Origin: Bacteroidia bacterium
Lineage (GTDB): Bacteria; Bacteroidota; Bacteroidia; AKYH767-A; OLB10
Assembly: GCA_016788165.1 (NCBI GenBank)
Contig: JAEUTH010000013.1
Coordinates: 1-64,000 of the forward strand
Direction of reading: 5' to 3'
DNA: 64,000 nucleotides
The translations under genes and the position numbers were made by a program. The notes below the pieces were generated by a model. The model was not told where the DNA came from. It searched no databases and saw only the letters and a program-made list of their open reading frames with translations. This document shows, piece after piece, positions 1 to 64,000 of the stretch (position 1 is the stretch's first letter; every line of letters begins with the position of its first letter).

Positions 1-9
1 GTTTTGAGT

Positions 10-29
10 ATCCCGCTGTGCAGCGGGAT
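10..29. repeat. Perfect 9-bp hairpin
   Basis: Arms ATCCCGCTG (10-18) and CAGCGGGAT (21-29) are exact reverse complements around a 2-nt loop. There is no T-run after it, so it is not a classical intrinsic terminator. It belongs to the palindrome-rich edge described at 53-130 and may be a terminal structure of a mobile element or a stem of a recombination site. The function is unknown. Confidence 0.7.
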
Positions 30-52
30 GCAATAGTTGTGCAACAGGCACA

Positions 53-130
53 GCGGATAAACTCAATGGCGTCTAAAACCTTTCGTAGCTTTGTGCGAAT
101 AAATTCGCAACGCTACTGCGGTTTATCCGC
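53..130. repeat. Extended nested inverted repeat (long imperfect cruciform)
   Basis: Outer arms GCGGATAAAC (53-62) and GTTTATCCGC (121-130) are exact reverse complements. Inside them lie GTAGC/GCTAC, and at the centre TGCGAAT/ATTCGCA separated by 2 nt, so one strand can fold into a long, bulged stem of about 78 nt. Just downstream is GGCGTTATAGCC. The layout (long imperfect palindrome with a GTTA-type motif at one side) resembles integron attC sites, but the core motifs do not match the attC consensus strictly, so this is only a comparison. No protein-coding frame was recognised here. Confidence 0.6.
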
Positions 131-248
131 AAGGGCGTTATAGCCAATGGTAAAGCGACACTGCAACCATCGAACAGACGACCAAAATTTGAACTTTAAA
201 ACATTGACAAACCATTTTGTCTGGCGAAGAGTACATAGTTTTGGCTCA

Positions 249-386
249 TTAGTTTTGTGAAACAAATTTAGATTTTTTAGTGTATTGATTGAGTTTATTT
301 ATGCGTAGTGATTCGCCTTTTAATTCGATACGGTGTGCCTGGTGTATTATCCGATCTAGAATTGCATCGGCCACGGCAACGGGTGG
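249..386 (-). pseudogene. istB: Remnant of IS21-family IstB ATPase (C-terminus only)
   Basis: On the minus strand the frame reads VADAILDRIIHQ followed by AHRIELKGESLR, which is the conserved C-terminal tail of IstB, the ATP-binding helper of IS21-family transposition. An in-frame stop (387-389) cuts it off upstream and no Walker A region or IstA is present, so this is a dead fragment of about 45 codons ending at the TAA at 249-251. About 30 nt beyond the stop, 206-221 holds the small palindrome GACAAA-N4-TTTGTC, which could be part of the element's end. The remnant shows that an insertion sequence once sat at this edge. Confidence 0.75.
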
Positions 387-478
387 TCAGTTTCATCGGT
401 TTTTGCACAAAACAGCTACTTTAATTTATTATAACTTCGATAATTATATCAATTCAGAAATTCAATAAATTAAAAAGT

Positions 479-1210
479 ATGGATATTCATCAAAAACCAA
501 AACACTTTGTCTTTGTGCCGGGGTCATTTCACGCAGCGTGGTGCTGGTATAAAATGCAACCACTGTTAAATAAAAATGGGAATACATCTGAAGCCATTAA
601 CTTACCGGCACATGGGCCTGATACAACTCCAATAAGCGCAGTAACACTTAATAGTTATGTTGATGCTGTTTGTAAAGTACTTGAAAAATACAACAAACCC
701 GTTGTGCTGATTGGACACAGCCGTGCCGGCATTATTATTTCGTCAGTAGCTGAACATATGCCTGATAAAATTAAACAATTAGTTTACCTCTGTGCTTTTT
801 TAATTCCAAACGGTGAGCCAATGGTTGCCACAGCGCTAACTGACACGGCTTCGCTAATGGTATCAAATCTGATATTTAATGAGCAGGAGGGCTGGCATAT
901 ACCAAAAAACGAAATTTATAAAGAGGCGTTTTATAATGACTGTTCAGAGGAAGATGTTTTTTTGAGTACCTCCTTACTTATTAAAGAACCAAACGCACCG
1001 GTTGCAACACCACTTACACTTACCGATAACAAATACGGTACAGTTACTAAAGCGTATATCCATACTACGCTTGACAATACAATCACATACGAGCTACAAA
1101 AGAAAATGGTAAAAAAGGTTCCTGTTGACCTAACGTTTGAATTAAAAGCCGGACACTCACCATTTCTCTCACAGCCAAAACAACTTGCCGATATTTTATT
1201 AAAACTGTAA
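479..1210 (+). CDS. Alpha/beta hydrolase (methylesterase/EstC-like)
   Basis: A 243-residue single-domain alpha/beta hydrolase without a signal peptide, so cytoplasmic. The oxyanion-hole strand is FVFVPGSFHAAWCW (10-23). The nucleophile elbow is GHSRAG with Ser81, and the catalytic histidine is His226 in AGHSPF near the C-terminus, as in the plant methylesterase/hydroxynitrile lyase-like group (AB_hydrolase_6). Bacterial members hydrolyse small esters; the substrate here cannot be read from sequence. It stands alone, downstream of the IstB remnant and 133 bp before a methyltransferase gene, in an accessory-looking region. The ATG at 479 is the only sensible start. Confidence 0.85.
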   Translation: MDIHQKPKHFVFVPGSFHAAWCWYKMQPLLNKNGNTSEAINLPAHGPDTTPISAVTLNSYVDAVCKVLEKYNKPVVLIGHSRAGIIISSVAEHMPDKIKQLVYLCAFLIPNGEPMVATALTDTASLMVSNLIFNEQEGWHIPKNEIYKEAFYNDCSEEDVFLSTSLLIKEPNAPVATPLTLTDNKYGTVTKAYIHTTLDNTITYELQKKMVKKVPVDLTFELKAGHSPFLSQPKQLADILLKL

Positions 1211-1343
1211 TTACATTTAATAAGGTTACTTGCGTGCGCATCATAACGGGATGTTTCAACAAAGACAGCGTTTCATTGACACTAATTACTTCGAAAATTA
1301 TAACTTCGCTAATATGACAAGTGTTATATGAAAGCAACTAAAT

Positions 1344-2042
1344 ATGAAAATTAAAAACCCGGAAAAACGGCTCCTTCAGTTTTGGGGAGCAGTAGATAAA
1401 AAACACATTAAATCATTTGCTCCCTATTTAACAGGTAAAAATGTTTTGGATATGGGATGTGGCTTAGGCACAACTACAGACTACGTTTCGAAAATGGGAT
1501 TTAATTGCATGGGTATTGATTATGATTCTGACACCATTGAAATTTGCAAAAAAAAATATCCGGCATCTGTATATCAAACCGCTAATGCAGAAAAACTTCC
1601 ATTTGATAATGCCTTTTTTGATACCATCATATTGCGAGACGCTTTACATCACTTTTATGGCGAGGCTGATTTTGAAAAAGTAAAACAGGAAATACTTCGT
1701 GTTGGCAAACCCGATATGCGCATCATATTTTTTGATCCGAACGTTAATTTTATGCTGAAAACCATGCGAAAAATTTCGTTTCATAAAGACGAAGAGTGCA
1801 GTTATGAATCGGCATTAAAAACTACAAATGATATGGGGTTTAAAGTAATTCATAGCAGCTTTAACACCCTATACAGTTTGCCGCTAAGCGGTGGCTATGT
1901 TGGTGTAAACTTTGTTCCAAACAGTAAACTTATACAAAATACAATATTAACAACTGAAAACTATTTAGAGAAAGCAATAAACAAGCTTGGATTAGGCCGA
2001 CAGTTGTGTTGGCGCTACTTAATTGTTGGACAAAAAAAATAA
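1344..2042 (+). CDS. Class I SAM-dependent methyltransferase
   Basis: A 232-residue protein with the SAM-binding motif I VLDMGCGLGTTT (34-45), the acidic end of strand 2 (GIDYD), and the post-motif LPFDNAFFDTIILRDALHH typical of the UbiE/Methyltransf_11 type. Such enzymes transfer a methyl group from S-adenosylmethionine; the acceptor is not predictable here. It is a single gene with spacers on both sides and no pathway partner, so context does not help. Together with its neighbours it looks like part of an acquired block. Confidence 0.85.
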   Translation: MKIKNPEKRLLQFWGAVDKKHIKSFAPYLTGKNVLDMGCGLGTTTDYVSKMGFNCMGIDYDSDTIEICKKKYPASVYQTANAEKLPFDNAFFDTIILRDALHHFYGEADFEKVKQEILRVGKPDMRIIFFDPNVNFMLKTMRKISFHKDEECSYESALKTTNDMGFKVIHSSFNTLYSLPLSGGYVGVNFVPNSKLIQNTILTTENYLEKAINKLGLGRQLCWRYLIVGQKK

Positions 2043-2441
2043 CAGCACCAAACCCAAACTTTGCCAGGTAAAAACCGTCACAATTTGTATGCAGCGTAGT
2101 ATTATTCAGGTTTAAAAATAAATTAATGCGAATTAATTTCAGTACAAACTCGAAAACATTTACATACACAAATACGCAAATTTTTTAGGCTAAAGCATAC
2201 TGAATATTATTTTGACTATTTAGAAAAAGCTAATGTTTACGCTGTATTGTTTGTCCGAACTTTTATTACTGCAATTTCAAATACTAACATCGCAGCGGCA
2301 ATATGCAGCATAAGTAGCCGTGTTTTATTTTATAACTATAAATGTTATTGAAAATAATTTTCTGTTTGAAACTTTTAAGTAAAGCGAAACCCATACTTAA
2401 CTTTATAAATTTCAATTCATACAGCGCATAAATTTTAAGTT
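2043..2441. other. Gene-free spacer
   Basis: About 400 bp of AT-rich DNA between the methyltransferase and the erythromycin-esterase homologue. Apart from an ATG-less open stretch on the plus strand (about 2127-2351) I see no coding signal, no hairpin with a T-run and no convincing promoter box. Confidence 0.5.
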
Positions 2442-3659
2442 ATGATTAATATTATTAAAGGCCTTGTTATACTAACTGTTGCCGGTAGCCTAAAAACATC
2501 CGGTCAAATTTCTGATAGTGTTTCAATTTCAGGTTTTGCACATAATATAATTCATATAACCGGAGATAATTTTGATGATTTAAATTTTTTGAAAGCCGAA
2601 ATTCAAAACAAAAGAATTGTTCTATTGGGTGAGAGTTCCCATACCATTAGCGATTACTATTTGCTAAAAACAAAAATCATTAAATTTCTGCATCAACAGT
2701 GCCATTTCGATGTACTTGCAATGGAATGTGGCATGGCCGATACATATACTACAAGCCTTCAGTTTGATACAATTACTTCAAGCCAAATGATGAAAGATGT
2801 TTTGTATGCCAACCAAAGTTGCAATGAAATGAAACCATTGTTTGAATACATGAAAAATGCAACAAAAAAAAGATTACAATTCTATGGTTTCGATTCACAA
2901 GACCACGGCAGCTCACTTAGTTTCATTAAATCGTTATTACAACCACACTATGGCAACACAGCCGATAGTTTAGTAAACAACTTACAAAAATATAATCAAA
3001 CAGCAACATTAGCTTGGCAAACAGACAAGCGCCCTGTTACGATGTTAGCCGATACCATTTTATCATCAGCAATACAACTTATTAATATGTTGCAAACTGT
3101 AAAAAGCAACTTGCTTGATGAAGGTAAAATAACCATGATGCATTTTAAATTCTTAGAACGGTCGCTGATTAATCATAAAGAAGCATTGAATATTAATTGG
3201 GAAAATGAAAACCCATTAGAGCGAAGAGATAGTTTAATGGCCGAAAATATTTTTTGGTTAGCCAATGAAATATTTCCCGATAAAAAAATAATTATTTGGG
3301 GTCATAATACCCATATTGATAAAGGTGGTACTGATGCCATAAATAAAAGTATGGGATATTACATACATAAAAAATTAAAAACCGATGCTTACCATATCGG
3401 TTTATATGCTAAAAGTGGATCGCTATTTTGGTGGTGGACTAAAGACATCAGAACCTTTAATAACATTCAAGCAAACGATATCGAAAACATCAGCGATTTG
3501 TTTCCGGTAACCTTTATATCAGTTTCAAATAAATACAAACTGTTAAATACACCCTTGATGGGTTACGAAGCTGAGTTTGGACGTAAAGTATCTTTTGTGC
3601 CCGCAAAAAGGTATGATGCTATTATTAATTTCAGAAACGTACGTGCTGTGAGTTACTAA
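2442..3659 (+). CDS. Erythromycin esterase family protein, probably exported
   Basis: A 405-residue member of the Ere family. It begins with a hydrophobic signal-like segment ending near TSGQ (about residue 22), then GESSHTISDYY with Glu64 and His67 where EreB has its catalytic Glu/His pair, MECG (Glu95) matching the second glutamate, and GHNTH near residue 288 matching the distal histidine. From memory of EreB, an arginine follows the first histidine by nine residues; here that position is Lys76. Family members include macrolide esterases and many proteins of unknown substrate, and the exported location argues against simple cytoplasmic macrolide resistance. It stands alone. Confidence 0.8.
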   Translation: MINIIKGLVILTVAGSLKTSGQISDSVSISGFAHNIIHITGDNFDDLNFLKAEIQNKRIVLLGESSHTISDYYLLKTKIIKFLHQQCHFDVLAMECGMADTYTTSLQFDTITSSQMMKDVLYANQSCNEMKPLFEYMKNATKKRLQFYGFDSQDHGSSLSFIKSLLQPHYGNTADSLVNNLQKYNQTATLAWQTDKRPVTMLADTILSSAIQLINMLQTVKSNLLDEGKITMMHFKFLERSLINHKEALNINWENENPLERRDSLMAENIFWLANEIFPDKKIIIWGHNTHIDKGGTDAINKSMGYYIHKKLKTDAYHIGLYAKSGSLFWWWTKDIRTFNNIQANDIENISDLFPVTFISVSNKYKLLNTPLMGYEAEFGRKVSFVPAKRYDAIINFRNVRAVSY

Positions 3660-3694
3660 AACATTTATTAGCTCATACAAGAACTACATACAAA

Positions 3695-4597
3695 CTATGC
3701 TTCCGTATGGGGTGTTGTTCCCAAAATTTCGTGCACGCTCTTTCTAATATTTTTACTGATGGTTAATGTGGGCAAGTCGTTAGCATCTTTGCCAAATGGG
3801 TCTTCAATTTCTTCGGCTATAACTTCTAAGCTGGTTAACACGTAAAAAATAAATGCCACTACCGGTATGCAATAATAGCCCAATGAAAACACCAATGAAA
3901 TGGGCATTGACATCACAAAAAAGAAAATAAATTTTTTAAGAAATGCGCTGTATGAATATGGAATTGGTGTGTTTTTAATTCGCTCGCAAGCACCGCAAAC
4001 GTCAGCAAAATTGTTAAGCTCGGCATTGAGCATAATTAATTGCTCACCACTGATTGTACCGTTCCGATGCAGGTCGTATGTTTTTGTAAAAAGTAAAGAC
4101 GCTATATAGTTTGGCATATGTGAGTGCAAATGCAAATCTTCTTTTTTAAATGTGCCAACATCTACCATATGCGCAGTTTCTCTTAAATTTTGCAAATGCC
4201 CCATTAAAGCAAATGCATAGTTTGAAATTGTTTCGGCAAAAAATATTCTTTCGTTTTGTAATTGGCTGGGCAACAGTGCATTAATTTTAAGCGATAAGTT
4301 GCGTGAACTGTTAACCAGGCTACCCCACAATTTTCTGCCCTCCCACCAGCGCTCATAGGCTGAGTTTATACGAAAAACCAGCAACGTAGAAATAACAAAA
4401 GTAAGCATGGTATGCATTACCGATAAATTTTTAATTCGGTTATCGGCACTTAATTTCAAATAGTCCATTTCAATCCAGGCAACCAGATAACTATAAAAGC
4501 TAATGGTAATTATCAAAGGAAGCAACTGACGAAATGTATCCGTTTTATGAAATCTGAAAATAAAAACGAACCAGTCTTTGGTGTTATACGATATCAT
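3695..4597 (-). CDS. Bestrophin-like (UPF0187) chloride channel family membrane protein
   Basis: A 300-residue integral membrane protein. The signatures AYERWWEGRKLWGSLVNSSR (20 residues) and EEIEDPFGKDANDLP are those of the bacterial bestrophin homologues, which form pentameric anion- or cation-selective channels in the inner membrane. Hydrophobic segments lie near residues 25-45, 60-78 and around 220-255. It is convergent with the esterase-like gene (35 bp apart) and stands alone on the minus strand. A TACTTTTG box lies about 70 nt upstream at 4670-4677. Confidence 0.88.
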   Translation of the reverse strand: MISYNTKDWFVFIFRFHKTDTFRQLLPLIITISFYSYLVAWIEMDYLKLSADNRIKNLSVMHTMLTFVISTLLVFRINSAYERWWEGRKLWGSLVNSSRNLSLKINALLPSQLQNERIFFAETISNYAFALMGHLQNLRETAHMVDVGTFKKEDLHLHSHMPNYIASLLFTKTYDLHRNGTISGEQLIMLNAELNNFADVCGACERIKNTPIPYSYSAFLKKFIFFFVMSMPISLVFSLGYYCIPVVAFIFYVLTSLEVIAEEIEDPFGKDANDLPTLTISKNIRKSVHEILGTTPHTEA

Positions 4598-4669
4598 ACT
4601 TTATGCATTATGGCTACATTAGTTACAGCCATCTTTATCGAATGTACTTACACTAATATTTTACCGGCT

Positions 4670-4677
4670 CAAAAGTA
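4670..4677 (-). promoter_or_regulatory. Possible -7 box of the bestrophin gene
   Basis: On the minus strand the bases read TACTTTTG followed by AGCC, matching the Bacteroidota -7 consensus TAnnTTTG. No TTG element sits at the expected distance upstream, so this is tentative. It would give a leader of about 65 nt. Confidence 0.35.
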
Positions 4678-4841
4678 AAAGACTTTATAAAACAGATATT
4701 CGTTTTAAATTAAAGATTTGACATCAAAAAAAATCGAATGCTTTTAAACGCATGGCATCTATATCACATAAAATAAATTAGCCGCAACCAATAAAAAAAC
4801 TTATACAAAATATTGCTGCTGCGGTTTACAATTTGTTTTCG

Positions 4842-5012
4842 TCACGAATTGCTCATGCGCATTTTTTTGCCTGTAATAATACCTTCCCAATAGCAGTAAA
4901 AGCATTTGAACCTTTTTATTTGAAACAAACCTAATGTAAGCAAACTTAAAAGGCGGTCGTTGGGCTTACGTTTAATACGATAAGAATAGTTGTTGCAGCG
5001 TGGACATAGCAT
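4842..5012 (-). CDS. Small zinc-ribbon protein (56 aa)
   Basis: I translated this frame by hand from the ATG at 5012. It reads MLCPRCNNYSYRIKRK, then PNDRLLSLLTLGLF, then KRFKCFYCYWEG, with stop TGA at 4842-4844. Two CxxC pairs (Cys3/Cys6 and Cys37/Cys40) would bind one zinc as a compact ribbon, and the linker carries a basic stretch and a DRLLSLL helix. The CPxC...R.KC..C.WEG layout resembles small zinc-ribbon proteins of unknown role. It sits alone between bestrophin and YifB, on the same strand as both. No partner suggests a function; nucleic-acid binding is possible but not shown. Confidence 0.6.
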   Translation of the reverse strand: MLCPRCNNYSYRIKRKPNDRLLSLLTLGLFQIKRFKCFYCYWEGIITGKKMRMSNS

Positions 5013-5100
5013 GGTATTACAATTTTATTGCTGCTAAATAACCTTTAAACTGTTTTTACATTTTTAAGCTAAGGTTATTATGTAGTTACCAGCAAAAAAC

Positions 5101-6639
5101 TTAACCGGCCCACCCTTCACGGTCGAGGCTGCGGTATTGTATGGCTTCGGCCAAATGCTCGGTTTCTATTTGATTGCTTTCGGCCAAGTCGGCAATGGTG
5201 CGTGCTACTTTTAAAATTCTATCATAAGCACGTGCCGAAAGTCCCAAGCGCTCCATGGCTGTTTTTAGTAACTCTGTACCCGGTTGTGTGAGTTTGCAAA
5301 GCTGCCGCATTTGTATGGTACTCATTTGCGCATTGCAAAACGTATTAGCCGAATCCTGATACCGGTTGCTTTGTATATTACGTGCTTTAACTACACGTTG
5401 CCTGATGGTATCGCTATTTTCTGATATGCGTGTTTGCGTTAGTTCATTAAATGCAACGGGCGTTACTTCCACATGCAGGTCAATACGATCCAACAACGGG
5501 CCTGATATTTTATTCAGATATTTTTGTACTACACCCGGAGCGCAAACACAATCCTTATCGGGATGGTTGTAATAACCACAAGGGCATGGGTTCATACTGG
5601 CAACCAACATAAAACTTGCCGGATACTCGATAGCAAATTTGGCGCGCGATATGGTTACACTGCGTTCTTCTAAAGGTTGGCGCATTACTTCTAAAACGGT
5701 GCGTTTAAACTCGGGCAACTCGTCTAAAAACAAAACGCCATTATGTGCTAAACTTATTTCGCCTGGTTGTGGTATGCCTCCACCGCCAACTAAAGCTACA
5801 TCGCTAATGGTATGATGTGGCGACCTGAATGGACGCACACTTACTAAAGCTGCTTCCTTTTTAAGTTTGCCTGCAACACTGTGTATTTTTGTTGTTTCCA
5901 AAGCTTCTTGCAATGATAATGGCGGCAATATGGTTGGCAAACGTTTGGCCAGCATGGTTTTACCTGCACCCGGTGGACCAATCAGTATCACATTATGACC
6001 ACCGGCTGCTGCAATTTCCAGCGCACGTTTTATATTTTCTTGTCCGCGTACATCACTAAAATCAAATTCGTTTGAGGCTTGTTGTTTATAAAACTCTTCT
6101 TGCGTGTTTACAACGGTTGGTTCAATAGTAAGATCACCGGTAAAAAAATCAATTACCTGACGCAGGTTTTCAACGCCATACACTTTTAAGTCGGCAACTA
6201 TGGCTGCTTCGCGTGCATTTTGTTTGGGTAAGATAATACCTGTAAAGCCTTCTTTACGGGCTTGTATGGCAATGGGCAACGCGCCTTTAACCGGTTGCAA
6301 GCCCCCATCTAAACTCAGCTCGCCCATTATAATATACTCGTTAATGTTGGCTTGCATTATTTGTTCTGATGCCATTAAAATGCCTATAGCAATGGTTAAA
6401 TCATAAGCCGATCCTTCTTTTCTGATATCGGCAGGGGCCATGTTTATTACTACTTTTTTGCCGGGCATTTTAAAACCGATATTCTTTAATGCAGCCTCTA
6501 TACGTTGTTGCGATTCTTTAATAGCATTATCGGGCAAACCCACTAAATAAAATTTAATGCCTTCGCTTACATTGGTTTCGATGGTAATGGTAGTGGCATT
6601 AACTCCATACACTGCACTGCCAAAGGTTTTAACTAACAT
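5101..6639 (-). CDS. comM: YifB/ComM family Mg-chelatase-like AAA+ ATPase
   Basis: A 512-residue protein. The N-terminal Lon-protease-like ChlI domain (1-170) carries [11 protein letters not shown]; the AAA+ core follows with Walker A GPPGAGKT (221-228) and Walker [12 protein letters not shown]; a cysteine cluster [15 protein letters not shown] probably binds zinc; the C-terminal Mg_chelatase_C domain carries the arginine-rich [16 protein letters not shown]. In Gammaproteobacteria ComM is a hexameric branch-migration helicase that extends the incoming strand during natural transformation; in Bacteroidota the role is inferred from homology. It is 34 bp downstream of the phosphoheptose isomerase gene and probably co-transcribed. 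Confidence 0.9.
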
Positions 6640-6640
6640 G

Positions 6641-6665
6641 GTTCAGAAATTTTAGTTCAGAAATT
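6641..6665. repeat. Short direct repeat before yifB
   Basis: GTTCAGAAATT occurs at 6641-6651 and again at 6655-6665, filling almost the whole 34-bp gap between the two genes and touching the yifB start codon. It may be a small slippage duplication. No function is evident. Confidence 0.6.
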
Positions 6666-6673
6666 AAAGCCGT

Positions 6674-7249
6674 TTATGCCAGTTGTAATTTCAGTTCGAT
6701 GTAATGTATAAGCGAATGAATTATTTTAATGTGTATTTCTTGTGCACGGTCGGCATAGGTACTATGTGGCGCGCGTATTTCAATATCGCATAAATCTTTC
6801 ATGGCACCACCATCTTTACCGGTAAGGCCAACTACTTTTATGCCTTGTGCTTTGGCTGCTTCAATTGCTTGCAAAACATTTTTACTGGTGCCACTGGTAC
6901 TTATTGCCAACAATACATCATTGGGTTTGCCCAATGCCTCAATGTATCGCGAAAAAATTTTATCGTAACCATAATCATTACCCACACATGAAATATGCGA
7001 AGCATCGCTAATACTTACGGCAGCCAAAGCCGGTCTGTTGTTTCTAAAGCGGCCACTAAGTTCCTCGGCAAAGTGCATGGCATCGCACATGCTGCCTCCG
7101 TTGCCACACGATATTATTTTGCCGCCATTTTTTAATGCTTCAACCATCAGGTTACCTGCATCGGCAATGCGCTTAAAATTAGCAGGGTTGTCAATAAATG
7201 TTTGAAGTGTTGATGCTGCTTCTTTAAAATTATGTTCAATGCTTTCCAT
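6674..7249 (-). CDS. gmhA: Phosphoheptose isomerase (SIS domain)
   Basis: The protein has 191 residues, the usual length of GmhA. The SIS core shows [20 protein letters not shown] (47-66), the GNGGS...DAxHFAEEL signature of sedoheptulose-7-phosphate isomerases, plus ISTSGTSKN for phosphate binding and a late His in [15 protein letters not shown]. GmhA converts sedoheptulose 7-phosphate to D-glycero-D-manno-heptose 7-phosphate, the first step toward ADP-heptose for LPS core or glycans. The other heptose genes are not in this window, so a related SIS isomerase acting on another sugar phosphate cannot be excluded. Confidence 0.85.
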
Positions 7250-7308
7250 AAAATATTGTATGTGGTGTAAAGTAATTAATCGGTTAAATTATAAAAGGCT
7301 GCAACTTA

Positions 7309-7731
7309 TTATTTTTTCAAACTTACTTTTAAAGTGCTATTTTGGTAGTTAATTATGGCTGCTGTTCGCTTTAAAATGTCGCCTCCCAAAATGCAATGCA
7401 CCTTTTTTTTGCCTATAGCTGCATAAGCCTCGTTAATGGTTGTAAAATCAATAAGCACCACTTTTACTTTTTGTAACTGTACACTACCTATTTGTAAGTT
7501 GTAAATTACAGCCATGCTATTATTTACGGGGCCCCCAACTCCGGTGCTTACCACATGCTTGCTTTTAACCGGTTTTAAGTTTAATGTTTCGGCCATTTGT
7601 GCATCAACAACGGTTTGCGAGGCACCGCTATCAACTACTGCAAAAAGTTTATGGTTATTGATTAAAATTTCGGCCCATAAATGCAATCCATTGGGAGGCC
7701 ATTTAATTTGTTTTAGTTTGATTACTGGCAT
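7309..7731 (-). CDS. Retropepsin-like aspartic protease
   Basis: A 140-residue single-lobe aspartyl protease-like protein. The catalytic loop is VVDSGASQTVVD (Asp34), followed by GVGGPVNNSM (flap region) and CILGGDILKRTAAII, the ILGxDxL psi-loop of retropepsin folds. Enzymes of this size act as homodimers. There is no signal peptide. It lies between gmhA (59 bp) and the hairpin that follows mdh. The substrate is unknown. Confidence 0.75.
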   Translation of the reverse strand: MPVIKLKQIKWPPNGLHLWAEILINNHKLFAVVDSGASQTVVDAQMAETLNLKPVKSKHVVSTGVGGPVNNSMAVIYNLQIGSVQLQKVKVVLIDFTTINEAYAAIGKKKVHCILGGDILKRTAAIINYQNSTLKVSLKK

Positions 7732-7745
7732 GGTAGTTTTTTACA

Positions 7746-7783
7746 CAAAAAAGGCTGCTTCGGTATTGGAAGCAGCCTTTTAT
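7746..7783 (-). terminator. Intrinsic terminator of mdh (possibly bidirectional)
   Basis: Arms GGCTGCTTC (7753-7761) and GAAGCAGCC (7769-7777) flank a 7-nt loop. Read on the minus strand the hairpin is followed by a run of six T (A-run 7747-7752), fitting termination just after the mdh stop. A weaker T-run on the plus side could also work. Confidence 0.8.
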
Positions 7784-7801
7784 TAAAATTCTTTATCGGT
7801 A

Positions 7802-8740
7802 TTATTTGGCAACTGGCATGTTGTCTAATACATCCATTACTTCTTTAACTGCTTTAGCCGATTCGTCAACTAATTTTTGTTCATCAGCGGTAAGTTTTAA
7901 TTCGATAATTTGTTCGATACCTTTTTTGCCCAATTTAACCGGCACACCTAGGTACACATCTTTAATACCATATTCGCCTTGCAACCATGCACAAACAGGG
8001 AATATGCGTTTTTGGTCACGCACAATGGCTTCAACCATTTGTGCAGCAGCTGCACCGGGCGCATACCATGCCGAAGTACCCATCAGGTTAACCAACTCGC
8101 CACCGCCTTTTTTAGTGCGTTCAACAATGGCATCTAAACTTTTGGCATCAATCAATTCGGTAACAGGTATGCCGCCAACGGTTGTGTAACGTGGCAGTGG
8201 CACCATCGTATCGCCATGGCCACCCATTAAAACCGCTTGTATGTCTTTAGGCGAGCAGTTTAATGCTTCGGCTAAAAATGCACGATAGCGCGCTGTATCC
8301 AAAATGCCTGCCATACCAAATACGCGGCTTGCATCTATTTTAGCTGTAAGGTATGCACAGTACGTCATTACATCTAATGGATTTGAAACCACTATGATGA
8401 TGGTATTTGGCGAATGTTTGATAATGTTTTCGGTAACTGATTTTACGATGCCTGCATTGGTAGCTATAAGATCATCGCGGCTCATGCCCGGTTTACGTGG
8501 TAAGCCTGATGTTATAACAACTACATCGCTGCCAGCTGTTGCAGCATAATCGTTGGTTACACCTTTTACGCGTGAGTCGTATAAATTGATGGGTGCCGTT
8601 TGCCAGATATCCAGCGCTTTGCCTTCGGCAATGCCTTCTTTAATATCCAGTAAAACAATTTCGTTTGCCAATTCTTTATGCGCACAAACATTGGCAACGG
8701 TGGCGCCTACATTGCCTGCACCTACTACTGTAATTTTCAT
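7802..8740 (-). CDS. mdh: Malate dehydrogenase (LDH-like)
   Basis: A 312-residue NAD-dependent malate dehydrogenase oxidising malate to oxaloacetate in the TCA cycle. The Rossmann motif is GAGNVG (7-12), with Asp32 closing strand 2 and indicating NAD preference. Substrate arginines are Arg82 (LPRKPG), Arg88 and Arg151, and the catalytic pair is Asp148 and His175 in GGHGDTMVPL. Arg82 in LPRKPG is the residue that marks malate rather than lactate use. It is a monocistronic gene with a terminator downstream and a promoter-like pair upstream, and is divergent from the M14 carboxypeptidase gene. Confidence 0.95.
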   Translation of the reverse strand: MKITVVGAGNVGATVANVCAHKELANEIVLLDIKEGIAEGKALDIWQTAPINLYDSRVKGVTNDYAATAGSDVVVITSGLPRKPGMSRDDLIATNAGIVKSVTENIIKHSPNTIIIVVSNPLDVMTYCAYLTAKIDASRVFGMAGILDTARYRAFLAEALNCSPKDIQAVLMGGHGDTMVPLPRYTTVGGIPVTELIDAKSLDAIVERTKKGGGELVNLMGTSAWYAPGAAAAQMVEAIVRDQKRIFPVCAWLQGEYGIKDVYLGVPVKLGKKGIEQIIELKLTADEQKLVDESAKAVKEVMDVLDNMPVAK

Positions 8741-8796
8741 TTTTATTTGGTATTTAATTTATAAAACAATTATTGTATCCCTGTTTTAAGGGCGGC

Positions 8797-8825
8797 CGAA
8801 AGTATAAATTGCTACACATTTACAA
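8797..8825 (-). promoter_or_regulatory. Candidate mdh promoter
   Basis: On the minus strand a TTG (8823-8825) is followed after 18 nt by TACTTTCG (8797-8804) and then GCCGCCC. This fits the Bacteroidota TTG-N17-23-TAnnTTTG pattern with one substitution in the -7 box. It would give a leader of about 50 nt. Confidence 0.5.
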
Positions 8826-8917
8826 AAGCTAATTTTTGTTTGATTACCAATAGCTGACTTTGGTATGCTTATTCAAAAACAATTTGTAATTACTTAGCAG
8901 CGCTTATATAAATCAAC

Positions 8918-11212
8918 ATGATTCGTTTTATTACACTCCTAAGCTTTATTTGTATTACCTGCACATTGTTTGCACAAAGTGGCTATCAAAAAATTAAAAT
9001 TTATGCATCAGGCAAGCAATTGAAACAATTGGCACAAGCCGGTGTTTGTATTGACCACGGCATACGTAAAACCAACTACAGTTTTACGGCCATTTTTAAT
9101 GCTCTTGAATGTGAGGCCATTGCAGCCAGTGGTTTAACTTATCAAGTTATTGAAGCCGATGCAAAAGTTGCTTATCAAAATAAAACCAATCAACATAAGG
9201 TGCAGGCCGTATGTGGTGCAAGCAATATTAATACACCTGCCAATTTTGCTCTGGGCACAATGGGTGGTTTTTTAACATACAGTGCCATGTTAGATGCATT
9301 AGACAGCATGGCATCAAAATATCCAAACTTAATTACCCTGCGTATGCCTGTTGATACGGGCCATACCATTGAAGGACGACCTGTTTATTTTGTAAAGATA
9401 AGTGATAATCCGAATGTGGCCGAAACCGAACCTGAAATTTATTACTCGGCTTTGCATCATGCACGCGAACCATTAAGCATGCAACAACTTATTTTTTATA
9501 TGTGGTACCTGCTCGAAAATTATAGTTCGAACACCAACGTACAACACATCGTAAATAATTGTCAGTTGTATTTTGTACCCTGTTTAAATCCTGATGGTTA
9601 TTTGTATAATGAATTTACCGACCCAAGTGGTGGTGGTTTGTGGCGTAAAAACCGCAGAGATAATGGCGATGGTTCTTTTGGTGTTGACTTAAACCGTAAC
9701 TATAGTATGTTTTGGGGTTTTGATGATAATGGCTCATCGCCCAGTACATCGAGCGAAGTTTATAGAGGCATCGGGCCGGCCAGCGAACCCGAAATACAGA
9801 TGATTAATAACTTTATAAATGCACATCAGTTTGTAACTGCTTTTGATTATCACAGCTATGGCAATTTGCTTATTTATCCCTATGGTCATATTGCCGATTT
9901 TGAAACGCCCGACTCGCTTATATTTCGCAGCCTGGCCGAAACCTATACTGCTGAAAATAATTTTTTAGCAGGCACACCCAATCAAACCGTTAACTACACA
10001 TCAAACGGTGGCAGTGTAGATTGGTTGTATGGCGAGCAGGTAAGTAAGCCCAAAATATTTGATTTTACACCGGAGTGTGGCCCCGATTTTTGGCCCGACC
10101 CATCTGAAATTGAAGATTTGTGCAAACAAACCTTAAACATGAATATGCAATTAGCCCTTACAACTTTGCATTATGCACATCTTGCCGATAAAAGCCCATC
10201 AACATTAAGCAACATTACCGGCTATTTGAAATACCAAATTAAAAACATTGGTTTAGATTCAACCGGCACATTTACAGTAAGTGTTACACCTCTAACCGGT
10301 TTTGCAAACGTGGGCAGCAGCAAAGTTTACAATTTGGCATTCGGACAAATACAAACCGATTCAATTGCATACACACTTAATGTAATTCCGTTTAGCAGCC
10401 AGGTAACCTATTTGTTACAGGTTGATAACGGTAGCTTTATACTTAGTGATACCATTACTAAAATATATACACCATTAAATTTGATTTACAGTAATGATGG
10501 CAGTAATTTAAATGCTTTAAATGCTTTGGGTTGGGGTGTAGATAACAGTAATTATGTATCGGCACCGGCAAGCATAAGCGATTCGCCCAACCAACAGTAT
10601 GTACCCAATGCCTACAGTACGCTTACCAGTTTGCCATTTAATCTTACCAATGCATCTTACGGTATGCTTAGTTTTAAATTGCATTTAGATGTAGAACCCG
10701 ACTTTGATTATGCACAAGTGCAAGGCAGTAAGGATGGCATCACTTGGATACCCCTTTGCGGCAAATACACTAAACCCGGTTCGATTTACCAGGACTTTGG
10801 CCAGCCTGTTTATGATGGTTTTACAAGCGGATGGTTGAATGAGGAAATTTCTTTGCAGCCCTTATTAGGAAATAATGTGTGGATACGATATGTATTTGTA
10901 AGTGATGGATTTGTTGAATATGATGGTGTGTTTTTAGATGATATTGAAATTAATACCAATGTAACGGTTGGTATGCCTGAAAATAATTTCAATACAACGG
11001 TACTACCCAACCCGGCCCAAAACCAAATAACCATAACGCACCAGGGCAACCAAGCATCTCTGCAAATAAAAGCTACCGATGGTCGGCTTATGTATGATGC
11101 AGTTCTTAGTCAAAATCAGCGGTTAACATTAAATGTAAGCAACTGGCCGGCCGGTATTTATTACTATACCATAAATGGTTTTCACACTAAAAAAATTATG
11201 GTGCTGCATTAA
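8918..11212 (+). CDS. Secreted M14 zinc carboxypeptidase with T9SS sorting domain
   Basis: A 764-residue protein. The signal peptide (1-20) ends CTLFAQ. The M14 catalytic domain (about 110-410) has the zinc ligands His181 and Glu184 (HARE) and His312 (DYHSYGN), the substrate-binding NPDG and DLNRNY motifs, and a catalytic Glu in FTPECGPDFWP. A beta-sandwich region follows (about 530-680). The end is a type A T9SS sorting domain beginning LPNPAQNQITI and closing with GIYYYTINGFHTKKIMVLH. It therefore removes C-terminal residues from peptides outside the cell or at the cell surface. It is monocistronic, divergent from mdh and convergent with ctaA. Confidence 0.93.
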   Translation: MIRFITLLSFICITCTLFAQSGYQKIKIYASGKQLKQLAQAGVCIDHGIRKTNYSFTAIFNALECEAIAASGLTYQVIEADAKVAYQNKTNQHKVQAVCGASNINTPANFALGTMGGFLTYSAMLDALDSMASKYPNLITLRMPVDTGHTIEGRPVYFVKISDNPNVAETEPEIYYSALHHAREPLSMQQLIFYMWYLLENYSSNTNVQHIVNNCQLYFVPCLNPDGYLYNEFTDPSGGGLWRKNRRDNGDGSFGVDLNRNYSMFWGFDDNGSSPSTSSEVYRGIGPASEPEIQMINNFINAHQFVTAFDYHSYGNLLIYPYGHIADFETPDSLIFRSLAETYTAENNFLAGTPNQTVNYTSNGGSVDWLYGEQVSKPKIFDFTPECGPDFWPDPSEIEDLCKQTLNMNMQLALTTLHYAHLADKSPSTLSNITGYLKYQIKNIGLDSTGTFTVSVTPLTGFANVGSSKVYNLAFGQIQTDSIAYTLNVIPFSSQVTYLLQVDNGSFILSDTITKIYTPLNLIYSNDGSNLNALNALGWGVDNSNYVSAPASISDSPNQQYVPNAYSTLTSLPFNLTNASYGMLSFKLHLDVEPDFDYAQVQGSKDGITWIPLCGKYTKPGSIYQDFGQPVYDGFTSGWLNEEISLQPLLGNNVWIRYVFVSDGFVEYDGVFLDDIEINTNVTVGMPENNFNTTVLPNPAQNQITITHQGNQASLQIKATDGRLMYDAVLSQNQRLTLNVSNWPAGIYYYTINGFHTKKIMVLH

Positions 11213-11250
11213 AATAATATTGCATCAATCTAAACAAGGCAAAAAATTTG

Positions 11251-12315
11251 TTAGTTCTGTTTTGCACCCATTTTTAGTAAATACCAAACATGTATAGCGG
11301 TGCCTAACAACACAAAAGCGCCTGCCTGATGCAGTACAGCCAATACTAAAGGTACCTGAAAAATAAGCGTAAGCACACCTAATACAAATTGAATAAAAAC
11401 CGATAGCAACAATACATTTATTGCGTTTTGCAAACCGGCATCAAGCTGTTTACCCATACTTTTAATCCAGATAAAAACAACGGTTAAAAATAAAAGTACA
11501 GCACAAATGCGGTGAATAAACTGCACCGATGCCAGGTTATAAATTAAACTCGACACACCTGTTTTTGAAAAAGCAAAAGGTATTGATTCGGCCATCCACA
11601 TACCATCCATCTTAGGCCAGGTATTGTAAACCAAACCTGCCTTTAAGCCGGCAACAAAAGCGCCATAGGTTATCTGAAAAAGTAAAAAAAACATCAGTGC
11701 GTAAATCCATCCTTTGGCAATGGGCCATGTATTAGCATGCTTTGCGTTTTCAAATTTAACCATGCAAGCAACCCAATACGTATAGGCAAAGGTTAACAAT
11801 GCATTTAGCAAGTGCATGGCCAGGCGGATATGGCTCACACTGGGCTGACTAAGCAAGCCGCTTTTAACCATATACCAACCTAAAAAACCTTGGAAACCGC
11901 CCATTAAAAAAATAACAACTAAATGAGGCAACAATTTACTGGAAACCCATTTGCGTTTGTAGAAAATTATAAAGGGTATTATAAAAACCAAACCAATTAA
12001 CCTGCCTATTAAACGATGTAAATACTCCCACCAGTAAATGCCTTTAAAATCGGTTAAAGTAAAGTGTGCATTAACTAATTTATATTGTGGTGTTTGCTGG
12101 TAGCTCATAAACTCTTGCTGCCATTGGCTATCGGTTAATGGAGGCAAAGTACCGGTAACAATTTTCCAATCGGTTATTGAAAGGCCACTACCGGTTAAAC
12201 GGGTAATACCACCAATAACTACCATTAAAAAAATAAGTAAGCAGCCTGTTAAAAGCCAATAGTATAATGCACGTTGCGATGATGTTATGGCGGGTTTAGC
12301 ATTGTTGGTTTGCAT
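11251..12315 (-). CDS. ctaA: Heme A synthase (COX15/CtaA)
   Basis: A multi-pass inner-membrane protein of 354 residues that converts heme O to heme A for cytochrome oxidase. Conserved haem-ligand histidines are visible in EYLHRLIGR, HIRLAMHLLNA, QFIHRICAVLLF and AVLHQAGAF, arranged in the two four-helix halves of the family. An upstream ATG at 12345 would add ten residues, but it overlaps a promoter-like box, so I chose MQTNNAKP at 12315. It lies 57 bp downstream of the aspartate kinase gene on the same strand; other cytochrome-oxidase genes are not in the window. Confidence 0.9.
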   Translation of the reverse strand: MQTNNAKPAITSSQRALYYWLLTGCLLIFLMVVIGGITRLTGSGLSITDWKIVTGTLPPLTDSQWQQEFMSYQQTPQYKLVNAHFTLTDFKGIYWWEYLHRLIGRLIGLVFIIPFIIFYKRKWVSSKLLPHLVVIFLMGGFQGFLGWYMVKSGLLSQPSVSHIRLAMHLLNALLTFAYTYWVACMVKFENAKHANTWPIAKGWIYALMFFLLFQITYGAFVAGLKAGLVYNTWPKMDGMWMAESIPFAFSKTGVSSLIYNLASVQFIHRICAVLLFLTVVFIWIKSMGKQLDAGLQNAINVLLLSVFIQFVLGVLTLIFQVPLVLAVLHQAGAFVLLGTAIHVWYLLKMGAKQN

Positions 12316-12342
12316 AGAAATAAATTGAAAGGTTTGAATAAA

Positions 12343-12350
12343 CAAACTTA
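12343..12350 (-). promoter_or_regulatory. Possible -7 box for ctaA
   Basis: TAAGTTTG on the minus strand matches TAnnTTTG exactly and lies about 27 nt before the chosen ctaA start. No TTG is found at the usual distance upstream. It argues against the longer ATG at 12345. Confidence 0.35.
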
Positions 12351-12372
12351 AAGCGCAGTAACGCGTTGCCTT

Positions 12373-13638
12373 TTAATCGGCATTCGGATACATAATTAAT
12401 TGGGCCGTATTGCGCGAGCGTTGTTCAAGTATAAGTGTTCCCTTTTGCAGCAGTTTATCTATTGTAAATTGATTGTAGTGCCTGATTGTATAAAGCACCA
12501 AACCGTTATTAAACAAAACACGATAATCGGCTTTTAAACTTTCGAGTAATGCAGGTAATGCAAAAGCATCATCATCAACACATACTGAAAAGCTGATGGC
12601 CGAGTTTTGCATTAAATTAATTTTTACGCCCGCTGCAGCAAATAAACCAAACAAGTGGCTTAGGCCGGCTTCGGCTATAAATGAAAAGTCTTTCGACCCA
12701 ATACTGATTAGCACCTGATTGCTTTTAAAAATATAAGACGGTATAAAGGGTTTGGTTTGTAAATCTTTACCAATAACAGTACCTACTCCTTCGGGCTTTA
12801 CAAATGATTTTACATAAAGCGGAATACCTTTATTTTCTAATGGTTTAATAGTTTTTGGGTGAATAACCGTTGCTCCGTAATAAGTAAGTTCAATAGCATC
12901 GTGATAACTAAGTTGCTCTAACTTTTGTGCATCGCTAAAAAATTTAGGATCGGCATTTAACACGCCACTCACATCTTTCCAAATAGTTACCGATTGTGCA
13001 TCTAAGCAATAAGCAATTATTGCTGCTGTATAATCGCTGCCTTCGCGCCCCAGTGTTGTTGTATAGTTTTCGCTGGTACCGCCAATGAAACCTTGTGTAA
13101 GCGCAACCTTGTTTTGATTACAAACCGGTGCTATTATTTGATTTATCTGTAAAACTGTTTGCGGCCATTGTATTTGAGCCTGCCTGTAGTTATTATCGGT
13201 AAAAATTAAGCTGCGTGCATCTAACCATTGTGTGGCAGTACCTTGCCGGTTTAAGTATGCTGCAATTATGGTAGTAGCTACTAACTCGCCTATACTTACA
13301 ATCTGATCATATAAAAAACCATAGCTACGTGGCTCCTCTTCTAGTGCCCAGGCTATCTCTACCCAAAAGTTATTTACCTTCGTAAATACATCATCCGTTG
13401 CCTCAAACAGTTGCTGCAAAATATCCTGATGAAATTTTATAACTGCATCGAGCAAACTTTTTGAATCGCCATTTTTATAGAAACCGGCATTAACCACAGC
13501 TTCTAAACCGTTGGTGGTTTTGCCCATTGCCGATACTACTACTACCAAAGGTTGTGTTGCTGCCGATACAATAGCTGCTACATTCTTTATCGCATCTGCA
13601 TCTTTAACCGATGCACCACCAAACTTATATACTTGCAT
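12373..13638 (-). CDS. lysC: Aspartate kinase
   Basis: A 421-residue aspartokinase phosphorylating aspartate in the first step of the lysine, threonine and methionine pathway. The N-terminal kinase domain starts MQVYKFGGASVKDADAI (KFGGAS phosphate loop), with GREGSDYTAA and KDVSGVLNADPKF further in; ACT-like regulatory segments occupy the last 120 residues (SNQVLISIGSKDFSF, AAAGVKINLMQNSAIS). It is not fused to homoserine dehydrogenase. The start MQVYKFGG at 13638 is preferred over an ATG three codons upstream because it fits family starts. Confidence 0.9.
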   Translation of the reverse strand: MQVYKFGGASVKDADAIKNVAAIVSAATQPLVVVVSAMGKTTNGLEAVVNAGFYKNGDSKSLLDAVIKFHQDILQQLFEATDDVFTKVNNFWVEIAWALEEEPRSYGFLYDQIVSIGELVATTIIAAYLNRQGTATQWLDARSLIFTDNNYRQAQIQWPQTVLQINQIIAPVCNQNKVALTQGFIGGTSENYTTTLGREGSDYTAAIIAYCLDAQSVTIWKDVSGVLNADPKFFSDAQKLEQLSYHDAIELTYYGATVIHPKTIKPLENKGIPLYVKSFVKPEGVGTVIGKDLQTKPFIPSYIFKSNQVLISIGSKDFSFIAEAGLSHLFGLFAAAGVKINLMQNSAISFSVCVDDDAFALPALLESLKADYRVLFNNGLVLYTIRHYNQFTIDKLLQKGTLILEQRSRNTAQLIMYPNAD

Positions 13639-13717
13639 GTTTAACATTTTACAGTTGTGTAAATTGCATTATAGCCACCAAAAACTGCCCTAAGGCAAGC
13701 AGCATTAAAAATGTGCA

Positions 13718-13725
13718 CGAAAGTA
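13718..13725 (-). promoter_or_regulatory. Possible -7 box for the aspartate kinase gene
   Basis: TACTTTCG followed by TGCAC on the minus strand resembles the mdh box. No matching TTG lies upstream. The leader would be about 70 nt. Confidence 0.3.
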
Positions 13726-13778
13726 AATTTTAAGTAAATGCTTTATGTTTTGTTTGCTAAAAATTCACTTCTTAAAAT

Positions 13779-14123
13779 TTACAAGTTGCCATCCATCTTG
13801 TTGTAAAAACAAAAAAATATTATGGCAGCACCTGCATAATAAAAAAGCCCAAACCAGGATACATTATCAATAAATACATCAACAAATTGTGTTACAATAT
13901 AGGAGGCAGCAAACAACCATACACCCCATTTTTTTTGATACCACACGCCCACAGTACCGGCAAACTTTGTTAGTACCAGTGTGCCGTAAATTGCCGGAAA
14001 CCAAACACCTAAGTTTCGTACAAATGGCGAAGAAACCAACATAAAGCCTGCTACCAGCAATACAAAATTTACAATACAAACTACGCTTAGCAGTAAAGGT
14101 CGTTTGTGTAAAACTGTAGCCAT
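13779..14123 (-). CDS. Small integral membrane protein, unknown function
   Basis: A 114-residue protein with four predicted membrane helices (around 10-30, 38-55, 65-82 and 90-107) joined by short loops, one containing YQKKWGVW. I do not recognise a family with confidence; it resembles small Bacteroidota membrane proteins of unknown role. It lies 21 bp downstream of the MacB-like permease gene on the same strand, so it is probably co-transcribed with it. Confidence 0.6.
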   Translation of the reverse strand: MATVLHKRPLLLSVVCIVNFVLLVAGFMLVSSPFVRNLGVWFPAIYGTLVLTKFAGTVGVWYQKKWGVWLFAASYIVTQFVDVFIDNVSWFGLFYYAGAAIIFFCFYNKMDGNL

Positions 14124-14144
14124 GGTTTATTATATTTTATTCGA

Positions 14145-15401
14145 TTAATTACTTCTGATGGCTTCAACAGGGTCGAGTTGCGATGCTGTGTATGCCGGTA
14201 CAAAACCTGCCAACAAACCAATTTGTGTTGATACCGTTAATGCCAAAACAATATTGCTTAAGGTAAGTGAAACTTCGAATGGTAAAAAATCGGCAGCAGC
14301 TAAGCCCATGGTAGATAGGTAAACCAAAACCAAACCAACTATACCACCAATCAGGCATAGCACCACACCTTCGATTAAAAACTGAAGCAGGATAAAATAG
14401 TTTTTAGCTCCTAACGATTTTTGAATGCCAATTAAGCTGGTGCGTTCTTTTACCGATACAAATAAAATATTGGCAATACCAAAACCTCCTACCAATATTG
14501 AAAAGCCTCCAATAATCCATCCTGTAAGTTGCAATACATCAAAAATACCGGTTACACTTTGTATCAGCATTTTCGATTCGTTAATAGCGAAGTTATCTTC
14601 GTCAGTAGGGCGTAACCTGCGTACATTGCGCATAGCGGCACGCAACTCGTCAATTAAGGCTTCGTTACTTATTCCATCAATGCCTTTTGCATAGATAAAT
14701 GGGTCTAACATTTCTGATTTTAGGTCTAAAATATTACTGCCAAAATTAATAGGCGCTAAAAGTACATTATCATAATCTTCACCCATAGCATTTAAGCCCG
14801 CTTTTTTAAATGTACCAACAACGGTGAGCTTACGTCCTTTTGCCTGTACTTGCTGCCCAACCGGATTTGAAAATGGAAATAAGTTTTTGGCTATTTCATA
14901 TCCGATAATACACACAGGCCGGCCTGCATCACTTTCAATGGGTGTAAAGTATCGTCCATTGCTAATTTCAAATGAGCTAACCTGATTAAAATCATAGTCG
15001 GCAAATAATAAACTGCTGCCTTCAACTGTATTGTTTTTAAATTTAACAATTTGGTTGTTGCTCGATGCCTGAAAAACCAAGGCCTTAAAACTGGTGGTGC
15101 GTAGTTTAAGTTGTGCTACTTCTTTAATATCGGGCAGTGGCCGCTTAAAGTATTTCCACCATGCATAGTTAGGGTCGGTAAAGGTCCATGGCCATTTTTG
15201 TACATACAATGTATTATCGCCTAATGATTTTATACTATCGCTTACGCTTTTTTGCATGGCATCTACGAAAGTAAATACAGCTATAATGGCAAATATGCCC
15301 ACACTTACGCCTAATAAAGATAAAAAAGTGCGCAGCTTGTTTACACGCAAAGCATGTAAGGCAAACCAAATACTCTCCTTAAATAATTTAAAAAATAACA
15401 T
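14145..15401 (-). CDS. MacB/FtsX-type ABC transporter permease
   Basis: A 418-residue permease. One N-terminal transmembrane helix (LLGVSVGIFAIIAVFTF, about 30-46) precedes a large periplasmic MacB_PCD domain (50-280, including DYDNVLLAPI), then three helices of an FtsX domain (about 285-410) with the cytoplasmic motif VKERTSLIGIQKSLGAK. Such permeases work with a separate ATPase to extrude macrolides, lipoproteins or peptides by mechanotransmission. The ATPase is not adjacent, so it must be encoded elsewhere. It is divergent from the outer-membrane receptor gene at 15584. Confidence 0.88.
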   Translation of the reverse strand: MLFFKLFKESIWFALHALRVNKLRTFLSLLGVSVGIFAIIAVFTFVDAMQKSVSDSIKSLGDNTLYVQKWPWTFTDPNYAWWKYFKRPLPDIKEVAQLKLRTTSFKALVFQASSNNQIVKFKNNTVEGSSLLFADYDFNQVSSFEISNGRYFTPIESDAGRPVCIIGYEIAKNLFPFSNPVGQQVQAKGRKLTVVGTFKKAGLNAMGEDYDNVLLAPINFGSNILDLKSEMLDPFIYAKGIDGISNEALIDELRAAMRNVRRLRPTDEDNFAINESKMLIQSVTGIFDVLQLTGWIIGGFSILVGGFGIANILFVSVKERTSLIGIQKSLGAKNYFILLQFLIEGVVLCLIGGIVGLVLVYLSTMGLAAADFLPFEVSLTLSNIVLALTVSTQIGLLAGFVPAYTASQLDPVEAIRSN

Positions 15402-15583
15402 GTGGTAAACGTAATGTTTAATAGACCACCTACCCTACTATATGTTACATGTTTTTGACAAATGACTATTTACTTTTTTTAAGAAACTTTTTGTAACAAT
15501 TAAAAACACAACACATCGAAGTGGCAAAATGGTGTAGCTTAAATGGTATTGCCATTAAAACATTTTACATTTAGTATCGAAAC

Positions 15584-18064
15584 ATGAAAAAGATTTTACT
15601 ACTTATTTTATCAGTATGGGCTAACAATCTTATGGCACAAATGCCGGCAGGCTTAGGCGGTGGAAGCACAAAAATTTATGATGGTAAAATTAGCGGCAAC
15701 GTATTAGATGCAGCAAATAAAAAACCGGTTGAGTTTGCCAATGTTGCATTGTATAAATCAAACGACAGTATTAAGCCGCTCGATGGCACCATTACCGATG
15801 AAAAAGGCGCTTTTAAACTTAAAAACATAAAGCCCGGCAAATACAAAGTGGTTATCAGTTTTATTGCATACAGCGCCTACCGCAGCGATACCATCCATAT
15901 CACCGATAAAAAACCCGTTGTTGATTTAGGTAATATTAATTTCTATACGCAATCAAAAACACTTAAGCAGGCCAATGTAGTTGAAGAAGCGCCACTTATT
16001 GAAACGCAAATTGATAAAATAGTTTACAATGCAAGTAAAGACCTTACAGTTAAAGGAGGTAATGCCGGTGATGTATTGCGCAATGTACCCATGGTTACAG
16101 TTGATTTAAATGGCAATGTGGAGTTACGTGGTACACAAAATGTACGTGTGCTTATTAATAACAAACCATCAAACATTATGGCTGCATCCGTTGCCGATGC
16201 CATGAAAATGATACCTGCCGATGAAGTTGAAAAGGTAGAAGTTATTACAAGCCCTTCGGCTAAATACGATGCCGAAGGCACCGGAGGTATTATCAATATT
16301 ATAACCAAACGTAAAAACATGCAAGGGCTTAGCGGTTCGGTTAATGCAGGCTTGGGTACCCGCAGCAGCAACTTATTTGGCAACTTAAATTACAGGCAGG
16401 GCCGCTTTGGTATTGGTACCAGTGTGGGTGGCTTTGGTTTTTTTGGCAATGGTAATTTAAATGCTTTGCGTACCGATTACCCAAACGGAGCGTACAGCTA
16501 TTTGAAACAAGCAGGCGATAACAGTGTATATGGCATGGGGCCCTTCGTACAAATTAATTCCGACTATGACATTAACAGCAAAAACACCATAAATGCTTCT
16601 TTCAGATTAAATGGATTTTTTAACCGCACCAAAGGATTTACCGACAACTCCCTTTCATTCGACAATGCTTTATACAATCCGTTGTTTACAAACACATCAG
16701 ATGTACATACCAACCGTTTGGGTTATGATGCCAACATTGACTATAAAAAAACTTTTTTAAAACCAAATCAGGAGTTTACCTTATCGGCACAGCTAACCAA
16801 TAACAAAACCAATACGGATTATGAAACCGAGCGCGACACCCTTGAAAATATTTATTATCGCGAAGAGAGCTTAAATAAAAGCTACAATAAAGAAGCCACT
16901 TTTCAGGCCGATTATGTGCATCCAATAACTAAAAAAACAACCATAGAGGCCGGTGCAAAAAGCATCATACGCAATGTAGAAAGCGACTATCATTATGACA
17001 TTTACAATTTCAACACACAACAGTTCGAAGCCGACAGTTTACGCAATAACATATTTGTATATGATCAGGATATATATGCAGCCTATTTACAAGGCTCGAC
17101 ATCGGTAGGTAAGTTTGGCTTTAAAGCCGGTATTAGGTATGAAGCCACAGAGATTGAAGGTAAATTTTTACGTACAACAGAAGAGCCACCCTTTGCAAGT
17201 AACTATGATAACTGGGTACCATCGGCAACGGTATCCTATACCGAAAGTGGTAAGTACACAGCAAAGGTATCATACACACAGCGCATACAACGACCCAGCA
17301 TTACCTACTTAAATCCATTTGTAAATCAAAGCGACCCAACCAACATCACCTACGGTAACCCCGAGCTTGAACCGGAAGTGAGTCATGCTTTTGAAGTAGG
17401 ATATAATTTGTTTCGCAAGTTCGGCTCAATTAACACATCGGTATATCACCGGTTTACTGATAATTCAATTGAAAGCATACGCTTTACCGATTCGAACAAT
17501 GTTTACAATACTACTTATGCAAACTTAGGCAACAACACTACTACGGGTTTAAGTGTAAGTGCTAATATTATACATAAGAAAAAATTAGTTGTTGGCGGTA
17601 ACTTTAATACCTTTTACTATACCGTTAAAAGCAAAACGGCCAACCTCAGTAATGAAGGGCTTAACTACAGCGTTGGTATTTTTAGCAGCTATAAATTTAA
17701 TACGCAATGGGGTGTACAGGTATTCGGAAATTTTACCGGTCCTAAATATTCGCTTCAGGGTAAGGCTACCAGTTTTTTCTTTTACAATGCATCGGTAAGG
17801 CGCGAGTTTAAAAACGAAAAGGGCGGTATTGGTTTTGGTTTAGATAATTTTTTAACCCCTTACTTGAAGTTTAAAAACAATTATAGCGGCCAGGATTTTA
17901 CCTTTAACAGTACCAATAAATTCTTTTTCTTGGGCGTTCGTGTTAGTTTTGATTATCGCTTTGGCAAGGTTGATTTTAATAACAAACGCAAAAAAATACG
18001 TAATGACGATTTAAAACAAGGCGAAGACGGAGGCATGGGTGGAGGCATGGGTAATTCGCGCTAA
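15584..18064 (+). CDS. TonB-receptor-like outer membrane beta-barrel protein
   Basis: An 826-residue outer-membrane protein. The signal peptide (1-19) ends NNLMAQ. A CarboxypepD_reg-like Ig domain (about 34-115) begins GKISGNVLDAANKKPVEFA. A plug-like region (145-240) includes LRNVPMVTVDLNGNVELRG and GTGGIINIITK. The rest is a barrel of the outer-membrane beta-barrel family type with aromatic-terminated strands. The extreme C-terminus adds a Gly/Met-rich tail GGMGGGMGNSR after the last strand. No SusD partner is present, so it is not a classical Sus pair; the ligand is unknown. The next gene starts 13 bp downstream. Confidence 0.88.
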   Translation: MKKILLLILSVWANNLMAQMPAGLGGGSTKIYDGKISGNVLDAANKKPVEFANVALYKSNDSIKPLDGTITDEKGAFKLKNIKPGKYKVVISFIAYSAYRSDTIHITDKKPVVDLGNINFYTQSKTLKQANVVEEAPLIETQIDKIVYNASKDLTVKGGNAGDVLRNVPMVTVDLNGNVELRGTQNVRVLINNKPSNIMAASVADAMKMIPADEVEKVEVITSPSAKYDAEGTGGIINIITKRKNMQGLSGSVNAGLGTRSSNLFGNLNYRQGRFGIGTSVGGFGFFGNGNLNALRTDYPNGAYSYLKQAGDNSVYGMGPFVQINSDYDINSKNTINASFRLNGFFNRTKGFTDNSLSFDNALYNPLFTNTSDVHTNRLGYDANIDYKKTFLKPNQEFTLSAQLTNNKTNTDYETERDTLENIYYREESLNKSYNKEATFQADYVHPITKKTTIEAGAKSIIRNVESDYHYDIYNFNTQQFEADSLRNNIFVYDQDIYAAYLQGSTSVGKFGFKAGIRYEATEIEGKFLRTTEEPPFASNYDNWVPSATVSYTESGKYTAKVSYTQRIQRPSITYLNPFVNQSDPTNITYGNPELEPEVSHAFEVGYNLFRKFGSINTSVYHRFTDNSIESIRFTDSNNVYNTTYANLGNNTTTGLSVSANIIHKKKLVVGGNFNTFYYTVKSKTANLSNEGLNYSVGIFSSYKFNTQWGVQVFGNFTGPKYSLQGKATSFFFYNASVRREFKNEKGGIGFGLDNFLTPYLKFKNNYSGQDFTFNSTNKFFFLGVRVSFDYRFGKVDFNNKRKKIRNDDLKQGEDGGMGGGMGNSR

Positions 18065-18077
18065 TTTGAATGGGTAA

Positions 18078-18773
18078 ATGAAAGTTGGTTTATTAATTGG
18101 ATGCTGCATAACCGTACTCATTTTTAATGTACAGGCACAATTGTTAGACACGCTTACTTATAGTTGGCAGCAGCCGCGCAAACCTTTTTTTGCGTTAGAT
18201 TTCAGCAAATCGTTTGGTGGTAAATTTGGTGCCGATGTGTTTGGTTTTAGAGGCGGTGTAGTACAAAATAAAAGACTATACTATGGTTTGGGGTATTACC
18301 GCATTAACAGCGACAGGGTTACCGATATACAAACCGTTACCGAAAGTGGTAACGACACCCTTATACCCGGTAAACTAAAATATCGTTTTGTTTCAGCCAA
18401 CTTAGAATATGTTTTTTTTAAGACAGAAAAATTTCAAACCAGCATACCTGCTAACATTGGTTTCGGCTATAGTTTTTACGAGTACTTTAAACAGCGCGGT
18501 GTAGCACAAAAAACCACAAAAAACCATGCGGCAATTTTTACTATGGGTATTGCCGCACATTATAAAATTGTAAGTTGGATTGGCATTGGTGCAGGCACTT
18601 CATTTGCATCAACTTTAGGAACCAACCCTGAACATCAACAAAATTTTAATACACTTACGTACAATTTAGGTGTGAAAATATTTTTTGACGACTTGGTAGC
18701 TGCAATTAAAAACTACAAACACCAGCAAAACGAAAACACCGATGATGATAAGCCACAACCCGATTTTAAATAA
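18078..18773 (+). CDS. Small outer-membrane beta-barrel protein, unknown function
   Basis: A 231-residue protein with a signal peptide (1-20, ending FNVQAQ) and alternating amphipathic strands with many aromatic residues (GLGYYRINSD, ANLEYVFFK, NIGFGYSFYEYF), as in eight-stranded barrels. The C-terminus is hydrophilic and acidic (NTDDDKPQPDFK). It is 13 bp behind the receptor gene and probably in its operon, suggesting an accessory outer-membrane role. I cannot assign a named family. Confidence 0.65.
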   Translation: MKVGLLIGCCITVLIFNVQAQLLDTLTYSWQQPRKPFFALDFSKSFGGKFGADVFGFRGGVVQNKRLYYGLGYYRINSDRVTDIQTVTESGNDTLIPGKLKYRFVSANLEYVFFKTEKFQTSIPANIGFGYSFYEYFKQRGVAQKTTKNHAAIFTMGIAAHYKIVSWIGIGAGTSFASTLGTNPEHQQNFNTLTYNLGVKIFFDDLVAAIKNYKHQQNENTDDDKPQPDFK

Positions 18774-18781
18774 CCACACAC

Positions 18782-19408
18782 ATGCCTACAGATATTAGAG
18801 TTGATGCTTTTATTAAAAAAGCAGCCCCGTTTGCACAACCCATTTTGGAATACCTACGCCTATGCGTACACGAAGCCTGCCCCGATGTTGTAGAAAACAT
18901 AAAATGGGGTATGCCTGCATTCGAATACAAAGGGCCGTACTTTTACATGGCATCATTTAAAAAGCACTGTGCAGCAGGTTTTTATAAAAGCGATTTATTG
19001 ATTGATAAAAACAAGGTGCTTCAACCTGTAAAAGCACATGGTGGCCCGGCAATGGGTAATTTAGGTCGTATCGAATCAATGCAACAATTGCCCCCCAAAA
19101 AAGTAATAATCGATTTATTAAAACAAGCCAAAAAACTTAACGATGCCGGCATTAAACTGCCGGTACAACCTAAAAAACCATCGCCACTAAAAGAAATACC
19201 TGCCGACTTTAAAAAACTTTTGCAAGCCGACTTATCGGTTGCCGATAATTTCAAACAAATGTCGCCCTCACAACAACGCGAATATTTAAGTTGGTTTACC
19301 GAAGCAAAGACCGATGCAACACGAAATAAAAGAATGCAGGAAGCCATTGTTTTAATAGCGCAAGGCAAACACCGGCATTGGAAGTACGATAAAAAATATA
19401 CCCGGTAA
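18782..19408 (+). CDS. DUF1801 / YdeI (OmdA)-like protein
   Basis: A 208-residue cytoplasmic protein of two modules. Residues 1-115 resemble DUF1801 (YdhG-like), with ENIKWGMPAFEYKG and FYMASFKKHCAAGFYK. Residues 140-208 are an OmdA/YdeI helical module with LQADLSVADNFKQMSPSQQR and WFTEAKTDATRNKRM. Members are widespread and functionally uncharacterised. It follows the small barrel gene by 8 bp and is convergent with another OmdA-type gene 6 bp away. Confidence 0.75.
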   Translation: MPTDIRVDAFIKKAAPFAQPILEYLRLCVHEACPDVVENIKWGMPAFEYKGPYFYMASFKKHCAAGFYKSDLLIDKNKVLQPVKAHGGPAMGNLGRIESMQQLPPKKVIIDLLKQAKKLNDAGIKLPVQPKKPSPLKEIPADFKKLLQADLSVADNFKQMSPSQQREYLSWFTEAKTDATRNKRMQEAIVLIAQGKHRHWKYDKKYTR

Positions 19409-19414
19409 TTTTAC

Positions 19415-19936
19415 TTACCGCATTTTATTTTTTGCTTTTTGCGCACGCAACATTTCCGGATATCCTTGCTTACTTAAAAATGCTGTAACGCTCATGGCAA
19501 TGCGTTTGGCTTTGGTATCAAGTGTTTTTGCACTGTCAATCCATTTACTAAAATAGCGCTGATGCGATGGAGTAAGCGAATTAAAAAAATGAAATGCTTC
19601 AGGCTCATCAATCAAGCATTGCATCAAATCAGCATTTAGCAGGTAAGGACTTTCGTCCGTTTCAATTGCCAAATCAACTTTGGCACCATACACCTTGCCA
19701 ATAGCTTTACGCATGGCTGCATCAACGGGAAAAATAAAATTGCCACCGCCCATGGGTATTAGCGCTTTGCCTTTAAAAATATGTGCATCTAAACTGCCTT
19801 TTACATTAAACGAACGTGCTGTGTTTTTAATTTTTTTGGCAATAGTTGCCTTTATATAAATGTAAGTCCAGCCCGATTTTTCGCCCTTGTTATCAAACTT
19901 TTCCAGCATGGCTTTTATTACAACCGGTGTAGGCAT
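19415..19936 (-). CDS. DUF1905 plus YdeI (OmdA)-type protein
   Basis: A 173-residue protein. The N-terminal DUF1905 beta-barrel (1-85) contains GWTYIYIKATIAKKI and ALIPMGGGNFIFPVDAAMRKAIG. The C-terminal OmdA module (105-173) has EAFHFFNSLTPSHQRYFSKW and SAKTLDTKAKRI, the same SPSxQRxxxxW...KxxxTxxxR pattern as in the neighbour at 18782. It is convergent with that gene, and the two stops are only 6 bp apart. The function is unknown. Confidence 0.75.
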   Translation of the reverse strand: MPTPVVIKAMLEKFDNKGEKSGWTYIYIKATIAKKIKNTARSFNVKGSLDAHIFKGKALIPMGGGNFIFPVDAAMRKAIGKVYGAKVDLAIETDESPYLLNADLMQCLIDEPEAFHFFNSLTPSHQRYFSKWIDSAKTLDTKAKRIAMSVTAFLSKQGYPEMLRAQKAKNKMR

Positions 19937-19993
19937 TTTCGAATTTTAATAGCTTAATTCAACAACGAAAACAAATAAATACAAATTTCAATT

Positions 19994-20668
19994 ATGGTAA
20001 ATAATAAACCGCAGCTTATACTTATACATGGTGCATTAGGCAATGCTTTACAAATGGATGTACTTGCACAAAATGCAAAATCAGTTTATGATGTTTATTG
20101 TTTTCAATGTCCGTATCATGATGGCAAGCCTGTTGAATTAAATAAATTTACCATACCACATTTTTCTAATGCACTTTTAAATTTTATAACCGAAAACAAC
20201 CTAATCAAGCCCAAAGTATTTGGTTATAGCATGGGTGGATATTTAGCTTTATACACACAACAGATACAACCTGTTTTTTCAAAAATAGTAACCTACGGCA
20301 CCAAATTTAACTGGAGCCCCGAAGCTGCATTACTGGAAACACAAAAATTACAACCCAACTTAATTGAAAATAAAGTACCACACTTTGCCGGTTTGTTACA
20401 AGCGCAATATGGCACAGCATGGATGCAGGTTGTAAATGCTACAGCAGCACTGATGCATGATATTAGTTTGAATAAATATTTGCCCGACAAAATTTTAAAT
20501 CCGGTTGTTATACCCGTTACCATTTTAGTTGGCGATAATGATAACATGGTAACCCTTAGCGAAACCCAAACCGCTACCAACTGGTTTGCAAATGCACAAA
20601 TGCATAAAGTAAATGGCCAACATCTATTACATAAAGTGGATGTAACTACGCTGTTAAACTTTATTTAG
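19994..20668 (+). CDS. Alpha/beta hydrolase
   Basis: A 224-residue alpha/beta hydrolase with the oxyanion strand LILIHGALGNALQMD (8-22), nucleophile elbow GYSMGG (Ser79), an acidic residue in VGDNDNMV and His in NGQHLLHK close to the C-terminus. There is no signal peptide. It is similar in size to BioH/MenH-like hydrolases, but nothing nearby supports biotin or menaquinone synthesis, so the substrate is unassigned. It is divergent from the DUF1905 gene and 50 bp upstream of the amidohydrolase gene. Confidence 0.8.
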   Translation: MVNNKPQLILIHGALGNALQMDVLAQNAKSVYDVYCFQCPYHDGKPVELNKFTIPHFSNALLNFITENNLIKPKVFGYSMGGYLALYTQQIQPVFSKIVTYGTKFNWSPEAALLETQKLQPNLIENKVPHFAGLLQAQYGTAWMQVVNATAALMHDISLNKYLPDKILNPVVIPVTILVGDNDNMVTLSETQTATNWFANAQMHKVNGQHLLHKVDVTTLLNFI

Positions 20669-20718
20669 CACACAACAACGTTTGCGCTAATTTATACTTT
20701 GGCACATATTTTATTTTT

Positions 20719-23712
20719 ATGAAAACTAAACAAGCATTACTGCTGCTGCTAATTTGCAAAGCAACCTGGGCACAAGAAACTTTTCCGGTAAATGGTATTA
20801 CCGATAAACGCCACACTACTTATGCTTTTACACATGCAACTATTTATACCGACTATAAAACCGTACTTACCGATGCTACACTTATCATACAGGATGGCAT
20901 AATAAAAGCTGTAGGCAATAACGTTCAAATACCGGCAGGTGCTGTAATAAGTAATACAAAAGGCAAATACATTTATCCATCATTTATCGAACCTTATGGC
21001 GATTATGGAGTGGGACTATTAAAAACCATTGCAGCCGAAGCCAACAACGAAAACCAATTTCTTACAAACACCAAGGGTGCATACGCCTGGAATCAAGCCA
21101 TCAGGGCCGAAGTAAATGCAGTAAATCAATTTGCAAGCGATAAAACGCAAGCTGAATCATTGCTAAAAGCCGGCTTCGGAACCATTTGTAGTTTTAATAA
21201 AGATGGCATTGTGCGTGGCACTGCATGTGCAGTTTTGCTTGCACCGTTAAAAAGTCAGGAAGTTATAATTAAACAAAAAGCCGCTGCCGGTTTAAGTTTC
21301 AGCAAAGGTTCGTCATCGCAAGATTATCCGGGTTCGTTAATGGGTTGTATTGCATTGTTGCGTCAAACATATTTAGATGCGCAATGGTATGCCGGTGTAA
21401 AAAGCCAAACCAATTTATCATTAGGTGCATTTAATGAACAACAAAATTTGCCGCAAATATTCGATTGCAGTAACTGGCAAAATCAATTGCGTGCATTAAA
21501 CATAGGTACTGAATTTAACAAAGTATATATTTTAAAAGGCAATGGCAGCGAGTATCAAAATATCGAAGCTTTTAAAAAACAAAAGCCTGCATTTATTTTA
21601 CCGTTGACATATCCCAAACCCTATGATTTAAGCAACCCATGGGATGCTAACCTGGCCAGCCTTGCCGAAATGAAAGCCTGGGAAATGGCGCCTGCCAATG
21701 CAGCGCTGTTAAGCAAAGCCGGTTTTGATTTTGCCTTTACTATGGATGGATTGAAGGAAAAAACAGATTTCATTAAAAACATCCGTAAAGCCATACAACA
21801 TGGCCTTTCGCATACCGATGCATTAAAAGCATTAACCCATACACCTTCACAATTGCTTCAACTGCAAAATTGGGTGGGCAGTTTAAACCCGGGCATGTTT
21901 GCTAACTTTATTATTACATCAAAACCGGTGTTTGATAAAGAAAGCAGCATCATCGAAAACTGGTGTAAAGGCATACCAACCATTATAAACCAAACAACTA
22001 AAGATGTGCGTGGCTATTATAGTTTAAAAATAAATGGAGCCAATGCAGGCCAATTACAAATTACAGGCGAACCGACAGCTTATAAAATATTGGTATTGCA
22101 AGACACGAATAAAATCAGCGCAACATTTTCCGAAAGTTTTAATCAATACCTGCTCTCATACGAAAGCAAACAAATACCAAAAGATGCCATCAAGTTAAAT
22201 GGATATTTTACCGATTCATTAAAAATGTTTAGCGGCTCGGGTACCAATGCGTTGGGCGATTTGCTGACCTGGCAAGCCACCTTCGATTCATCGTACACAA
22301 ACCTAAAAACCGATACCGTAAAGCCCGACACGGTAAATATTGGCAACCTCTGGTACCCCAATATGGCTTATGGTAATTTGCAACAACCTCAAACACAAAA
22401 TCTGGTATTCAGAAATGCAACGGTGTGGACTAACGAAGCCGAAGGCATTTTGCAAAACGCTGATGTACACATCAACAATGGCAAAATTGTAGCTGTAGGT
22501 AAAAACTTAAATGCAGCCGGTGCCGCTGTTATTGATGCAACAGGCAAACATATTACAGCCGGTATTATTGATGAGCACTCGCATATTGCCATAAGTGGCG
22601 ATGTAAATGAGTGCACACAAGCCGTAACATCAGAAGTACGCATTGGCGATGTTATTGACGAAACCGATATAAACATCTATCGGCAACTTTCAGGTGGCGT
22701 TACCTCCTCACATTTACTGCATGGCTCGTGCAATCCGGTTGGTGGTCAAACGCAATTAATCAAGCTTAGATGGGGTGCCACTGCAAACGATTTAAAGTTT
22801 GATGCTAAAGGCAGCACCTGGCCTGGTTTTATAAAGTTTGCTTTAGGCGAAAACGTAAAACAAAGTAATGCAGGTGATAATGCACGACAACGATATCCGC
22901 AAACACGCATGGGCGTAGAGCAGGTTTATGTAGATGCATTTACACGCGCCCGGCAATACGAAAACGAATGGAAGTTGTTTAACTCCAAAAAATCGAACCA
23001 GATGCCGCGTAAAGATTTGGAGTTGGATGCCCTGTCTGAAATTTTAAATGCCAAGCGTTTTATAACCTGTCACTCATACATACAAAGCGAAATAAATATG
23101 CTGATGCATGTAGCCGACTCGTTTAACTTTACTGTAAATACATTTACACACATACTCGAAGGCTATAAGGTTGCCGATAAAATGAAAGCACACGGAGCTG
23201 GTGCATCATCATTTAGCGATTGGTGGGCTTATAAATATGAAGTATATGAAGCGATACCTTACAATGGCAAACTAATGCATGATATGGGATTAACCGTTGC
23301 ATATAATAGTGATGATGCAGAGATGGCCCGCAGGTTAAATCAAGAGGCTGCAAAGGCTGTTAAATTTGGTGGCGTTAGCGAAGAAGAAGCCTTAAAGTTT
23401 GTAACACTTAATCCGGCCAAGTTGCTGCATGTTGATAAATACGTTGGCAGTTTAAAAGCCGGCAAAGATGCCGATATAGTTATTTGGAGTAACAACCCGC
23501 TAAGCGTGTATGCACGCGCTTTACAAACCTATGTAGATGGCACCTGTTACTTTGACGAAGCTACAGACGCACGCAAACGCGAAGCTTTAAAAACCGAACG
23601 TGCCCGATTAACTGCTAAAATGCTTGAAGCCAAGGGCCGTGGCGAGAAAACACAAAAAGTAACACTTGGTGTACATGTATTACAAGGATGCATGGGTGTT
23701 GACAACCATTAA
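20719..23712 (+). CDS. Two-module secreted amidohydrolase
   Basis: A 997-residue protein with a signal peptide ending CKATWAQ (about 1-18). Two amidohydrolase modules are fused. The N-terminal one (30-435) keeps the cap strands, but at the metal site reads YIYPSFIEPYGDYGVG, without the HxH pair. The C-terminal one (about 560-965) has the canonical GIIDEHSHI metal site, a later ITCHSYI, THI and the Asp-bearing VAYNSDD, and the closing GSLKAGKDADIVIW. Only the second half should bind metal and hydrolyse. Family members cleave cyclic amides, acyl-amino acids or dipeptides. It is followed after 12 bp by a related gene. Confidence 0.85.
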   Translation: MKTKQALLLLLICKATWAQETFPVNGITDKRHTTYAFTHATIYTDYKTVLTDATLIIQDGIIKAVGNNVQIPAGAVISNTKGKYIYPSFIEPYGDYGVGLLKTIAAEANNENQFLTNTKGAYAWNQAIRAEVNAVNQFASDKTQAESLLKAGFGTICSFNKDGIVRGTACAVLLAPLKSQEVIIKQKAAAGLSFSKGSSSQDYPGSLMGCIALLRQTYLDAQWYAGVKSQTNLSLGAFNEQQNLPQIFDCSNWQNQLRALNIGTEFNKVYILKGNGSEYQNIEAFKKQKPAFILPLTYPKPYDLSNPWDANLASLAEMKAWEMAPANAALLSKAGFDFAFTMDGLKEKTDFIKNIRKAIQHGLSHTDALKALTHTPSQLLQLQNWVGSLNPGMFANFIITSKPVFDKESSIIENWCKGIPTIINQTTKDVRGYYSLKINGANAGQLQITGEPTAYKILVLQDTNKISATFSESFNQYLLSYESKQIPKDAIKLNGYFTDSLKMFSGSGTNALGDLLTWQATFDSSYTNLKTDTVKPDTVNIGNLWYPNMAYGNLQQPQTQNLVFRNATVWTNEAEGILQNADVHINNGKIVAVGKNLNAAGAAVIDATGKHITAGIIDEHSHIAISGDVNECTQAVTSEVRIGDVIDETDINIYRQLSGGVTSSHLLHGSCNPVGGQTQLIKLRWGATANDLKFDAKGSTWPGFIKFALGENVKQSNAGDNARQRYPQTRMGVEQVYVDAFTRARQYENEWKLFNSKKSNQMPRKDLELDALSEILNAKRFITCHSYIQSEINMLMHVADSFNFTVNTFTHILEGYKVADKMKAHGAGASSFSDWWAYKYEVYEAIPYNGKLMHDMGLTVAYNSDDAEMARRLNQEAAKAVKFGGVSEEEALKFVTLNPAKLLHVDKYVGSLKAGKDADIVIWSNNPLSVYARALQTYVDGTCYFDEATDARKREALKTERARLTAKMLEAKGRGEKTQKVTLGVHVLQGCMGVDNH

Positions 23713-23724
23713 AATTAAACTACT

Positions 23725-25011
23725 ATGAAAAAACACTTTATACTTTGGCTGTTAACTGTTGCTTGTATGCAAGCAACAGCACAAAACCACACAACGCTTA
23801 CGGCAAACCAAAAATCAATTTTATTTACCCAAGCAACCATTCACAATGGCCGTGGTGAGGTATTAACGGCTGCTGCATTGGGTTTTAAAAACGGCAAAAT
23901 TACCTATATAGGAACAGATACAAAATTACCCGTAAACGATTACGATACAGTAATAAATTGTGGCAGCAAACATATTTACCCCGGCTTTATTGGCATGAAC
24001 ACGCAAATGGGTTTGGTTGAAATTGAAGCCGTACGCGCTACAATTGATGCAGGCGAAGTTGGCGACATTAACCCCAGTGCCCGCAGTGTTATTGCCTATA
24101 ATACCGATAATAAAAGTATTGCAACCGTGCGCTGCGATGGCGTTTTAATGTGCCAGGTTGTACCACAAAGGGGCTTGGTTTCGGGACAATCAAGTGTAAT
24201 GAAAATGGATGGATGGAATTGGGAAGATGCAGCTTATAAAATAGACGAAGGCATTATCATACACTGGCCTCGTATGATGCTGTTTAACGCCTGGTGGGCT
24301 TCATCACCCGAGGAGCAACAGCAACGTACGGAGCGCCAGTTGTTGCAGTTAAAAAATTTGTTTGATGAAGCGCGCGCTTATTATATGTCGAAAGGAAGCG
24401 GCAATATAAATTTAGATGCCATGTGTGGTTTGTTTAATCATTCAAAAAAGCTTTATGTTGAAGCATATTCAGTACGCGAAATAATTGCCGCTGTAGCGTT
24501 TGGTAATTCGTATGGTGTATCCTTGGTAATAGTTGGAGGCATTGAAAGTTGCATGGTAGCCGATTTGTTAAAAAAACATAACATACCTGTTATTATTAAA
24601 GGCACACATACGTTGCCTGCTACTGACGATACAGACATACGTGCTACCTATAAATTACCCGCATTGTTACAGCAAGCCGGTATTACCTATTGTATAAGTG
24701 TTGAAGGGTTTTGGCAAGTACGTACCTTAGGTTACCAGGCAGGGCAAGCGGTTGCTTATGGCATAACTGCCGAAGAAGCATTAACAGCCATTACCTACAC
24801 CCCTGCTAAAATTTTAGGTATTGACGCAAGTTGTGGTAGTTTGGAAAAAGGTAAAGATGCAACCTTGTTTATTTCCGAAGGCGATGCTTTGGATATGCGT
24901 ACCAATAAAATATCGTGGGCATTTATTGCAGGCAAGCCTGTTGATTTAGATAATGTTCAAAAACAGTTGTATCGGAAATACCTGGATAAATTTGGCTTGC
25001 ACGATAATTAA
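23725..25011 (+). CDS. Amidohydrolase-like protein with degenerate metal site
   Basis: A 428-residue protein with a signal peptide ending CMQATAQ. The fold signatures are present (cap strands ILFTQATIHNGRGEV; terminal LGIDASCGSLEKGKDATLF), but the strand-1 metal site reads YPGFIGMNTQMG, so both HxH histidines are replaced by Asn and Gln. Other usual histidines are also hard to find. It is probably a non-catalytic partner of the preceding 997-residue protein, and the two genes are 12 bp apart and surely one transcript. An unusual metal set is the alternative. It ends in the same TTAA as rodA on the other strand. Confidence 0.8.
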   Translation: MKKHFILWLLTVACMQATAQNHTTLTANQKSILFTQATIHNGRGEVLTAAALGFKNGKITYIGTDTKLPVNDYDTVINCGSKHIYPGFIGMNTQMGLVEIEAVRATIDAGEVGDINPSARSVIAYNTDNKSIATVRCDGVLMCQVVPQRGLVSGQSSVMKMDGWNWEDAAYKIDEGIIIHWPRMMLFNAWWASSPEEQQQRTERQLLQLKNLFDEARAYYMSKGSGNINLDAMCGLFNHSKKLYVEAYSVREIIAAVAFGNSYGVSLVIVGGIESCMVADLLKKHNIPVIIKGTHTLPATDDTDIRATYKLPALLQQAGITYCISVEGFWQVRTLGYQAGQAVAYGITAEEALTAITYTPAKILGIDASCGSLEKGKDATLFISEGDALDMRTNKISWAFIAGKPVDLDNVQKQLYRKYLDKFGLHDN

Positions 25012-26270
25012 CGCAATACATACATGCGGTAACTATCTAACTTTATCAATATAAACAGAAGTAACGTAAATGAGATTAACGATGAGCCACCGTAACTAAA
25101 AAACGGAAACGGAATTCCAATAACCGGCAATAAGCCAATGGCCATACCAACATTTATAAATACATGAAAAAATAAAATGGAAGCCACACCGTATCCATAT
25201 ACCCTTACAAATGCATTTTTTTGACGCTCGGCAATAATTATAATACGGTAAAGTAACACTGTAAAAAGCAGTAATACAGAGCTGGTACCAATAAAACCCC
25301 ACTCCTCGCCTACGGTACAAAAAATAAAATCGGTACTCTGCTCAGGTACAAAATCAAATTTGGTTTGTGTGCCTTGTAAAAATCCTTTACCGGTAATGCT
25401 GCCCGAACCAATAGCAATCAAACTTTGATTCACATTATAACCGGCTCCTTTTAAATCGGTCTTTTTGCCTAACAGTACATCTATACGTTGTTTCTGATGT
25501 GGTTGTAATGCCGTGTTATAAACATAATCAACACTATAAACCAAACCAATGGCCAGGCAACCTACAACGGTTAGCGCTAAAAAGTTTCGCCAGGTTCTGC
25601 GTAAAGTAAACCAGGTAAGCACCAAAACAACAACTATGGCAATTATTAGATAAACTTTGGCTACCATTAACGAAAGCACAAAAAGCAGTGCCGCTATAAA
25701 GCCAAAAATCAAAACGTTTTGCGACAACCCCTCGCGATACAACACAAATAAAAATGAAGCAAAAACCAAAGCAGACCCGGTGTCGTTTTGCAATAAGATA
25801 ATGGCCATTGGCAACAAAATCATAAAGCTTGCAATTATCTTGGTTTTATTTTCGGCAATACGTATGTATGGCGAACTTAAATACTTAGCCAAAGCCAGCG
25901 CTGTAGCTAATTTTGCAAATTCTGATGGCTGTAAATTAAACGACCCTAATGGTATCCAGGCATGCGCACCTTTTACATCACGCGATAAAAATATGGCGCC
26001 AATATTAAGGGCAATCATCAATACATAAAAGGGTATGGCAAATGCTTCATAAAATTTACCATCAATTATTAAAATAATAATGGCAAACAATGCCGATACG
26101 GCTATCCACATTAACTGTTTTCCATAGTTTTGTGTTGCATCTAAAATACTGGGATGGGCTTCGTTGTAAACAGCCGAAAAAATATTAAGCCAACCAAACA
26201 ATACCATTACAATATAAATGGAAACGGTTGGCCAATCAATATTATCAAATATGCTTTTTTGTTGCCGCAC
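25008..26270 (-). CDS. rodA: Rod-shape peptidoglycan glycosyltransferase RodA
   Basis: A 420-residue SEDS-family membrane protein with about ten transmembrane helices. It shows the SEDS signatures AWIPLGSFNLQPSEFAKLA, QNDTGSALVF, GKGFLQGTQT-FVPEQSTDFIF and GIPFPFFSYGGSS. RodA polymerises lipid II into glycan strands together with its cognate class B PBP, encoded immediately upstream (15 bp). It is the last gene of the purH-mreBCD-mrdA-rodA cluster. Confidence 0.95.
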   Translation of the reverse strand: MRQQKSIFDNIDWPTVSIYIVMVLFGWLNIFSAVYNEAHPSILDATQNYGKQLMWIAVSALFAIIILIIDGKFYEAFAIPFYVLMIALNIGAIFLSRDVKGAHAWIPLGSFNLQPSEFAKLATALALAKYLSSPYIRIAENKTKIIASFMILLPMAIILLQNDTGSALVFASFLFVLYREGLSQNVLIFGFIAALLFVLSLMVAKVYLIIAIVVVLVLTWFTLRRTWRNFLALTVVGCLAIGLVYSVDYVYNTALQPHQKQRIDVLLGKKTDLKGAGYNVNQSLIAIGSGSITGKGFLQGTQTKFDFVPEQSTDFIFCTVGEEWGFIGTSSVLLLFTVLLYRIIIIAERQKNAFVRVYGYGVASILFFHVFINVGMAIGLLPVIGIPFPFFSYGGSSLISFTLLLFILIKLDSYRMYVLR

Positions 26271-26284
26271 GGTTTAAACTAAAA

Positions 26285-28135
26285 TTAATCGTCAATGTTT
26301 GTAGCTGTGTCTTTTGCCAAAGGAACTATAATTGCATCTAACATTTTTTTCTCTTTGGCTTTGCTTGCCTGACAAATACTATCCGTTAAATATTTTTCAA
26401 TCATTAAAGTGGCAATAGGTGCAGCAAACCATGCCCCCTGCCCTGCATTTTCAACCAAAACGGCAACGGCAATTTTTGGCTTGTCGCGTGGTGCATAACA
26501 AACAAATACGGAGTGGTTTTTACCATGCGGGTTTTGAGCTGTACCGGTTTTGCCACACATTACAATGCCTTTAACCGCAGACCCGCGCGCTGTACCTGCT
26601 TCCATTGTTTTTTGCATGCCATCTTGCACAGCAAAAAAATGTTCGGGGGCTACTTTACAATATTGGCGTGTTGTAAACTCTTTAGGCAAATATTTACGAT
26701 TGCCTATTGCATGTACTACATGCGGTATGTAGTAATAACCCCCGTTGGCAATTATTGCTGTTGTATTAGCCATTTGTAATGGGGTAATACCTAACTCGCC
26801 TTGCCCGATTGACAAGGAAATTACATTACTAAATTTCCAATGATTGCGGCCATACAGTTTATCAAAATAAGCCGATGTAGGCACATTGCCCTTTAGCTCA
26901 TGAGGCAAATCAACATGCAATTTGCGACCAATTCCAAAACTTAAAACATAATTGCGCCATTCATTATATGCCTTTTCGGTATTACCATAATTGGCATTAC
27001 CTAAAAACGCCTGATAGGTTTGACAATAAAATGAATTACATGAAACAGCTACGGCTGTGCGCACTTCAACAGGTCCGGCATGCGGATGGCAATGCACATA
27101 TACACTTCCAATACCAAATCCACCGCGGCAGCCAAAGCGTGTTTCCGAGGTAATAACACCTGCATCTAATCCGCATAAAGCATTTATTAATTTAAAAGTA
27201 GAACCGGGTGGGTAGTAAGCCATCATAGCACGGTTAAACAATGGCTTTTCCTTATCAAAAAGTAAAACGCCATAATTATGTGCGCGTACCCTACCCACCA
27301 ATAAATTAGGGTCGTAGGCCGGTGCCGATACCATGGTTAAAATTTCGCCATTCGAAGGATCAATAGCTACAATACCTCCACGTTTATGCGCCATTAATTT
27401 TTCGGCATAAGCTTGCAGGTCGGCATCGATGCTAAGTACCAAATTTTCGCCCGCTATGGCCGTGCTATCATATTGCCCGTTTTGAAAACTGCCTTTTACA
27501 TTATTGTGCACATCAACCATCACCACTTTTAAGCCGCGTTTACCGCGTAACGCTTCTTCATACGATTGCTCTATACCTGATATGCCTATGTAATCGCCTG
27601 ATTTATAGTACGGATATTTTTCTACCAACTTGTCGTCAACCTCGCCTATGTAACCCAGCAAATGCGCTGCAGTGGCTTGGGGGTACATACGTATGCTGCG
27701 TGCTTCTGTATAAAAGCCATTAAACTTATACATCTTTTCTTGCAGCATGGCATTGGTTACGGCACTTAATTGTTTTTCGAATATTGATGCTTTGTAACGC
27801 GAGTATTGCCTGGCTTTATTCATTTTACGAATAAAATCGTCTTTGCTTATTTGTAAGATATTACAAAAGTCAGTAGTATCAATACTTTTAACCATGCGTG
27901 GCGTAACCATTAAATCGTACACCTGCTGATTAAATACCATCATTTTTCCTTTTCTGTCGAGTACAAAACCACGGGCAGGGTACTGGGTTACATAGCGTAA
28001 TACGTTGTTGTTGGCTGATGCAACATAGCTGTTATCAATAACCTGAATATAAAAAAGCCTTACGATGTAAATTAAAATAACAATGGTAAATATACCCAGT
28101 ATGACGGTGCGTTGATTTCCCGAATCGCTTCTCAT
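26285..28135 (-). CDS. mrdA: Penicillin-binding protein 2
   Basis: A 616-residue class B PBP. One N-terminal membrane anchor (11-31) is followed by the PBP dimerisation domain (50-225) and a transpeptidase domain with SxxK STFK (Ser312-Lys315), SxN SCN (365-367) and KTG (529-531). It crosslinks peptidoglycan with RodA in the elongasome in the periplasm. The start overlaps the mreD stop by 4 nt (28132-28135), indicating translational coupling. Confidence 0.95.
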   Translation of the reverse strand: MRSDSGNQRTVILGIFTIVILIYIVRLFYIQVIDNSYVASANNNVLRYVTQYPARGFVLDRKGKMMVFNQQVYDLMVTPRMVKSIDTTDFCNILQISKDDFIRKMNKARQYSRYKASIFEKQLSAVTNAMLQEKMYKFNGFYTEARSIRMYPQATAAHLLGYIGEVDDKLVEKYPYYKSGDYIGISGIEQSYEEALRGKRGLKVVMVDVHNNVKGSFQNGQYDSTAIAGENLVLSIDADLQAYAEKLMAHKRGGIVAIDPSNGEILTMVSAPAYDPNLLVGRVRAHNYGVLLFDKEKPLFNRAMMAYYPPGSTFKLINALCGLDAGVITSETRFGCRGGFGIGSVYVHCHPHAGPVEVRTAVAVSCNSFYCQTYQAFLGNANYGNTEKAYNEWRNYVLSFGIGRKLHVDLPHELKGNVPTSAYFDKLYGRNHWKFSNVISLSIGQGELGITPLQMANTTAIIANGGYYYIPHVVHAIGNRKYLPKEFTTRQYCKVAPEHFFAVQDGMQKTMEAGTARGSAVKGIVMCGKTGTAQNPHGKNHSVFVCYAPRDKPKIAVAVLVENAGQGAWFAAPIATLMIEKYLTDSICQASKAKEKKMLDAIIVPLAKDTATNIDD

Positions 28136-28650
28136 CGTTCCGTTTTGGTTTTAGAAAAAAGGTACTGTACAATTATTATGAGAAACAAGGTAAAACAAGT
28201 GCTTAAAAAAGTACGGATAAGCGTTGTGAAAAAGGCATTAAAACTAAATACCTCTAAATAAAATAAAGTAGCATGGTGCACAAATATTAATAGTGCGGCA
28301 TAAATTAAATACCAGCGTAAGCCCATGTGTTTAACGCTGGGCGATGTGTCGCTTTCATAACCTTCGCGGGGCGATAATAATTTAAAAACACCGGGCCGTA
28401 CAAATGCAAGCATAACACATGCCGAAGCATGCAAGCCAGCATTATTGGTAAAAACGCCTACAGCAAAACCGGTAATTAATGCCACAATCATTACGGCTCC
28501 TTTTGGCATCTTAAACGGCAGTGCAAGTAAGGCCATTACATATAAATACGGATTTATTAAGCCTGTTAGTTCGATATGATTAAGCACAGCCACCTGCACT
28601 GCAATCAGCAACAAAAACCTGAGTATTATTTTAATTACTTCAATTGCCAT
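28132..28650 (-). CDS. mreD: Rod-shape determining protein MreD
   Basis: A 172-residue multi-pass inner-membrane protein with about five helices. MreD sequences diverge strongly, so the call rests on size, hydropathy and its exact place between mreC and mrdA. It begins inside the end of mreC (11 bp overlap) and ends inside the mrdA start. It would anchor the MreC-PBP2-RodA assembly. Confidence 0.85.
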   Translation of the reverse strand: MAIEVIKIILRFLLLIAVQVAVLNHIELTGLINPYLYVMALLALPFKMPKGAVMIVALITGFAVGVFTNNAGLHASACVMLAFVRPGVFKLLSPREGYESDTSPSVKHMGLRWYLIYAALLIFVHHATLFYLEVFSFNAFFTTLIRTFLSTCFTLFLIIIVQYLFSKTKTER

Positions 28651-29482
28651 TTTTATCTATTGAGTCGGTTTTTGCTTCTAATGTTTTTTGCTCAATTTTA
28701 AATTTATTGGTAACAATATAAACATGACTGAGGTTTGAAAAATTGGTACTTAAAGCAACTGTAATTTTTAAAAAATCGCCTCCGCTGCCCGGTTTAACCG
28801 ACAGTACACGACCTACCATTACCCCTTCAGGAAAAATGGTTGAGAAAGCAGTTGTTACAACCGTATCGCCCACATTTACTTTTACGTTGGCCGGTATTTC
28901 GCTTAGTGTGGCGCGTTGCGGATGGCTACCATCCCAGGTTAGCGGACCATAAAACCCTGATTTTAGTTTTACACTGGCCCTTGTTTTTGAATGTAATAAT
29001 GATTGTATGGTGCTAAAATGTTCCGATACATCTTTTACCACACCTACGGCACCGGATGCACTTATTACGCCCATATCCGGTTCGATACCATTTGCAAAGC
29101 CTTTATTAACGGTAATAAAATTATTACGGTTATGGATGGTGTTATTAACCACTTTGGCTACAATAAATTGGTATTGTATGGCATAGGCCGAATCAACCGT
29201 GCCTGATTTATGCGTACTTAAATCAAAAAACAGCGTACTGTCGTATGCTTTTAGTCGTGCATTTTCGGCAGCCAGGTATGCATTGTTTTCGCGCAACCAC
29301 AAGTAGTCTTTTACTTCATTTACTTTTTGCATGGCATTAGCCACCATTGCATTTGACGAATTAAGCACGGCTGCTTTATGAAATTTTTGCTCGTCAATAA
29401 TGCGATAAAAACAAAACACCTGAAGCAGTATAAACAGCAACAAGAAATTGTATTTCCAAAGTAACTGAATTAAATTACGCAC
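28640..29482 (-). CDS. mreC: Rod-shape determining protein MreC
   Basis: A 280-residue protein with a short cytoplasmic start, one membrane helix (about 10-27), a coiled-coil stretch (LWLRENNAYLAAENARLKAYDS) and the double beta-barrel periplasmic domain (about 105-260) with RNNFITVNKGFANGIEPDMG and GDTVVTTAFSTIFPEGVMVG. It acts as a periplasmic scaffold that activates PBP2. It lies 204 bp downstream of mreB and overlaps mreD. Confidence 0.93.
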   Translation of the reverse strand: MRNLIQLLWKYNFLLLFILLQVFCFYRIIDEQKFHKAAVLNSSNAMVANAMQKVNEVKDYLWLRENNAYLAAENARLKAYDSTLFFDLSTHKSGTVDSAYAIQYQFIVAKVVNNTIHNRNNFITVNKGFANGIEPDMGVISASGAVGVVKDVSEHFSTIQSLLHSKTRASVKLKSGFYGPLTWDGSHPQRATLSEIPANVKVNVGDTVVTTAFSTIFPEGVMVGRVLSVKPGSGGDFLKITVALSTNFSNLSHVYIVTNKFKIEQKTLEAKTDSIDKNGN

Positions 29483-29686
29483 GGTGGCTGTTGCAGCTTA
29501 AGTATTTAAATGGGAGCAGATTTTTTTTACGCGTTATTATTTTTTTAATAAAGCTTGGGGTTAAAATTAATCTACAAAAGGTTGTCTTATATAACTGACA
29601 AATGAGTTATGAAGTAGTTTTTTAACAAGCTATCATTTTTAATAAGGGCTTTTTATGCCTTCTAAAAACGGGTAGCTATAACGGGT

Positions 29687-30709
29687 TTAAGGAATCAGGA
29701 ATTTGAAACGGCCAATATTTTTAAGCGCAATGCCGGTGCCTCTAACAACAGCACGTAACGGGTCTTCGGCTACATGTACGGGTAATTTTGTTTTCATGCT
29801 GATGCGTTGGTCTAATCCACGTAATAAAGCACCTCCACCGGTAAGATAAATTCCGGTACGGTAAATATCGGCACTTAACTCAGGTGGCGTCATTTCTAAT
29901 GCTTTTAAAATAGCTTCTTCAATTTTTGAAATTGATTTGTCTAATGCATGCGCCACTTCCGTATAGGACACGGTAATTTCTTTGGGGATACCGTTCATTA
30001 AATCGCGGCCATGTACAGCAAAATCGGGTGGCGGATTATCTAATTCCGGCAGTGCAGAGCCTACTTCTATTTTAATCCGCTCGGCACTACGCTCGCCAAT
30101 TAAAATATTGTGTTGCCTACGCATGTAATCCCATATATCACTTGTAAAACCATCGCCAGCAACGCGTATTGATTGGTCGCAAACGATACCGCCTAAAGCA
30201 ATAACTGCAATTTCGCTGGTCCCACCACCGATGTCAATTATCATATTGCCCATAGGTTCTTCTACATCAATACCTATACCTATGGCCGCTGCCATGGGTT
30301 CATGTATCAGATACACTTCTTTGGCACCTGCATGTTCGGCACTATCGCGTACGGCACGTTTCTCTACTTCTGTTATACCCGATGGGATACAGATAACCAT
30401 GCGCAGCGATGGTTGAAAAACCTTACTGCCCAGGTTTATCATTTTTATCATGCCGCGTATCATGTGCTCGGCTGCATCAAAATCGGCAATTACGCCATCT
30501 TTTAATGGGCGTACGGTTTTTATGTTTTCATGGGTTTTGCCATGCATCATTTGTGCCTGCTTGCCTACGGCCAACACCTTGCCTGTAGTGCGGTCAATAG
30601 CTACAATAGATGGCTCATCAACAACTACTTTATCGTTATGAATGATTAGGGTATTGGCTGTGCCTAAGTCAATGGCAATTTCTTGCGTTAGTATATCAAA
30701 AAGTCCCAT
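29687..30709 (-). CDS. mreB: Actin-like cell-shape protein MreB
   Basis: A 340-residue bacterial actin. The phosphate-1 loop IAIDLGTANT (11-20), the phosphate-2 loop MIIDIGGGTSEIAVI and the adenosine motif YLTGGGALLRGLD are all present. MreB filaments guide elongation-phase wall synthesis on the inner face of the membrane. It is the first shape gene of the cluster and lies 38 bp behind purH on the same strand. Confidence 0.96.
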   Translation of the reverse strand: MGLFDILTQEIAIDLGTANTLIIHNDKVVVDEPSIVAIDRTTGKVLAVGKQAQMMHGKTHENIKTVRPLKDGVIADFDAAEHMIRGMIKMINLGSKVFQPSLRMVICIPSGITEVEKRAVRDSAEHAGAKEVYLIHEPMAAAIGIGIDVEEPMGNMIIDIGGGTSEIAVIALGGIVCDQSIRVAGDGFTSDIWDYMRRQHNILIGERSAERIKIEVGSALPELDNPPPDFAVHGRDLMNGIPKEITVSYTEVAHALDKSISKIEEAILKALEMTPPELSADIYRTGIYLTGGGALLRGLDQRISMKTKLPVHVAEDPLRAVVRGTGIALKNIGRFKFLIP

Positions 30710-30747
30710 GAGAAAATTTGCTTATTATTATTTATAGGAGGTAAATT

Positions 30748-32274
30748 TTAATGTTTAAAATGTCGGACACCGGTTGTAAGCATTGCAACGCTATTTTTGT
30801 TACAATAATCTATTGACAAAGCATCTTTTATAGAACCACCCGGTTGCACTACTGCTGTTATGCCTGCTTGATGGGCAATTTGAACGCAATCCGGAAACGG
30901 GAAAAATGCATCGCTTGCCATTACGGCATTTTGCAAATCGAAGCCTTGTGCTTTTGCTTTATTGATGGCATGTTGCAAAGCATCAATACGACTGGTCATA
31001 CCTACGCCACTGCCTAATAGCTGATTGTTTTGTGCCAGCACAATGGTATTTGACTTACTGTGTTTGCATATTTTAAGTGCAAAAGCGAGGTCGGTAAGTT
31101 GTGTAGTTGTTGGTGCAGTTGTGGTAACCAGTTTCATTTGCGCCACACCTTCGGTTTGCAAATCGGTATCTTGTTGCAACAAGCCGTTTAATGCGCTGCG
31201 GTATTGTAGCAACGGTTTTTGATACGTATGCTGCTTTAATATGATGCGGTTCTTTTTTGCTGTTAAAATTTGTAATGCTTCTGTGCTGTAACCGGGTGCA
31301 ATTAAAACTTCAAAAAACAGTTCGTTAATAGCGGTTGCTGCATCTGCATCAACCAAGGTGTTTGTAATGATAACACCGCCAAAAGCGCTTACAGGGTCGC
31401 CAGCCAAAGCAGCCTGCCAAGCCTGGATAAGTGTAGGTTTGCTGGCACAACCGCATGCATTGTTATGCTTTAAAATTATTACAGTTGTTGTATCGAACTC
31501 AGTTATTAAGTTTATGGCTGCATCAATATCTAACAGGTTATTGTACGAAATATCCTTGCCCGAAAGCTTATCAAACAAGGCATTAAAATCGCCATAATAA
31601 ACACCCTGTTGGTGCGGATTTTCGCCATAGCGCAAATGCATAGCCGGTGCGTTTACCGTTATGGGTTGCGGGCTGATATTATCTTGTTGCATCAGCCATT
31701 GTGCAATAGCCATATCATAATGTGCCGATACCCCAAAAGCTTTGTGTGCTTGTTTTAACCTTTGCGATAATGTAGTGGTTCCATTTTGATTTTGTAAAAC
31801 CTGAAGCAACCAGTCATAATCAGCCATTGATGGGATAATTAGAACATGCTCATGATTTTTAGCCGCAGCTCTGATAAGCGAAATGCCGCCTATGTCTATT
31901 TTTTCAATAATCTGTTGGGCATCAGCATTGGCGGCTACGGTGGCTTCGAATGGATATAAATCAACAATAACCAAATCAATAGCCGGTATGTTGTGGGTTT
32001 GTATATCGGTTAAATGTTGTGGTAAATCTCTGCGGTGTAAAATGCCACCAAACACAGCCGGGTGTAAGGTTTTTACCCTGCCATCCAGTAATTCGGGATA
32101 ATTGGTTATAGACTCGACCGGTGTTACGGGTATGTTTAATTCGCTGATAAATGTTTGTGTACCTCCGGTTGCATACAGCGTTACACCCAATGCATGCAAG
32201 GCTTGGATAACCGGAGTAAGGCCATTTTTGTGGTAAACAGAAATAAGGGCAGCGTTAATTTTTTGAGCAGACAT
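30748..32274 (-). CDS. purH: Bifunctional purine biosynthesis protein PurH
   Basis: A 508-residue enzyme doing the last two purine steps: AICAR formyltransferase (C-terminal) and IMP cyclohydrolase (N-terminal, MGS-like fold 1-190). Motifs include LYATGGT, RVKTLHPAVFGGIL, LRYGENPHQQG and KHNNACGCASK at the formyltransferase site, and PDCVQIAHQAGITAVVQPGG near the end. The longer frame start at 32325 would lie inside the promoter-like sequence, so MSAQKINAALIS at 32274 is chosen. Confidence 0.96.
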   Translation of the reverse strand: MSAQKINAALISVYHKNGLTPVIQALHALGVTLYATGGTQTFISELNIPVTPVESITNYPELLDGRVKTLHPAVFGGILHRRDLPQHLTDIQTHNIPAIDLVIVDLYPFEATVAANADAQQIIEKIDIGGISLIRAAAKNHEHVLIIPSMADYDWLLQVLQNQNGTTTLSQRLKQAHKAFGVSAHYDMAIAQWLMQQDNISPQPITVNAPAMHLRYGENPHQQGVYYGDFNALFDKLSGKDISYNNLLDIDAAINLITEFDTTTVIILKHNNACGCASKPTLIQAWQAALAGDPVSAFGGVIITNTLVDADAATAINELFFEVLIAPGYSTEALQILTAKKNRIILKQHTYQKPLLQYRSALNGLLQQDTDLQTEGVAQMKLVTTTAPTTTQLTDLAFALKICKHSKSNTIVLAQNNQLLGSGVGMTSRIDALQHAINKAKAQGFDLQNAVMASDAFFPFPDCVQIAHQAGITAVVQPGGSIKDALSIDYCNKNSVAMLTTGVRHFKH

Positions 32275-32295
32275 ATCAGCTTTAAAAAGCGGGCG

Positions 32296-32325
32296 CAATG
32301 TTAGATAAATAAAAGCATTGCACAA
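32296..32325 (-). promoter_or_regulatory. Candidate promoter of the purH-mre cluster
   Basis: On the minus strand TTG (32323-32325) is followed after 19 nt by TAACATTG (32296-32303) and a GC-rich tail. The spacing is ideal and the -7 box has one mismatch to TAnnTTTG. Transcription would begin about 15 nt before the chosen purH start. Confidence 0.45.
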
Positions 32326-32404
32326 TAATCAAAGCCACATCTGTTATGCAATTAGCCAATATTTATCAATAGCCATTTTTAAGTATGCAGAAGCGCTTCG
32401 TTTT

Positions 32405-34285
32405 TTACTGTTTAGTTTGCCAATTGTTATTTTGTAAATCGGCATCAGGATATACACCTGTATTTAAATGTATTTGTTTTATTTTTTTCGAAAAGGCTTG
32501 TGTTACCACGCTTTTATTACCCAATTTCCATAAGGCGCAACTGTGGCTGCTGGTTTTTGTGCTTCCATCTTCAAAGGTATAAACCAACTCAAACGGCATC
32601 ATTTTGCCACCTTTATTTTCAATAGTTATTACAACGGCTTTGGCTGCTTGTGTTACAGATGTAATACTTAAATCGAAATAATTAAACTCATAAAACCAGT
32701 TCCTGTAAAGCCAGTTTAAATTCATATTGCAACTTTGATTAATTGCATTAAAAAAATCGAGGGGCAAAGGGTGTTTATTGCGCCAGGTATTTATGTAATG
32801 TTGTAAGGCACTCTTAAACTTTGTTTCGCCCAAATATTGATACAATGTATAGTAAGCCAAAGCTGGTTTGCCATAAGCATTAAAGCTGTAAGATTCGGCA
32901 AGTTCAAAAGAGTTAATCATTATGGGTGTTGTGTTTTCGGCACGCTTGCCTTTGCAATAAAAGTTTTTCCATAATTGCTGCCCGTTGGGTTGTTTGTAGC
33001 ATTGTGTATTGCCCATCAATTCAAAAAAAGTAACCCAACCTTCGTCCATAAAAGCATATTTCGATTCGTCAATGCCCATTAAAAAAGGCATATAGCCATG
33101 AGCAATTTCGTGTAAGGTGGTTGATTGTGCATTGCTCGTATCTGTATCATCAGCATCGTTTACCATCATCGGATATTCCATAAACGAATGCCCCTGAAAA
33201 ACCGACAAACTATTGTATGGATAGGCTACTGCCGGCATCTGAAAACTAAGGTATGATAAGGCTTGCTGCGACCAAAAGCAAACATCGCTGTAATTTTTTG
33301 CACTGGTATCGTAAGCTACTTGTATAAGTACCCTTCGTTTGGTAATGCTGTCAACCATGATGCTGGCAGCATCTAATAAGTAATGATTACTGGTACCCCA
33401 TGCAAAATCGGTAACCGAGTCGGCTAAAAAATGCCATGTGTTTTCTTTGGGTTGGGTAACCTGTTTATTATCTATATCAAATTTCAAAACACATAAATTA
33501 ATATCATCGTTGGTGGCCGCTTCTTCAATACGTCCTGCTATACTTTCCGTATAAACTTCGTTGGCATTTTGTAAGGTGCCTGTTGCCACCACCAGGTAGT
33601 TTTGTGGTACGGTTATGCTTACATCGTAATTAGCAAATTCATTAAAAAACTCGGCTTGTTCGGTATGAGGCGTTTTATCCCATCTGCGCTCGTTGTAAAC
33701 AGCAATTTGCGGATACCAATAAGCTACAAAAAACGAATTGCTATCAACAACACCCTCACGTATATCGTCTGTTACACGGTTAAGCTGATAATGCCACTTT
33801 AAAGTTATAGTAAGGCTATCATGTGGCAATAAAGGTCTATCTAATATCAAAGTACCATTGGTGATGTTACCCGGGTCGGCATGTAAGGTATGGGGCATGC
33901 CGTTAACAGTGGTTTGCGTAATATTTATGCCATTGGTCAGATAATCGTTGTTAACGGTTACTTGTCGTTGCGCAACAGGCTGATGCACATTTTGTATAAG
34001 TTTAAAGCTAAGTTTATGTAACGTATCGGCCGATGCATTAAAATACCTGATAATACCATTTGCAAAAACCGATGCTTGATTAATATCCAGTTTTACATCC
34101 ATTTTATAATGCGCATAATTGGTGAAATATGCACTACCCGGCACACCCTTATGGGTTCTGAAATTGTTGATTACAGCCTCATCAAAATGCTTTGGTATGG
34201 GCAAATTATTTTGTGCACTACCCTTTTTTTGCATGCCGGCTACACAATAAATAATGATAGTTACATAAAGCAATGGTTTTTTCAT
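32405..34285 (-). CDS. M1 family metallopeptidase (aminopeptidase N-like)
   Basis: A 626-residue exported enzyme. The chosen start gives MKKPLLYVTIIIYCVAG, a signal peptide; the ATG 16 codons upstream would bury it. The N-terminal beta domain precedes the substrate motif GHSFMEYPMM (the GxMEN equivalent), then the zinc site HEIAHGYMPFLMG with a downstream Glu in FMDEGWVTFFE, and a Tyr-bearing AYYTLYQYLGE. It releases N-terminal residues from peptides in the periplasm or at the surface. It is a single gene, divergent from the DAHP synthase gene. Confidence 0.9.
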   Translation of the reverse strand: MKKPLLYVTIIIYCVAGMQKKGSAQNNLPIPKHFDEAVINNFRTHKGVPGSAYFTNYAHYKMDVKLDINQASVFANGIIRYFNASADTLHKLSFKLIQNVHQPVAQRQVTVNNDYLTNGINITQTTVNGMPHTLHADPGNITNGTLILDRPLLPHDSLTITLKWHYQLNRVTDDIREGVVDSNSFFVAYWYPQIAVYNERRWDKTPHTEQAEFFNEFANYDVSITVPQNYLVVATGTLQNANEVYTESIAGRIEEAATNDDINLCVLKFDIDNKQVTQPKENTWHFLADSVTDFAWGTSNHYLLDAASIMVDSITKRRVLIQVAYDTSAKNYSDVCFWSQQALSYLSFQMPAVAYPYNSLSVFQGHSFMEYPMMVNDADDTDTSNAQSTTLHEIAHGYMPFLMGIDESKYAFMDEGWVTFFELMGNTQCYKQPNGQQLWKNFYCKGKRAENTTPIMINSFELAESYSFNAYGKPALAYYTLYQYLGETKFKSALQHYINTWRNKHPLPLDFFNAINQSCNMNLNWLYRNWFYEFNYFDLSITSVTQAAKAVVITIENKGGKMMPFELVYTFEDGSTKTSSHSCALWKLGNKSVVTQAFSKKIKQIHLNTGVYPDADLQNNNWQTKQ

Positions 34286-34299
34286 AACAATGGTTTGGC

Positions 34300-34307
34300 C
34301 AAATATA
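34300..34307 (-). promoter_or_regulatory. Possible -7 box for the M1 peptidase gene
   Basis: TATATTTG followed by GCC on the minus strand matches TAnnTTTG exactly, with a TTG 23 nt upstream (34331-34333). The leader to the chosen ATG would be under ten nt, which is very short, so this is uncertain. It disfavours the ATG at 34333. Confidence 0.35.
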
Positions 34308-34491
34308 ATTTTTGCCTTGCATGACATATTCAATTTAAAAACTAAACTTATAACCGATCATTGTTAATCAAATGAAAAACGGTTTTTTGCTTCATCAATA
34401 AAAATAGTTTCAATGTCGAAACCATTTTTAACCTTTGTGCGTTTACAAGCATACTTTGATATTGTCAAAATATAATTCGCATCTAAATAAA

Positions 34492-35571
34492 ATGCAGGCA
34501 CCAACACTTTTACCTACTTCACAAGTTACAGCCAAGAAACTTGTAGTGGGGCCATGCAGTGCCGAAAGTTGGGAACAATTGCTTCAAACCGCATATCAAA
34601 TTGCAGCAAACTACCCGCATGCCATTTTTAGAGCAGGTGTGTGGAAACCGCGCACTGTACCCGGTTTATTTGAAGGGGCCGGTACCGATGCATTGCCCTG
34701 GCTGGCCGATGTAAAAAAACAAACCGGTTTGTTAGTAGCTACCGAAGTTGCAACTGCAAAACATGTTGAAAAAGTATTGGAATATGGTATTGATGTTGTT
34801 TGGGTTGGTGCGCGCACAACGGTAAACCCGTTTTTTGTACAGGAAATTGCACAGGCCTTAAAGGGCGTTAAAATTCCTGTATTGGTAAAAAACCCTTTGC
34901 ACCCCGACCTTAAACTTTGGTTAGGTGCCATAGAGCGAATTAAAAAAAGCGGCATTGATGATATAACGGCTGTGCATCGAGGATTTTACACCTATGAAAA
35001 AACAGCGTATCGTAATACACCCCGGTGGGAATTACTACTTGAATTAAAGTTACTGCAACCCGACTTGCAGGTTATTTGTGACATAAGCCATATTGCAGGT
35101 AATACGGTTTTGTTAGCCCAAGTTGCACAACAAGGATTGGATTTAAATGTTGATGGTTTAATGGTAGAAACACATTTTAACCCACAACAAGCTAAAAGCG
35201 ATGCCCAGCAACAAATTACCCCGGAGCAGTTACACCTTTTATTAAGCACACTTAAATACAGACAACCACATTTTAAAGATGTAACGCTAAAAAATGCCTT
35301 GCAACAATTGCGGCTTCAAATTGATGGCATTGATGCCGAAATTTTAAAATTACTAAGCCAACGTATGGAGTTGGTAACAGATATTGCAGCTTTGAAAGAT
35401 GCAGCACAGGTAAGTATTTTTCAGATAGAGCGTTGGCGCAGCATATTAGATCAGGCACTTGTGCAAGCTGATACATTAGGCCTGCATGCCGATTTTGTAA
35501 AGAATTTATTTATTCAAATACATGATGAAAGTATCCGTATTCAATCGGCCATACTTAATAAAAACTGTTAG
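34492..35571 (+). CDS. DAHP synthase fused to chorismate mutase
   Basis: A 359-residue bifunctional enzyme. Residues 10-265 are a 3-deoxy-7-phosphoheptulonate synthase with VVGPCSAES, RAGVWKPRTVPGLFEGAG, VWVGARTTVN, VLVKNPLHPD and AVHRGFYTYE. The last 80 residues are an AroQ-type chorismate mutase (LRLQIDGIDAEILKLLSQRM). The fusion is typical of Bacteroidota; it condenses PEP with erythrose 4-phosphate and feeds chorismate to prephenate, and the mutase part probably confers feedback control. The start MQAPTLLPTS is chosen because the 19 codons before it are not family-like. Confidence 0.92.
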   Translation: MQAPTLLPTSQVTAKKLVVGPCSAESWEQLLQTAYQIAANYPHAIFRAGVWKPRTVPGLFEGAGTDALPWLADVKKQTGLLVATEVATAKHVEKVLEYGIDVVWVGARTTVNPFFVQEIAQALKGVKIPVLVKNPLHPDLKLWLGAIERIKKSGIDDITAVHRGFYTYEKTAYRNTPRWELLLELKLLQPDLQVICDISHIAGNTVLLAQVAQQGLDLNVDGLMVETHFNPQQAKSDAQQQITPEQLHLLLSTLKYRQPHFKDVTLKNALQQLRLQIDGIDAEILKLLSQRMELVTDIAALKDAAQVSIFQIERWRSILDQALVQADTLGLHADFVKNLFIQIHDESIRIQSAILNKNC

Positions 35572-35620
35572 ATGACTTTAACCCATTGCTTAAAAATAAT
35601 GACCTGTCTTAATTTGAAAT

Positions 35621-36340
35621 ATGCACTTGTCAAAAATTAAGACTTCCGTTTACTTTTTACTTTTTCCTTTGCTTGCAACAGCGCAAACTGATGAAACACC
35701 GCGCATACAAATTGCCGGAGTGGTTTACGATGGCGATAGTAAAATAAGCATCAATAACCTGATGGTAATTAACAAAACCACACAACAAGGTTTTTTTGCA
35801 GGTGCATCGGGCAGTTTTGCAATAAATGCAGGCAAAAACGATACACTTATTATAGCTGCAACCGGCTACCAAAATGCTGTATTTTGTTTTAAAGACAGCG
35901 CATTACAAACAGATTATTTTGTACGTATTTACCTAAAACACTTACAAGTACAATTAAAGGAAGTGCGGATAATTGCACCACGCGACTTAGACGATATACA
36001 ACGCGATATTGAAAAATTAGGTTATAAAAAAAGCGATTATGTAATTGGCGGTGCTGATGCATTAAGCAGTCCGATAACCTTTTTGTATAGCCAGTATAGC
36101 AAGCGCGAACGCGCCCGCAGGCATATTGCCCAACTGCGTAATGAAGATAAAAAACGTGAATTATTAAAAGAGCTATTGGCAAAATATGTTGCCAATGAAG
36201 TAATAAATTTATCGGACGATGAGTTTGATCACTTTATTGACTACTGTAATGTAAGCGATGCATTTATGCAAAATGCAACACAGTACGAATTCATTATGTT
36301 TATAAAACGTAAGTTCGAATTTTACAGGCTGATGAAGTAA
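35621..36340 (+). CDS. CarboxypepD_reg-like domain protein, exported
   Basis: A 239-residue protein with a signal peptide ending PLLATAQ (about 1-22) and an N-terminal carboxypeptidase regulatory-like Ig domain (about 28-115) with IQIAGVVYDGDSKISINNL and IIAATGYQNAVF. The C-terminal half is charged and helical (KRERARRHIAQLRNEDKKRE), with no recognised domain. Such proteins are common in Bacteroidota envelopes; this one lacks the barrel or peptidase usually attached. It begins 49 bp after the DAHP synthase gene. Confidence 0.75.
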   Translation: MHLSKIKTSVYFLLFPLLATAQTDETPRIQIAGVVYDGDSKISINNLMVINKTTQQGFFAGASGSFAINAGKNDTLIIAATGYQNAVFCFKDSALQTDYFVRIYLKHLQVQLKEVRIIAPRDLDDIQRDIEKLGYKKSDYVIGGADALSSPITFLYSQYSKRERARRHIAQLRNEDKKRELLKELLAKYVANEVINLSDDEFDHFIDYCNVSDAFMQNATQYEFIMFIKRKFEFYRLMK

Positions 36341-36346
36341 TAAGCC

Positions 36347-36829
36347 TTAGCTGTTTTTAATTTTAAAACTCCAGGTAATTTTAAAAGTTGCCACCGTTTC
36401 GCGTCCTGCATTATAACCTTTGCTGATGCATGTTATGGTTGTTGGTTGATGATGCGCTTGTTGCATAGCTGCTGCAATTGCCTGGCCATCATTACAGGTA
36501 AAAAATGTAATACCGGTTGCCTTTTTATCAAATACACCTTCGATAGAAACTACCAACATCGAAACTTTTTTATCAATGCCCGATGCAGCTAATAAACAAA
36601 GTACACCGGTACTTAACTCGGCTGCCATGGCCAAACATGCAAAATAGGTTGAGCCAAAAGGATTTTGCGACCTGCGTTTAAAGGGAACGGTTGCCGTGGC
36701 ACCATTTAAATCAGCTTGTTGTAAACGCACACCACAATAAAATGCTGCAGGCAGTTTATACCACAAGTAAAATGCAAACTGCCATTTACTATTTAATTTG
36801 CTCAGAAGTTTTGTTGTTGCCATGCCCAT
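36347..36829 (-). CDS. DUF4442 / hotdog-fold thioesterase-like protein
   Basis: A 160-residue protein with the layout of the YiiD_C/DUF4442 hotdog group: KLPAAFYCGVRLQQADL near the start, FKRRSQNPFGSTYFACLAMA (the NPFGSxYFAxxxxAxE motif) and a C-terminal beta-rich half. Members are thought to act on acyl-thioesters, but the substrate is unknown. It is 2 bp from the GT-C-like gene on the same strand, so co-transcription is likely. Confidence 0.7.
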   Translation of the reverse strand: MGMATTKLLSKLNSKWQFAFYLWYKLPAAFYCGVRLQQADLNGATATVPFKRRSQNPFGSTYFACLAMAAELSTGVLCLLAASGIDKKVSMLVVSIEGVFDKKATGITFFTCNDGQAIAAAMQQAHHQPTTITCISKGYNAGRETVATFKITWSFKIKNS

Positions 36830-36831
36830 GT

Positions 36832-38235
36832 TTAAAAAATAAAAGGTGTGTTACTTTTAAATAAAGGTTGCGAAAAGTTTTTAGTAAGGTTGCTTACCTT
36901 CCAGCGTATGTCATTTACTGCATCCTGTTGTGGCAAAAAATAAACCGTTATATGTTGTGCACAATTTTTTTCTAACAGTTGCGGCTCCATAAAATACATG
37001 CAATTTAATGTTATGTGCCGCCTACGTGCCAGCACTTCTAACTCGTTGGTGTACCAGCCTGATAAGATTATGGCGGGTTGTTTTAACAGGGGCAGCGTAT
37101 CTAAAACGGTATTTATAAAATCTATTTTTTGCAATCGTTTCTCATGCTCGGCAAGCAACGGGCCTTTACATACATCGAATAAAATAGGTTGGCCGGCTAT
37201 TTTTAGTTCAATGCTTCCGGGTTGTTTTGTGCGGTATGCATCCTTTAAGTACAAGCCGCCCAAAAAATTTGAAGCAATTAATAAACAGGTGATTGATGTA
37301 ACATACTTACCATTACCATAAACAGCCCATAAAAAAACTAAAAAAGGTAATGCTACAATTAAGTATGCTGCTTTATGTGGTTGCCATATAAATAACAGCA
37401 AAGCCAAAACCAAAGCCAACCATACAACCATTTTGTTTTGCCTGTTTATAATGCAATTGCCAACTGCTATTTGTATAATCATACCACATGCAGCTACACA
37501 TCCCAATAAACCCCAAACACCAATTGAAGACTTGTACAAAGTTTTTAGCAAATCGGGGAAACCTAAAATATAAGGCACTACATAAACTTTACTATCATAA
37601 TGTATTATGATTTGACTATAGCATATTATAACAGTTACTATAAATACAAGTGCGTAAGTAGTAACCGACTTCCATTTTTTGTGCTCAAAATATAAAAGCA
37701 TTAAAACCGAGGGTAAAAACACTATAGACGTAAAGCGCGATGCAAAAGCCAGTGCCAATAATACAGCAGACAACACCAACCATTGCCGCAGAAAAAAATA
37801 CCAGGCCATAATTATAAACGCCAAGGCCCATACATAGTCCATATTATCGGTTGACTTAATAAAAATAACCGGTATAAATGACAAAGCAGCGGCATACCAA
37901 AAAGCTTTTTTAATTTTATACTGATTCAGTACTGCTGCAAAAAAAACTGCTGCCAATGCACTTAAAAAAGCGGTGCAAATATTTATTACATAATAGGGTG
38001 TAAACGGCATCAGGCCAAAAATAAATTCGGGTATGGGATGCCCAGGGAAACGCGATATTTCAAACCTGCCTGTAAGTGCCATACGTTGCATGGCATTCAT
38101 CATTCCCCAGCTATCTTCCTCGGCACCGTAGCCTGCATTTATAAATGGTATTCGCGATAGAAGGACAATACAAAAAAAGAACAGATATTGCTGTTGGCCA
38201 CCATTTAAAAACTGCTTTAAAAAATTATTTTTCAT
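36832..38235 (-). CDS. Polytopic membrane protein, probable GT-C glycosyltransferase-like
   Basis: A 467-residue protein with about ten hydrophobic helices in the first 330 residues and a soluble C-terminal part. The first loop after helix 1 carries an acidic motif AGYGAEEDSWGMMNAMQ, and ISRFPGHPIPEF follows. Acidic residues in that loop are typical of GT-C enzymes that transfer sugars from lipid-linked donors. No closer family is recognised. It overlaps the end of the S41 protease gene by 11 bp and is probably translationally coupled to it. Confidence 0.6.
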   Translation of the reverse strand: MKNNFLKQFLNGGQQQYLFFFCIVLLSRIPFINAGYGAEEDSWGMMNAMQRMALTGRFEISRFPGHPIPEFIFGLMPFTPYYVINICTAFLSALAAVFFAAVLNQYKIKKAFWYAAALSFIPVIFIKSTDNMDYVWALAFIIMAWYFFLRQWLVLSAVLLALAFASRFTSIVFLPSVLMLLYFEHKKWKSVTTYALVFIVTVIICYSQIIIHYDSKVYVVPYILGFPDLLKTLYKSSIGVWGLLGCVAACGMIIQIAVGNCIINRQNKMVVWLALVLALLLFIWQPHKAAYLIVALPFLVFLWAVYGNGKYVTSITCLLIASNFLGGLYLKDAYRTKQPGSIELKIAGQPILFDVCKGPLLAEHEKRLQKIDFINTVLDTLPLLKQPAIILSGWYTNELEVLARRRHITLNCMYFMEPQLLEKNCAQHITVYFLPQQDAVNDIRWKVSNLTKNFSQPLFKSNTPFIF

Positions 38236-39820
38236 TTAGTATTTGCAGTGCTTTTTTTAAAGCCTTATCATCTTGTTGCAATACTTTATACATTACTTCA
38301 TTGTTATATAACTGCCTGCCCATAATTGCCTTCATTTGATTACTTGTTTGGGTTAAGGCTTTATTAAAGGTTGCGTCATCGGTTGTAATATCTTGTTTTC
38401 GCAAATAGCTTTTCAGCTTTTGAGCAATAGTGGCATCAATTTGAAATGAATTTAAAAAAGCAGTTTCAGAAAATTTGCTTTTTAAAACATTCCGGTTTTC
38501 GTCAACATACTTATAACAAAACTCATTTAAGGCACCGCTTGCATAAAGTATATCTGTAAAGCGATTGCGGCCTGCAGTATCTAATGGCACAAATACATCG
38601 GGCATTATGCCTCCACCGCCATAAACAATTTTGCCTGATGGTGTTTTGTATTTAAGCGAATCGGCAAATTTAATGCTGTCGGCATTTAATAACTCGCCAT
38701 GATCGTACCGGTTGTTTAAATCATTTTCATAATCATCATAACCCTGATTGTATGCTTTTTGAATACTGCGTCCGGTGGGTGTATAATAACGCGCTATGGT
38801 TAAACGAAGTGCACTGCCATCTTGTAACTCGGTTTGTTGTTGCACCAATCCTTTGCCAAACGACCTGCGCCCTACAATGGTGCCTCTGTCCCAATCCTGA
38901 ACGGCACCGGCCACAATTTCGCTGGCCGATGCACTGCCTTCGTCAATAAGTACTACCAGCTTGCCCGTTTCGAATTTACCATTAGCTGTTGCTTCGTAAT
39001 TTTTACGTGGCTGCTTACGACCTGCTGTGTAAACAATCATTTTACCATCGGGCAAAAATTCATCGGCTATTTGCTGAGCTATTTCTAAAAAGCCCCCACC
39101 ATTGCCGCGTAAATCTAAAATGAGTTTTTGCATGCCCTGGCCATTTAATTTTTCGTATGCTTCCATATATTCATCATACGTTTTTTCGCCAAAACGACTC
39201 ATGCGTATATAGCCCGTTTCGCTATCGGCCATGTAAGCGGCATCAACGCTGTAAATGGGGATGTTGCCCCGGGTAATTGTATAGTCAATTAGTTTACCAG
39301 TACCACTACGATGTATTGATAGTTTAACCTTTGTACCTCCCTGACCACGTAGTGTTTTTAAAACTGTATCGTTTGTAATTTGTGCGCCATAAAAATTTTT
39401 GCCATCAACTTTTACAATTCTATCACCGGCCATTAATCCAACAGCAGCCGAAGGGCCTCCGGCAATTACGTTTACTACCATCACGGTATCGCGGCTAATA
39501 TGAAACTCAATACCTATGCCTTCGAAATTACCACGCAAAGGTTCGTTAACTTGTTTGAGTTCGCTTGCAGGTATGTAAGCCGAGTGTGGATCTAATTGCT
39601 GCATCATTTGTTCGATGGTATTATCAACCAACTGCGTAGTGTTTACAGTATCTACATATTCGTTCTGTATAAACTGTATGATGTCGGCAATTTTGCCTGA
39701 GTTTAATTCGCTTCGTTTTATGGATGTATATCCTTGCGGGCTTGGTAATAAAAACAAACCAATAAAAATGCCTGCCACAATTAGCACTGCATAAATTAAA
39801 GGTTGCAAAATGTATTTCAT
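38225..39820 (-). CDS. C-terminal processing peptidase (S41)
   Basis: A 531-residue periplasmic protease anchored by an N-terminal helix (8-25). The PDZ domain (about 90-170) contains GNFEGIGIEF and GPSAAVGLMAGDRIVKVDG. The S41 core has LDLRGNGGG, DEGSASASE with Ser298 and FGKG with Lys323, the Ser-Lys dyad spaced as in Prc. The C-terminal 100 residues are helical. CtpA/Prc enzymes trim C-terminal tails of envelope proteins and regulate wall hydrolases. It heads a run with the GT-C-like and DUF4442 genes. Confidence 0.93.
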   Translation of the reverse strand: MKYILQPLIYAVLIVAGIFIGLFLLPSPQGYTSIKRSELNSGKIADIIQFIQNEYVDTVNTTQLVDNTIEQMMQQLDPHSAYIPASELKQVNEPLRGNFEGIGIEFHISRDTVMVVNVIAGGPSAAVGLMAGDRIVKVDGKNFYGAQITNDTVLKTLRGQGGTKVKLSIHRSGTGKLIDYTITRGNIPIYSVDAAYMADSETGYIRMSRFGEKTYDEYMEAYEKLNGQGMQKLILDLRGNGGGFLEIAQQIADEFLPDGKMIVYTAGRKQPRKNYEATANGKFETGKLVVLIDEGSASASEIVAGAVQDWDRGTIVGRRSFGKGLVQQQTELQDGSALRLTIARYYTPTGRSIQKAYNQGYDDYENDLNNRYDHGELLNADSIKFADSLKYKTPSGKIVYGGGGIMPDVFVPLDTAGRNRFTDILYASGALNEFCYKYVDENRNVLKSKFSETAFLNSFQIDATIAQKLKSYLRKQDITTDDATFNKALTQTSNQMKAIMGRQLYNNEVMYKVLQQDDKALKKALQILNEK

Positions 39821-39910
39821 AAATTACTATTTATTCGTTTTTGCAGCTGGCCTGTTTTGGTGCTGCTTTAATTGACGCGTTTGCATAGTTTTAAGTTTGG
39901 CATTAAAACT

Positions 39911-40387
39911 TTATGCTGTAATACTTTGTGGTTTGTATTGGCATACCTCTACACCGAAGCGTAATAAAAAATCAAGTCCTTCTTCAACCCCATGTCCTTT
40001 GTAGGCTGCATAAGAGTTTAAATACACTACTTTTTTAATACCCATAGTGTAAACCGTACGGGCACAACTTAAGCAAGGCGAAAGGGTAACGTATAGCGTT
40101 GCTCCGTCTAAATCAACTTTGTTTTTAGCGGCATAAAGTATTGCATTTTCTTCGGCATGCAGTGCCAATGAACAACCGCCTTTTATTGAGCGTTGGCAAC
40201 CGGTACCGGGCCACTCTTCGTCACAATTATGGGTATGGGCAGGCGGGCCATTGTAGCCTAATGAAATAATGCGCGTATCCTTAGCTAAAACTGCGCCTAC
40301 CTTGGTTTTAACGCAATGCGATTTAAGCGCAATGTTTTGCGCCAAATCCATGTAAATATCATCAAAGCTTCTCATACAAATATTCAA
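39911..40387 (-). CDS. dCMP deaminase family protein
   Basis: A 158-residue zinc deaminase converting dCMP to dUMP for thymidylate synthesis. The zinc site is HAEE (His77, Glu79) and SPCLSCAR (Cys105, Cys108). The extra His/Cys cluster HTHNCDEEWPGTGCQ is typical of ComEB-type dCMP deaminases. Translation may start at Met5 rather than Met1. It is between the S41 and S46 peptidase genes, and no nucleotide-metabolism neighbour is present. Confidence 0.9.
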   Translation of the reverse strand: MNICMRSFDDIYMDLAQNIALKSHCVKTKVGAVLAKDTRIISLGYNGPPAHTHNCDEEWPGTGCQRSIKGGCSLALHAEENAILYAAKNKVDLDGATLYVTLSPCLSCARTVYTMGIKKVVYLNSYAAYKGHGVEEGLDFLLRFGVEVCQYKPQSITA

Positions 40388-40423
40388 TTGTAATTATTTA
40401 ATAACCTACTGTATAAACGTAGT

Positions 40424-42580
40424 TTATTGCTTTACAATATCTAATTCATTTATAATGTTGGCAGCACCTGCATACTTATCAATTATAAACAATGTATAGC
40501 GAATGTCTAACGTTATGTTTCGGCAAATGCTTGGGTCATAATACACATCGCTCATAGTACCTTCCCAAACGCGGTCATAGTTGGTGCCAATAAGCTGGCC
40601 ATAAGCATTAAGCACCGGGCTGCCACTGTTACCACCCGTAGTATGGTTGGTTGCAATAAAACTTACGGGCACATCGCCATTAACGGCATAAGGACCAAAA
40701 TCTTTTTGTTCTATCAATTGACGCAGTTTTACGGGCATTACATAATCAGCATTACCGGTTTCATTTTTTTCGATGGTGCCTTTTAACCAGGTTTGATAGT
40801 TGTAATAAATACCATTGCGTGGTGTGTAGCCTTTAACCTGGCCATAGGTTACACGCAGTGTGCTGTTACAATCGGGGTACAGTGTTTTTTCTTTATTAAA
40901 CAAACGCAAGGCTTGCATATAGCTGCGTTGTATTTGCGCAATTTGCTGATTTATGGATACCGCTTTTTTCGAAATAACCTGGTCGTACTGGGTGGTTATT
41001 GCATACATTAACTGATAAGCCATATCGTTACTTATTTTTTTGGCATTACTTCGTTTATATGCAGCAAGCATTTTTTCTACCGAGGTATAGTTAGTCATAA
41101 ACGATTTTTTAAATACATCGGCTGCCCATTTATTATAGTTGCCTGCATATTTTCCATATAACGTTTTATCAAAGTACTCAGGGCGGTATGCCTGCGCTAC
41201 ACTATCGCCATACATTTTAAGCATGGCTGCAAAAATTTCTTCATCAATTTGGGTACGATATTTTTTAAACCACGGCTCTGAGTTTTTTAAAACTTTATGG
41301 GCTTCGGCTGTTAGTACACTATCGGCAACGCTATCGGTACTGCTAAGGTTTACCAGTTTGGTATAAAGTTTTGCATAGTTCATCAGTTCAATACCCATAA
41401 CGGCTTCGTTGGTATAATCTACAGCATTGGATATAGGTTTGTATTGTGCATAAGCCATTTTAAAATCAGACAATATATTTGTGTATGGTTTGCCTTCGGT
41501 ATTCATAGTTGTCCAATACTGAAAATTACTTTCCTGTTTACGTTTTAGTTGCACCACATTGTTTTTACGCAGTCCGGTCATTTCGCCCTTCCACTTTTTA
41601 TGATAGTTAGCTAAGTTTCTGATTTTAGGGGCATAATAAAGTGTAACGGTATCGTTTCCGGCCATATACTTTTCGGTAATATTTATACGCATTTCGCGAA
41701 TGGCAACACGGTTTAAATCCTGAATATCCTGAATCAACTCTACACCATCGCTGGGCAAGTATTGTTGTGTGCGACCCGGAAAACCGTACACCATTGTAAA
41801 GTCGTTTTCAGTTATACCGGCTGTACTAATTTGTAAGTGTTTGCGCGGCACAAATGGTACATTATTCTTATTGTAAGCAGCGGGTTTATTATCGGGGCCG
41901 GCATAAATTCTGAACAAACTAAAATCACCGGTATGGCGTGGCCAAATCCAGTTATCGGTTTCTTCGCCAAAGTTGCCAATGGCATTTGGGGGTGCGCCTA
42001 CCAAACGCAAATCTTTAAATGTTTCGCTTACAAATAATATAAAATCATTACCACTGTAAAAAGGCTTAACCGATGCTTCGTAGTGTGTACCGGCAATAGC
42101 TTTACTTTCAATTGCTGCAGCTAAACTTTTTATTTTGCTGTTACGTTCGGCCTCTGTCATACCTTGGGTAAGGTAAGGTGCAATTTGTGCGGTAACATCT
42201 TCAATCCTGATTATAAAAGTGGCTGTAAGACCCGGTGCCGGCAACTCTTGTGTTTGATTATAGGCCCAGTACCCGTTTTTTAAATAATCATTTTCAATGG
42301 TACTTAATCCGGCAATGGCACCAAAACCACAGTGATGGTTAGTAAGCAGTAAACCTTGTTTCGAAATAATTTCGCCTGTACATCCGCCTCCAAATAAAAC
42401 TACAGCATCTTTTAACGATGTGTTGTTTACATCATAAATGGCTTCGGCACTTATTTTAAGTCCGCGGTTTTGCATTTGCGCTTCCATCTGTTTTAACATA
42501 ATAGGCAGCCACATGCCTTCTTCGGCATAAACATTTAAAACGCCTATATAAAACATGCACCATACAAGTAGTTTCTTCAT
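40424..42580 (-). CDS. S46 dipeptidyl-peptidase, DPP11-like
   Basis: A 718-residue periplasmic serine peptidase with a signal peptide ending NVYAEEG. The N-terminal residues GMWLPIML are the conserved S46 start, with catalytic His in LLTNHHCGFG and catalytic Ser652 in GGNSGSPVLNAYG. Eighteen residues after the Ser comes Arg670 (TNYDRVWEG); in the family this position is Arg in DPP11 (removes dipeptides ending in Asp or Glu) and Gly in DPP7, so acidic specificity is predicted. Upstream lies an exact 60-bp tandem duplication that doubles a promoter-like box. Confidence 0.92.
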   Translation of the reverse strand: MKKLLVWCMFYIGVLNVYAEEGMWLPIMLKQMEAQMQNRGLKISAEAIYDVNNTSLKDAVVLFGGGCTGEIISKQGLLLTNHHCGFGAIAGLSTIENDYLKNGYWAYNQTQELPAPGLTATFIIRIEDVTAQIAPYLTQGMTEAERNSKIKSLAAAIESKAIAGTHYEASVKPFYSGNDFILFVSETFKDLRLVGAPPNAIGNFGEETDNWIWPRHTGDFSLFRIYAGPDNKPAAYNKNNVPFVPRKHLQISTAGITENDFTMVYGFPGRTQQYLPSDGVELIQDIQDLNRVAIREMRINITEKYMAGNDTVTLYYAPKIRNLANYHKKWKGEMTGLRKNNVVQLKRKQESNFQYWTTMNTEGKPYTNILSDFKMAYAQYKPISNAVDYTNEAVMGIELMNYAKLYTKLVNLSSTDSVADSVLTAEAHKVLKNSEPWFKKYRTQIDEEIFAAMLKMYGDSVAQAYRPEYFDKTLYGKYAGNYNKWAADVFKKSFMTNYTSVEKMLAAYKRSNAKKISNDMAYQLMYAITTQYDQVISKKAVSINQQIAQIQRSYMQALRLFNKEKTLYPDCNSTLRVTYGQVKGYTPRNGIYYNYQTWLKGTIEKNETGNADYVMPVKLRQLIEQKDFGPYAVNGDVPVSFIATNHTTGGNSGSPVLNAYGQLIGTNYDRVWEGTMSDVYYDPSICRNITLDIRYTLFIIDKYAGAANIINELDIVKQ

Positions 42581-42597
42581 AGCAAATAAAAATTAAG

Positions 42598-42718
42598 TAA
42601 CGCTGGCGAATGTAACCAAATGCAAAAACCTACTTACTAAATATCGTTAAACTTCAATAACGCTGGCGAATGTAACCAAATGCAAAAACCTACTTACTAA
42701 ATATCGTTAAACTTCAAT
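42598..42718. repeat. Perfect 60-bp tandem duplication
   Basis: The stretch 42598-42658 recurs at 42658-42718 with a 60-nt period and no mismatch, giving about two copies. It begins TAACGCTGGCGAATGTAACC in each copy. It lies 17 bp upstream of the S46 peptidase start and carries no reading frame of note. Perfect identity implies a recent event, or an assembly error. Confidence 0.9.
42607..42674 (-). promoter_or_regulatory. Doubled promoter-like -7 boxes before the S46 gene
   Basis: Each copy of the tandem duplication contains TACATTCG followed by GCC on the minus strand (42607-42614 and 42667-42674), the same TAnnTTCG form seen before mdh. The nearer box would start transcription about 20 nt before the S46 ATG. 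No clear TTG element lies at the usual distance. Confidence 0.4.
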
Positions 42719-42782
42719 TTAATTGGCATTACGTTTTACCATCTGCTAATTTGAACAAACATATAAGACCCTAAAAAATAAA

Positions 42783-42813
42783 TTGATAATAGTAGATATA
42801 ACATGTAGGTTTG
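42783..42813 (+). promoter_or_regulatory. Promoter of recJ
   Basis: TTG (42783-42785) is followed after 20 nt by TAGGTTTG (42806-42813), an exact match to the Bacteroidota sigma-A consensus in both boxes and spacing. Transcription would begin roughly 20 nt before the recJ ATG. Confidence 0.65.
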
Positions 42814-42841
42814 TACACCACCATAATATCACAACCAATAC

Positions 42842-44545
42842 ATGCACAAGCGCTGGAACCTGAATCAGAATTACCAACAAGCACAAGTGGATGCATTGCA
42901 GCAACAATTAAAAATACACCCATCGTTGTGCAAACTATTGGTACAACGCGGTATAACTACTTTTGAAGAAGCACGGCAATTTTTCAGGCCTTCGCTATCA
43001 CAACTGCACGATCCGTTTTTGATGAAAGATATGGATGTTGCCGTTGCCCGGGTAAATAAAGCATTAACCAACCAGGAAAAAATTTTGGTTTATGGCGATT
43101 ATGATGTTGATGGTACTACGGCTGTTTCGTTATTGTATTTATTCTTAAAAAGTTTGTATGCAAAGGTTGCTTTTTACATACCCGACAGGTATCATGAAGG
43201 TTATGGCGTATCGTTTAAAGGTGTAGAATTTGCACAGCAAAACGGATATACATTAATAATTGCCTTAGACTGTGGTATTAAAGCACATGATAAAGTTGCC
43301 TTAGCCAATAGCTACGGAATTGATTTTATTATTTGCGACCACCACAGGCCCGGAAATGATTTACCAGAGGCATTGGCTATTTTAGACCCTAAGCGCAACG
43401 ATTGCCCTTATCCTTTCAAAGAACTATCGGGTTGTGGTGTAGGCTTTAAATTAGTACAGGCAATTGCGCAAAACAATCACATCCCTTTTGCACAAATAGA
43501 ACCTTATTTAGATTTGGTTGCCGTTAGCATTGCTGCCGACATTGTAGATATTATGGGCGAAAACCGGGTGTTAGCCCATTTCGGTTTAAAACTGCTAAAT
43601 ACACATCCGCGCTTTGGTATAAATGCACTCATCAATTTATCAAAAGTAAGCCGCGAACTTTCTATTAGCGATGTGGTATTTTTTATTGCACCACGCATAA
43701 ACGCTGCCGGACGTATAGAAAGCGGCAACCGTGCTGTTGATTTACTTACTGCCAACGATTTTGAAACAGCACGTATTATATGTGACGAAATTAACGAGCA
43801 CAATACCTACCGCAAAGAGTTAGATACCGACATAACGGAACAAGCGCTACAGCAAATTGAAAACGACTTAACTTTTAGTGACCGCAAATCTACTGTAGTA
43901 TATTCGGCCGAGTGGCATAAAGGTGTTATTGGTATTGTTGCATCGCGCCTAACCGATAAATATTACAGGCCAACCGTAGTAATGACACAAACAAACGGCC
44001 ATGTAGCAGGTAGTGCCCGCAGCGTTAAAGATTTTGATGTATATAATGCCATCGAAGCCTGTGCCGATTTGTTAGACCAGTTTGGTGGCCACATGTACGC
44101 TGCAGGTCTTACCATGAAAATAGAAAATGTAGATGCATTTATTCAAAAATTCGAAACCATAGTTAGCAGCACTATCGAAGACAGAATGCTTATCCGTGAA
44201 GTTGATATTGACGATGCGTTGTTGTTAGATGACATAAACGATTCGTTTTACCGCATACTCAAACAATTTGCACCTTTTGGCCCGGGCAATATGAATCCCA
44301 CATTTATTTCAACCGGATTATATAACTCAGGCTCATCGCGCATTGTTGCCAATAAACACCTGAAGTTGGGACTTATGCAAAAAGGATGTAATCATAAAAA
44401 AGATGGTATCGCATTTAATATGGCCGATTGCTTTTATTTGATCGAAAACACGCAACCATTTAGTATTGCATACCATATTGAAGAAAACAGTTTTAATAAT
44501 AAAGTAACGTTGCAGCTAAATATTAAAGACATAAAGGCCGATTAG
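42842..44545 (+). CDS. recJ: Single-stranded-DNA-specific exonuclease RecJ
   Basis: A 567-residue DHH-family nuclease that degrades single-stranded DNA 5' to 3' in recombination and mismatch repair. The metal motifs are DYDVDGTT (86-93), ALDCG and CDHH (165-168) in the DHH domain; the DHHA1 part shows KGVIGIVASRL and a FGGHMYAAGL motif; an OB fold closes the protein (FAPFGPGNMNPTF, then the beta-rich tail). The length is normal. It probably shares a transcript with the asparaginase gene 38 bp downstream. Confidence 0.94.
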   Translation: MHKRWNLNQNYQQAQVDALQQQLKIHPSLCKLLVQRGITTFEEARQFFRPSLSQLHDPFLMKDMDVAVARVNKALTNQEKILVYGDYDVDGTTAVSLLYLFLKSLYAKVAFYIPDRYHEGYGVSFKGVEFAQQNGYTLIIALDCGIKAHDKVALANSYGIDFIICDHHRPGNDLPEALAILDPKRNDCPYPFKELSGCGVGFKLVQAIAQNNHIPFAQIEPYLDLVAVSIAADIVDIMGENRVLAHFGLKLLNTHPRFGINALINLSKVSRELSISDVVFFIAPRINAAGRIESGNRAVDLLTANDFETARIICDEINEHNTYRKELDTDITEQALQQIENDLTFSDRKSTVVYSAEWHKGVIGIVASRLTDKYYRPTVVMTQTNGHVAGSARSVKDFDVYNAIEACADLLDQFGGHMYAAGLTMKIENVDAFIQKFETIVSSTIEDRMLIREVDIDDALLLDDINDSFYRILKQFAPFGPGNMNPTFISTGLYNSGSSRIVANKHLKLGLMQKGCNHKKDGIAFNMADCFYLIENTQPFSIAYHIEENSFNNKVTLQLNIKDIKAD

Positions 44546-44583
44546 CTATCAAACAATAACATCTCTCCTAAATCGAAACAACT

Positions 44584-45549
44584 ATGAACAGGCGATCGTT
44601 TGTACGTAAAAGCAGTTTGCTGGCAGCAGGCAGTTTAGCTTTACCCCAAATATCAAAATCGCATAACCCGCCATTTAGTGCAATGCCGGTTATCGTATCA
44701 ACCTGGGATTTTGGTAAAGCCCCGCACGAAGCTGCATGGAATGCGATCAGCAAAAAAGGCTCGGCCTTGGATGCTTGCATTGCAGGTGTAAAAGTTGTAG
44801 AAGCTGACGAAACGAATCACAGTGTAGGCATAGGCGGTTATCCCGATAGAGATGGCCACGTAACCTTAGATGCCTGCGTGATGAATGAACAAGGCAATTG
44901 TGGCGGTGTGTTTTTTGTGGAAGAAATTTTGCATCCATCAGAATTGGCTCGTATGGTAATGGAAAAAACACCACATGTTTATTTAGCCGGCCAAGGTGCC
45001 GTGCAATTTGCTTTAGAGCAAGGCTTTAAAAAACAAAACCTGCTTACTACCGAAGCTAAAGAAGAGTGGGAAAAATGGTGCAAACAAACCAATTACAAAC
45101 CGCGCCCAATGGACGAAAAAAATCACGACACTGTAGGCATGATTGCCATAGATAAATTAGGCAACCTATCGGGATGTTGCAGCACCAGTGGCTGGGCATA
45201 TAAAATGCATGGACGCGTGGGCGACTCGCCCAACATCGGCTCGGGCTTGTTTGTAGATAATGAAATTGGTGCTGCAACCAGCACAGGATTAGGTGAATAC
45301 ATTATAAAAATTTGTGGTGCCCATTTAATAGTTGAAAGCATGCGTAATGGACGTACGCCACAAGAAGCTTGCGAAGCAGCTTGCCTGCGTATCAGTTCAA
45401 AATATAAAAACTATAAAGATTTTCAAGCTTGCTTTATTGCTCTTGGAAAAGATGGTACGGTGGGTGCATATAGTTTAAACAAAGGTTTTCAATACACCGT
45501 TACCACCAATGGCGAAACACTGGTTTATGATGCCGAGTATTTGGAATAA
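44584..45549 (+). CDS. N4-(beta-N-acetylglucosaminyl)-L-asparaginase-like Ntn hydrolase
   Basis: A 321-residue Ntn-hydrolase precursor. The N-terminus MNRRSFVRKSSLLAAGSLAL is a twin-arginine signal. Autocleavage is expected before Thr183 in NHDTVGMIA, which becomes the nucleophile; GRVGDSPNIGSGLFV and STGLGE are the substrate-binding motifs of the glycosylasparaginase/isoaspartyl peptidase family. Exported in folded form, it could split GlcNAc-Asn or isoaspartyl bonds in the periplasm; which of these is not decidable here. The position behind recJ looks incidental. Confidence 0.88.
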   Translation: MNRRSFVRKSSLLAAGSLALPQISKSHNPPFSAMPVIVSTWDFGKAPHEAAWNAISKKGSALDACIAGVKVVEADETNHSVGIGGYPDRDGHVTLDACVMNEQGNCGGVFFVEEILHPSELARMVMEKTPHVYLAGQGAVQFALEQGFKKQNLLTTEAKEEWEKWCKQTNYKPRPMDEKNHDTVGMIAIDKLGNLSGCCSTSGWAYKMHGRVGDSPNIGSGLFVDNEIGAATSTGLGEYIIKICGAHLIVESMRNGRTPQEACEAACLRISSKYKNYKDFQACFIALGKDGTVGAYSLNKGFQYTVTTNGETLVYDAEYLE

Positions 45550-45590
45550 CCTGATTTATATACGTAGTTTTTGAAAGCACATCCCCATTT

Positions 45591-46571
45591 ATGCAATACA
45601 GATATTTAGGTAAAAGCGGTTTACAACTTAGTGTATTTTCATTAGGCAGTTGGCTTACTATTGGCAAAAGTGTTGACCTTAAATTTTCATCAAAGTTGAT
45701 GCATTATGCATACGATAATGGCATCAACTTTTTCGATAGTGCCGAAGGTTATGCCGGTGGACAGGCTGAAATTGTGATGGGACAGATTTTAAAAAAAGCC
45801 GGCTGGGAACGCAGCTCCTACATAGTATCCAGTAAAGTTTTTTACGGCACCAAAGGCGATAACAATAAGCCCAATGAAAAAGGTTTATCGCGCAAACATA
45901 TTGTAGAAGCATGCCATGCTGCATTAAAACGTATGCAGGTAGATTACCTGGACTTATACTTATGCCACCGCCCCGACCCCAATGTACCTATGGCCGAAGT
46001 GGTGTTTACCATGAACCATTTAATGCAGCAAGGCAAAATATTATACTGGGGTACCAGCGAGTGGAGTGCTGCCGAAATTATGGAAGCGCATGCCGTTGCA
46101 CGTCAAAATAATTTACAAGGCCCTGTAGTAGAACAACCCGAATACAACATGTTTGTACGAACCAAAATGGAGCGCGATTTTTTGCCCATTTTTAAAAACA
46201 CGGGCTTGGGTACAACCATTTGGAGTCCGCTAAACTCAGGCATGTTAACCGGAAAATATTTAAACGGAATACCTAAAAATTCACGTTTCGATACCAAAGG
46301 TTTAGAATGGCTGCGCGATAAAGAATTACTCGACAACAAACTCAGAAAAATAAAACTATTACAAAAACTGGCCGACAAAACCGAAATGCAATTAGGACAA
46401 ATGGCATTGGCCTGGTGTTTAAAAAACCCTAACGTAACCACGGTTATTTTAGGAGCCAGCACGTTGCAACAGCTTCAGCAAAATATAAATGCATTGCCAT
46501 TTGTTGCCAAACTTAACGAAGAGTTGATGCAAAAAATTGAAACCATATTACAAACAAATCCGCTTAAATAA
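45591..46571 (+). CDS. Aldo/keto reductase (potassium-channel beta-subunit-like)
   Basis: A 326-residue NADPH-dependent reductase with the AKR tetrad Asp49, Tyr54, Lys82 and His126 (FFDSAEGYA, SSKVF, LYLCHRPDP). The substrate-side GTSEWSAAEIMEAH and the terminal ILGASTLQQLQQN bind the cofactor phosphate. The YLGKSGLQLSVFSLGSW start and sequence style are those of the voltage-gated potassium-channel beta-subunit group (AKR6/YghZ-like). The physiological carbonyl substrate is unknown. It begins 41 bp after the asparaginase gene. Confidence 0.88.
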   Translation: MQYRYLGKSGLQLSVFSLGSWLTIGKSVDLKFSSKLMHYAYDNGINFFDSAEGYAGGQAEIVMGQILKKAGWERSSYIVSSKVFYGTKGDNNKPNEKGLSRKHIVEACHAALKRMQVDYLDLYLCHRPDPNVPMAEVVFTMNHLMQQGKILYWGTSEWSAAEIMEAHAVARQNNLQGPVVEQPEYNMFVRTKMERDFLPIFKNTGLGTTIWSPLNSGMLTGKYLNGIPKNSRFDTKGLEWLRDKELLDNKLRKIKLLQKLADKTEMQLGQMALAWCLKNPNVTTVILGASTLQQLQQNINALPFVAKLNEELMQKIETILQTNPLK

Positions 46572-46579
46572 ATTTTGTA

Positions 46580-46620
46580 TTACCGATGGTAACAGCATTA
46601 AATTTTTATTTCTTGTTACC
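46580..46620. promoter_or_regulatory. Operator-like palindrome and third half-site before the fadL-type gene
   Basis: TTACC-GAT-GGTAA at 46580-46592 is a perfect interrupted palindrome, and the half-site TTACC recurs at 46616-46620, about three helical turns away. It sits 64 bp upstream of the porin gene, right after the reductase stop. A regulator-binding site is plausible but unproven. Confidence 0.3.
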
Positions 46621-46655
46621 GCATAAAAAAATATTAACCCCAAAATTTAATACCA

Positions 46656-47873
46656 ATGAAATTAAAAAAAACAACAATGGCTTGGCTCTGTTTATTGCCG
46701 GGTATGGCATTAGCCGGAGGCTTTCAAATCAATACACAAAGTATTAAAGGTGTAGGTATGGCAGGCGCTTATGCCGGTATTTGTAAAGACGCCTCGGCTA
46801 CTTTTTTTAATCCGGGCGCAATGGGCTTTTTAGATAAAAGTTCATTAACACTGGGCGGCTCATTACTGCTGCCTAAAGCCAGCTACCTCAATCCTTATGG
46901 CGGCAATGTAGATATGGAAAGTCAAACTTTTTTTGTTCCACATTTATATGGCAACTACAAGTTAAACGAAAAAATATCCTTAGGCCTTAGTGTAAATGCA
47001 CCTTATGGCTTAGGTACCAAGTGGGATGATAACTGGACCGGACGCTATCTATCACAAGAAGTACATTTACAAGCCATATATATACAACCTACTGCTTCCT
47101 ATAACATTACCGAAAACATTGGTGTGGGTGCAGGTTTTGTATTTACAACCGGTAACGCTACGGTACGTAAAGCATCGCAAGCAGGTAACAATGATGTGTA
47201 TGCAAACCTCGAAGGCGGTGGTATAGGTTTTGGATTTAATGTAGGTGTGTTTGGCAAACTGGGCGACAAAACGCGTGTAGGCATTAGCTATAGAAGTAAG
47301 GTTAAAATTGATTTAGAAGATGGCGATGCAACATTTACCAATGTGCCTGCATCGTTATTAGCCTCAGGGCAATTGCCAGCAAGTACAAAGTTTAACTCAG
47401 GCATTACCTTACCCGGTGTTTTAAGTGTGGGTGCCAGCTATCAGATTACTGATAAATGGATGGCCACTTTACAATTTGATTATACCGGTTGGGATGTGTA
47501 TGATTCGTTAAACTTTGAGTTTCCTGATTACACATCACTTAACTCAAACAATGCACGTAATTACAAGAACAGTTCCGCTTTCCGTTTGGGAATCGAATAC
47601 AAAGCCACTTCCAAATTAACAGCACGTATTGGTGCCGGTTTCGACCAAACCCCAGTGCAGGATGATTATGTAGGTCCCGATTTACCCGATGCCAACAAAC
47701 AGTTATTAACCTGCGGTATCAGTTACATGCTAACAGAAAAATTTAGCATAGATGCCAGCTATATGTATGAAAATTTAGATGAAAGAAATGGTACTTATAA
47801 AGAAGAAAACTTTTCAGGCTCCTACAAATCGCGCGTACATGTTTTCGGTGTAGGATTAAACTATGCTTTTTAA
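46656..47873 (+). CDS. FadL/OmpP1/TodX-family outer membrane transporter
   Basis: A 405-residue barrel for hydrophobic compounds such as long-chain fatty acids. The signal peptide ends GMALA, so the mature protein begins GGFQINTQSIKGVGMAGAYA, the inward-facing N-terminal hatch typical of the family. KDASATFFNPGAMGFLDKSS follows, and the barrel ends in a Tyr-Ala-Phe C-terminus (VGLNYAF). It is 37 bp upstream of an SGNH lipoprotein gene and probably forms an operon with it, pairing uptake of lipid-like compounds with an esterase. Confidence 0.9.
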   Translation: MKLKKTTMAWLCLLPGMALAGGFQINTQSIKGVGMAGAYAGICKDASATFFNPGAMGFLDKSSLTLGGSLLLPKASYLNPYGGNVDMESQTFFVPHLYGNYKLNEKISLGLSVNAPYGLGTKWDDNWTGRYLSQEVHLQAIYIQPTASYNITENIGVGAGFVFTTGNATVRKASQAGNNDVYANLEGGGIGFGFNVGVFGKLGDKTRVGISYRSKVKIDLEDGDATFTNVPASLLASGQLPASTKFNSGITLPGVLSVGASYQITDKWMATLQFDYTGWDVYDSLNFEFPDYTSLNSNNARNYKNSSAFRLGIEYKATSKLTARIGAGFDQTPVQDDYVGPDLPDANKQLLTCGISYMLTEKFSIDASYMYENLDERNGTYKEENFSGSYKSRVHVFGVGLNYAF

Positions 47874-47910
47874 ACCCAATGTATTTCAACTCCCATTAAA
47901 AAAACAATCA

Positions 47911-49338
47911 ATGAAAAAAATAACTCCTTACTTTTTACTACTGGCCGCATTAGCCAGCAGCAGTTGCGAAACCTCTTTTGACGAACCAAAAAGTAGCGCT
48001 GCACCAATTGACTTAACACGCTATGTGGCTTTAGGCAATTCGCTAACGGCAGGTTATGCCGATAATGCTTTGAGCTTAGAAGGCCAACAAAATGCTTACC
48101 CCGCTATATTAGCACAACAATTTAAAAAAGCTGGCGGTGCTGCCGTATTTAATACACCTTTTTTAACTGGCGATAATGGTACTTATGGTGTTAGCCCTGC
48201 CTTTACATTAGGCTTACAAGCTACAACACCTAAATTAATATTAGGCATTAAAGCCGATTGCAAAGGTGTAAGCGGGTTTTCGCCTGTATTAAGTACAGCG
48301 CCTAATTTAAGCAATACTGCATTTTATACACCCATATTTCAAGCTGGCAATTACTATCAAAACATGGGAATTCCGGGTGTTAAATCGTTCGATTTGCTTC
48401 GTCATGATTTAGGTGTTTTAGGTTTAACCATGAATCCGTTTTACTATCGTTTTGCAAGCGATGTAAGCGCCACCGGCACATCTACCGTTGTTAGTGATGC
48501 CTTGGCAAGTAACCCAACATTTTTCTCCTTATGGATTGGAAACAATGATGTACTGGGCTATGCAACCAGTGGTGGTAGTGGTGCTGTAGGTGGCACCAAC
48601 CCTAACGATATTACCCACGAAGCCATGTTCGACTCTTCATTTATTAATACAGTTCGCGCATTAACTGCTAATGGTGCTAAAGGTGTGGTGGGTAATATAC
48701 CTGATGTTACAAACATTCCGTATTTTACTACTGTACCCGCCAAAGGCCTTGCCCTTACTGCGCAAGCTAATGTGGATGCTTTAAACGCAGCCTATACCGT
48801 TTACAACACCGGTGCTGCAGCTTTAGGTTTGCCGCCTATTACTTTTGCATTAGGCGCCAATGCTTTTGTGATACAGGATTTATCGCCACAGTATGCGCCT
48901 TTAGGTGGTATCCGCCAAATTAAAACGGGCGAATATATTACGCTTACCATTCCACAAGATTCGATAAAGTGTGCGGGTTGGGGTTCGCAAAAGCCTATTC
49001 CGGTTAATTATGTTTTAGATGCCAACGAAGTGAACAACATTAAAACCTATACTTCAAAATACAACACGTTTATTGCCAAGGTTGCTGCTGATTACAATTT
49101 GGCTCATGCCGATTTTAATACCTTCTTTAAATCGTTTACAAGCGGTGTTGTTTTTAATGGCATAACCTATACAACTACCTTTGTAACAGGTGGCGCATTT
49201 AGTTTAGATGGTGTACACCCCAACCAACGTGGCTATGCAATGGTAGCCAATTATTATATCGAAGTAATAAATAAACACTATGGTTGTAACATACAACAGG
49301 TTGATGTAAACAGTTATAAAGGTTTGCAGTTTCCATAA
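47911..49338 (+). CDS. SGNH/GDSL hydrolase lipoprotein
   Basis: A 475-residue lipoprotein: the lipobox LASSSC puts the lipid on Cys19, so the protein is membrane-anchored. The GDSL block I reads YVALGNSLTAGYADN (Ser44), IGNNDVLGYA holds the block III Asn, and the catalytic Asp-His is in LDGVHPNQRGYAM. Such enzymes hydrolyse esters of lipids or acetylated sugars. The start MKKITPYFLL at 47911 is chosen over an ATG at 47863 that would overlap the porin gene and mask the signal. It is followed by a terminator. Confidence 0.88.
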   Translation: MKKITPYFLLLAALASSSCETSFDEPKSSAAPIDLTRYVALGNSLTAGYADNALSLEGQQNAYPAILAQQFKKAGGAAVFNTPFLTGDNGTYGVSPAFTLGLQATTPKLILGIKADCKGVSGFSPVLSTAPNLSNTAFYTPIFQAGNYYQNMGIPGVKSFDLLRHDLGVLGLTMNPFYYRFASDVSATGTSTVVSDALASNPTFFSLWIGNNDVLGYATSGGSGAVGGTNPNDITHEAMFDSSFINTVRALTANGAKGVVGNIPDVTNIPYFTTVPAKGLALTAQANVDALNAAYTVYNTGAAALGLPPITFALGANAFVIQDLSPQYAPLGGIRQIKTGEYITLTIPQDSIKCAGWGSQKPIPVNYVLDANEVNNIKTYTSKYNTFIAKVAADYNLAHADFNTFFKSFTSGVVFNGITYTTTFVTGGAFSLDGVHPNQRGYAMVANYYIEVINKHYGCNIQQVDVNSYKGLQFP

Positions 49339-49360
49339 CCCATATAGTAACAGTTACAAT

Positions 49361-49390
49361 AAAAAAGCCACCTGTTTGGGTGGCTTTTTT
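49361..49390 (+). terminator. Intrinsic terminator of the fadL-SGNH operon
   Basis: Stem GCCACC (49367-49372) and GGTGGC (49379-49384) with a 6-nt loop, extended by an A6 run before and a T6 run after. Confidence 0.9.
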
Positions 49391-49501
49391 ATTGTCTGCA
49401 CGTTTAATGCATAACCATATTATTTTGTTGCTTACATACTTGAATAAATAAAAACCGGGCAAATAAAAATGGTGTCGGTTTATATAATTAGCCTGTTGTA
49501 C

Positions 49502-50620
49502 TTAACAAGTGTAAGTCATTTTGCCCGAAGCTACTTCTTCGAACATACGTGCATACATATCGGCAATGTTTTCCCAATTATAAAAAGTGTCAATTTTATG
49601 TATGTTGTTAGCCACAAAGGTGCTGCGCTTTTGATTAAGCGTATTAAAATTATCAATTACCGCTGCGGCTTCCTGGGCATTCATAAAATACAAAGCATCA
49701 TCGCCTAATACATGCTTATTAAATTTATTGCCATGGGCCGCAATAAAAGCGCCACCGGCCATGGCTTCGAGCAAACTGGGGTTGGTGCCGCCCACACTGT
49801 GGCCATGAAAATATAAGGCCGAAAAGTTGCGTAAGTTGTTTAGTAATTCCTGTCCTGATACCCATCCTAAAAATACAATCTTATCAACGCCTTTGTATTT
49901 GTTGATTAAATATTGTGCGTATTTGTGATTGGTACCTGCAGCCACATACATCTTAGTTGGGCTTTTGCTCAGTGCAACGCCATCTAAAATAACTTCAATA
50001 TTATTTTCAGGCTCAAGCCTGCAAATCATAATGTTATACTTATACTTTTCGAGGTTAAATTGTTTTAAAACCGATTCGTCAACCTTATCATTTTTATCGG
50101 CTCCATACGGAATAAAGTAACTTTTAAGGCCAAAGGTTTCCTGCACATAATCTTCAATACCACGGTTGTCGCTTACCAATGCCAGCGACTTTTCGATAGC
50201 CACTTTTTCGAACCATTTGGCTAACTTACGTATGGTTGCCGAGTACTTACTGCGCCACCACTCCATACCATCAATATTGGTTATAAGTTTGGTTTTATGT
50301 ATGGGTGCAACAAAATAGGTTATACTTTGTGTTGTGTAGCCACAAGCCAGTACAATATCACATTTACGGTCAATGGCATCTTTCAAACATAAATAGTCGT
50401 AAATAAAATTACCTGCCGTACCAATCTTTTGTTCCGGGCTCCATTTATGTATTACGGTAACGCCTTGATAGTTGTTTTGTTTATAGGGATGAAAATCGGG
50501 ATTATATACCAACACTTCATAACCACGTTTAACCAACAACACCGAAACACGCTCGGCAAATTGCTCTAAACCACCATAATTGTTGGGTATGCCACGCGTA
50601 CCTATAATGCCTATTTTCAT
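49502..50620 (-). CDS. DUF1972 family glycosyltransferase (GT4-like)
   Basis: A 372-residue cytoplasmic glycosyltransferase. The N-terminal DUF1972 domain begins MKIGIIGTRGIPNNYGGLEQ and contains TNIDGMEWWRSKYS; the C-terminal GT-B donor domain has MICRLEPENNIEVILDG, FLGWVSG and the GTNPSLLEAMAGGAF donor-binding stretch. Relatives transfer rhamnose or other sugars in O-antigen and capsule assembly. It is 103 bp downstream of a sugar-nucleotide epimerase gene on the same strand, but a terminator separates them. The product glycan is unknown. Confidence 0.85.
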   Translation of the reverse strand: MKIGIIGTRGIPNNYGGLEQFAERVSVLLVKRGYEVLVYNPDFHPYKQNNYQGVTVIHKWSPEQKIGTAGNFIYDYLCLKDAIDRKCDIVLACGYTTQSITYFVAPIHKTKLITNIDGMEWWRSKYSATIRKLAKWFEKVAIEKSLALVSDNRGIEDYVQETFGLKSYFIPYGADKNDKVDESVLKQFNLEKYKYNIMICRLEPENNIEVILDGVALSKSPTKMYVAAGTNHKYAQYLINKYKGVDKIVFLGWVSGQELLNNLRNFSALYFHGHSVGGTNPSLLEAMAGGAFIAAHGNKFNKHVLGDDALYFMNAQEAAAVIDNFNTLNQKRSTFVANNIHKIDTFYNWENIADMYARMFEEVASGKMTYTC

Positions 50621-50652
50621 TTATAAAACGATTGAATTTTAAAGCGGCAAAG

Positions 50653-50684
50653 AAAAAAAAACCCGCAAGTTTTTTGCGGGTTTC
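50653..50684 (-). terminator. Intrinsic terminator after the epimerase gene
   Basis: Arms ACCCGCAA (50661-50668) and TTGCGGGT (50674-50681) with a 5-nt loop; read on the minus strand it is followed by eight T (A-run 50653-50660). Confidence 0.88.
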
Positions 50685-50723
50685 TTATTTATTGAAAGAT
50701 TATTTATCAGTAGGATTATGTTA

Positions 50724-51728
50724 TTAAAATAATCTATCGGCCCAGGTACGTGGCGTAAACTCGTTTTGAATTTCTACTTCTAAATGATATTCGAAAGGCA
50801 ACACACCGCGTTTTCTGATGTAATCAATCATATCAATTAAACCGGCTTCTAATGTCATTTGCGGTTTGTAATTTAAAAGCTTACGTGCCTTATCGGCCGA
50901 GCAGCTTGCATGTTTCACTTCCATGGGGCGGTCGGCAACATACATAGGCTTTACATCAAAGTTTAAAATTTTACCTAAAGTAGCAGCCAACTGGTTAATG
51001 GTTACAAACTCATCATCAGGACCAATGTTTATGATTTCGCCATTTACATTATCCTGAAACGCCATACGCTCTAAGCAATCAATACAATCGCCTACAAATG
51101 AGAAGTTGCGCATTTGCATACCATCGCCATAAATAATAGGCTGGCGACCTTGCAACATCAGGTTAATCATAATACTGGCCACGTTACGAAACGGATCGTC
51201 ATATTTTTGACGGGCACCAATAATATTATGAGGCACAGCAATGGCATATTCGAATTTATGCACGCGGGCCATGTTTTCGATAGTAATTTCGGCTGCACGC
51301 TTGGCAATACCGTATGGGTCAATTGGTTTTGGGTCCATATCCTCGGTAAAAGGATAAACCGGTTGGTAACCATAACGTGCCATTGACGAGCAATACACAA
51401 AACGTTTTACTTTGTTTTGAATAGCTGCACTAAGCATACTCATGGTAATCTGATAGGTGTTGGTACAAACCAAATGAGGCGAAAAAACCGACAAGCCTTC
51501 ATAAGCGGTGCTGGCACAGTGATATATAATATCGCAACCTTTTGTAAGCTCGCGCATTTTTGCCAAGTCCATACAATCTACTTCATGAAACTCAATGTTT
51601 GGATTAATATTATCGCGGTAACCGCCAATAAAATTATCGTTCCCAATTACTTCATGGCCTAATTGTAACATACGGTCGGCTAAATGGCTTCCCAAAAATC
51701 CGGCTACTCCGGTAATAAAAATTCTCAT
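50724..51728 (-). CDS. NAD-dependent sugar-nucleotide epimerase/dehydratase
   Basis: A 334-residue extended SDR. The NAD motif is GVAGFLG (7-13), the catalytic Tyr139 and Lys143 lie in YGIAK, and the Ser/Thr partner is in VYCSSMARYG (113-115). The extended C-terminal half with QMRNFSFVGDCIDCLERM is typical of UDP-sugar epimerases. It supplies a sugar donor for a surface glycan, in line with the glycosyltransferase gene downstream. The exact sugar cannot be told. A promoter-like pair lies just upstream at 51770-51797. Confidence 0.88.
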   Translation of the reverse strand: MRIFITGVAGFLGSHLADRMLQLGHEVIGNDNFIGGYRDNINPNIEFHEVDCMDLAKMRELTKGCDIIYHCASTAYEGLSVFSPHLVCTNTYQITMSMLSAAIQNKVKRFVYCSSMARYGYQPVYPFTEDMDPKPIDPYGIAKRAAEITIENMARVHKFEYAIAVPHNIIGARQKYDDPFRNVASIMINLMLQGRQPIIYGDGMQMRNFSFVGDCIDCLERMAFQDNVNGEIINIGPDDEFVTINQLAATLGKILNFDVKPMYVADRPMEVKHASCSADKARKLLNYKPQMTLEAGLIDMIDYIRKRGVLPFEYHLEVEIQNEFTPRTWADRLF

Positions 51729-51769
51729 ATTAATGTTTGTATTAAGGTGTCCTATTTTTTTTGCGGCTG

Positions 51770-51797
51770 CGAAAATACACCTTTATTCAAATAACAA
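51770..51797 (-). promoter_or_regulatory. Candidate promoter of the epimerase gene
   Basis: On the minus strand TTG (51795-51797) precedes TATTTTCG (51770-51777) by 17 nt, followed by a GC-rich tail. It has the same TAnnTTCG form as the mdh box. The leader would be about 35 nt. Confidence 0.45.
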
Positions 51798-51998
51798 AAG
51801 CACTTATAAATACATCTTACAATTAAAAAAACTTTACGGTTATGTTATTTCACATACCCTTTAAACGCTTATTTGATGGCAGTTTACATGGCTAATGGGT
51901 TTAAAAACAGGCTAAACTTGAATAAATTAACATGTCATAGCAGGCATAATAAACATAATAACCTATAGAGATTATAGATTTATGTATTGAATTTTTTT

Positions 51999-52006
51999 TA
52001 CTTTCG
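51999..52006 (+). promoter_or_regulatory. Possible -7 box for cysCDN
   Basis: TACTTTCG followed by a GC-rich tail lies about 33 nt before the cysC ATG and is identical to the mdh box. No TTG sits at the right distance. Confidence 0.35.
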
Positions 52007-52038
52007 CGCGGCCTAATTAAAAAGCAGGCTATTATTAT

Positions 52039-52647
52039 ATGAGTGGCAACGCCAACATTGTAAAACACAATTACCGCATTACCCAAGCAAACCGTATTGC
52101 TTTATTAAATCAACAACCGTTGGTGTTGTGGTTTACAGGCCTTAGCGGTTCGGGCAAAAGCACTTTGGCCGATGCATTAGAGCAACGTTTATGGCAAGAT
52201 GGTATTAAAACCTATTTGTTAGATGGTGATAACATTCGTTTTGGCTTAAATAAAAATGTTGATTTTAGTGATGAAGGCCGCAAGGAAAACATCAGACGCA
52301 TTGGCGAAGTATCAAAGCTTTTTGTTGATGCCGGAATTGTTGTACTTACTGCTTTTGTATCGCCTTTTATTGCCGACAGGCAAGCCGTGCGCGATTTATT
52401 ACCCGAAGGTCGTTTTGTTGAAGTGTTTGTAAACACACCTATTGAAGTATGCGAACAACGCGATGTAAAAGGTTTATATAAAAAAGCACGCGCAGGCGAG
52501 ATTACCGATTTTACAGGCATCAATTCACCTTATGAAGCCCCGCTAAACCCCGAAGTAAATATCCAAACAGCGCAACGCAACGTTAGCGATTGCATTGAAG
52601 AAATATATCAGCAAGTAATTTTAAAAATAAAGAACGTACATGATTAA
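52039..52647 (+). CDS. cysC: Adenylylsulfate kinase
   Basis: A 202-residue kinase that phosphorylates APS to PAPS. The P-loop is GLSGSGKS (34-41), followed by the APS-binding [10 protein letters not shown] and [14 protein letters not shown], and [13 protein letters not shown] further in. It stands as a separate gene rather than fused to CysN. Its last codons overlap the cysD start by 8 nt, so the two are translationally coupled. PAPS can feed assimilation or sulfotransferases; no PAPS reductase gene is in the window. Confidence 0.95.
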
Positions 52648-53545
52648 TTACAATTTAAACCATTTAAAAGAGCTGGAAAGCGAAACGATTTACATCATTC
52701 GCGAAGCTGCCGCTCAATTTGAAAACCCCTGCTTATTATTTAGCGGAGGTAAAGATTCGATTGTTATGAGTTGGATGGCTCGTAAGGCATTTTATCCGGC
52801 ACGCATTCCGTTTCCGTTGGTTCACGTTGATACCGGACACAATTTTCCGGAAACAATTGCCTACCGTGATGAGTATATGAAAATGATTGGTGCTAACCTG
52901 ATTGTTGGTATGGTACAAGACTCGATTGACAGCGGACGTGTTAAGGAAGAAAAAGGCCCTAATGCATCGCGTAATGGCTTGCAAACTGTTACTTTATTAG
53001 ACACTTTAGAAAAACATAAGTTTGATGCAGCCATGGGCGGTGCCAGACGTGATGAAGAAAAAGCACGTGCCAAAGAACGTATGTTTAGTCACAGAGACGA
53101 GTTTGGTCAATGGGATCCTAAAAACCAACGCCCCGAACTTTGGTTGTTACTAAACGGCAAAAAATCGGTTGGCGAACATTTTCGTGTATTCCCTATCAGT
53201 AACTGGACTGAGATGGACGTATGGATGTACATCAAATCCGAAAACATTCCCATTCCATCTATCTACTTCTCACATCAACGCGAAGTATTTGAACGCGATG
53301 GTATGATACTTTCTACCAGCGATTTTATTCCATTACGTGATGGCGAAAAACCTGAAATGAAAACCGTACGCTACCGTACCGTTGGCGATATGACCTGTAC
53401 CGGTGCTGTATATTCTGATGCTTCTGACATTGATATGATTATTGACGAAGTATCGGTATCGCGTACAACTGAGCGCGGCACCCGAGCTGACGATAAACGT
53501 ACCGAAGCTGCAATGGAAGACCGTAAAAAAGCCGGTTACTTTTAA
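52640..53545 (+). CDS. cysD: Sulfate adenylyltransferase subunit 2
   Basis: A 301-residue PP-loop ATP pyrophosphatase with SGGKDS (35-40) and the conserved [17 protein letters not shown] and [15 protein letters not shown] stretches. With CysN it forms ATP sulfurylase, making APS from sulfate and ATP. The length is as in E. coli CysD. It is the middle gene of cysC-cysD-cysN. Confidence 0.96.
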
Positions 53546-53601
53546 TCAAACTCACTCCCCAATCACTTCAATTTATCAATAAAAAAAACAAAATATAAAT
53601 C

Positions 53602-54843
53602 ATGGAATTATTACGATTTTCTACGGCAGGTAGTGTTGACGATGGAAAAAGCACATTAATCGGACGTTTGCTTTATGACTCGAAATCAATTTTCGAAGAT
53701 CAAATGGATGCCATTAAATCATACAGCGACAAAAAAGGTTATGAGCATGTTGACTTGGCTTTACTTACCGATGGTTTGCGTGCCGAGCGCGAGCAAGGTA
53801 TAACCATTGATGTGGCTTACCGCTATTTTGCAACGCCTAAGCGTAAATTTATTATTGCCGATACACCGGGCCATATTCAGTACACGCGCAACATGGTTAC
53901 TGGTAGCAGCAACTCTAACTTATCAATTATTTTAATTGATGCCCGCAACGGTATTATCGAACAAACCAACCGCCACTCATTTATTGCCAGTTTGCTTAAC
54001 ATACCGCACTTGGTAGTATGTGTAAACAAAATGGATTTGGTTGACTATAGCGAAGCACGCTTCAACGAAATTGTTGAAGGCTATAAAATACTTGCCTCTA
54101 AATTAGATATTAAGGATGTACACTTTATTCCGATTAGCGCATTAAAAGGCGATAACGTTGTTGACCGTTCGGAAACCATGAAATGGTACAATGGCCCAAC
54201 TTTAATGTACTTACTTGAAAATGTACACATATCGTCCGACCTAAATCATATTGATTGCCGTTTTCCGGTACAATATGTAATACGTCCCCAAGCACAGGAG
54301 TATCATGACTACCGTGGCTTTGCAGGTCGTGTTGCATCCGGTATTTATAAGCCGGGCGATAGGGTATTGTGCTTGCCATCAGGCTTTACAACATCCATTA
54401 AATCAATAGATACTTTTGAAGGCCCGGTTGAAGAAGGTTTTGCGCCTATGAGTTGCACCATTACCCTTGCCGATGAAATTGATATTAGCCGTGGCGATAT
54501 GATTGTACGCGAAGGCAATGTACCCAATGTAGGCCAGGATATTGAAATGATGATGTGCTGGTTAGGCGACAGCCCTATGCAAGCTGGTGGTAAATACACC
54601 ATCAGACATACATCGCGCGAAGCAAAATGTTTAATAAAAGATATCAGATACAAAGTAGATGTAAATACCTACCACCGTAACGAAGAAGACAAAAACATTA
54701 AGATGAATGACATTTGCCGCGTTAATGTACGTACTACCGTGCCGTTATTTTATGACAGCTATCGTAAAAACCGTATTACAGGTAGTGTTATTTTAATTGA
54801 TGAAGCTACCAACTCAACCGTTGGAGCAGGTATGATTATCTAA
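53602..54843 (+). CDS. cysN: Sulfate adenylyltransferase subunit 1 (GTPase)
   Basis: A 413-residue EF-Tu-like GTPase whose GTP hydrolysis drives APS formation by CysD. The motifs are G1 GSVDDGKST (10-18), G3 DTPGH (87-91) and G4 NKMD (142-145), followed by two beta-barrel domains. It lacks the C-terminal APS-kinase domain found in CysNC fusions, matching the separate cysC. It lies 56 bp after cysD and is followed by a strong terminator. Confidence 0.96.
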   Translation: MELLRFSTAGSVDDGKSTLIGRLLYDSKSIFEDQMDAIKSYSDKKGYEHVDLALLTDGLRAEREQGITIDVAYRYFATPKRKFIIADTPGHIQYTRNMVTGSSNSNLSIILIDARNGIIEQTNRHSFIASLLNIPHLVVCVNKMDLVDYSEARFNEIVEGYKILASKLDIKDVHFIPISALKGDNVVDRSETMKWYNGPTLMYLLENVHISSDLNHIDCRFPVQYVIRPQAQEYHDYRGFAGRVASGIYKPGDRVLCLPSGFTTSIKSIDTFEGPVEEGFAPMSCTITLADEIDISRGDMIVREGNVPNVGQDIEMMMCWLGDSPMQAGGKYTIRHTSREAKCLIKDIRYKVDVNTYHRNEEDKNIKMNDICRVNVRTTVPLFYDSYRKNRITGSVILIDEATNSTVGAGMII

Positions 54844-54866
54844 TAACATTTAAATTTATTGCCCAT

Positions 54867-54898
54867 AAAAAACCCTGCATGTTGCAGGGTTTTTTTTT
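54867..54898 (+). terminator. Intrinsic terminator of cysCDN
   Basis: Arms ACCCTGC (54872-54878) and GCAGGGT (54884-54890) with a 5-nt loop, followed by a run of nine T. Confidence 0.92.
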
Positions 54899-55111
54899 GA
54901 TTTAATTGAAACTTTTTCAAGTACATTTTATCAGATGATAAAAGAAAATATACCCCTACTAAGAAGATATTACACTTTACTGTTTTTACAGATAAACACT
55001 TTATAAAAAACCACTTACTTTGCTTGCTGCAACTGCATAAAATAAAAGCGGAACACTTTTGTATAGCACTTAAAAACAAAGCGTATATATTACGCCTCTT
55101 AATTAAACTGA

Positions 55112-57145
55112 ATGATGGAAAATAAAGAAACTGCCAACGAACAAACACCGGATAGTGTGCAACCCTTACATGAAAGCAATACAAATGCGCTTGCCGAAAT
55201 TTTAGAACAAACAGCACAAGCACAGGCCGAAACAAGTATGGTTACCATTAGCGAAGAAACAGATGCAGAAATAACCTTGGATCAATCACAACATCAAATA
55301 GCATCTGAAAAAATAGTAGAAGCAACAGGCGATGCACTACACCCGCAAGGCCATGCAACTACCGATGACGAACATGAAATATTGTTAGCAGCAGTTAGCC
55401 ATCATGTGGCCGAAACCGCAGAACATTTGGAGCATTATGAGCAAATGAACAAAGTGGAATTGATACATGCACTTAAGCCTGTTGTTGAAACGGATGACGC
55501 CTTATCGCAAAAGCAAAAAGCCAATGCCATACGCGATGCCTACCAAAAACTAACCGCACAGGAACGTGCCGAAGCATTGGCTAAATTTATTGAAGATGGT
55601 GGCGTTAAAAATGATTTCGAGAGCCGTAAAAGTGCTGACGACACTACGTTTGAAAGCCTATATGAAAAATATAAAAACAAAATAACTGCACAAACAGCAC
55701 AGGCTGAAAAACAGCGGCAGGAAAATTTAGAAATCAAACAAGCCTTATTAGCACGGTTAAAAAATTTAATTCAGCATGAGGAAAATATGCAGAAAGCATA
55801 TACTGAATTTAATGAGATACAAACACTTTGGCGTAATACAGGCTCGGTGCCAACAACACAAGCAAACGAACTACAGTTAAACTATAAAACTTACGTAAAC
55901 CGCTTTTACGATTTCGTAAAAATAAACCGCGAATTACAAGCGCTTGATCAGAAAAAAAATCTGCTTCTAAAAATCAATGTTTGTGAGCGTGCCGAGCAAC
56001 TAATGCTTGAACCCAGTATAAACCGCTCGTTAAGTTCGATCAATAACCTGATGCACGAATGGCGCGACATAGGCCCTGTATCTCGCGATCAGAAAGACGA
56101 AATTTGGAAACGGTTTAAAGGTGCAGTTGATAAAGTATTTGAACGCAAACGCGAACATGAAGAATCGCTTAAAGGGCAGCATGAAGAAAACTTAAAACTT
56201 AAAAACGAACTGATTGAAAAAATTGCACCGCTTGTAGATGTAGTGCATGAAAAACATCAGGCATGGCAAGATGCGTTAAAAGAAGTAATGCAATTAAGCG
56301 ATGCTTATAAAAAAGTGGGCCATGCTGCGCGCAAAGAAAACGAAGAAGCATGGGCAAAATTTAAAGCGTTATGCGATGTGTTTTTCAAAAACAAAAACGA
56401 GTTTTATCAAAGCCGTAAAAAAGAAAACGCATCAAACATTCAGCTAAAAACCGAATTGTGTATTGCTGCCGAAGGTTTACAAAACAGCGAAGATTGGAAA
56501 GCTACCTCGCAAGAGTTAGTTCGTTTACAGGATGAATGGAAAAAAATTGGCCATATTTATGATAAAGTGAATCAAAAATTATGGCTTCGTTTTAAAACTG
56601 CTTGCGATACATTTTTTAATCGTAAGAGCCAGCATTTTTCTTCGCTCGATAGCGAACAGGAAAATAATTATACAGCTAAAATGAAACTGATTGAATCGGT
56701 TGAACTTTTTAATCTGGGCGAAAACAATCAAGCTAATTTAGATCAGCTTAAAGAATTTCAACGTCAATGGTCGGCTATTGGCTTGGTGCCATTAAAAAAG
56801 AAAGACGAAGTACATCAACGTTTTAGGCAAGCTATTGATAAACTTTACGATCATTTAAAAATAGACGAACGCGAGAAAATGCGATCACGATATCAGACTG
56901 ATGATGCTCAAAATCGTAGCTATAAACAAAACAATGCCAAACCACGAACCGAAACCGGAGTGCTTAGCTCGAAAATAAGTGACCTTGCAAATGAGGTTAC
57001 GGTATGGCAAAATAATATTGGCTTTTTCAGCAAATCAAAAAATGCAGATGTTATACGTAAAGAATTTGAAGACAAAATTATTGCTGCCAAAAAAGAAATT
57101 GACAGTTTAAAACAAAAACTCAAAGCGTTAAAAGAAACCGAATAA
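55112..57145 (+). CDS. DUF349 repeat protein
   Basis: A 677-residue, highly charged, mostly helical cytoplasmic protein. The first 110 residues are acidic and low-complexity. Repeated DUF349 units follow from about residue 215, marked by recurring W+xIGxVxxxxxxxxWxxFK patterns such as WRDIGPVSRDQKDEIWKRFK, WKKIGHIYDKVNQKLWLRFK and WSAIGLVPLKKKDEVHQRFR. The end is a coiled coil (DKIIAAKKEIDSLKQKLKAL). Its role in Bacteroidota is unknown. It is a single gene with a terminator after it. Confidence 0.85.
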   Translation: MMENKETANEQTPDSVQPLHESNTNALAEILEQTAQAQAETSMVTISEETDAEITLDQSQHQIASEKIVEATGDALHPQGHATTDDEHEILLAAVSHHVAETAEHLEHYEQMNKVELIHALKPVVETDDALSQKQKANAIRDAYQKLTAQERAEALAKFIEDGGVKNDFESRKSADDTTFESLYEKYKNKITAQTAQAEKQRQENLEIKQALLARLKNLIQHEENMQKAYTEFNEIQTLWRNTGSVPTTQANELQLNYKTYVNRFYDFVKINRELQALDQKKNLLLKINVCERAEQLMLEPSINRSLSSINNLMHEWRDIGPVSRDQKDEIWKRFKGAVDKVFERKREHEESLKGQHEENLKLKNELIEKIAPLVDVVHEKHQAWQDALKEVMQLSDAYKKVGHAARKENEEAWAKFKALCDVFFKNKNEFYQSRKKENASNIQLKTELCIAAEGLQNSEDWKATSQELVRLQDEWKKIGHIYDKVNQKLWLRFKTACDTFFNRKSQHFSSLDSEQENNYTAKMKLIESVELFNLGENNQANLDQLKEFQRQWSAIGLVPLKKKDEVHQRFRQAIDKLYDHLKIDEREKMRSRYQTDDAQNRSYKQNNAKPRTETGVLSSKISDLANEVTVWQNNIGFFSKSKNADVIRKEFEDKIIAAKKEIDSLKQKLKALKETE

Positions 57146-57175
57146 AAAATGCCTCCATAACGGAGGCTTTTTTAT
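57146..57175. terminator. Intrinsic terminator between convergent genes
   Basis: Stem GCCTCC (57151-57156) and GGAGGC (57162-57167) with a 5-nt loop, an A-run before and T6 after. It serves the DUF349 gene and may also stop minus-strand transcripts from the pan run. Confidence 0.88.
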
Positions 57176-57184
57176 GCTTAAAAC

Positions 57185-57499
57185 TTATATATACTTATAC
57201 CAGGCAAAAAACTTTCGTTGCTCCAAATACCGTTGGTTGGTTTGATTGGCATACGCTTCGCGTTCAAAACAAATTTGGGTATAGGCCATCTGATGTTTTC
57301 TATAGCGAATTAAATTATAAAAATAATGCAACACATAACAAATGTAAAAAGGCAAAATGCACATTTCTAATTGTTGCCTGTAATGTATGCGTTCATGATT
57401 TAATGTGATGGCATTATGTTTTTGTGAAACGTGCATTAAAACAAAAGGGAATAACACGATACCACCAACCGGTAACCATTTAAAATAAAATAGCATCAT
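57185..57499 (-). CDS. Small HExxH-containing membrane-associated protein
   Basis: A 104-residue protein with an N-terminal hydrophobic segment (about 3-22), then NHERIHYRQQLE, an HExxH zinc-protease-like motif, a second hydrophobic segment (LPFYICYVLHYFYNLI) and a downstream CFEREAYANQ that could supply the third (Glu) ligand. It resembles a stripped-down M56/M48-like peptidase core, but is too short to be sure of activity. It begins 1 bp after the stop of the flippase-like gene and is the last gene of the panC-panD run. Confidence 0.65.
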   Translation of the reverse strand: MMLFYFKWLPVGGIVLFPFVLMHVSQKHNAITLNHERIHYRQQLEMCILPFYICYVLHYFYNLIRYRKHQMAYTQICFEREAYANQTNQRYLEQRKFFAWYKYI

Positions 57500-57500
57500 T

Positions 57501-58499
57501 TTAAACCACCGTTTTCTTACCGGTTGCTTGCGGCATTAAGGTTAAAGCAAGCAATGCCAATAAACCCAATACAACTATTTGCAACATTTGTGCAGTATGT
57601 AACAAAGTGGCAAATGCCAAACCATCTTCGTAAGCTACACCAAACAAAACCAATGCAGCCGACACCAATAAATGATAGGCACCAATGCCACCTTGTACAG
57701 GTGCAGTCATACCCAAACCACCGGCTACTAAAATAAAAAGCGATGCATTAAAGGTGAGCATGGAAGTACTTTGTAAAGCTTTAAAGCCAACAAATACCAT
57801 CATCAGATATAGCACCCAAATAAATGTAGAATGAAAAATAAATAGCGGTAAATTTTTTAATTTCTGAACCGACTTCAATCCGGTAAACACACCTGCAATA
57901 AAACCTCTGACTTTTTTTGCCATTGCATTGTTTGGCAGCATTATCCATTTAAAAACACAAAAAACAACAACCGTAGTGGCTGTAAAAATTAAAACCCATT
58001 GTATGGTATCTAATTCAAGTGGCTTATTTTTAAGCACATGCTGGGTTAAAAACGCATACATTAAATCGTATTGCCAAAGCAGTAAAAACAACATGGCCAC
58101 TAACAGTGTTAATACATCAATTACACGCTCAACTATTACGGTACCCAATAATACATCAAATGGAATATTTTCTTTTTTACCCAAGGTGCCACATCGGGTT
58201 ACTTCGCCCATACGGGGTAAGGCTAGGTTAGCAAAATAAGCTATACATACTGCATAAACCGAAGCCATAAAACGGGGTTTGTATCCGGCAGTTTCAATAA
58301 GCATATTCCAACGATAGGCTCGGCTAAAGTATGCTGCTACCGAACATATTACACTCAGCCAAACCCAAAACCAATTTGCATTTTTTATTTTTTGCCACGT
58401 TTGTTCGATATCAACATCTTTAAAAGTAAGCCATAGCAACAAAAGGCCAATGGCAAACATGGTACCGTATTTAATAACTTGTAAAAATGTTTTATTCAA
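57501..58499 (-). CDS. Lysylphosphatidylglycerol synthetase TM-region / UPF0104 membrane protein
   Basis: A 332-residue protein with about eight transmembrane helices. Motifs of the family are SRAYRWNMLIETAGYKP, YFANLALPRMGEVTRC, VERVIDVLTLL and TAPVQGGIGAYHLLV. Relatives include the flippase half of MprF and AglD-type proteins, thought to move lipids across the membrane; no lysyltransferase domain is attached here. It lies between panD (40 bp) and the HExxH gene (1 bp) on the same strand. Confidence 0.85.
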   Translation of the reverse strand: MNKTFLQVIKYGTMFAIGLLLLWLTFKDVDIEQTWQKIKNANWFWVWLSVICSVAAYFSRAYRWNMLIETAGYKPRFMASVYAVCIAYFANLALPRMGEVTRCGTLGKKENIPFDVLLGTVIVERVIDVLTLLVAMLFLLLWQYDLMYAFLTQHVLKNKPLELDTIQWVLIFTATTVVVFCVFKWIMLPNNAMAKKVRGFIAGVFTGLKSVQKLKNLPLFIFHSTFIWVLYLMMVFVGFKALQSTSMLTFNASLFILVAGGLGMTAPVQGGIGAYHLLVSAALVLFGVAYEDGLAFATLLHTAQMLQIVVLGLLALLALTLMPQATGKKTVV

Positions 58500-58539
58500 A
58501 ACTTAATAGTTGGCTTTATCATTTTGAAGCACAAAAAGA

Positions 58540-58884
58540 TTATAGCTTATTATCAGCATTCGGAAAAATAACAGCGGGGCGCCAAGCTTTTGCAGCTTCA
58601 AAATCCATACTTGCGTATGAAATTACAATAATAATATCGCCCACAATAAACTTGCGTGCTGCCGGCCCATTTAAACAAGCAATCCCGCTGCCGCGTTCGC
58701 CTTTAATTACATAGGTTTCGATACGCTCGCCATTATTAACGTTGAGCACTTGTACTTTTTCGTTCTCAATTAAGTTGGCGGCATCCATTAAATTTTCGTC
58801 AAGGGTAATGCTGCCTACATAATGCAAATCAGCTTGTGTAACGGCAAGCCTATGGATTTTCGATTTTAAAACTTGAATATTCAT
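58540..58884 (-). CDS. panD: Aspartate 1-decarboxylase
   Basis: A 114-residue pyruvoyl enzyme making beta-alanine from aspartate. Self-cleavage is expected at Gly24-Ser25 in [10 protein letters not shown], leaving the pyruvoyl group on Ser25. [20 protein letters not shown] and [11 protein letters not shown] are conserved. It is 28 bp downstream of panC, giving the two beta-alanine-to-pantothenate steps side by side. Confidence 0.95.
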
Positions 58885-58912
58885 CGGTGCAAAAGTAGTT
58901 TTTTGCCAATTG

Positions 58913-59755
58913 CTACAAAGCCATGTTATCTATTAACCTGGTTTTGCTGGTAGTTACAGCCAAACAAATACGTTGGGGCGCTAACTGCCATTGTTGCAGC
59001 GGTTGTAGCGTTGCCGCATCTACAAATGAAACATACTCTAATCCAAAAATGCCGCTTCTTTCAATTTCATTTTTTACCCACTGTTTTAATTGGCCTGGTG
59101 TTTTATCTGATTTGAGTTTGCTGCAGGCTTCCATTGTTTTAAATATAACTGAAGCTTGTTTTCTTTCTTCTGTTGTTAAGTGGATATTGCGGCTACTCAT
59201 GGCCAAGCCATCGGTTTCGCGTATGGTGGCACAAGCAACAATTGAAATGGGAAGATTTAACTCGTTAACCATATATTTAATTATGGCTAACTGTTGAAAA
59301 TCCTTTTCACCAAAAAATGCAACATCGGGCATTACAGCATAAAATAAGTGGTTTACTACGGTTACCATGCCAGCAAAATGACCCGGTCTGAAAACGCCTT
59401 CCATAACGGTATCTAAACCATTTAAATTTATGGGCATTAGTTGCAATCCATCAGGATATAGTTCAGAAACTTCGGGCAAAAACAAAACATCACAATTAGC
59501 CTCATAAAGCAATGCCCTGTCGGCAGCAACGGTGCGTGGATACTTTTCTAAGTCGGTGGGATTATTAAATTGGGTTGGATTAACAAAAATACTACATATC
59601 ACTATATCGCAGGATGCTTTTGCTTGCCTAATTAATGCAATATGACCTTGATGTAAAGCACCCATAGTAGGCACAAAGCCAATTTTTTTACCACTGCTTC
59701 GGGCTGTTTGGATACATTTTAATAATTGCTGGCGCGTGTAAACTGTAAATAACAT
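58913..59755 (-). CDS. panC: Pantothenate synthetase
   Basis: A 280-residue ligase joining pantoate and beta-alanine with ATP. Motifs are [16 protein letters not shown] (HQGH at 35-38), [32 protein letters not shown] and the KMSKS-like AMSSRNIHL. panB is not in the window. It heads the panC-panD-flippase-HExxH run on the minus strand. Confidence 0.96.
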
Positions 59756-59818
59756 CGGTTACCAAAAAATAAAGTGCATAATACTACTGCAAAATTTGGC
59801 GCTTCAAAACATATACAT

Positions 59819-59850
59819 AAAAAAAGCCCTTACCATTTAGGCAAGGGCTT
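59819..59850 (-). terminator. Intrinsic terminator of the SprB-type gene
   Basis: Arms AAGCCCTT (59824-59831) and AAGGGCTT (59843-59850) around an 11-nt loop; read on the minus strand it ends in a T-run (A-run 59819-59825), 18 bp after the adhesin stop. Confidence 0.85.
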
Positions 59851-59868
59851 TGAAAGCGTAACTAATTA

Positions 59869-62800
59869 CTACTGTACAATCAACCGCAAATTACGAACCT
59901 GATTGTTTATTAAGAACTGAAGTGTGTAAACACCTTTGGGAACTTCGCCTAAATTAAGGTTTATTTTATTATAGCCTTCTGCCGAATGTGCTGCAAAATG
60001 CATTATCTGATGGCCTGTTACGTCCATAACTTTTATGGTAACCGGCTCGGTATTTACTGCATAGTAGCTCAAATTAAAATTGCCTCTGTTTGGATTGGGA
60101 TATGCATTTAAGTTTAGTTCATCGCTTGCTGATTTTCCAAACTCAAACTTTGCACTTGGCGCACCCGGACAAGCCAAAGCTGTATTGGTTTGTGTACCCA
60201 AATTCCAAGATGAGTTTACTACACTAACCATGGTACGAATTTGTGCACCTGTGTTTAAGCTGCCACAACCTCCCAGAAAACTGTTTGCTTCATCATACAA
60301 TTGTTGTACTGTATAACCATAAAATGGCCCGGGTTCCACAATATTTAAATCGCGGAAATTAACCGTGCTCATTGAAGCGAAATCGGGGTTGGTTAAATCG
60401 AAACGGATGTTTAATGCCAATGCTACTAGTTGTGCAGCTAAGGTGTTTTGAAGACTTACCGTATCGGGGTTTACAAATGACTGATCTAAATCTTTTGGAT
60501 TACCGTTAGAAGGTAAAAAGTCTTTAACAGCTTGTGCTGTGGTAAATGATAATGTGTAACCTGTGTTGCAACCAAGCACTAACGAATCGTTAAATACACT
60601 TCCGAAATTATTATCCAAATAATTGGCTAAAGTGTCGCTTCCACTGGGCGGGTTATAGTAGGTAATAACATGGCCCGTAACAAAACCCAAACAAACAGGT
60701 GCCGGTTCATTTACAAATGCATTTGCTGTTTTAGTACAACCGTTTGCGTCAGTAACAGTTACTGTATAGGTGCCTGATATCAGTTGATTGGCTTGTGCAT
60801 TGGTTTGCCCATTACTCCATATATAAGTATAAGGCCCTACACCACCACCATTTATGGTAACTGTAGCTGTACCATCATTATTGCCATACGATGAGCAATC
60901 AGTACTAATTGTTGAAATACTTATTGCAGTTGGCTCATTAATTTTGGTGCTGTATGAAATAGTACATCCATTAGCGTCAGTAATTGTTACCGTGTAATTG
61001 CCATACTCTAAATTATTAGCTGATGAGGTGGAGTACCCGTTACTCCATTGGTAAGTATATGGTGCCGTACCACCTGTTGTGTTAAACGAAATACTACCGT
61101 CATTACCACCATTACAACTCACATTTTGTTTGGTTTTATTTCCATCTAAAACAGCCGGTTCGGAAATTGTAAAACCAAACATAGCTGTACATCCCAATAC
61201 ATTGGTTACAGATACCGTATAGTTTGAAGGTATCAGATTATTTACATCCTGACTTGTTGCACCATTATTCCATAAATATTGATACGGTGCTGCTACACCT
61301 TCAGTAATATCAATAGTTCCATTGTTAAGGCCATTGCAAGTAACATGGTTTTCGGCCCAGGTAATTTGTGGTTCGGGCAATGCCGTAACTACAAACGATC
61401 CACCTGTTGTACATGACAATGCATCTGTTACAGTTACTATATAGGTTGTAGCAGCTAAATTTGAACGGTTCTGAAGCGTACTGCCATCATTCCATAAAAA
61501 GGTATAAGGCGGCATACCTGAATTAACTGTAATTGCTATGGCACCGGTTGATGCACCCGTACAGGTTCCTGTTATACTTGCCGAAACACTCATACCATTA
61601 GGGCTACTAACATTAGCCGAACCCTGATAGGTACATCCATTAAAATCGCTAACGGTTACGGTATATAAAGTGGCACTTAAACCCGTTGCCGTAGCGGTAG
61701 TAGCACCATTACTCCATAAATAACTGTATGGCGGAACACCACCGGCACCAATTGCTTCAATGCTTCCATCATTTACACAATATGATGATTGATTTGTAAC
61801 ATTCAGTTGTGCAGTTACAGCATTTAATGGTTGATTAATTTTAATTGAAACCGTATCGGTACAACCATTTGCATCATAAATAGTGATGGTGTATAGTAGT
61901 GCCGTTAAGTTAAATCTATTTGATAGTGTTGAACCATCGCTCCACAGATAACCATACAATGGTGTACCACCATACGTTTGCCATACAACAGAGCCATCGT
62001 TGCCACCAAAACATGATACATTGGTTTTATTACGTAACGGAATCAGTTTAGCAGGTTCAATAATAGTTACAGAACTTATTGCCGTGCAACCCAATGCATC
62101 AGTAACTGTTGCCGTATAACTACCTGCACTTAAACCGACAATGTTTGTATTGGTACTACCGTTGTTCCATAAGTAAGTATAAGGAGATGTACCCCCTGAC
62201 GCAATGACGGTAGCATTACCATCTGTTAAACCAAAGCAAGTAATATTGCTGCCTGAAGTAATAGCAGTAGGTGCAGGGGGCGCATTTAATATAAATGTTG
62301 CCGATACAGTACAATTATTTTCATCGGCAATGGTTACTGTATAAGAACCCACGCCAACATTGTTTAACGCATCGGTAGTTGCACCTGTATTCCACATATA
62401 ATCATAAGGCGCTGTGCCTCCGTTTACAGCCAATTGAATACTGCCTCCAAACGGATTGCTACAACTTACTTGTTGCACGGTACCATTAACAGTAACCGGT
62501 GCCTGGCCACCAACCATTACCGTTTGAATTAAGCTACATCCTTTTTTATCTGTAACAGTTACTGTATAGGAACCTGTTGCTAAATTATGACGATTAGCTA
62601 CGGTAGCACCATCATTCCATAAATAATCAAATGGATTGGAACCCCCGGTAACTTGCGTAAAAATATGCCCATCATTACTACAAGCTGTAGTTACATCAAC
62701 CGGTGAACAAGTAATAACTATCTGTTCAGGTTGGGTAATTGTTTTTTCGGTTACCCTAACACAACCCGTAGCATCGGTTATAGAAAGTGTGTAGGTACCG

Positions 62801-64000
62801 GCTGCCATATTGGTTCTGTCTTTTGTTGTAACGCCATCATTCCACAAGAATGTGTAAGGCGGTACACCACCCCCAATCGTATAAACTACGGAACCATCAT
62901 TTCCACCAAAACAGGTTACATCCACCTCATCACCCGATGGTCGTATTTTTTTAGGCTGTTTAACGCGCGCACGCAATTTATCCTTACATCCATTCTGATC
63001 GGTAACCACAACTTTATATAATCCGGCAGTAAGGTGTGTTAAATCTTCGGTAGTGGCACCATTATCCCATGCATACGTATAGGCAGGCACACCACCTGTT
63101 ACACTTAAATCAATGGCACCATCATTACTACCATAGCATGATGTGTAGGTTATTACTTTGCTGCCATTTAATTTAACGGGTTGATTAATTGTTACGGTTG
63201 CACTATCAATACCACCATTAACATCCGTTACTATTACCGTATATGTTCCGGCCGGCAGACCCTGCACCGATGCTGTAGTTGCACCATGCGACCATGCATA
63301 GGTAAGCGGTGCTGCACCTCCTGTAACAAAAGCGGTTGCCTTACCGTTACTGTCGTTATAACATAAAACATCAGTCGAGGTTAGTGTAACATCCATAACA
63401 GTTGCTACACCAATAATAACAGTAACAGCACCAAAGCATCCACCGGCATCGGTTACACTTAGTGTATAGGTTCCGGGAGCCAGATTATTTCTATCGGGGA
63501 AAATGTTTCCGTCATTCCACAAGTAATAAATATTTCCGTATGCATTGTTTACAGTAATGTCTATGCTGCCATCGTTTGCACCAATAGAAGTAACATCTGT
63601 TTTTGTATAGGCTACCGTTAAAGCACAAGCCGGATCAACCAATACAATAGTTAACTCAGCAGTACATCCCGAGCCATCTGTTACAGTTACCGTATATGTT
63701 CCGGCTGCAACAGCTAATCTGTCTTCGGCAAAAGCGCCATCATTCCAAGTATAAGTTAAGGTGCCATTTGCATTGGTTACAGTTAAGTCAATAGAACCAT
63801 CGCTTGAGCCATGCATTGTTGGGTCGCTATGCGTTTCGGATAAAGTAATACTACAAGGCGGCTGTGAAATAGTAACCGATAATGTAGCTGAACAATTGCC
63901 GGCATCTGTTACTGTAACGGTATAAACACCTGCATATAAATTATAAACATCTTCGCTTAACTCGCCATTGCTCCATAAATACGTTACAAATCCGGCTGTG
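59869..64000 (-). CDS. SprB-repeat surface protein with T9SS sorting domain (5' end beyond window)
   Basis: The frame is open to the right edge: beyond the Met codon at 63816 the repeats continue (SVTISQPPCSITLSETHSDP), so that Met is internal and the gene is partial. In the window, 14 whole and one partial repeat of about 75 residues follow one another, each like CFGGNDGS...YLWNDGATT...AGTYTVTVTDxxGC. A unique region of about 200 residues then leads to a type A T9SS domain (AYPNPNRGNFNLSYY). Such proteins are exported by T9SS and displayed on the cell; SprB of Flavobacterium is the gliding adhesin. Adhesion or motility is likely, not proven. Confidence 0.92.
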   Translation of the reverse strand, partial: TAGFVTYLWSNGELSEDVYNLYAGVYTVTVTDAGNCSATLSVTISQPPCSITLSETHSDPTMHGSSDGSIDLTVTNANGTLTYTWNDGAFAEDRLAVAAGTYTVTVTDGSGCTAELTIVLVDPACALTVAYTKTDVTSIGANDGSIDITVNNAYGNIYYLWNDGNIFPDRNNLAPGTYTLSVTDAGGCFGAVTVIIGVATVMDVTLTSTDVLCYNDSNGKATAFVTGGAAPLTYAWSHGATTASVQGLPAGTYTVIVTDVNGGIDSATVTINQPVKLNGSKVITYTSCYGSNDGAIDLSVTGGVPAYTYAWDNGATTEDLTHLTAGLYKVVVTDQNGCKDKLRARVKQPKKIRPSGDEVDVTCFGGNDGSVVYTIGGGVPPYTFLWNDGVTTKDRTNMAAGTYTLSITDATGCVRVTEKTITQPEQIVITCSPVDVTTACSNDGHIFTQVTGGSNPFDYLWNDGATVANRHNLATGSYTVTVTDKKGCSLIQTVMVGGQAPVTVNGTVQQVSCSNPFGGSIQLAVNGGTAPYDYMWNTGATTDALNNVGVGSYTVTIADENNCTVSATFILNAPPAPTAITSGSNITCFGLTDGNATVIASGGTSPYTYLWNNGSTNTNIVGLSAGSYTATVTDALGCTAISSVTIIEPAKLIPLRNKTNVSCFGGNDGSVVWQTYGGTPLYGYLWSDGSTLSNRFNLTALLYTITIYDANGCTDTVSIKINQPLNAVTAQLNVTNQSSYCVNDGSIEAIGAGGVPPYSYLWSNGATTATATGLSATLYTVTVSDFNGCTYQGSANVSSPNGMSVSASITGTCTGASTGAIAITVNSGMPPYTFLWNDGSTLQNRSNLAATTYIVTVTDALSCTTGGSFVVTALPEPQITWAENHVTCNGLNNGTIDITEGVAAPYQYLWNNGATSQDVNNLIPSNYTVSVTNVLGCTAMFGFTISEPAVLDGNKTKQNVSCNGGNDGSISFNTTGGTAPYTYQWSNGYSTSSANNLEYGNYTVTITDANGCTISYSTKINEPTAISISTISTDCSSYGNNDGTATVTINGGGVGPYTYIWSNGQTNAQANQLISGTYTVTVTDANGCTKTANAFVNEPAPVCLGFVTGHVITYYNPPSGSDTLANYLDNNFGSVFNDSLVLGCNTGYTLSFTTAQAVKDFLPSNGNPKDLDQSFVNPDTVSLQNTLAAQLVALALNIRFDLTNPDFASMSTVNFRDLNIVEPGPFYGYTVQQLYDEANSFLGGCGSLNTGAQIRTMVSVVNSSWNLGTQTNTALACPGAPSAKFEFGKSASDELNLNAYPNPNRGNFNLSYYAVNTEPVTIKVMDVTGHQIMHFAAHSAEGYNKINLNLGEVPKGVYTLQFLINNQVRNLRLIVQ
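60705..64000 (-). repeat. SprB-type coding repeat array
   Basis: Imperfect repeats with a period of about 225 nt, fully in frame within the adhesin gene and continuing past the right edge. The conserved points are the NDGS, LWN(D/N)G, GTYTVTVTD and GC motifs. DNA identity between units is modest, so the repeats are old and individually diverged rather than a fresh expansion. Confidence 0.85.

Follow-up and report, generated by a model that had tools for sequence, protein, structure and literature searches.

The locus considered here raises two questions: whether the two identical 60-bp segments that precede an S46 peptidase gene are both present in the organism, and whether they provide that gene with a second promoter. 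The following analysis was carried out on the window, i.e. the whole stretch of 64,000 nucleotides, and on the remainder of its draft assembly and a set of related genomes where indicated.

The 60-bp repeat and the adjoining S46 gene

The sole array reported by TRF in the whole window was located at 42598-42718, with a period of 60, 2.0 copies, 100% match and no indels. Direct comparison of 42598-42657 with 42658-42717 gave base-for-base identity, confirming the exact tandem duplication that had been described from the sequence. The identity run across both copies amounts to 61 bases, with one extra T (42718) after the second copy, and is not a product of chance. Apart from it, the direct repeats reported within 42480-42860 were of 10 and 11 bases. 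The array lies upstream of the S46 start codon (42580, minus strand), with its edge at a distance of 17 bp, in agreement with its reported position directly ahead of this gene. The features of the region are collected in Table 1.

Table 1. Coordinates of the features at the S46 locus
Feature	Position	Strand	Remarks
S46 dipeptidyl peptidase, 718 aa, DPP11-like	40424..42580	-	downstream of the duplication
Near copy of the 60-bp unit	42598..42657	-	proximal to the S46 gene; TRF and direct comparison
Far copy of the 60-bp unit	42658..42717	-	same as near copy; base 42718 also matching
Near -7-like box TACATTCG	42607..42614	-	predicted start ~42602, predicted 5' UTR ~22 nt
Far -7-like box TACATTCG	42667..42674	-	predicted start ~42662, predicted 5' UTR ~82 nt
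Additional -7-like box TATGTTTG	42756..42763	-	outside the array, 183 bp upstream of the S46 start codon; possible alternative promoter
-7-like box TAGGTTTG	42806..42813	+	begins 36 bp ahead of recJ; unduplicated
recJ	42842..44545	+	divergent neighbour of the S46 gene, start region outside the duplication; TIGR00644 above cut-off

The unit was found to be confined to this place. Its first 30 bases, with up to three mismatches allowed, occurred at two sites in the 3.34-Mb assembly, both in the array, and 331 bases around the unit, used as query against the own genome, returned the self-match alone. No match was obtained in a plasmid search with 42300-43100, nor in viral contigs with the first 32 bases of the unit as an exact query. 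A single-stranded-DNA hairpin in the unit was not better than in shuffles (z-score 1.23; an equally good fold in 186 of 200 shuffles).

The protein encoded downstream matched Peptidase_S46 (PF10459) with an E value of 2.5e-213 over residues 19-714. The solved proteins nearest to it in sequence carry the name Asp/Glu-specific dipeptidyl peptidase (5jxf, E 2e-198). The query NYDR aligned with the NFDR of two solved DPP11s, which puts Asn, Asp and Arg where the P. gingivalis enzyme (PgDPP11) has Asn670, Asp672 and Arg673. The last of these is crucial for Asp/Glu specificity, and it is replaced by Gly in PgDPP7 and by Ser in some DPP11s, according to PMC6753110. The DPP7 model NCBIfam NF053519 gave a score of 616.3 bits, below its curated cut-off of 1200. 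On these grounds the label "DPP11-like", as it had been proposed, is right. Full-length identity to the homologues found did not exceed 52%, and one 131-residue fragment reached 68%. A second S46 peptidase is encoded in the same genome (G000:C29:33510-35654), with 43% identity to that of the window.

An S46 homologue was present in 36 of the 41 genomes searched, the own genome included, and in all 24 of the family. The loci of 23 relatives were compared, as a set of 19 and a set of 4. A tblastn search with RecJ (E 1e-5) gave no match at these 23 S46 loci, with upstream flanks of 1.5 kb in the set of 19 and about 3-6 kb in the set of 4, so the S46/recJ pair is not conserved there. Separately, a homologue (52% identity) of the S41 peptidase of the window (38225-39820) was observed at L020:4399-5136, within 1.5 kb of the S46 gene of that relative.

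Predicted promoters in the repeat

Known Bacteroidota promoters combine a -7 element, TAnnTTTG, with a -33 element, TTTG, the latter being reported as non-essential yet required for full activity (PMC2483708). In F. psychrophilum, where the median 5' UTR is 24 bp, the box occupies -12 to -5; the median 5' UTR in B. thetaiotaomicron is 32 bp (PMC9723704). The start positions in Table 1 were predicted from the F. psychrophilum spacing.

Each copy of the unit carries TACATTCG on the minus strand, as had been stated. The box fits the Bacteroidota sigma-A-type -7 element in a TTCG variant, not in the published TTTG form, and no TTG was found at -25 to -16 of it, where a -33 element was sought. The near box is placed at -34 relative to the S46 start, and the stretch from the near copy to the gene held no other TAnnTTYG. 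Within each unit the box has 43 bp of sequence upstream of it and 9 bp downstream, and a promoter at this position would therefore have been duplicated nearly whole.

In order to place this box among its kind, the class TAnnTTYG was counted upstream of genes in the window and 15 further stretches of the genome. Open reading frames were called by a crude rule (minimum length 300 bases, longest taken first, start at the first ATG within 150 bases), which gave 212 genes; the first 100 bp upstream were used for the 108 genes preceded by 80 bp or more of intergenic DNA. The sense strand of these 108 regions held 34 sites, both S46 copies included. When the S46 gene was left out, 32 sites in 107 regions remained (2.99/kb), as compared with a mean of 9.5 and a largest value of 17 in 50 letter shuffles. 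The density was 0.93/kb on the reverse strand of the upstream regions (10 sites) and 0.76/kb on the sense strand of coding DNA (205 sites in 268,008 bases). Over the whole window the class was rarer than in shuffles (114 vs 142), so the upstream enrichment is one of position. The distance between box and start codon was densest at 31-50 bp, which accounted for 14 of the 39 sense boxes within 150 bp, the S46 gene being left out.

TAnnTTCG was found 17 times on the sense strand (15 without the S46 gene) and never on the reverse strand, with 3.0 in shuffles. TAnnTTTG, counted in the 107 regions without the S46 gene, gave 17 sense and 10 reverse sites, with 6.5 in shuffles. In the upstream regions of this genome the former is nearly as frequent as the latter, and the TTCG form may be a variant of the Bacteroidota -7 element particular to this lineage. 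A TTG 16-25 bases ahead of the boxes was weakly enriched in general (9 of 28, compared with 20% at random positions). The upstream counts of the class support the view that in this genome TAnnTTYG acts as a -7 element of the Bacteroidota type. The sequence-only reading had held that the box form is seen at other starts in the window; this stands for the wider class, which 12 of the 50 window ORFs (the S46 gene included) have in the 120 bp preceding them, and is generous for the exact octamer TACATTCG, which has one more window site (4639-4646, ahead of gene 3695-4597).

The near copy, well placed and with a predicted leader of 22 nt, could suffice as a promoter on its own, and the far copy constitutes a second predicted promoter of a class enriched upstream of genes. 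Both points had been anticipated. No ATG was found within the 82-nt leader of the far copy. When the leader was folded together with the first 45 coding bases, the far transcript reached -21.4 kcal/mol and the near one -8.0 kcal/mol. The additional folding is situated in the leader, the hairpin at the coding start being common to both, so that long-leader transcripts could be translated differently, as far as prediction goes.

Alternatively, the duplication may be neutral, the box not being the S46 promoter and transcription being unaffected. The poor -33 element is compatible with this, as is the other minus-strand box at 42756-42763, which is a possible alternative promoter. The box also obtained an ordinary score with a matrix derived from 28 further boxes: of the 108 upstream regions (with the S46 region and the training boxes counted), 37 held a sense-strand site scoring at least as high and 6 held one on the reverse strand, taken as control; the window has 53 such sites. 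On the other hand, the class is enriched on the sense strand at the right distance from start codons, and the near copy adjoins the gene with no further box of the class in between. A neutral duplication of this kind is thus considered unlikely.

A box TAnnTT(T/C/G)G was found no more than 200 bp ahead of the S46 gene in six of the set of 19 relatives (L002, L003, L007, L008, L011 and L012), at -22 to -37, with start codons picked by a simple rule. Within the same distance it occurred in two of the other four, at -35 in L022 and at -145 in L025. It was absent from that interval in 13 of the 19 and 2 of the 4, which weighs against the promoter reading.

Contig ends and the number of copies

The second copy could also be an artefact, a single true copy having been doubled by the assembler. 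Such an origin would fit a draft of 46 contigs and the perfect identity of the copies. The 300-base ends of all 46 contigs were therefore compared, leaving out three contigs with all-N ends. Exactly 141 bases were common to 29 pairs of contig ends, head to tail or same end, and the only other end overlaps of at least 15 bases measured 136, 124, 78, 49 and 49 bases. Contigs C32, C40 and C41 of this genome (G000; 1687, 1869 and 2169 bases) were observed to consist of N over 300 bases at each end.

In MEGAHIT and metaSPAdes assemblies, contig-end overlaps equal the largest word length, and a last word length of 141 is strongly indicated here. Such assemblers feed contigs obtained with smaller words into later rounds, so that not every 141-base word has to come from one read. 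A word of this length spans the 121-bp array together with 20 flanking bases; a genome with one copy should consequently produce no loop in the graph. The value 141 is the final one in a MEGAHIT word-length list used in PMC10914622, and the assembler was probably MEGAHIT. The same list includes 59, close to the period of 60, which could be taken in favour of an artefact, but a joining error at k = 59 would predict a period of 59, and not one of 60 with a 61-base run. Furthermore, no second exact tandem array (period 15-600) was found in 313,995 bases, about one tenth of the genome, comprising the window and 15 sampled stretches (L026-L040). TRF run on one of these stretches (L029) gave a 15-bp array with 74% match.

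Since the array is shorter than the 141-base words, we consider both copies to be real in most of the sequenced cells, and an assembly artefact is very unlikely. The doubt on this point that accompanied the first description is largely answered by the length of the contig-end overlaps. Because these overlaps reveal the word length, they can bear on the artefact question without reads, and the method may be of wider use. Other repeats well under 141 bp in this genome should likewise be resolved.

Origin and effect of the duplication

The reading that we consider probable is that slippage gave rise to tandem identical promoters whose effect is neutral or mildly raises expression. One replication-slippage event, probably recent, would have duplicated 60 bp between the divergent S46 and recJ genes, leaving two identical promoters 60 bp apart ahead of the former. 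The near promoter would retain its short 22-nt leader, and the far one would add transcripts with the 82-nt leader. The outcome would be at most a modest increase in S46 expression; raised expression from a doubled promoter is plausible, judging from the sequence. The copy number may return to one through slippage.

The two breakpoints have one base (T) in common. In the nine bases preceding each, 6 of 9 positions agree. At least as many matches were seen in 2.8% of 13,055 local pairs, or in 2.2% of 12,864 pairs when those 60 apart were excluded; this hints weakly at a trace of slippage misalignment. Duplications of this type are a common kind of small mutation.

Zero divergence had been taken as a sign of a recent event. 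The identity of the copies fits such an event, as far as can be judged from the letters. Identity of tandem copies may also be maintained when units are lost and gained again and again. A genus search for a single-copy congener returned the own genome alone, and with no congener or close outgroup among the genomes compared the duplication cannot be dated, so the recent age stands as a fit and not as a date. No exact tandem array was found at the S46 loci of the 23 relatives, none of them close, by a method to which diverged arrays are invisible. A 47-base "array" in relative L017 was dismissed as a run of N.

The suggestion that the duplication may vary in phase did not fare well, since nothing in this one genome shows a change in copy number. 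In such a switch, slippage among one, two or more promoters would alter S46 expression within the population, and the possible return to one copy would be in keeping with it. Phase-variable promoters usually rely on short-unit repeats or inversions; here there are two long units and no more, the 23 loci of relatives hold no exact array, and the contig runs unbroken through the array as two copies. Nothing suggests a programmed copy-number switch, and the chance that one operates is slim. Similarly improbable is an adaptive, slippage-reversible dosage switch, in which the 60-bp promoter module would be gained and lost to tune peptide foraging by an Asp/Glu-specific dipeptidyl peptidase.

The duplication is a real finding with a reasonable promoter reading, and as a mutation it is small and ordinary. 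As a clean, natural doubled promoter it could be used to examine, on a small scale, how the outputs of tandem promoters sum in Bacteroidota. A literature search on duplicated bacterial promoters gave nothing directly relevant, which is no evidence of absence from print.

Among known systems, the tandem repeat in the promoter of fungal cyp51A is drug-selected and linked to raised expression. It resembles the present case in that a promoter segment preceding a single gene has been copied exactly, head to tail; it differs in being fungal, selected and tied to raised expression, whereas the S46 case is known from sequence alone. With the Bacteroidota primary sigma promoter (-7 TAnnTTTG, -33 TTTG) the predicted S46 promoter shares the octamer layout and the usual distance from the start codon, but its box has C at the seventh base (TTCG) and its -33 is poor. 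Dipeptidyl peptidase 11 is matched in the S46 domain across the protein and in the residues at PgDPP11 670, 672 and 673; the enzyme of the window differs by its full-length identity of at most 52% to the homologues found, and its activity is a predicted one.
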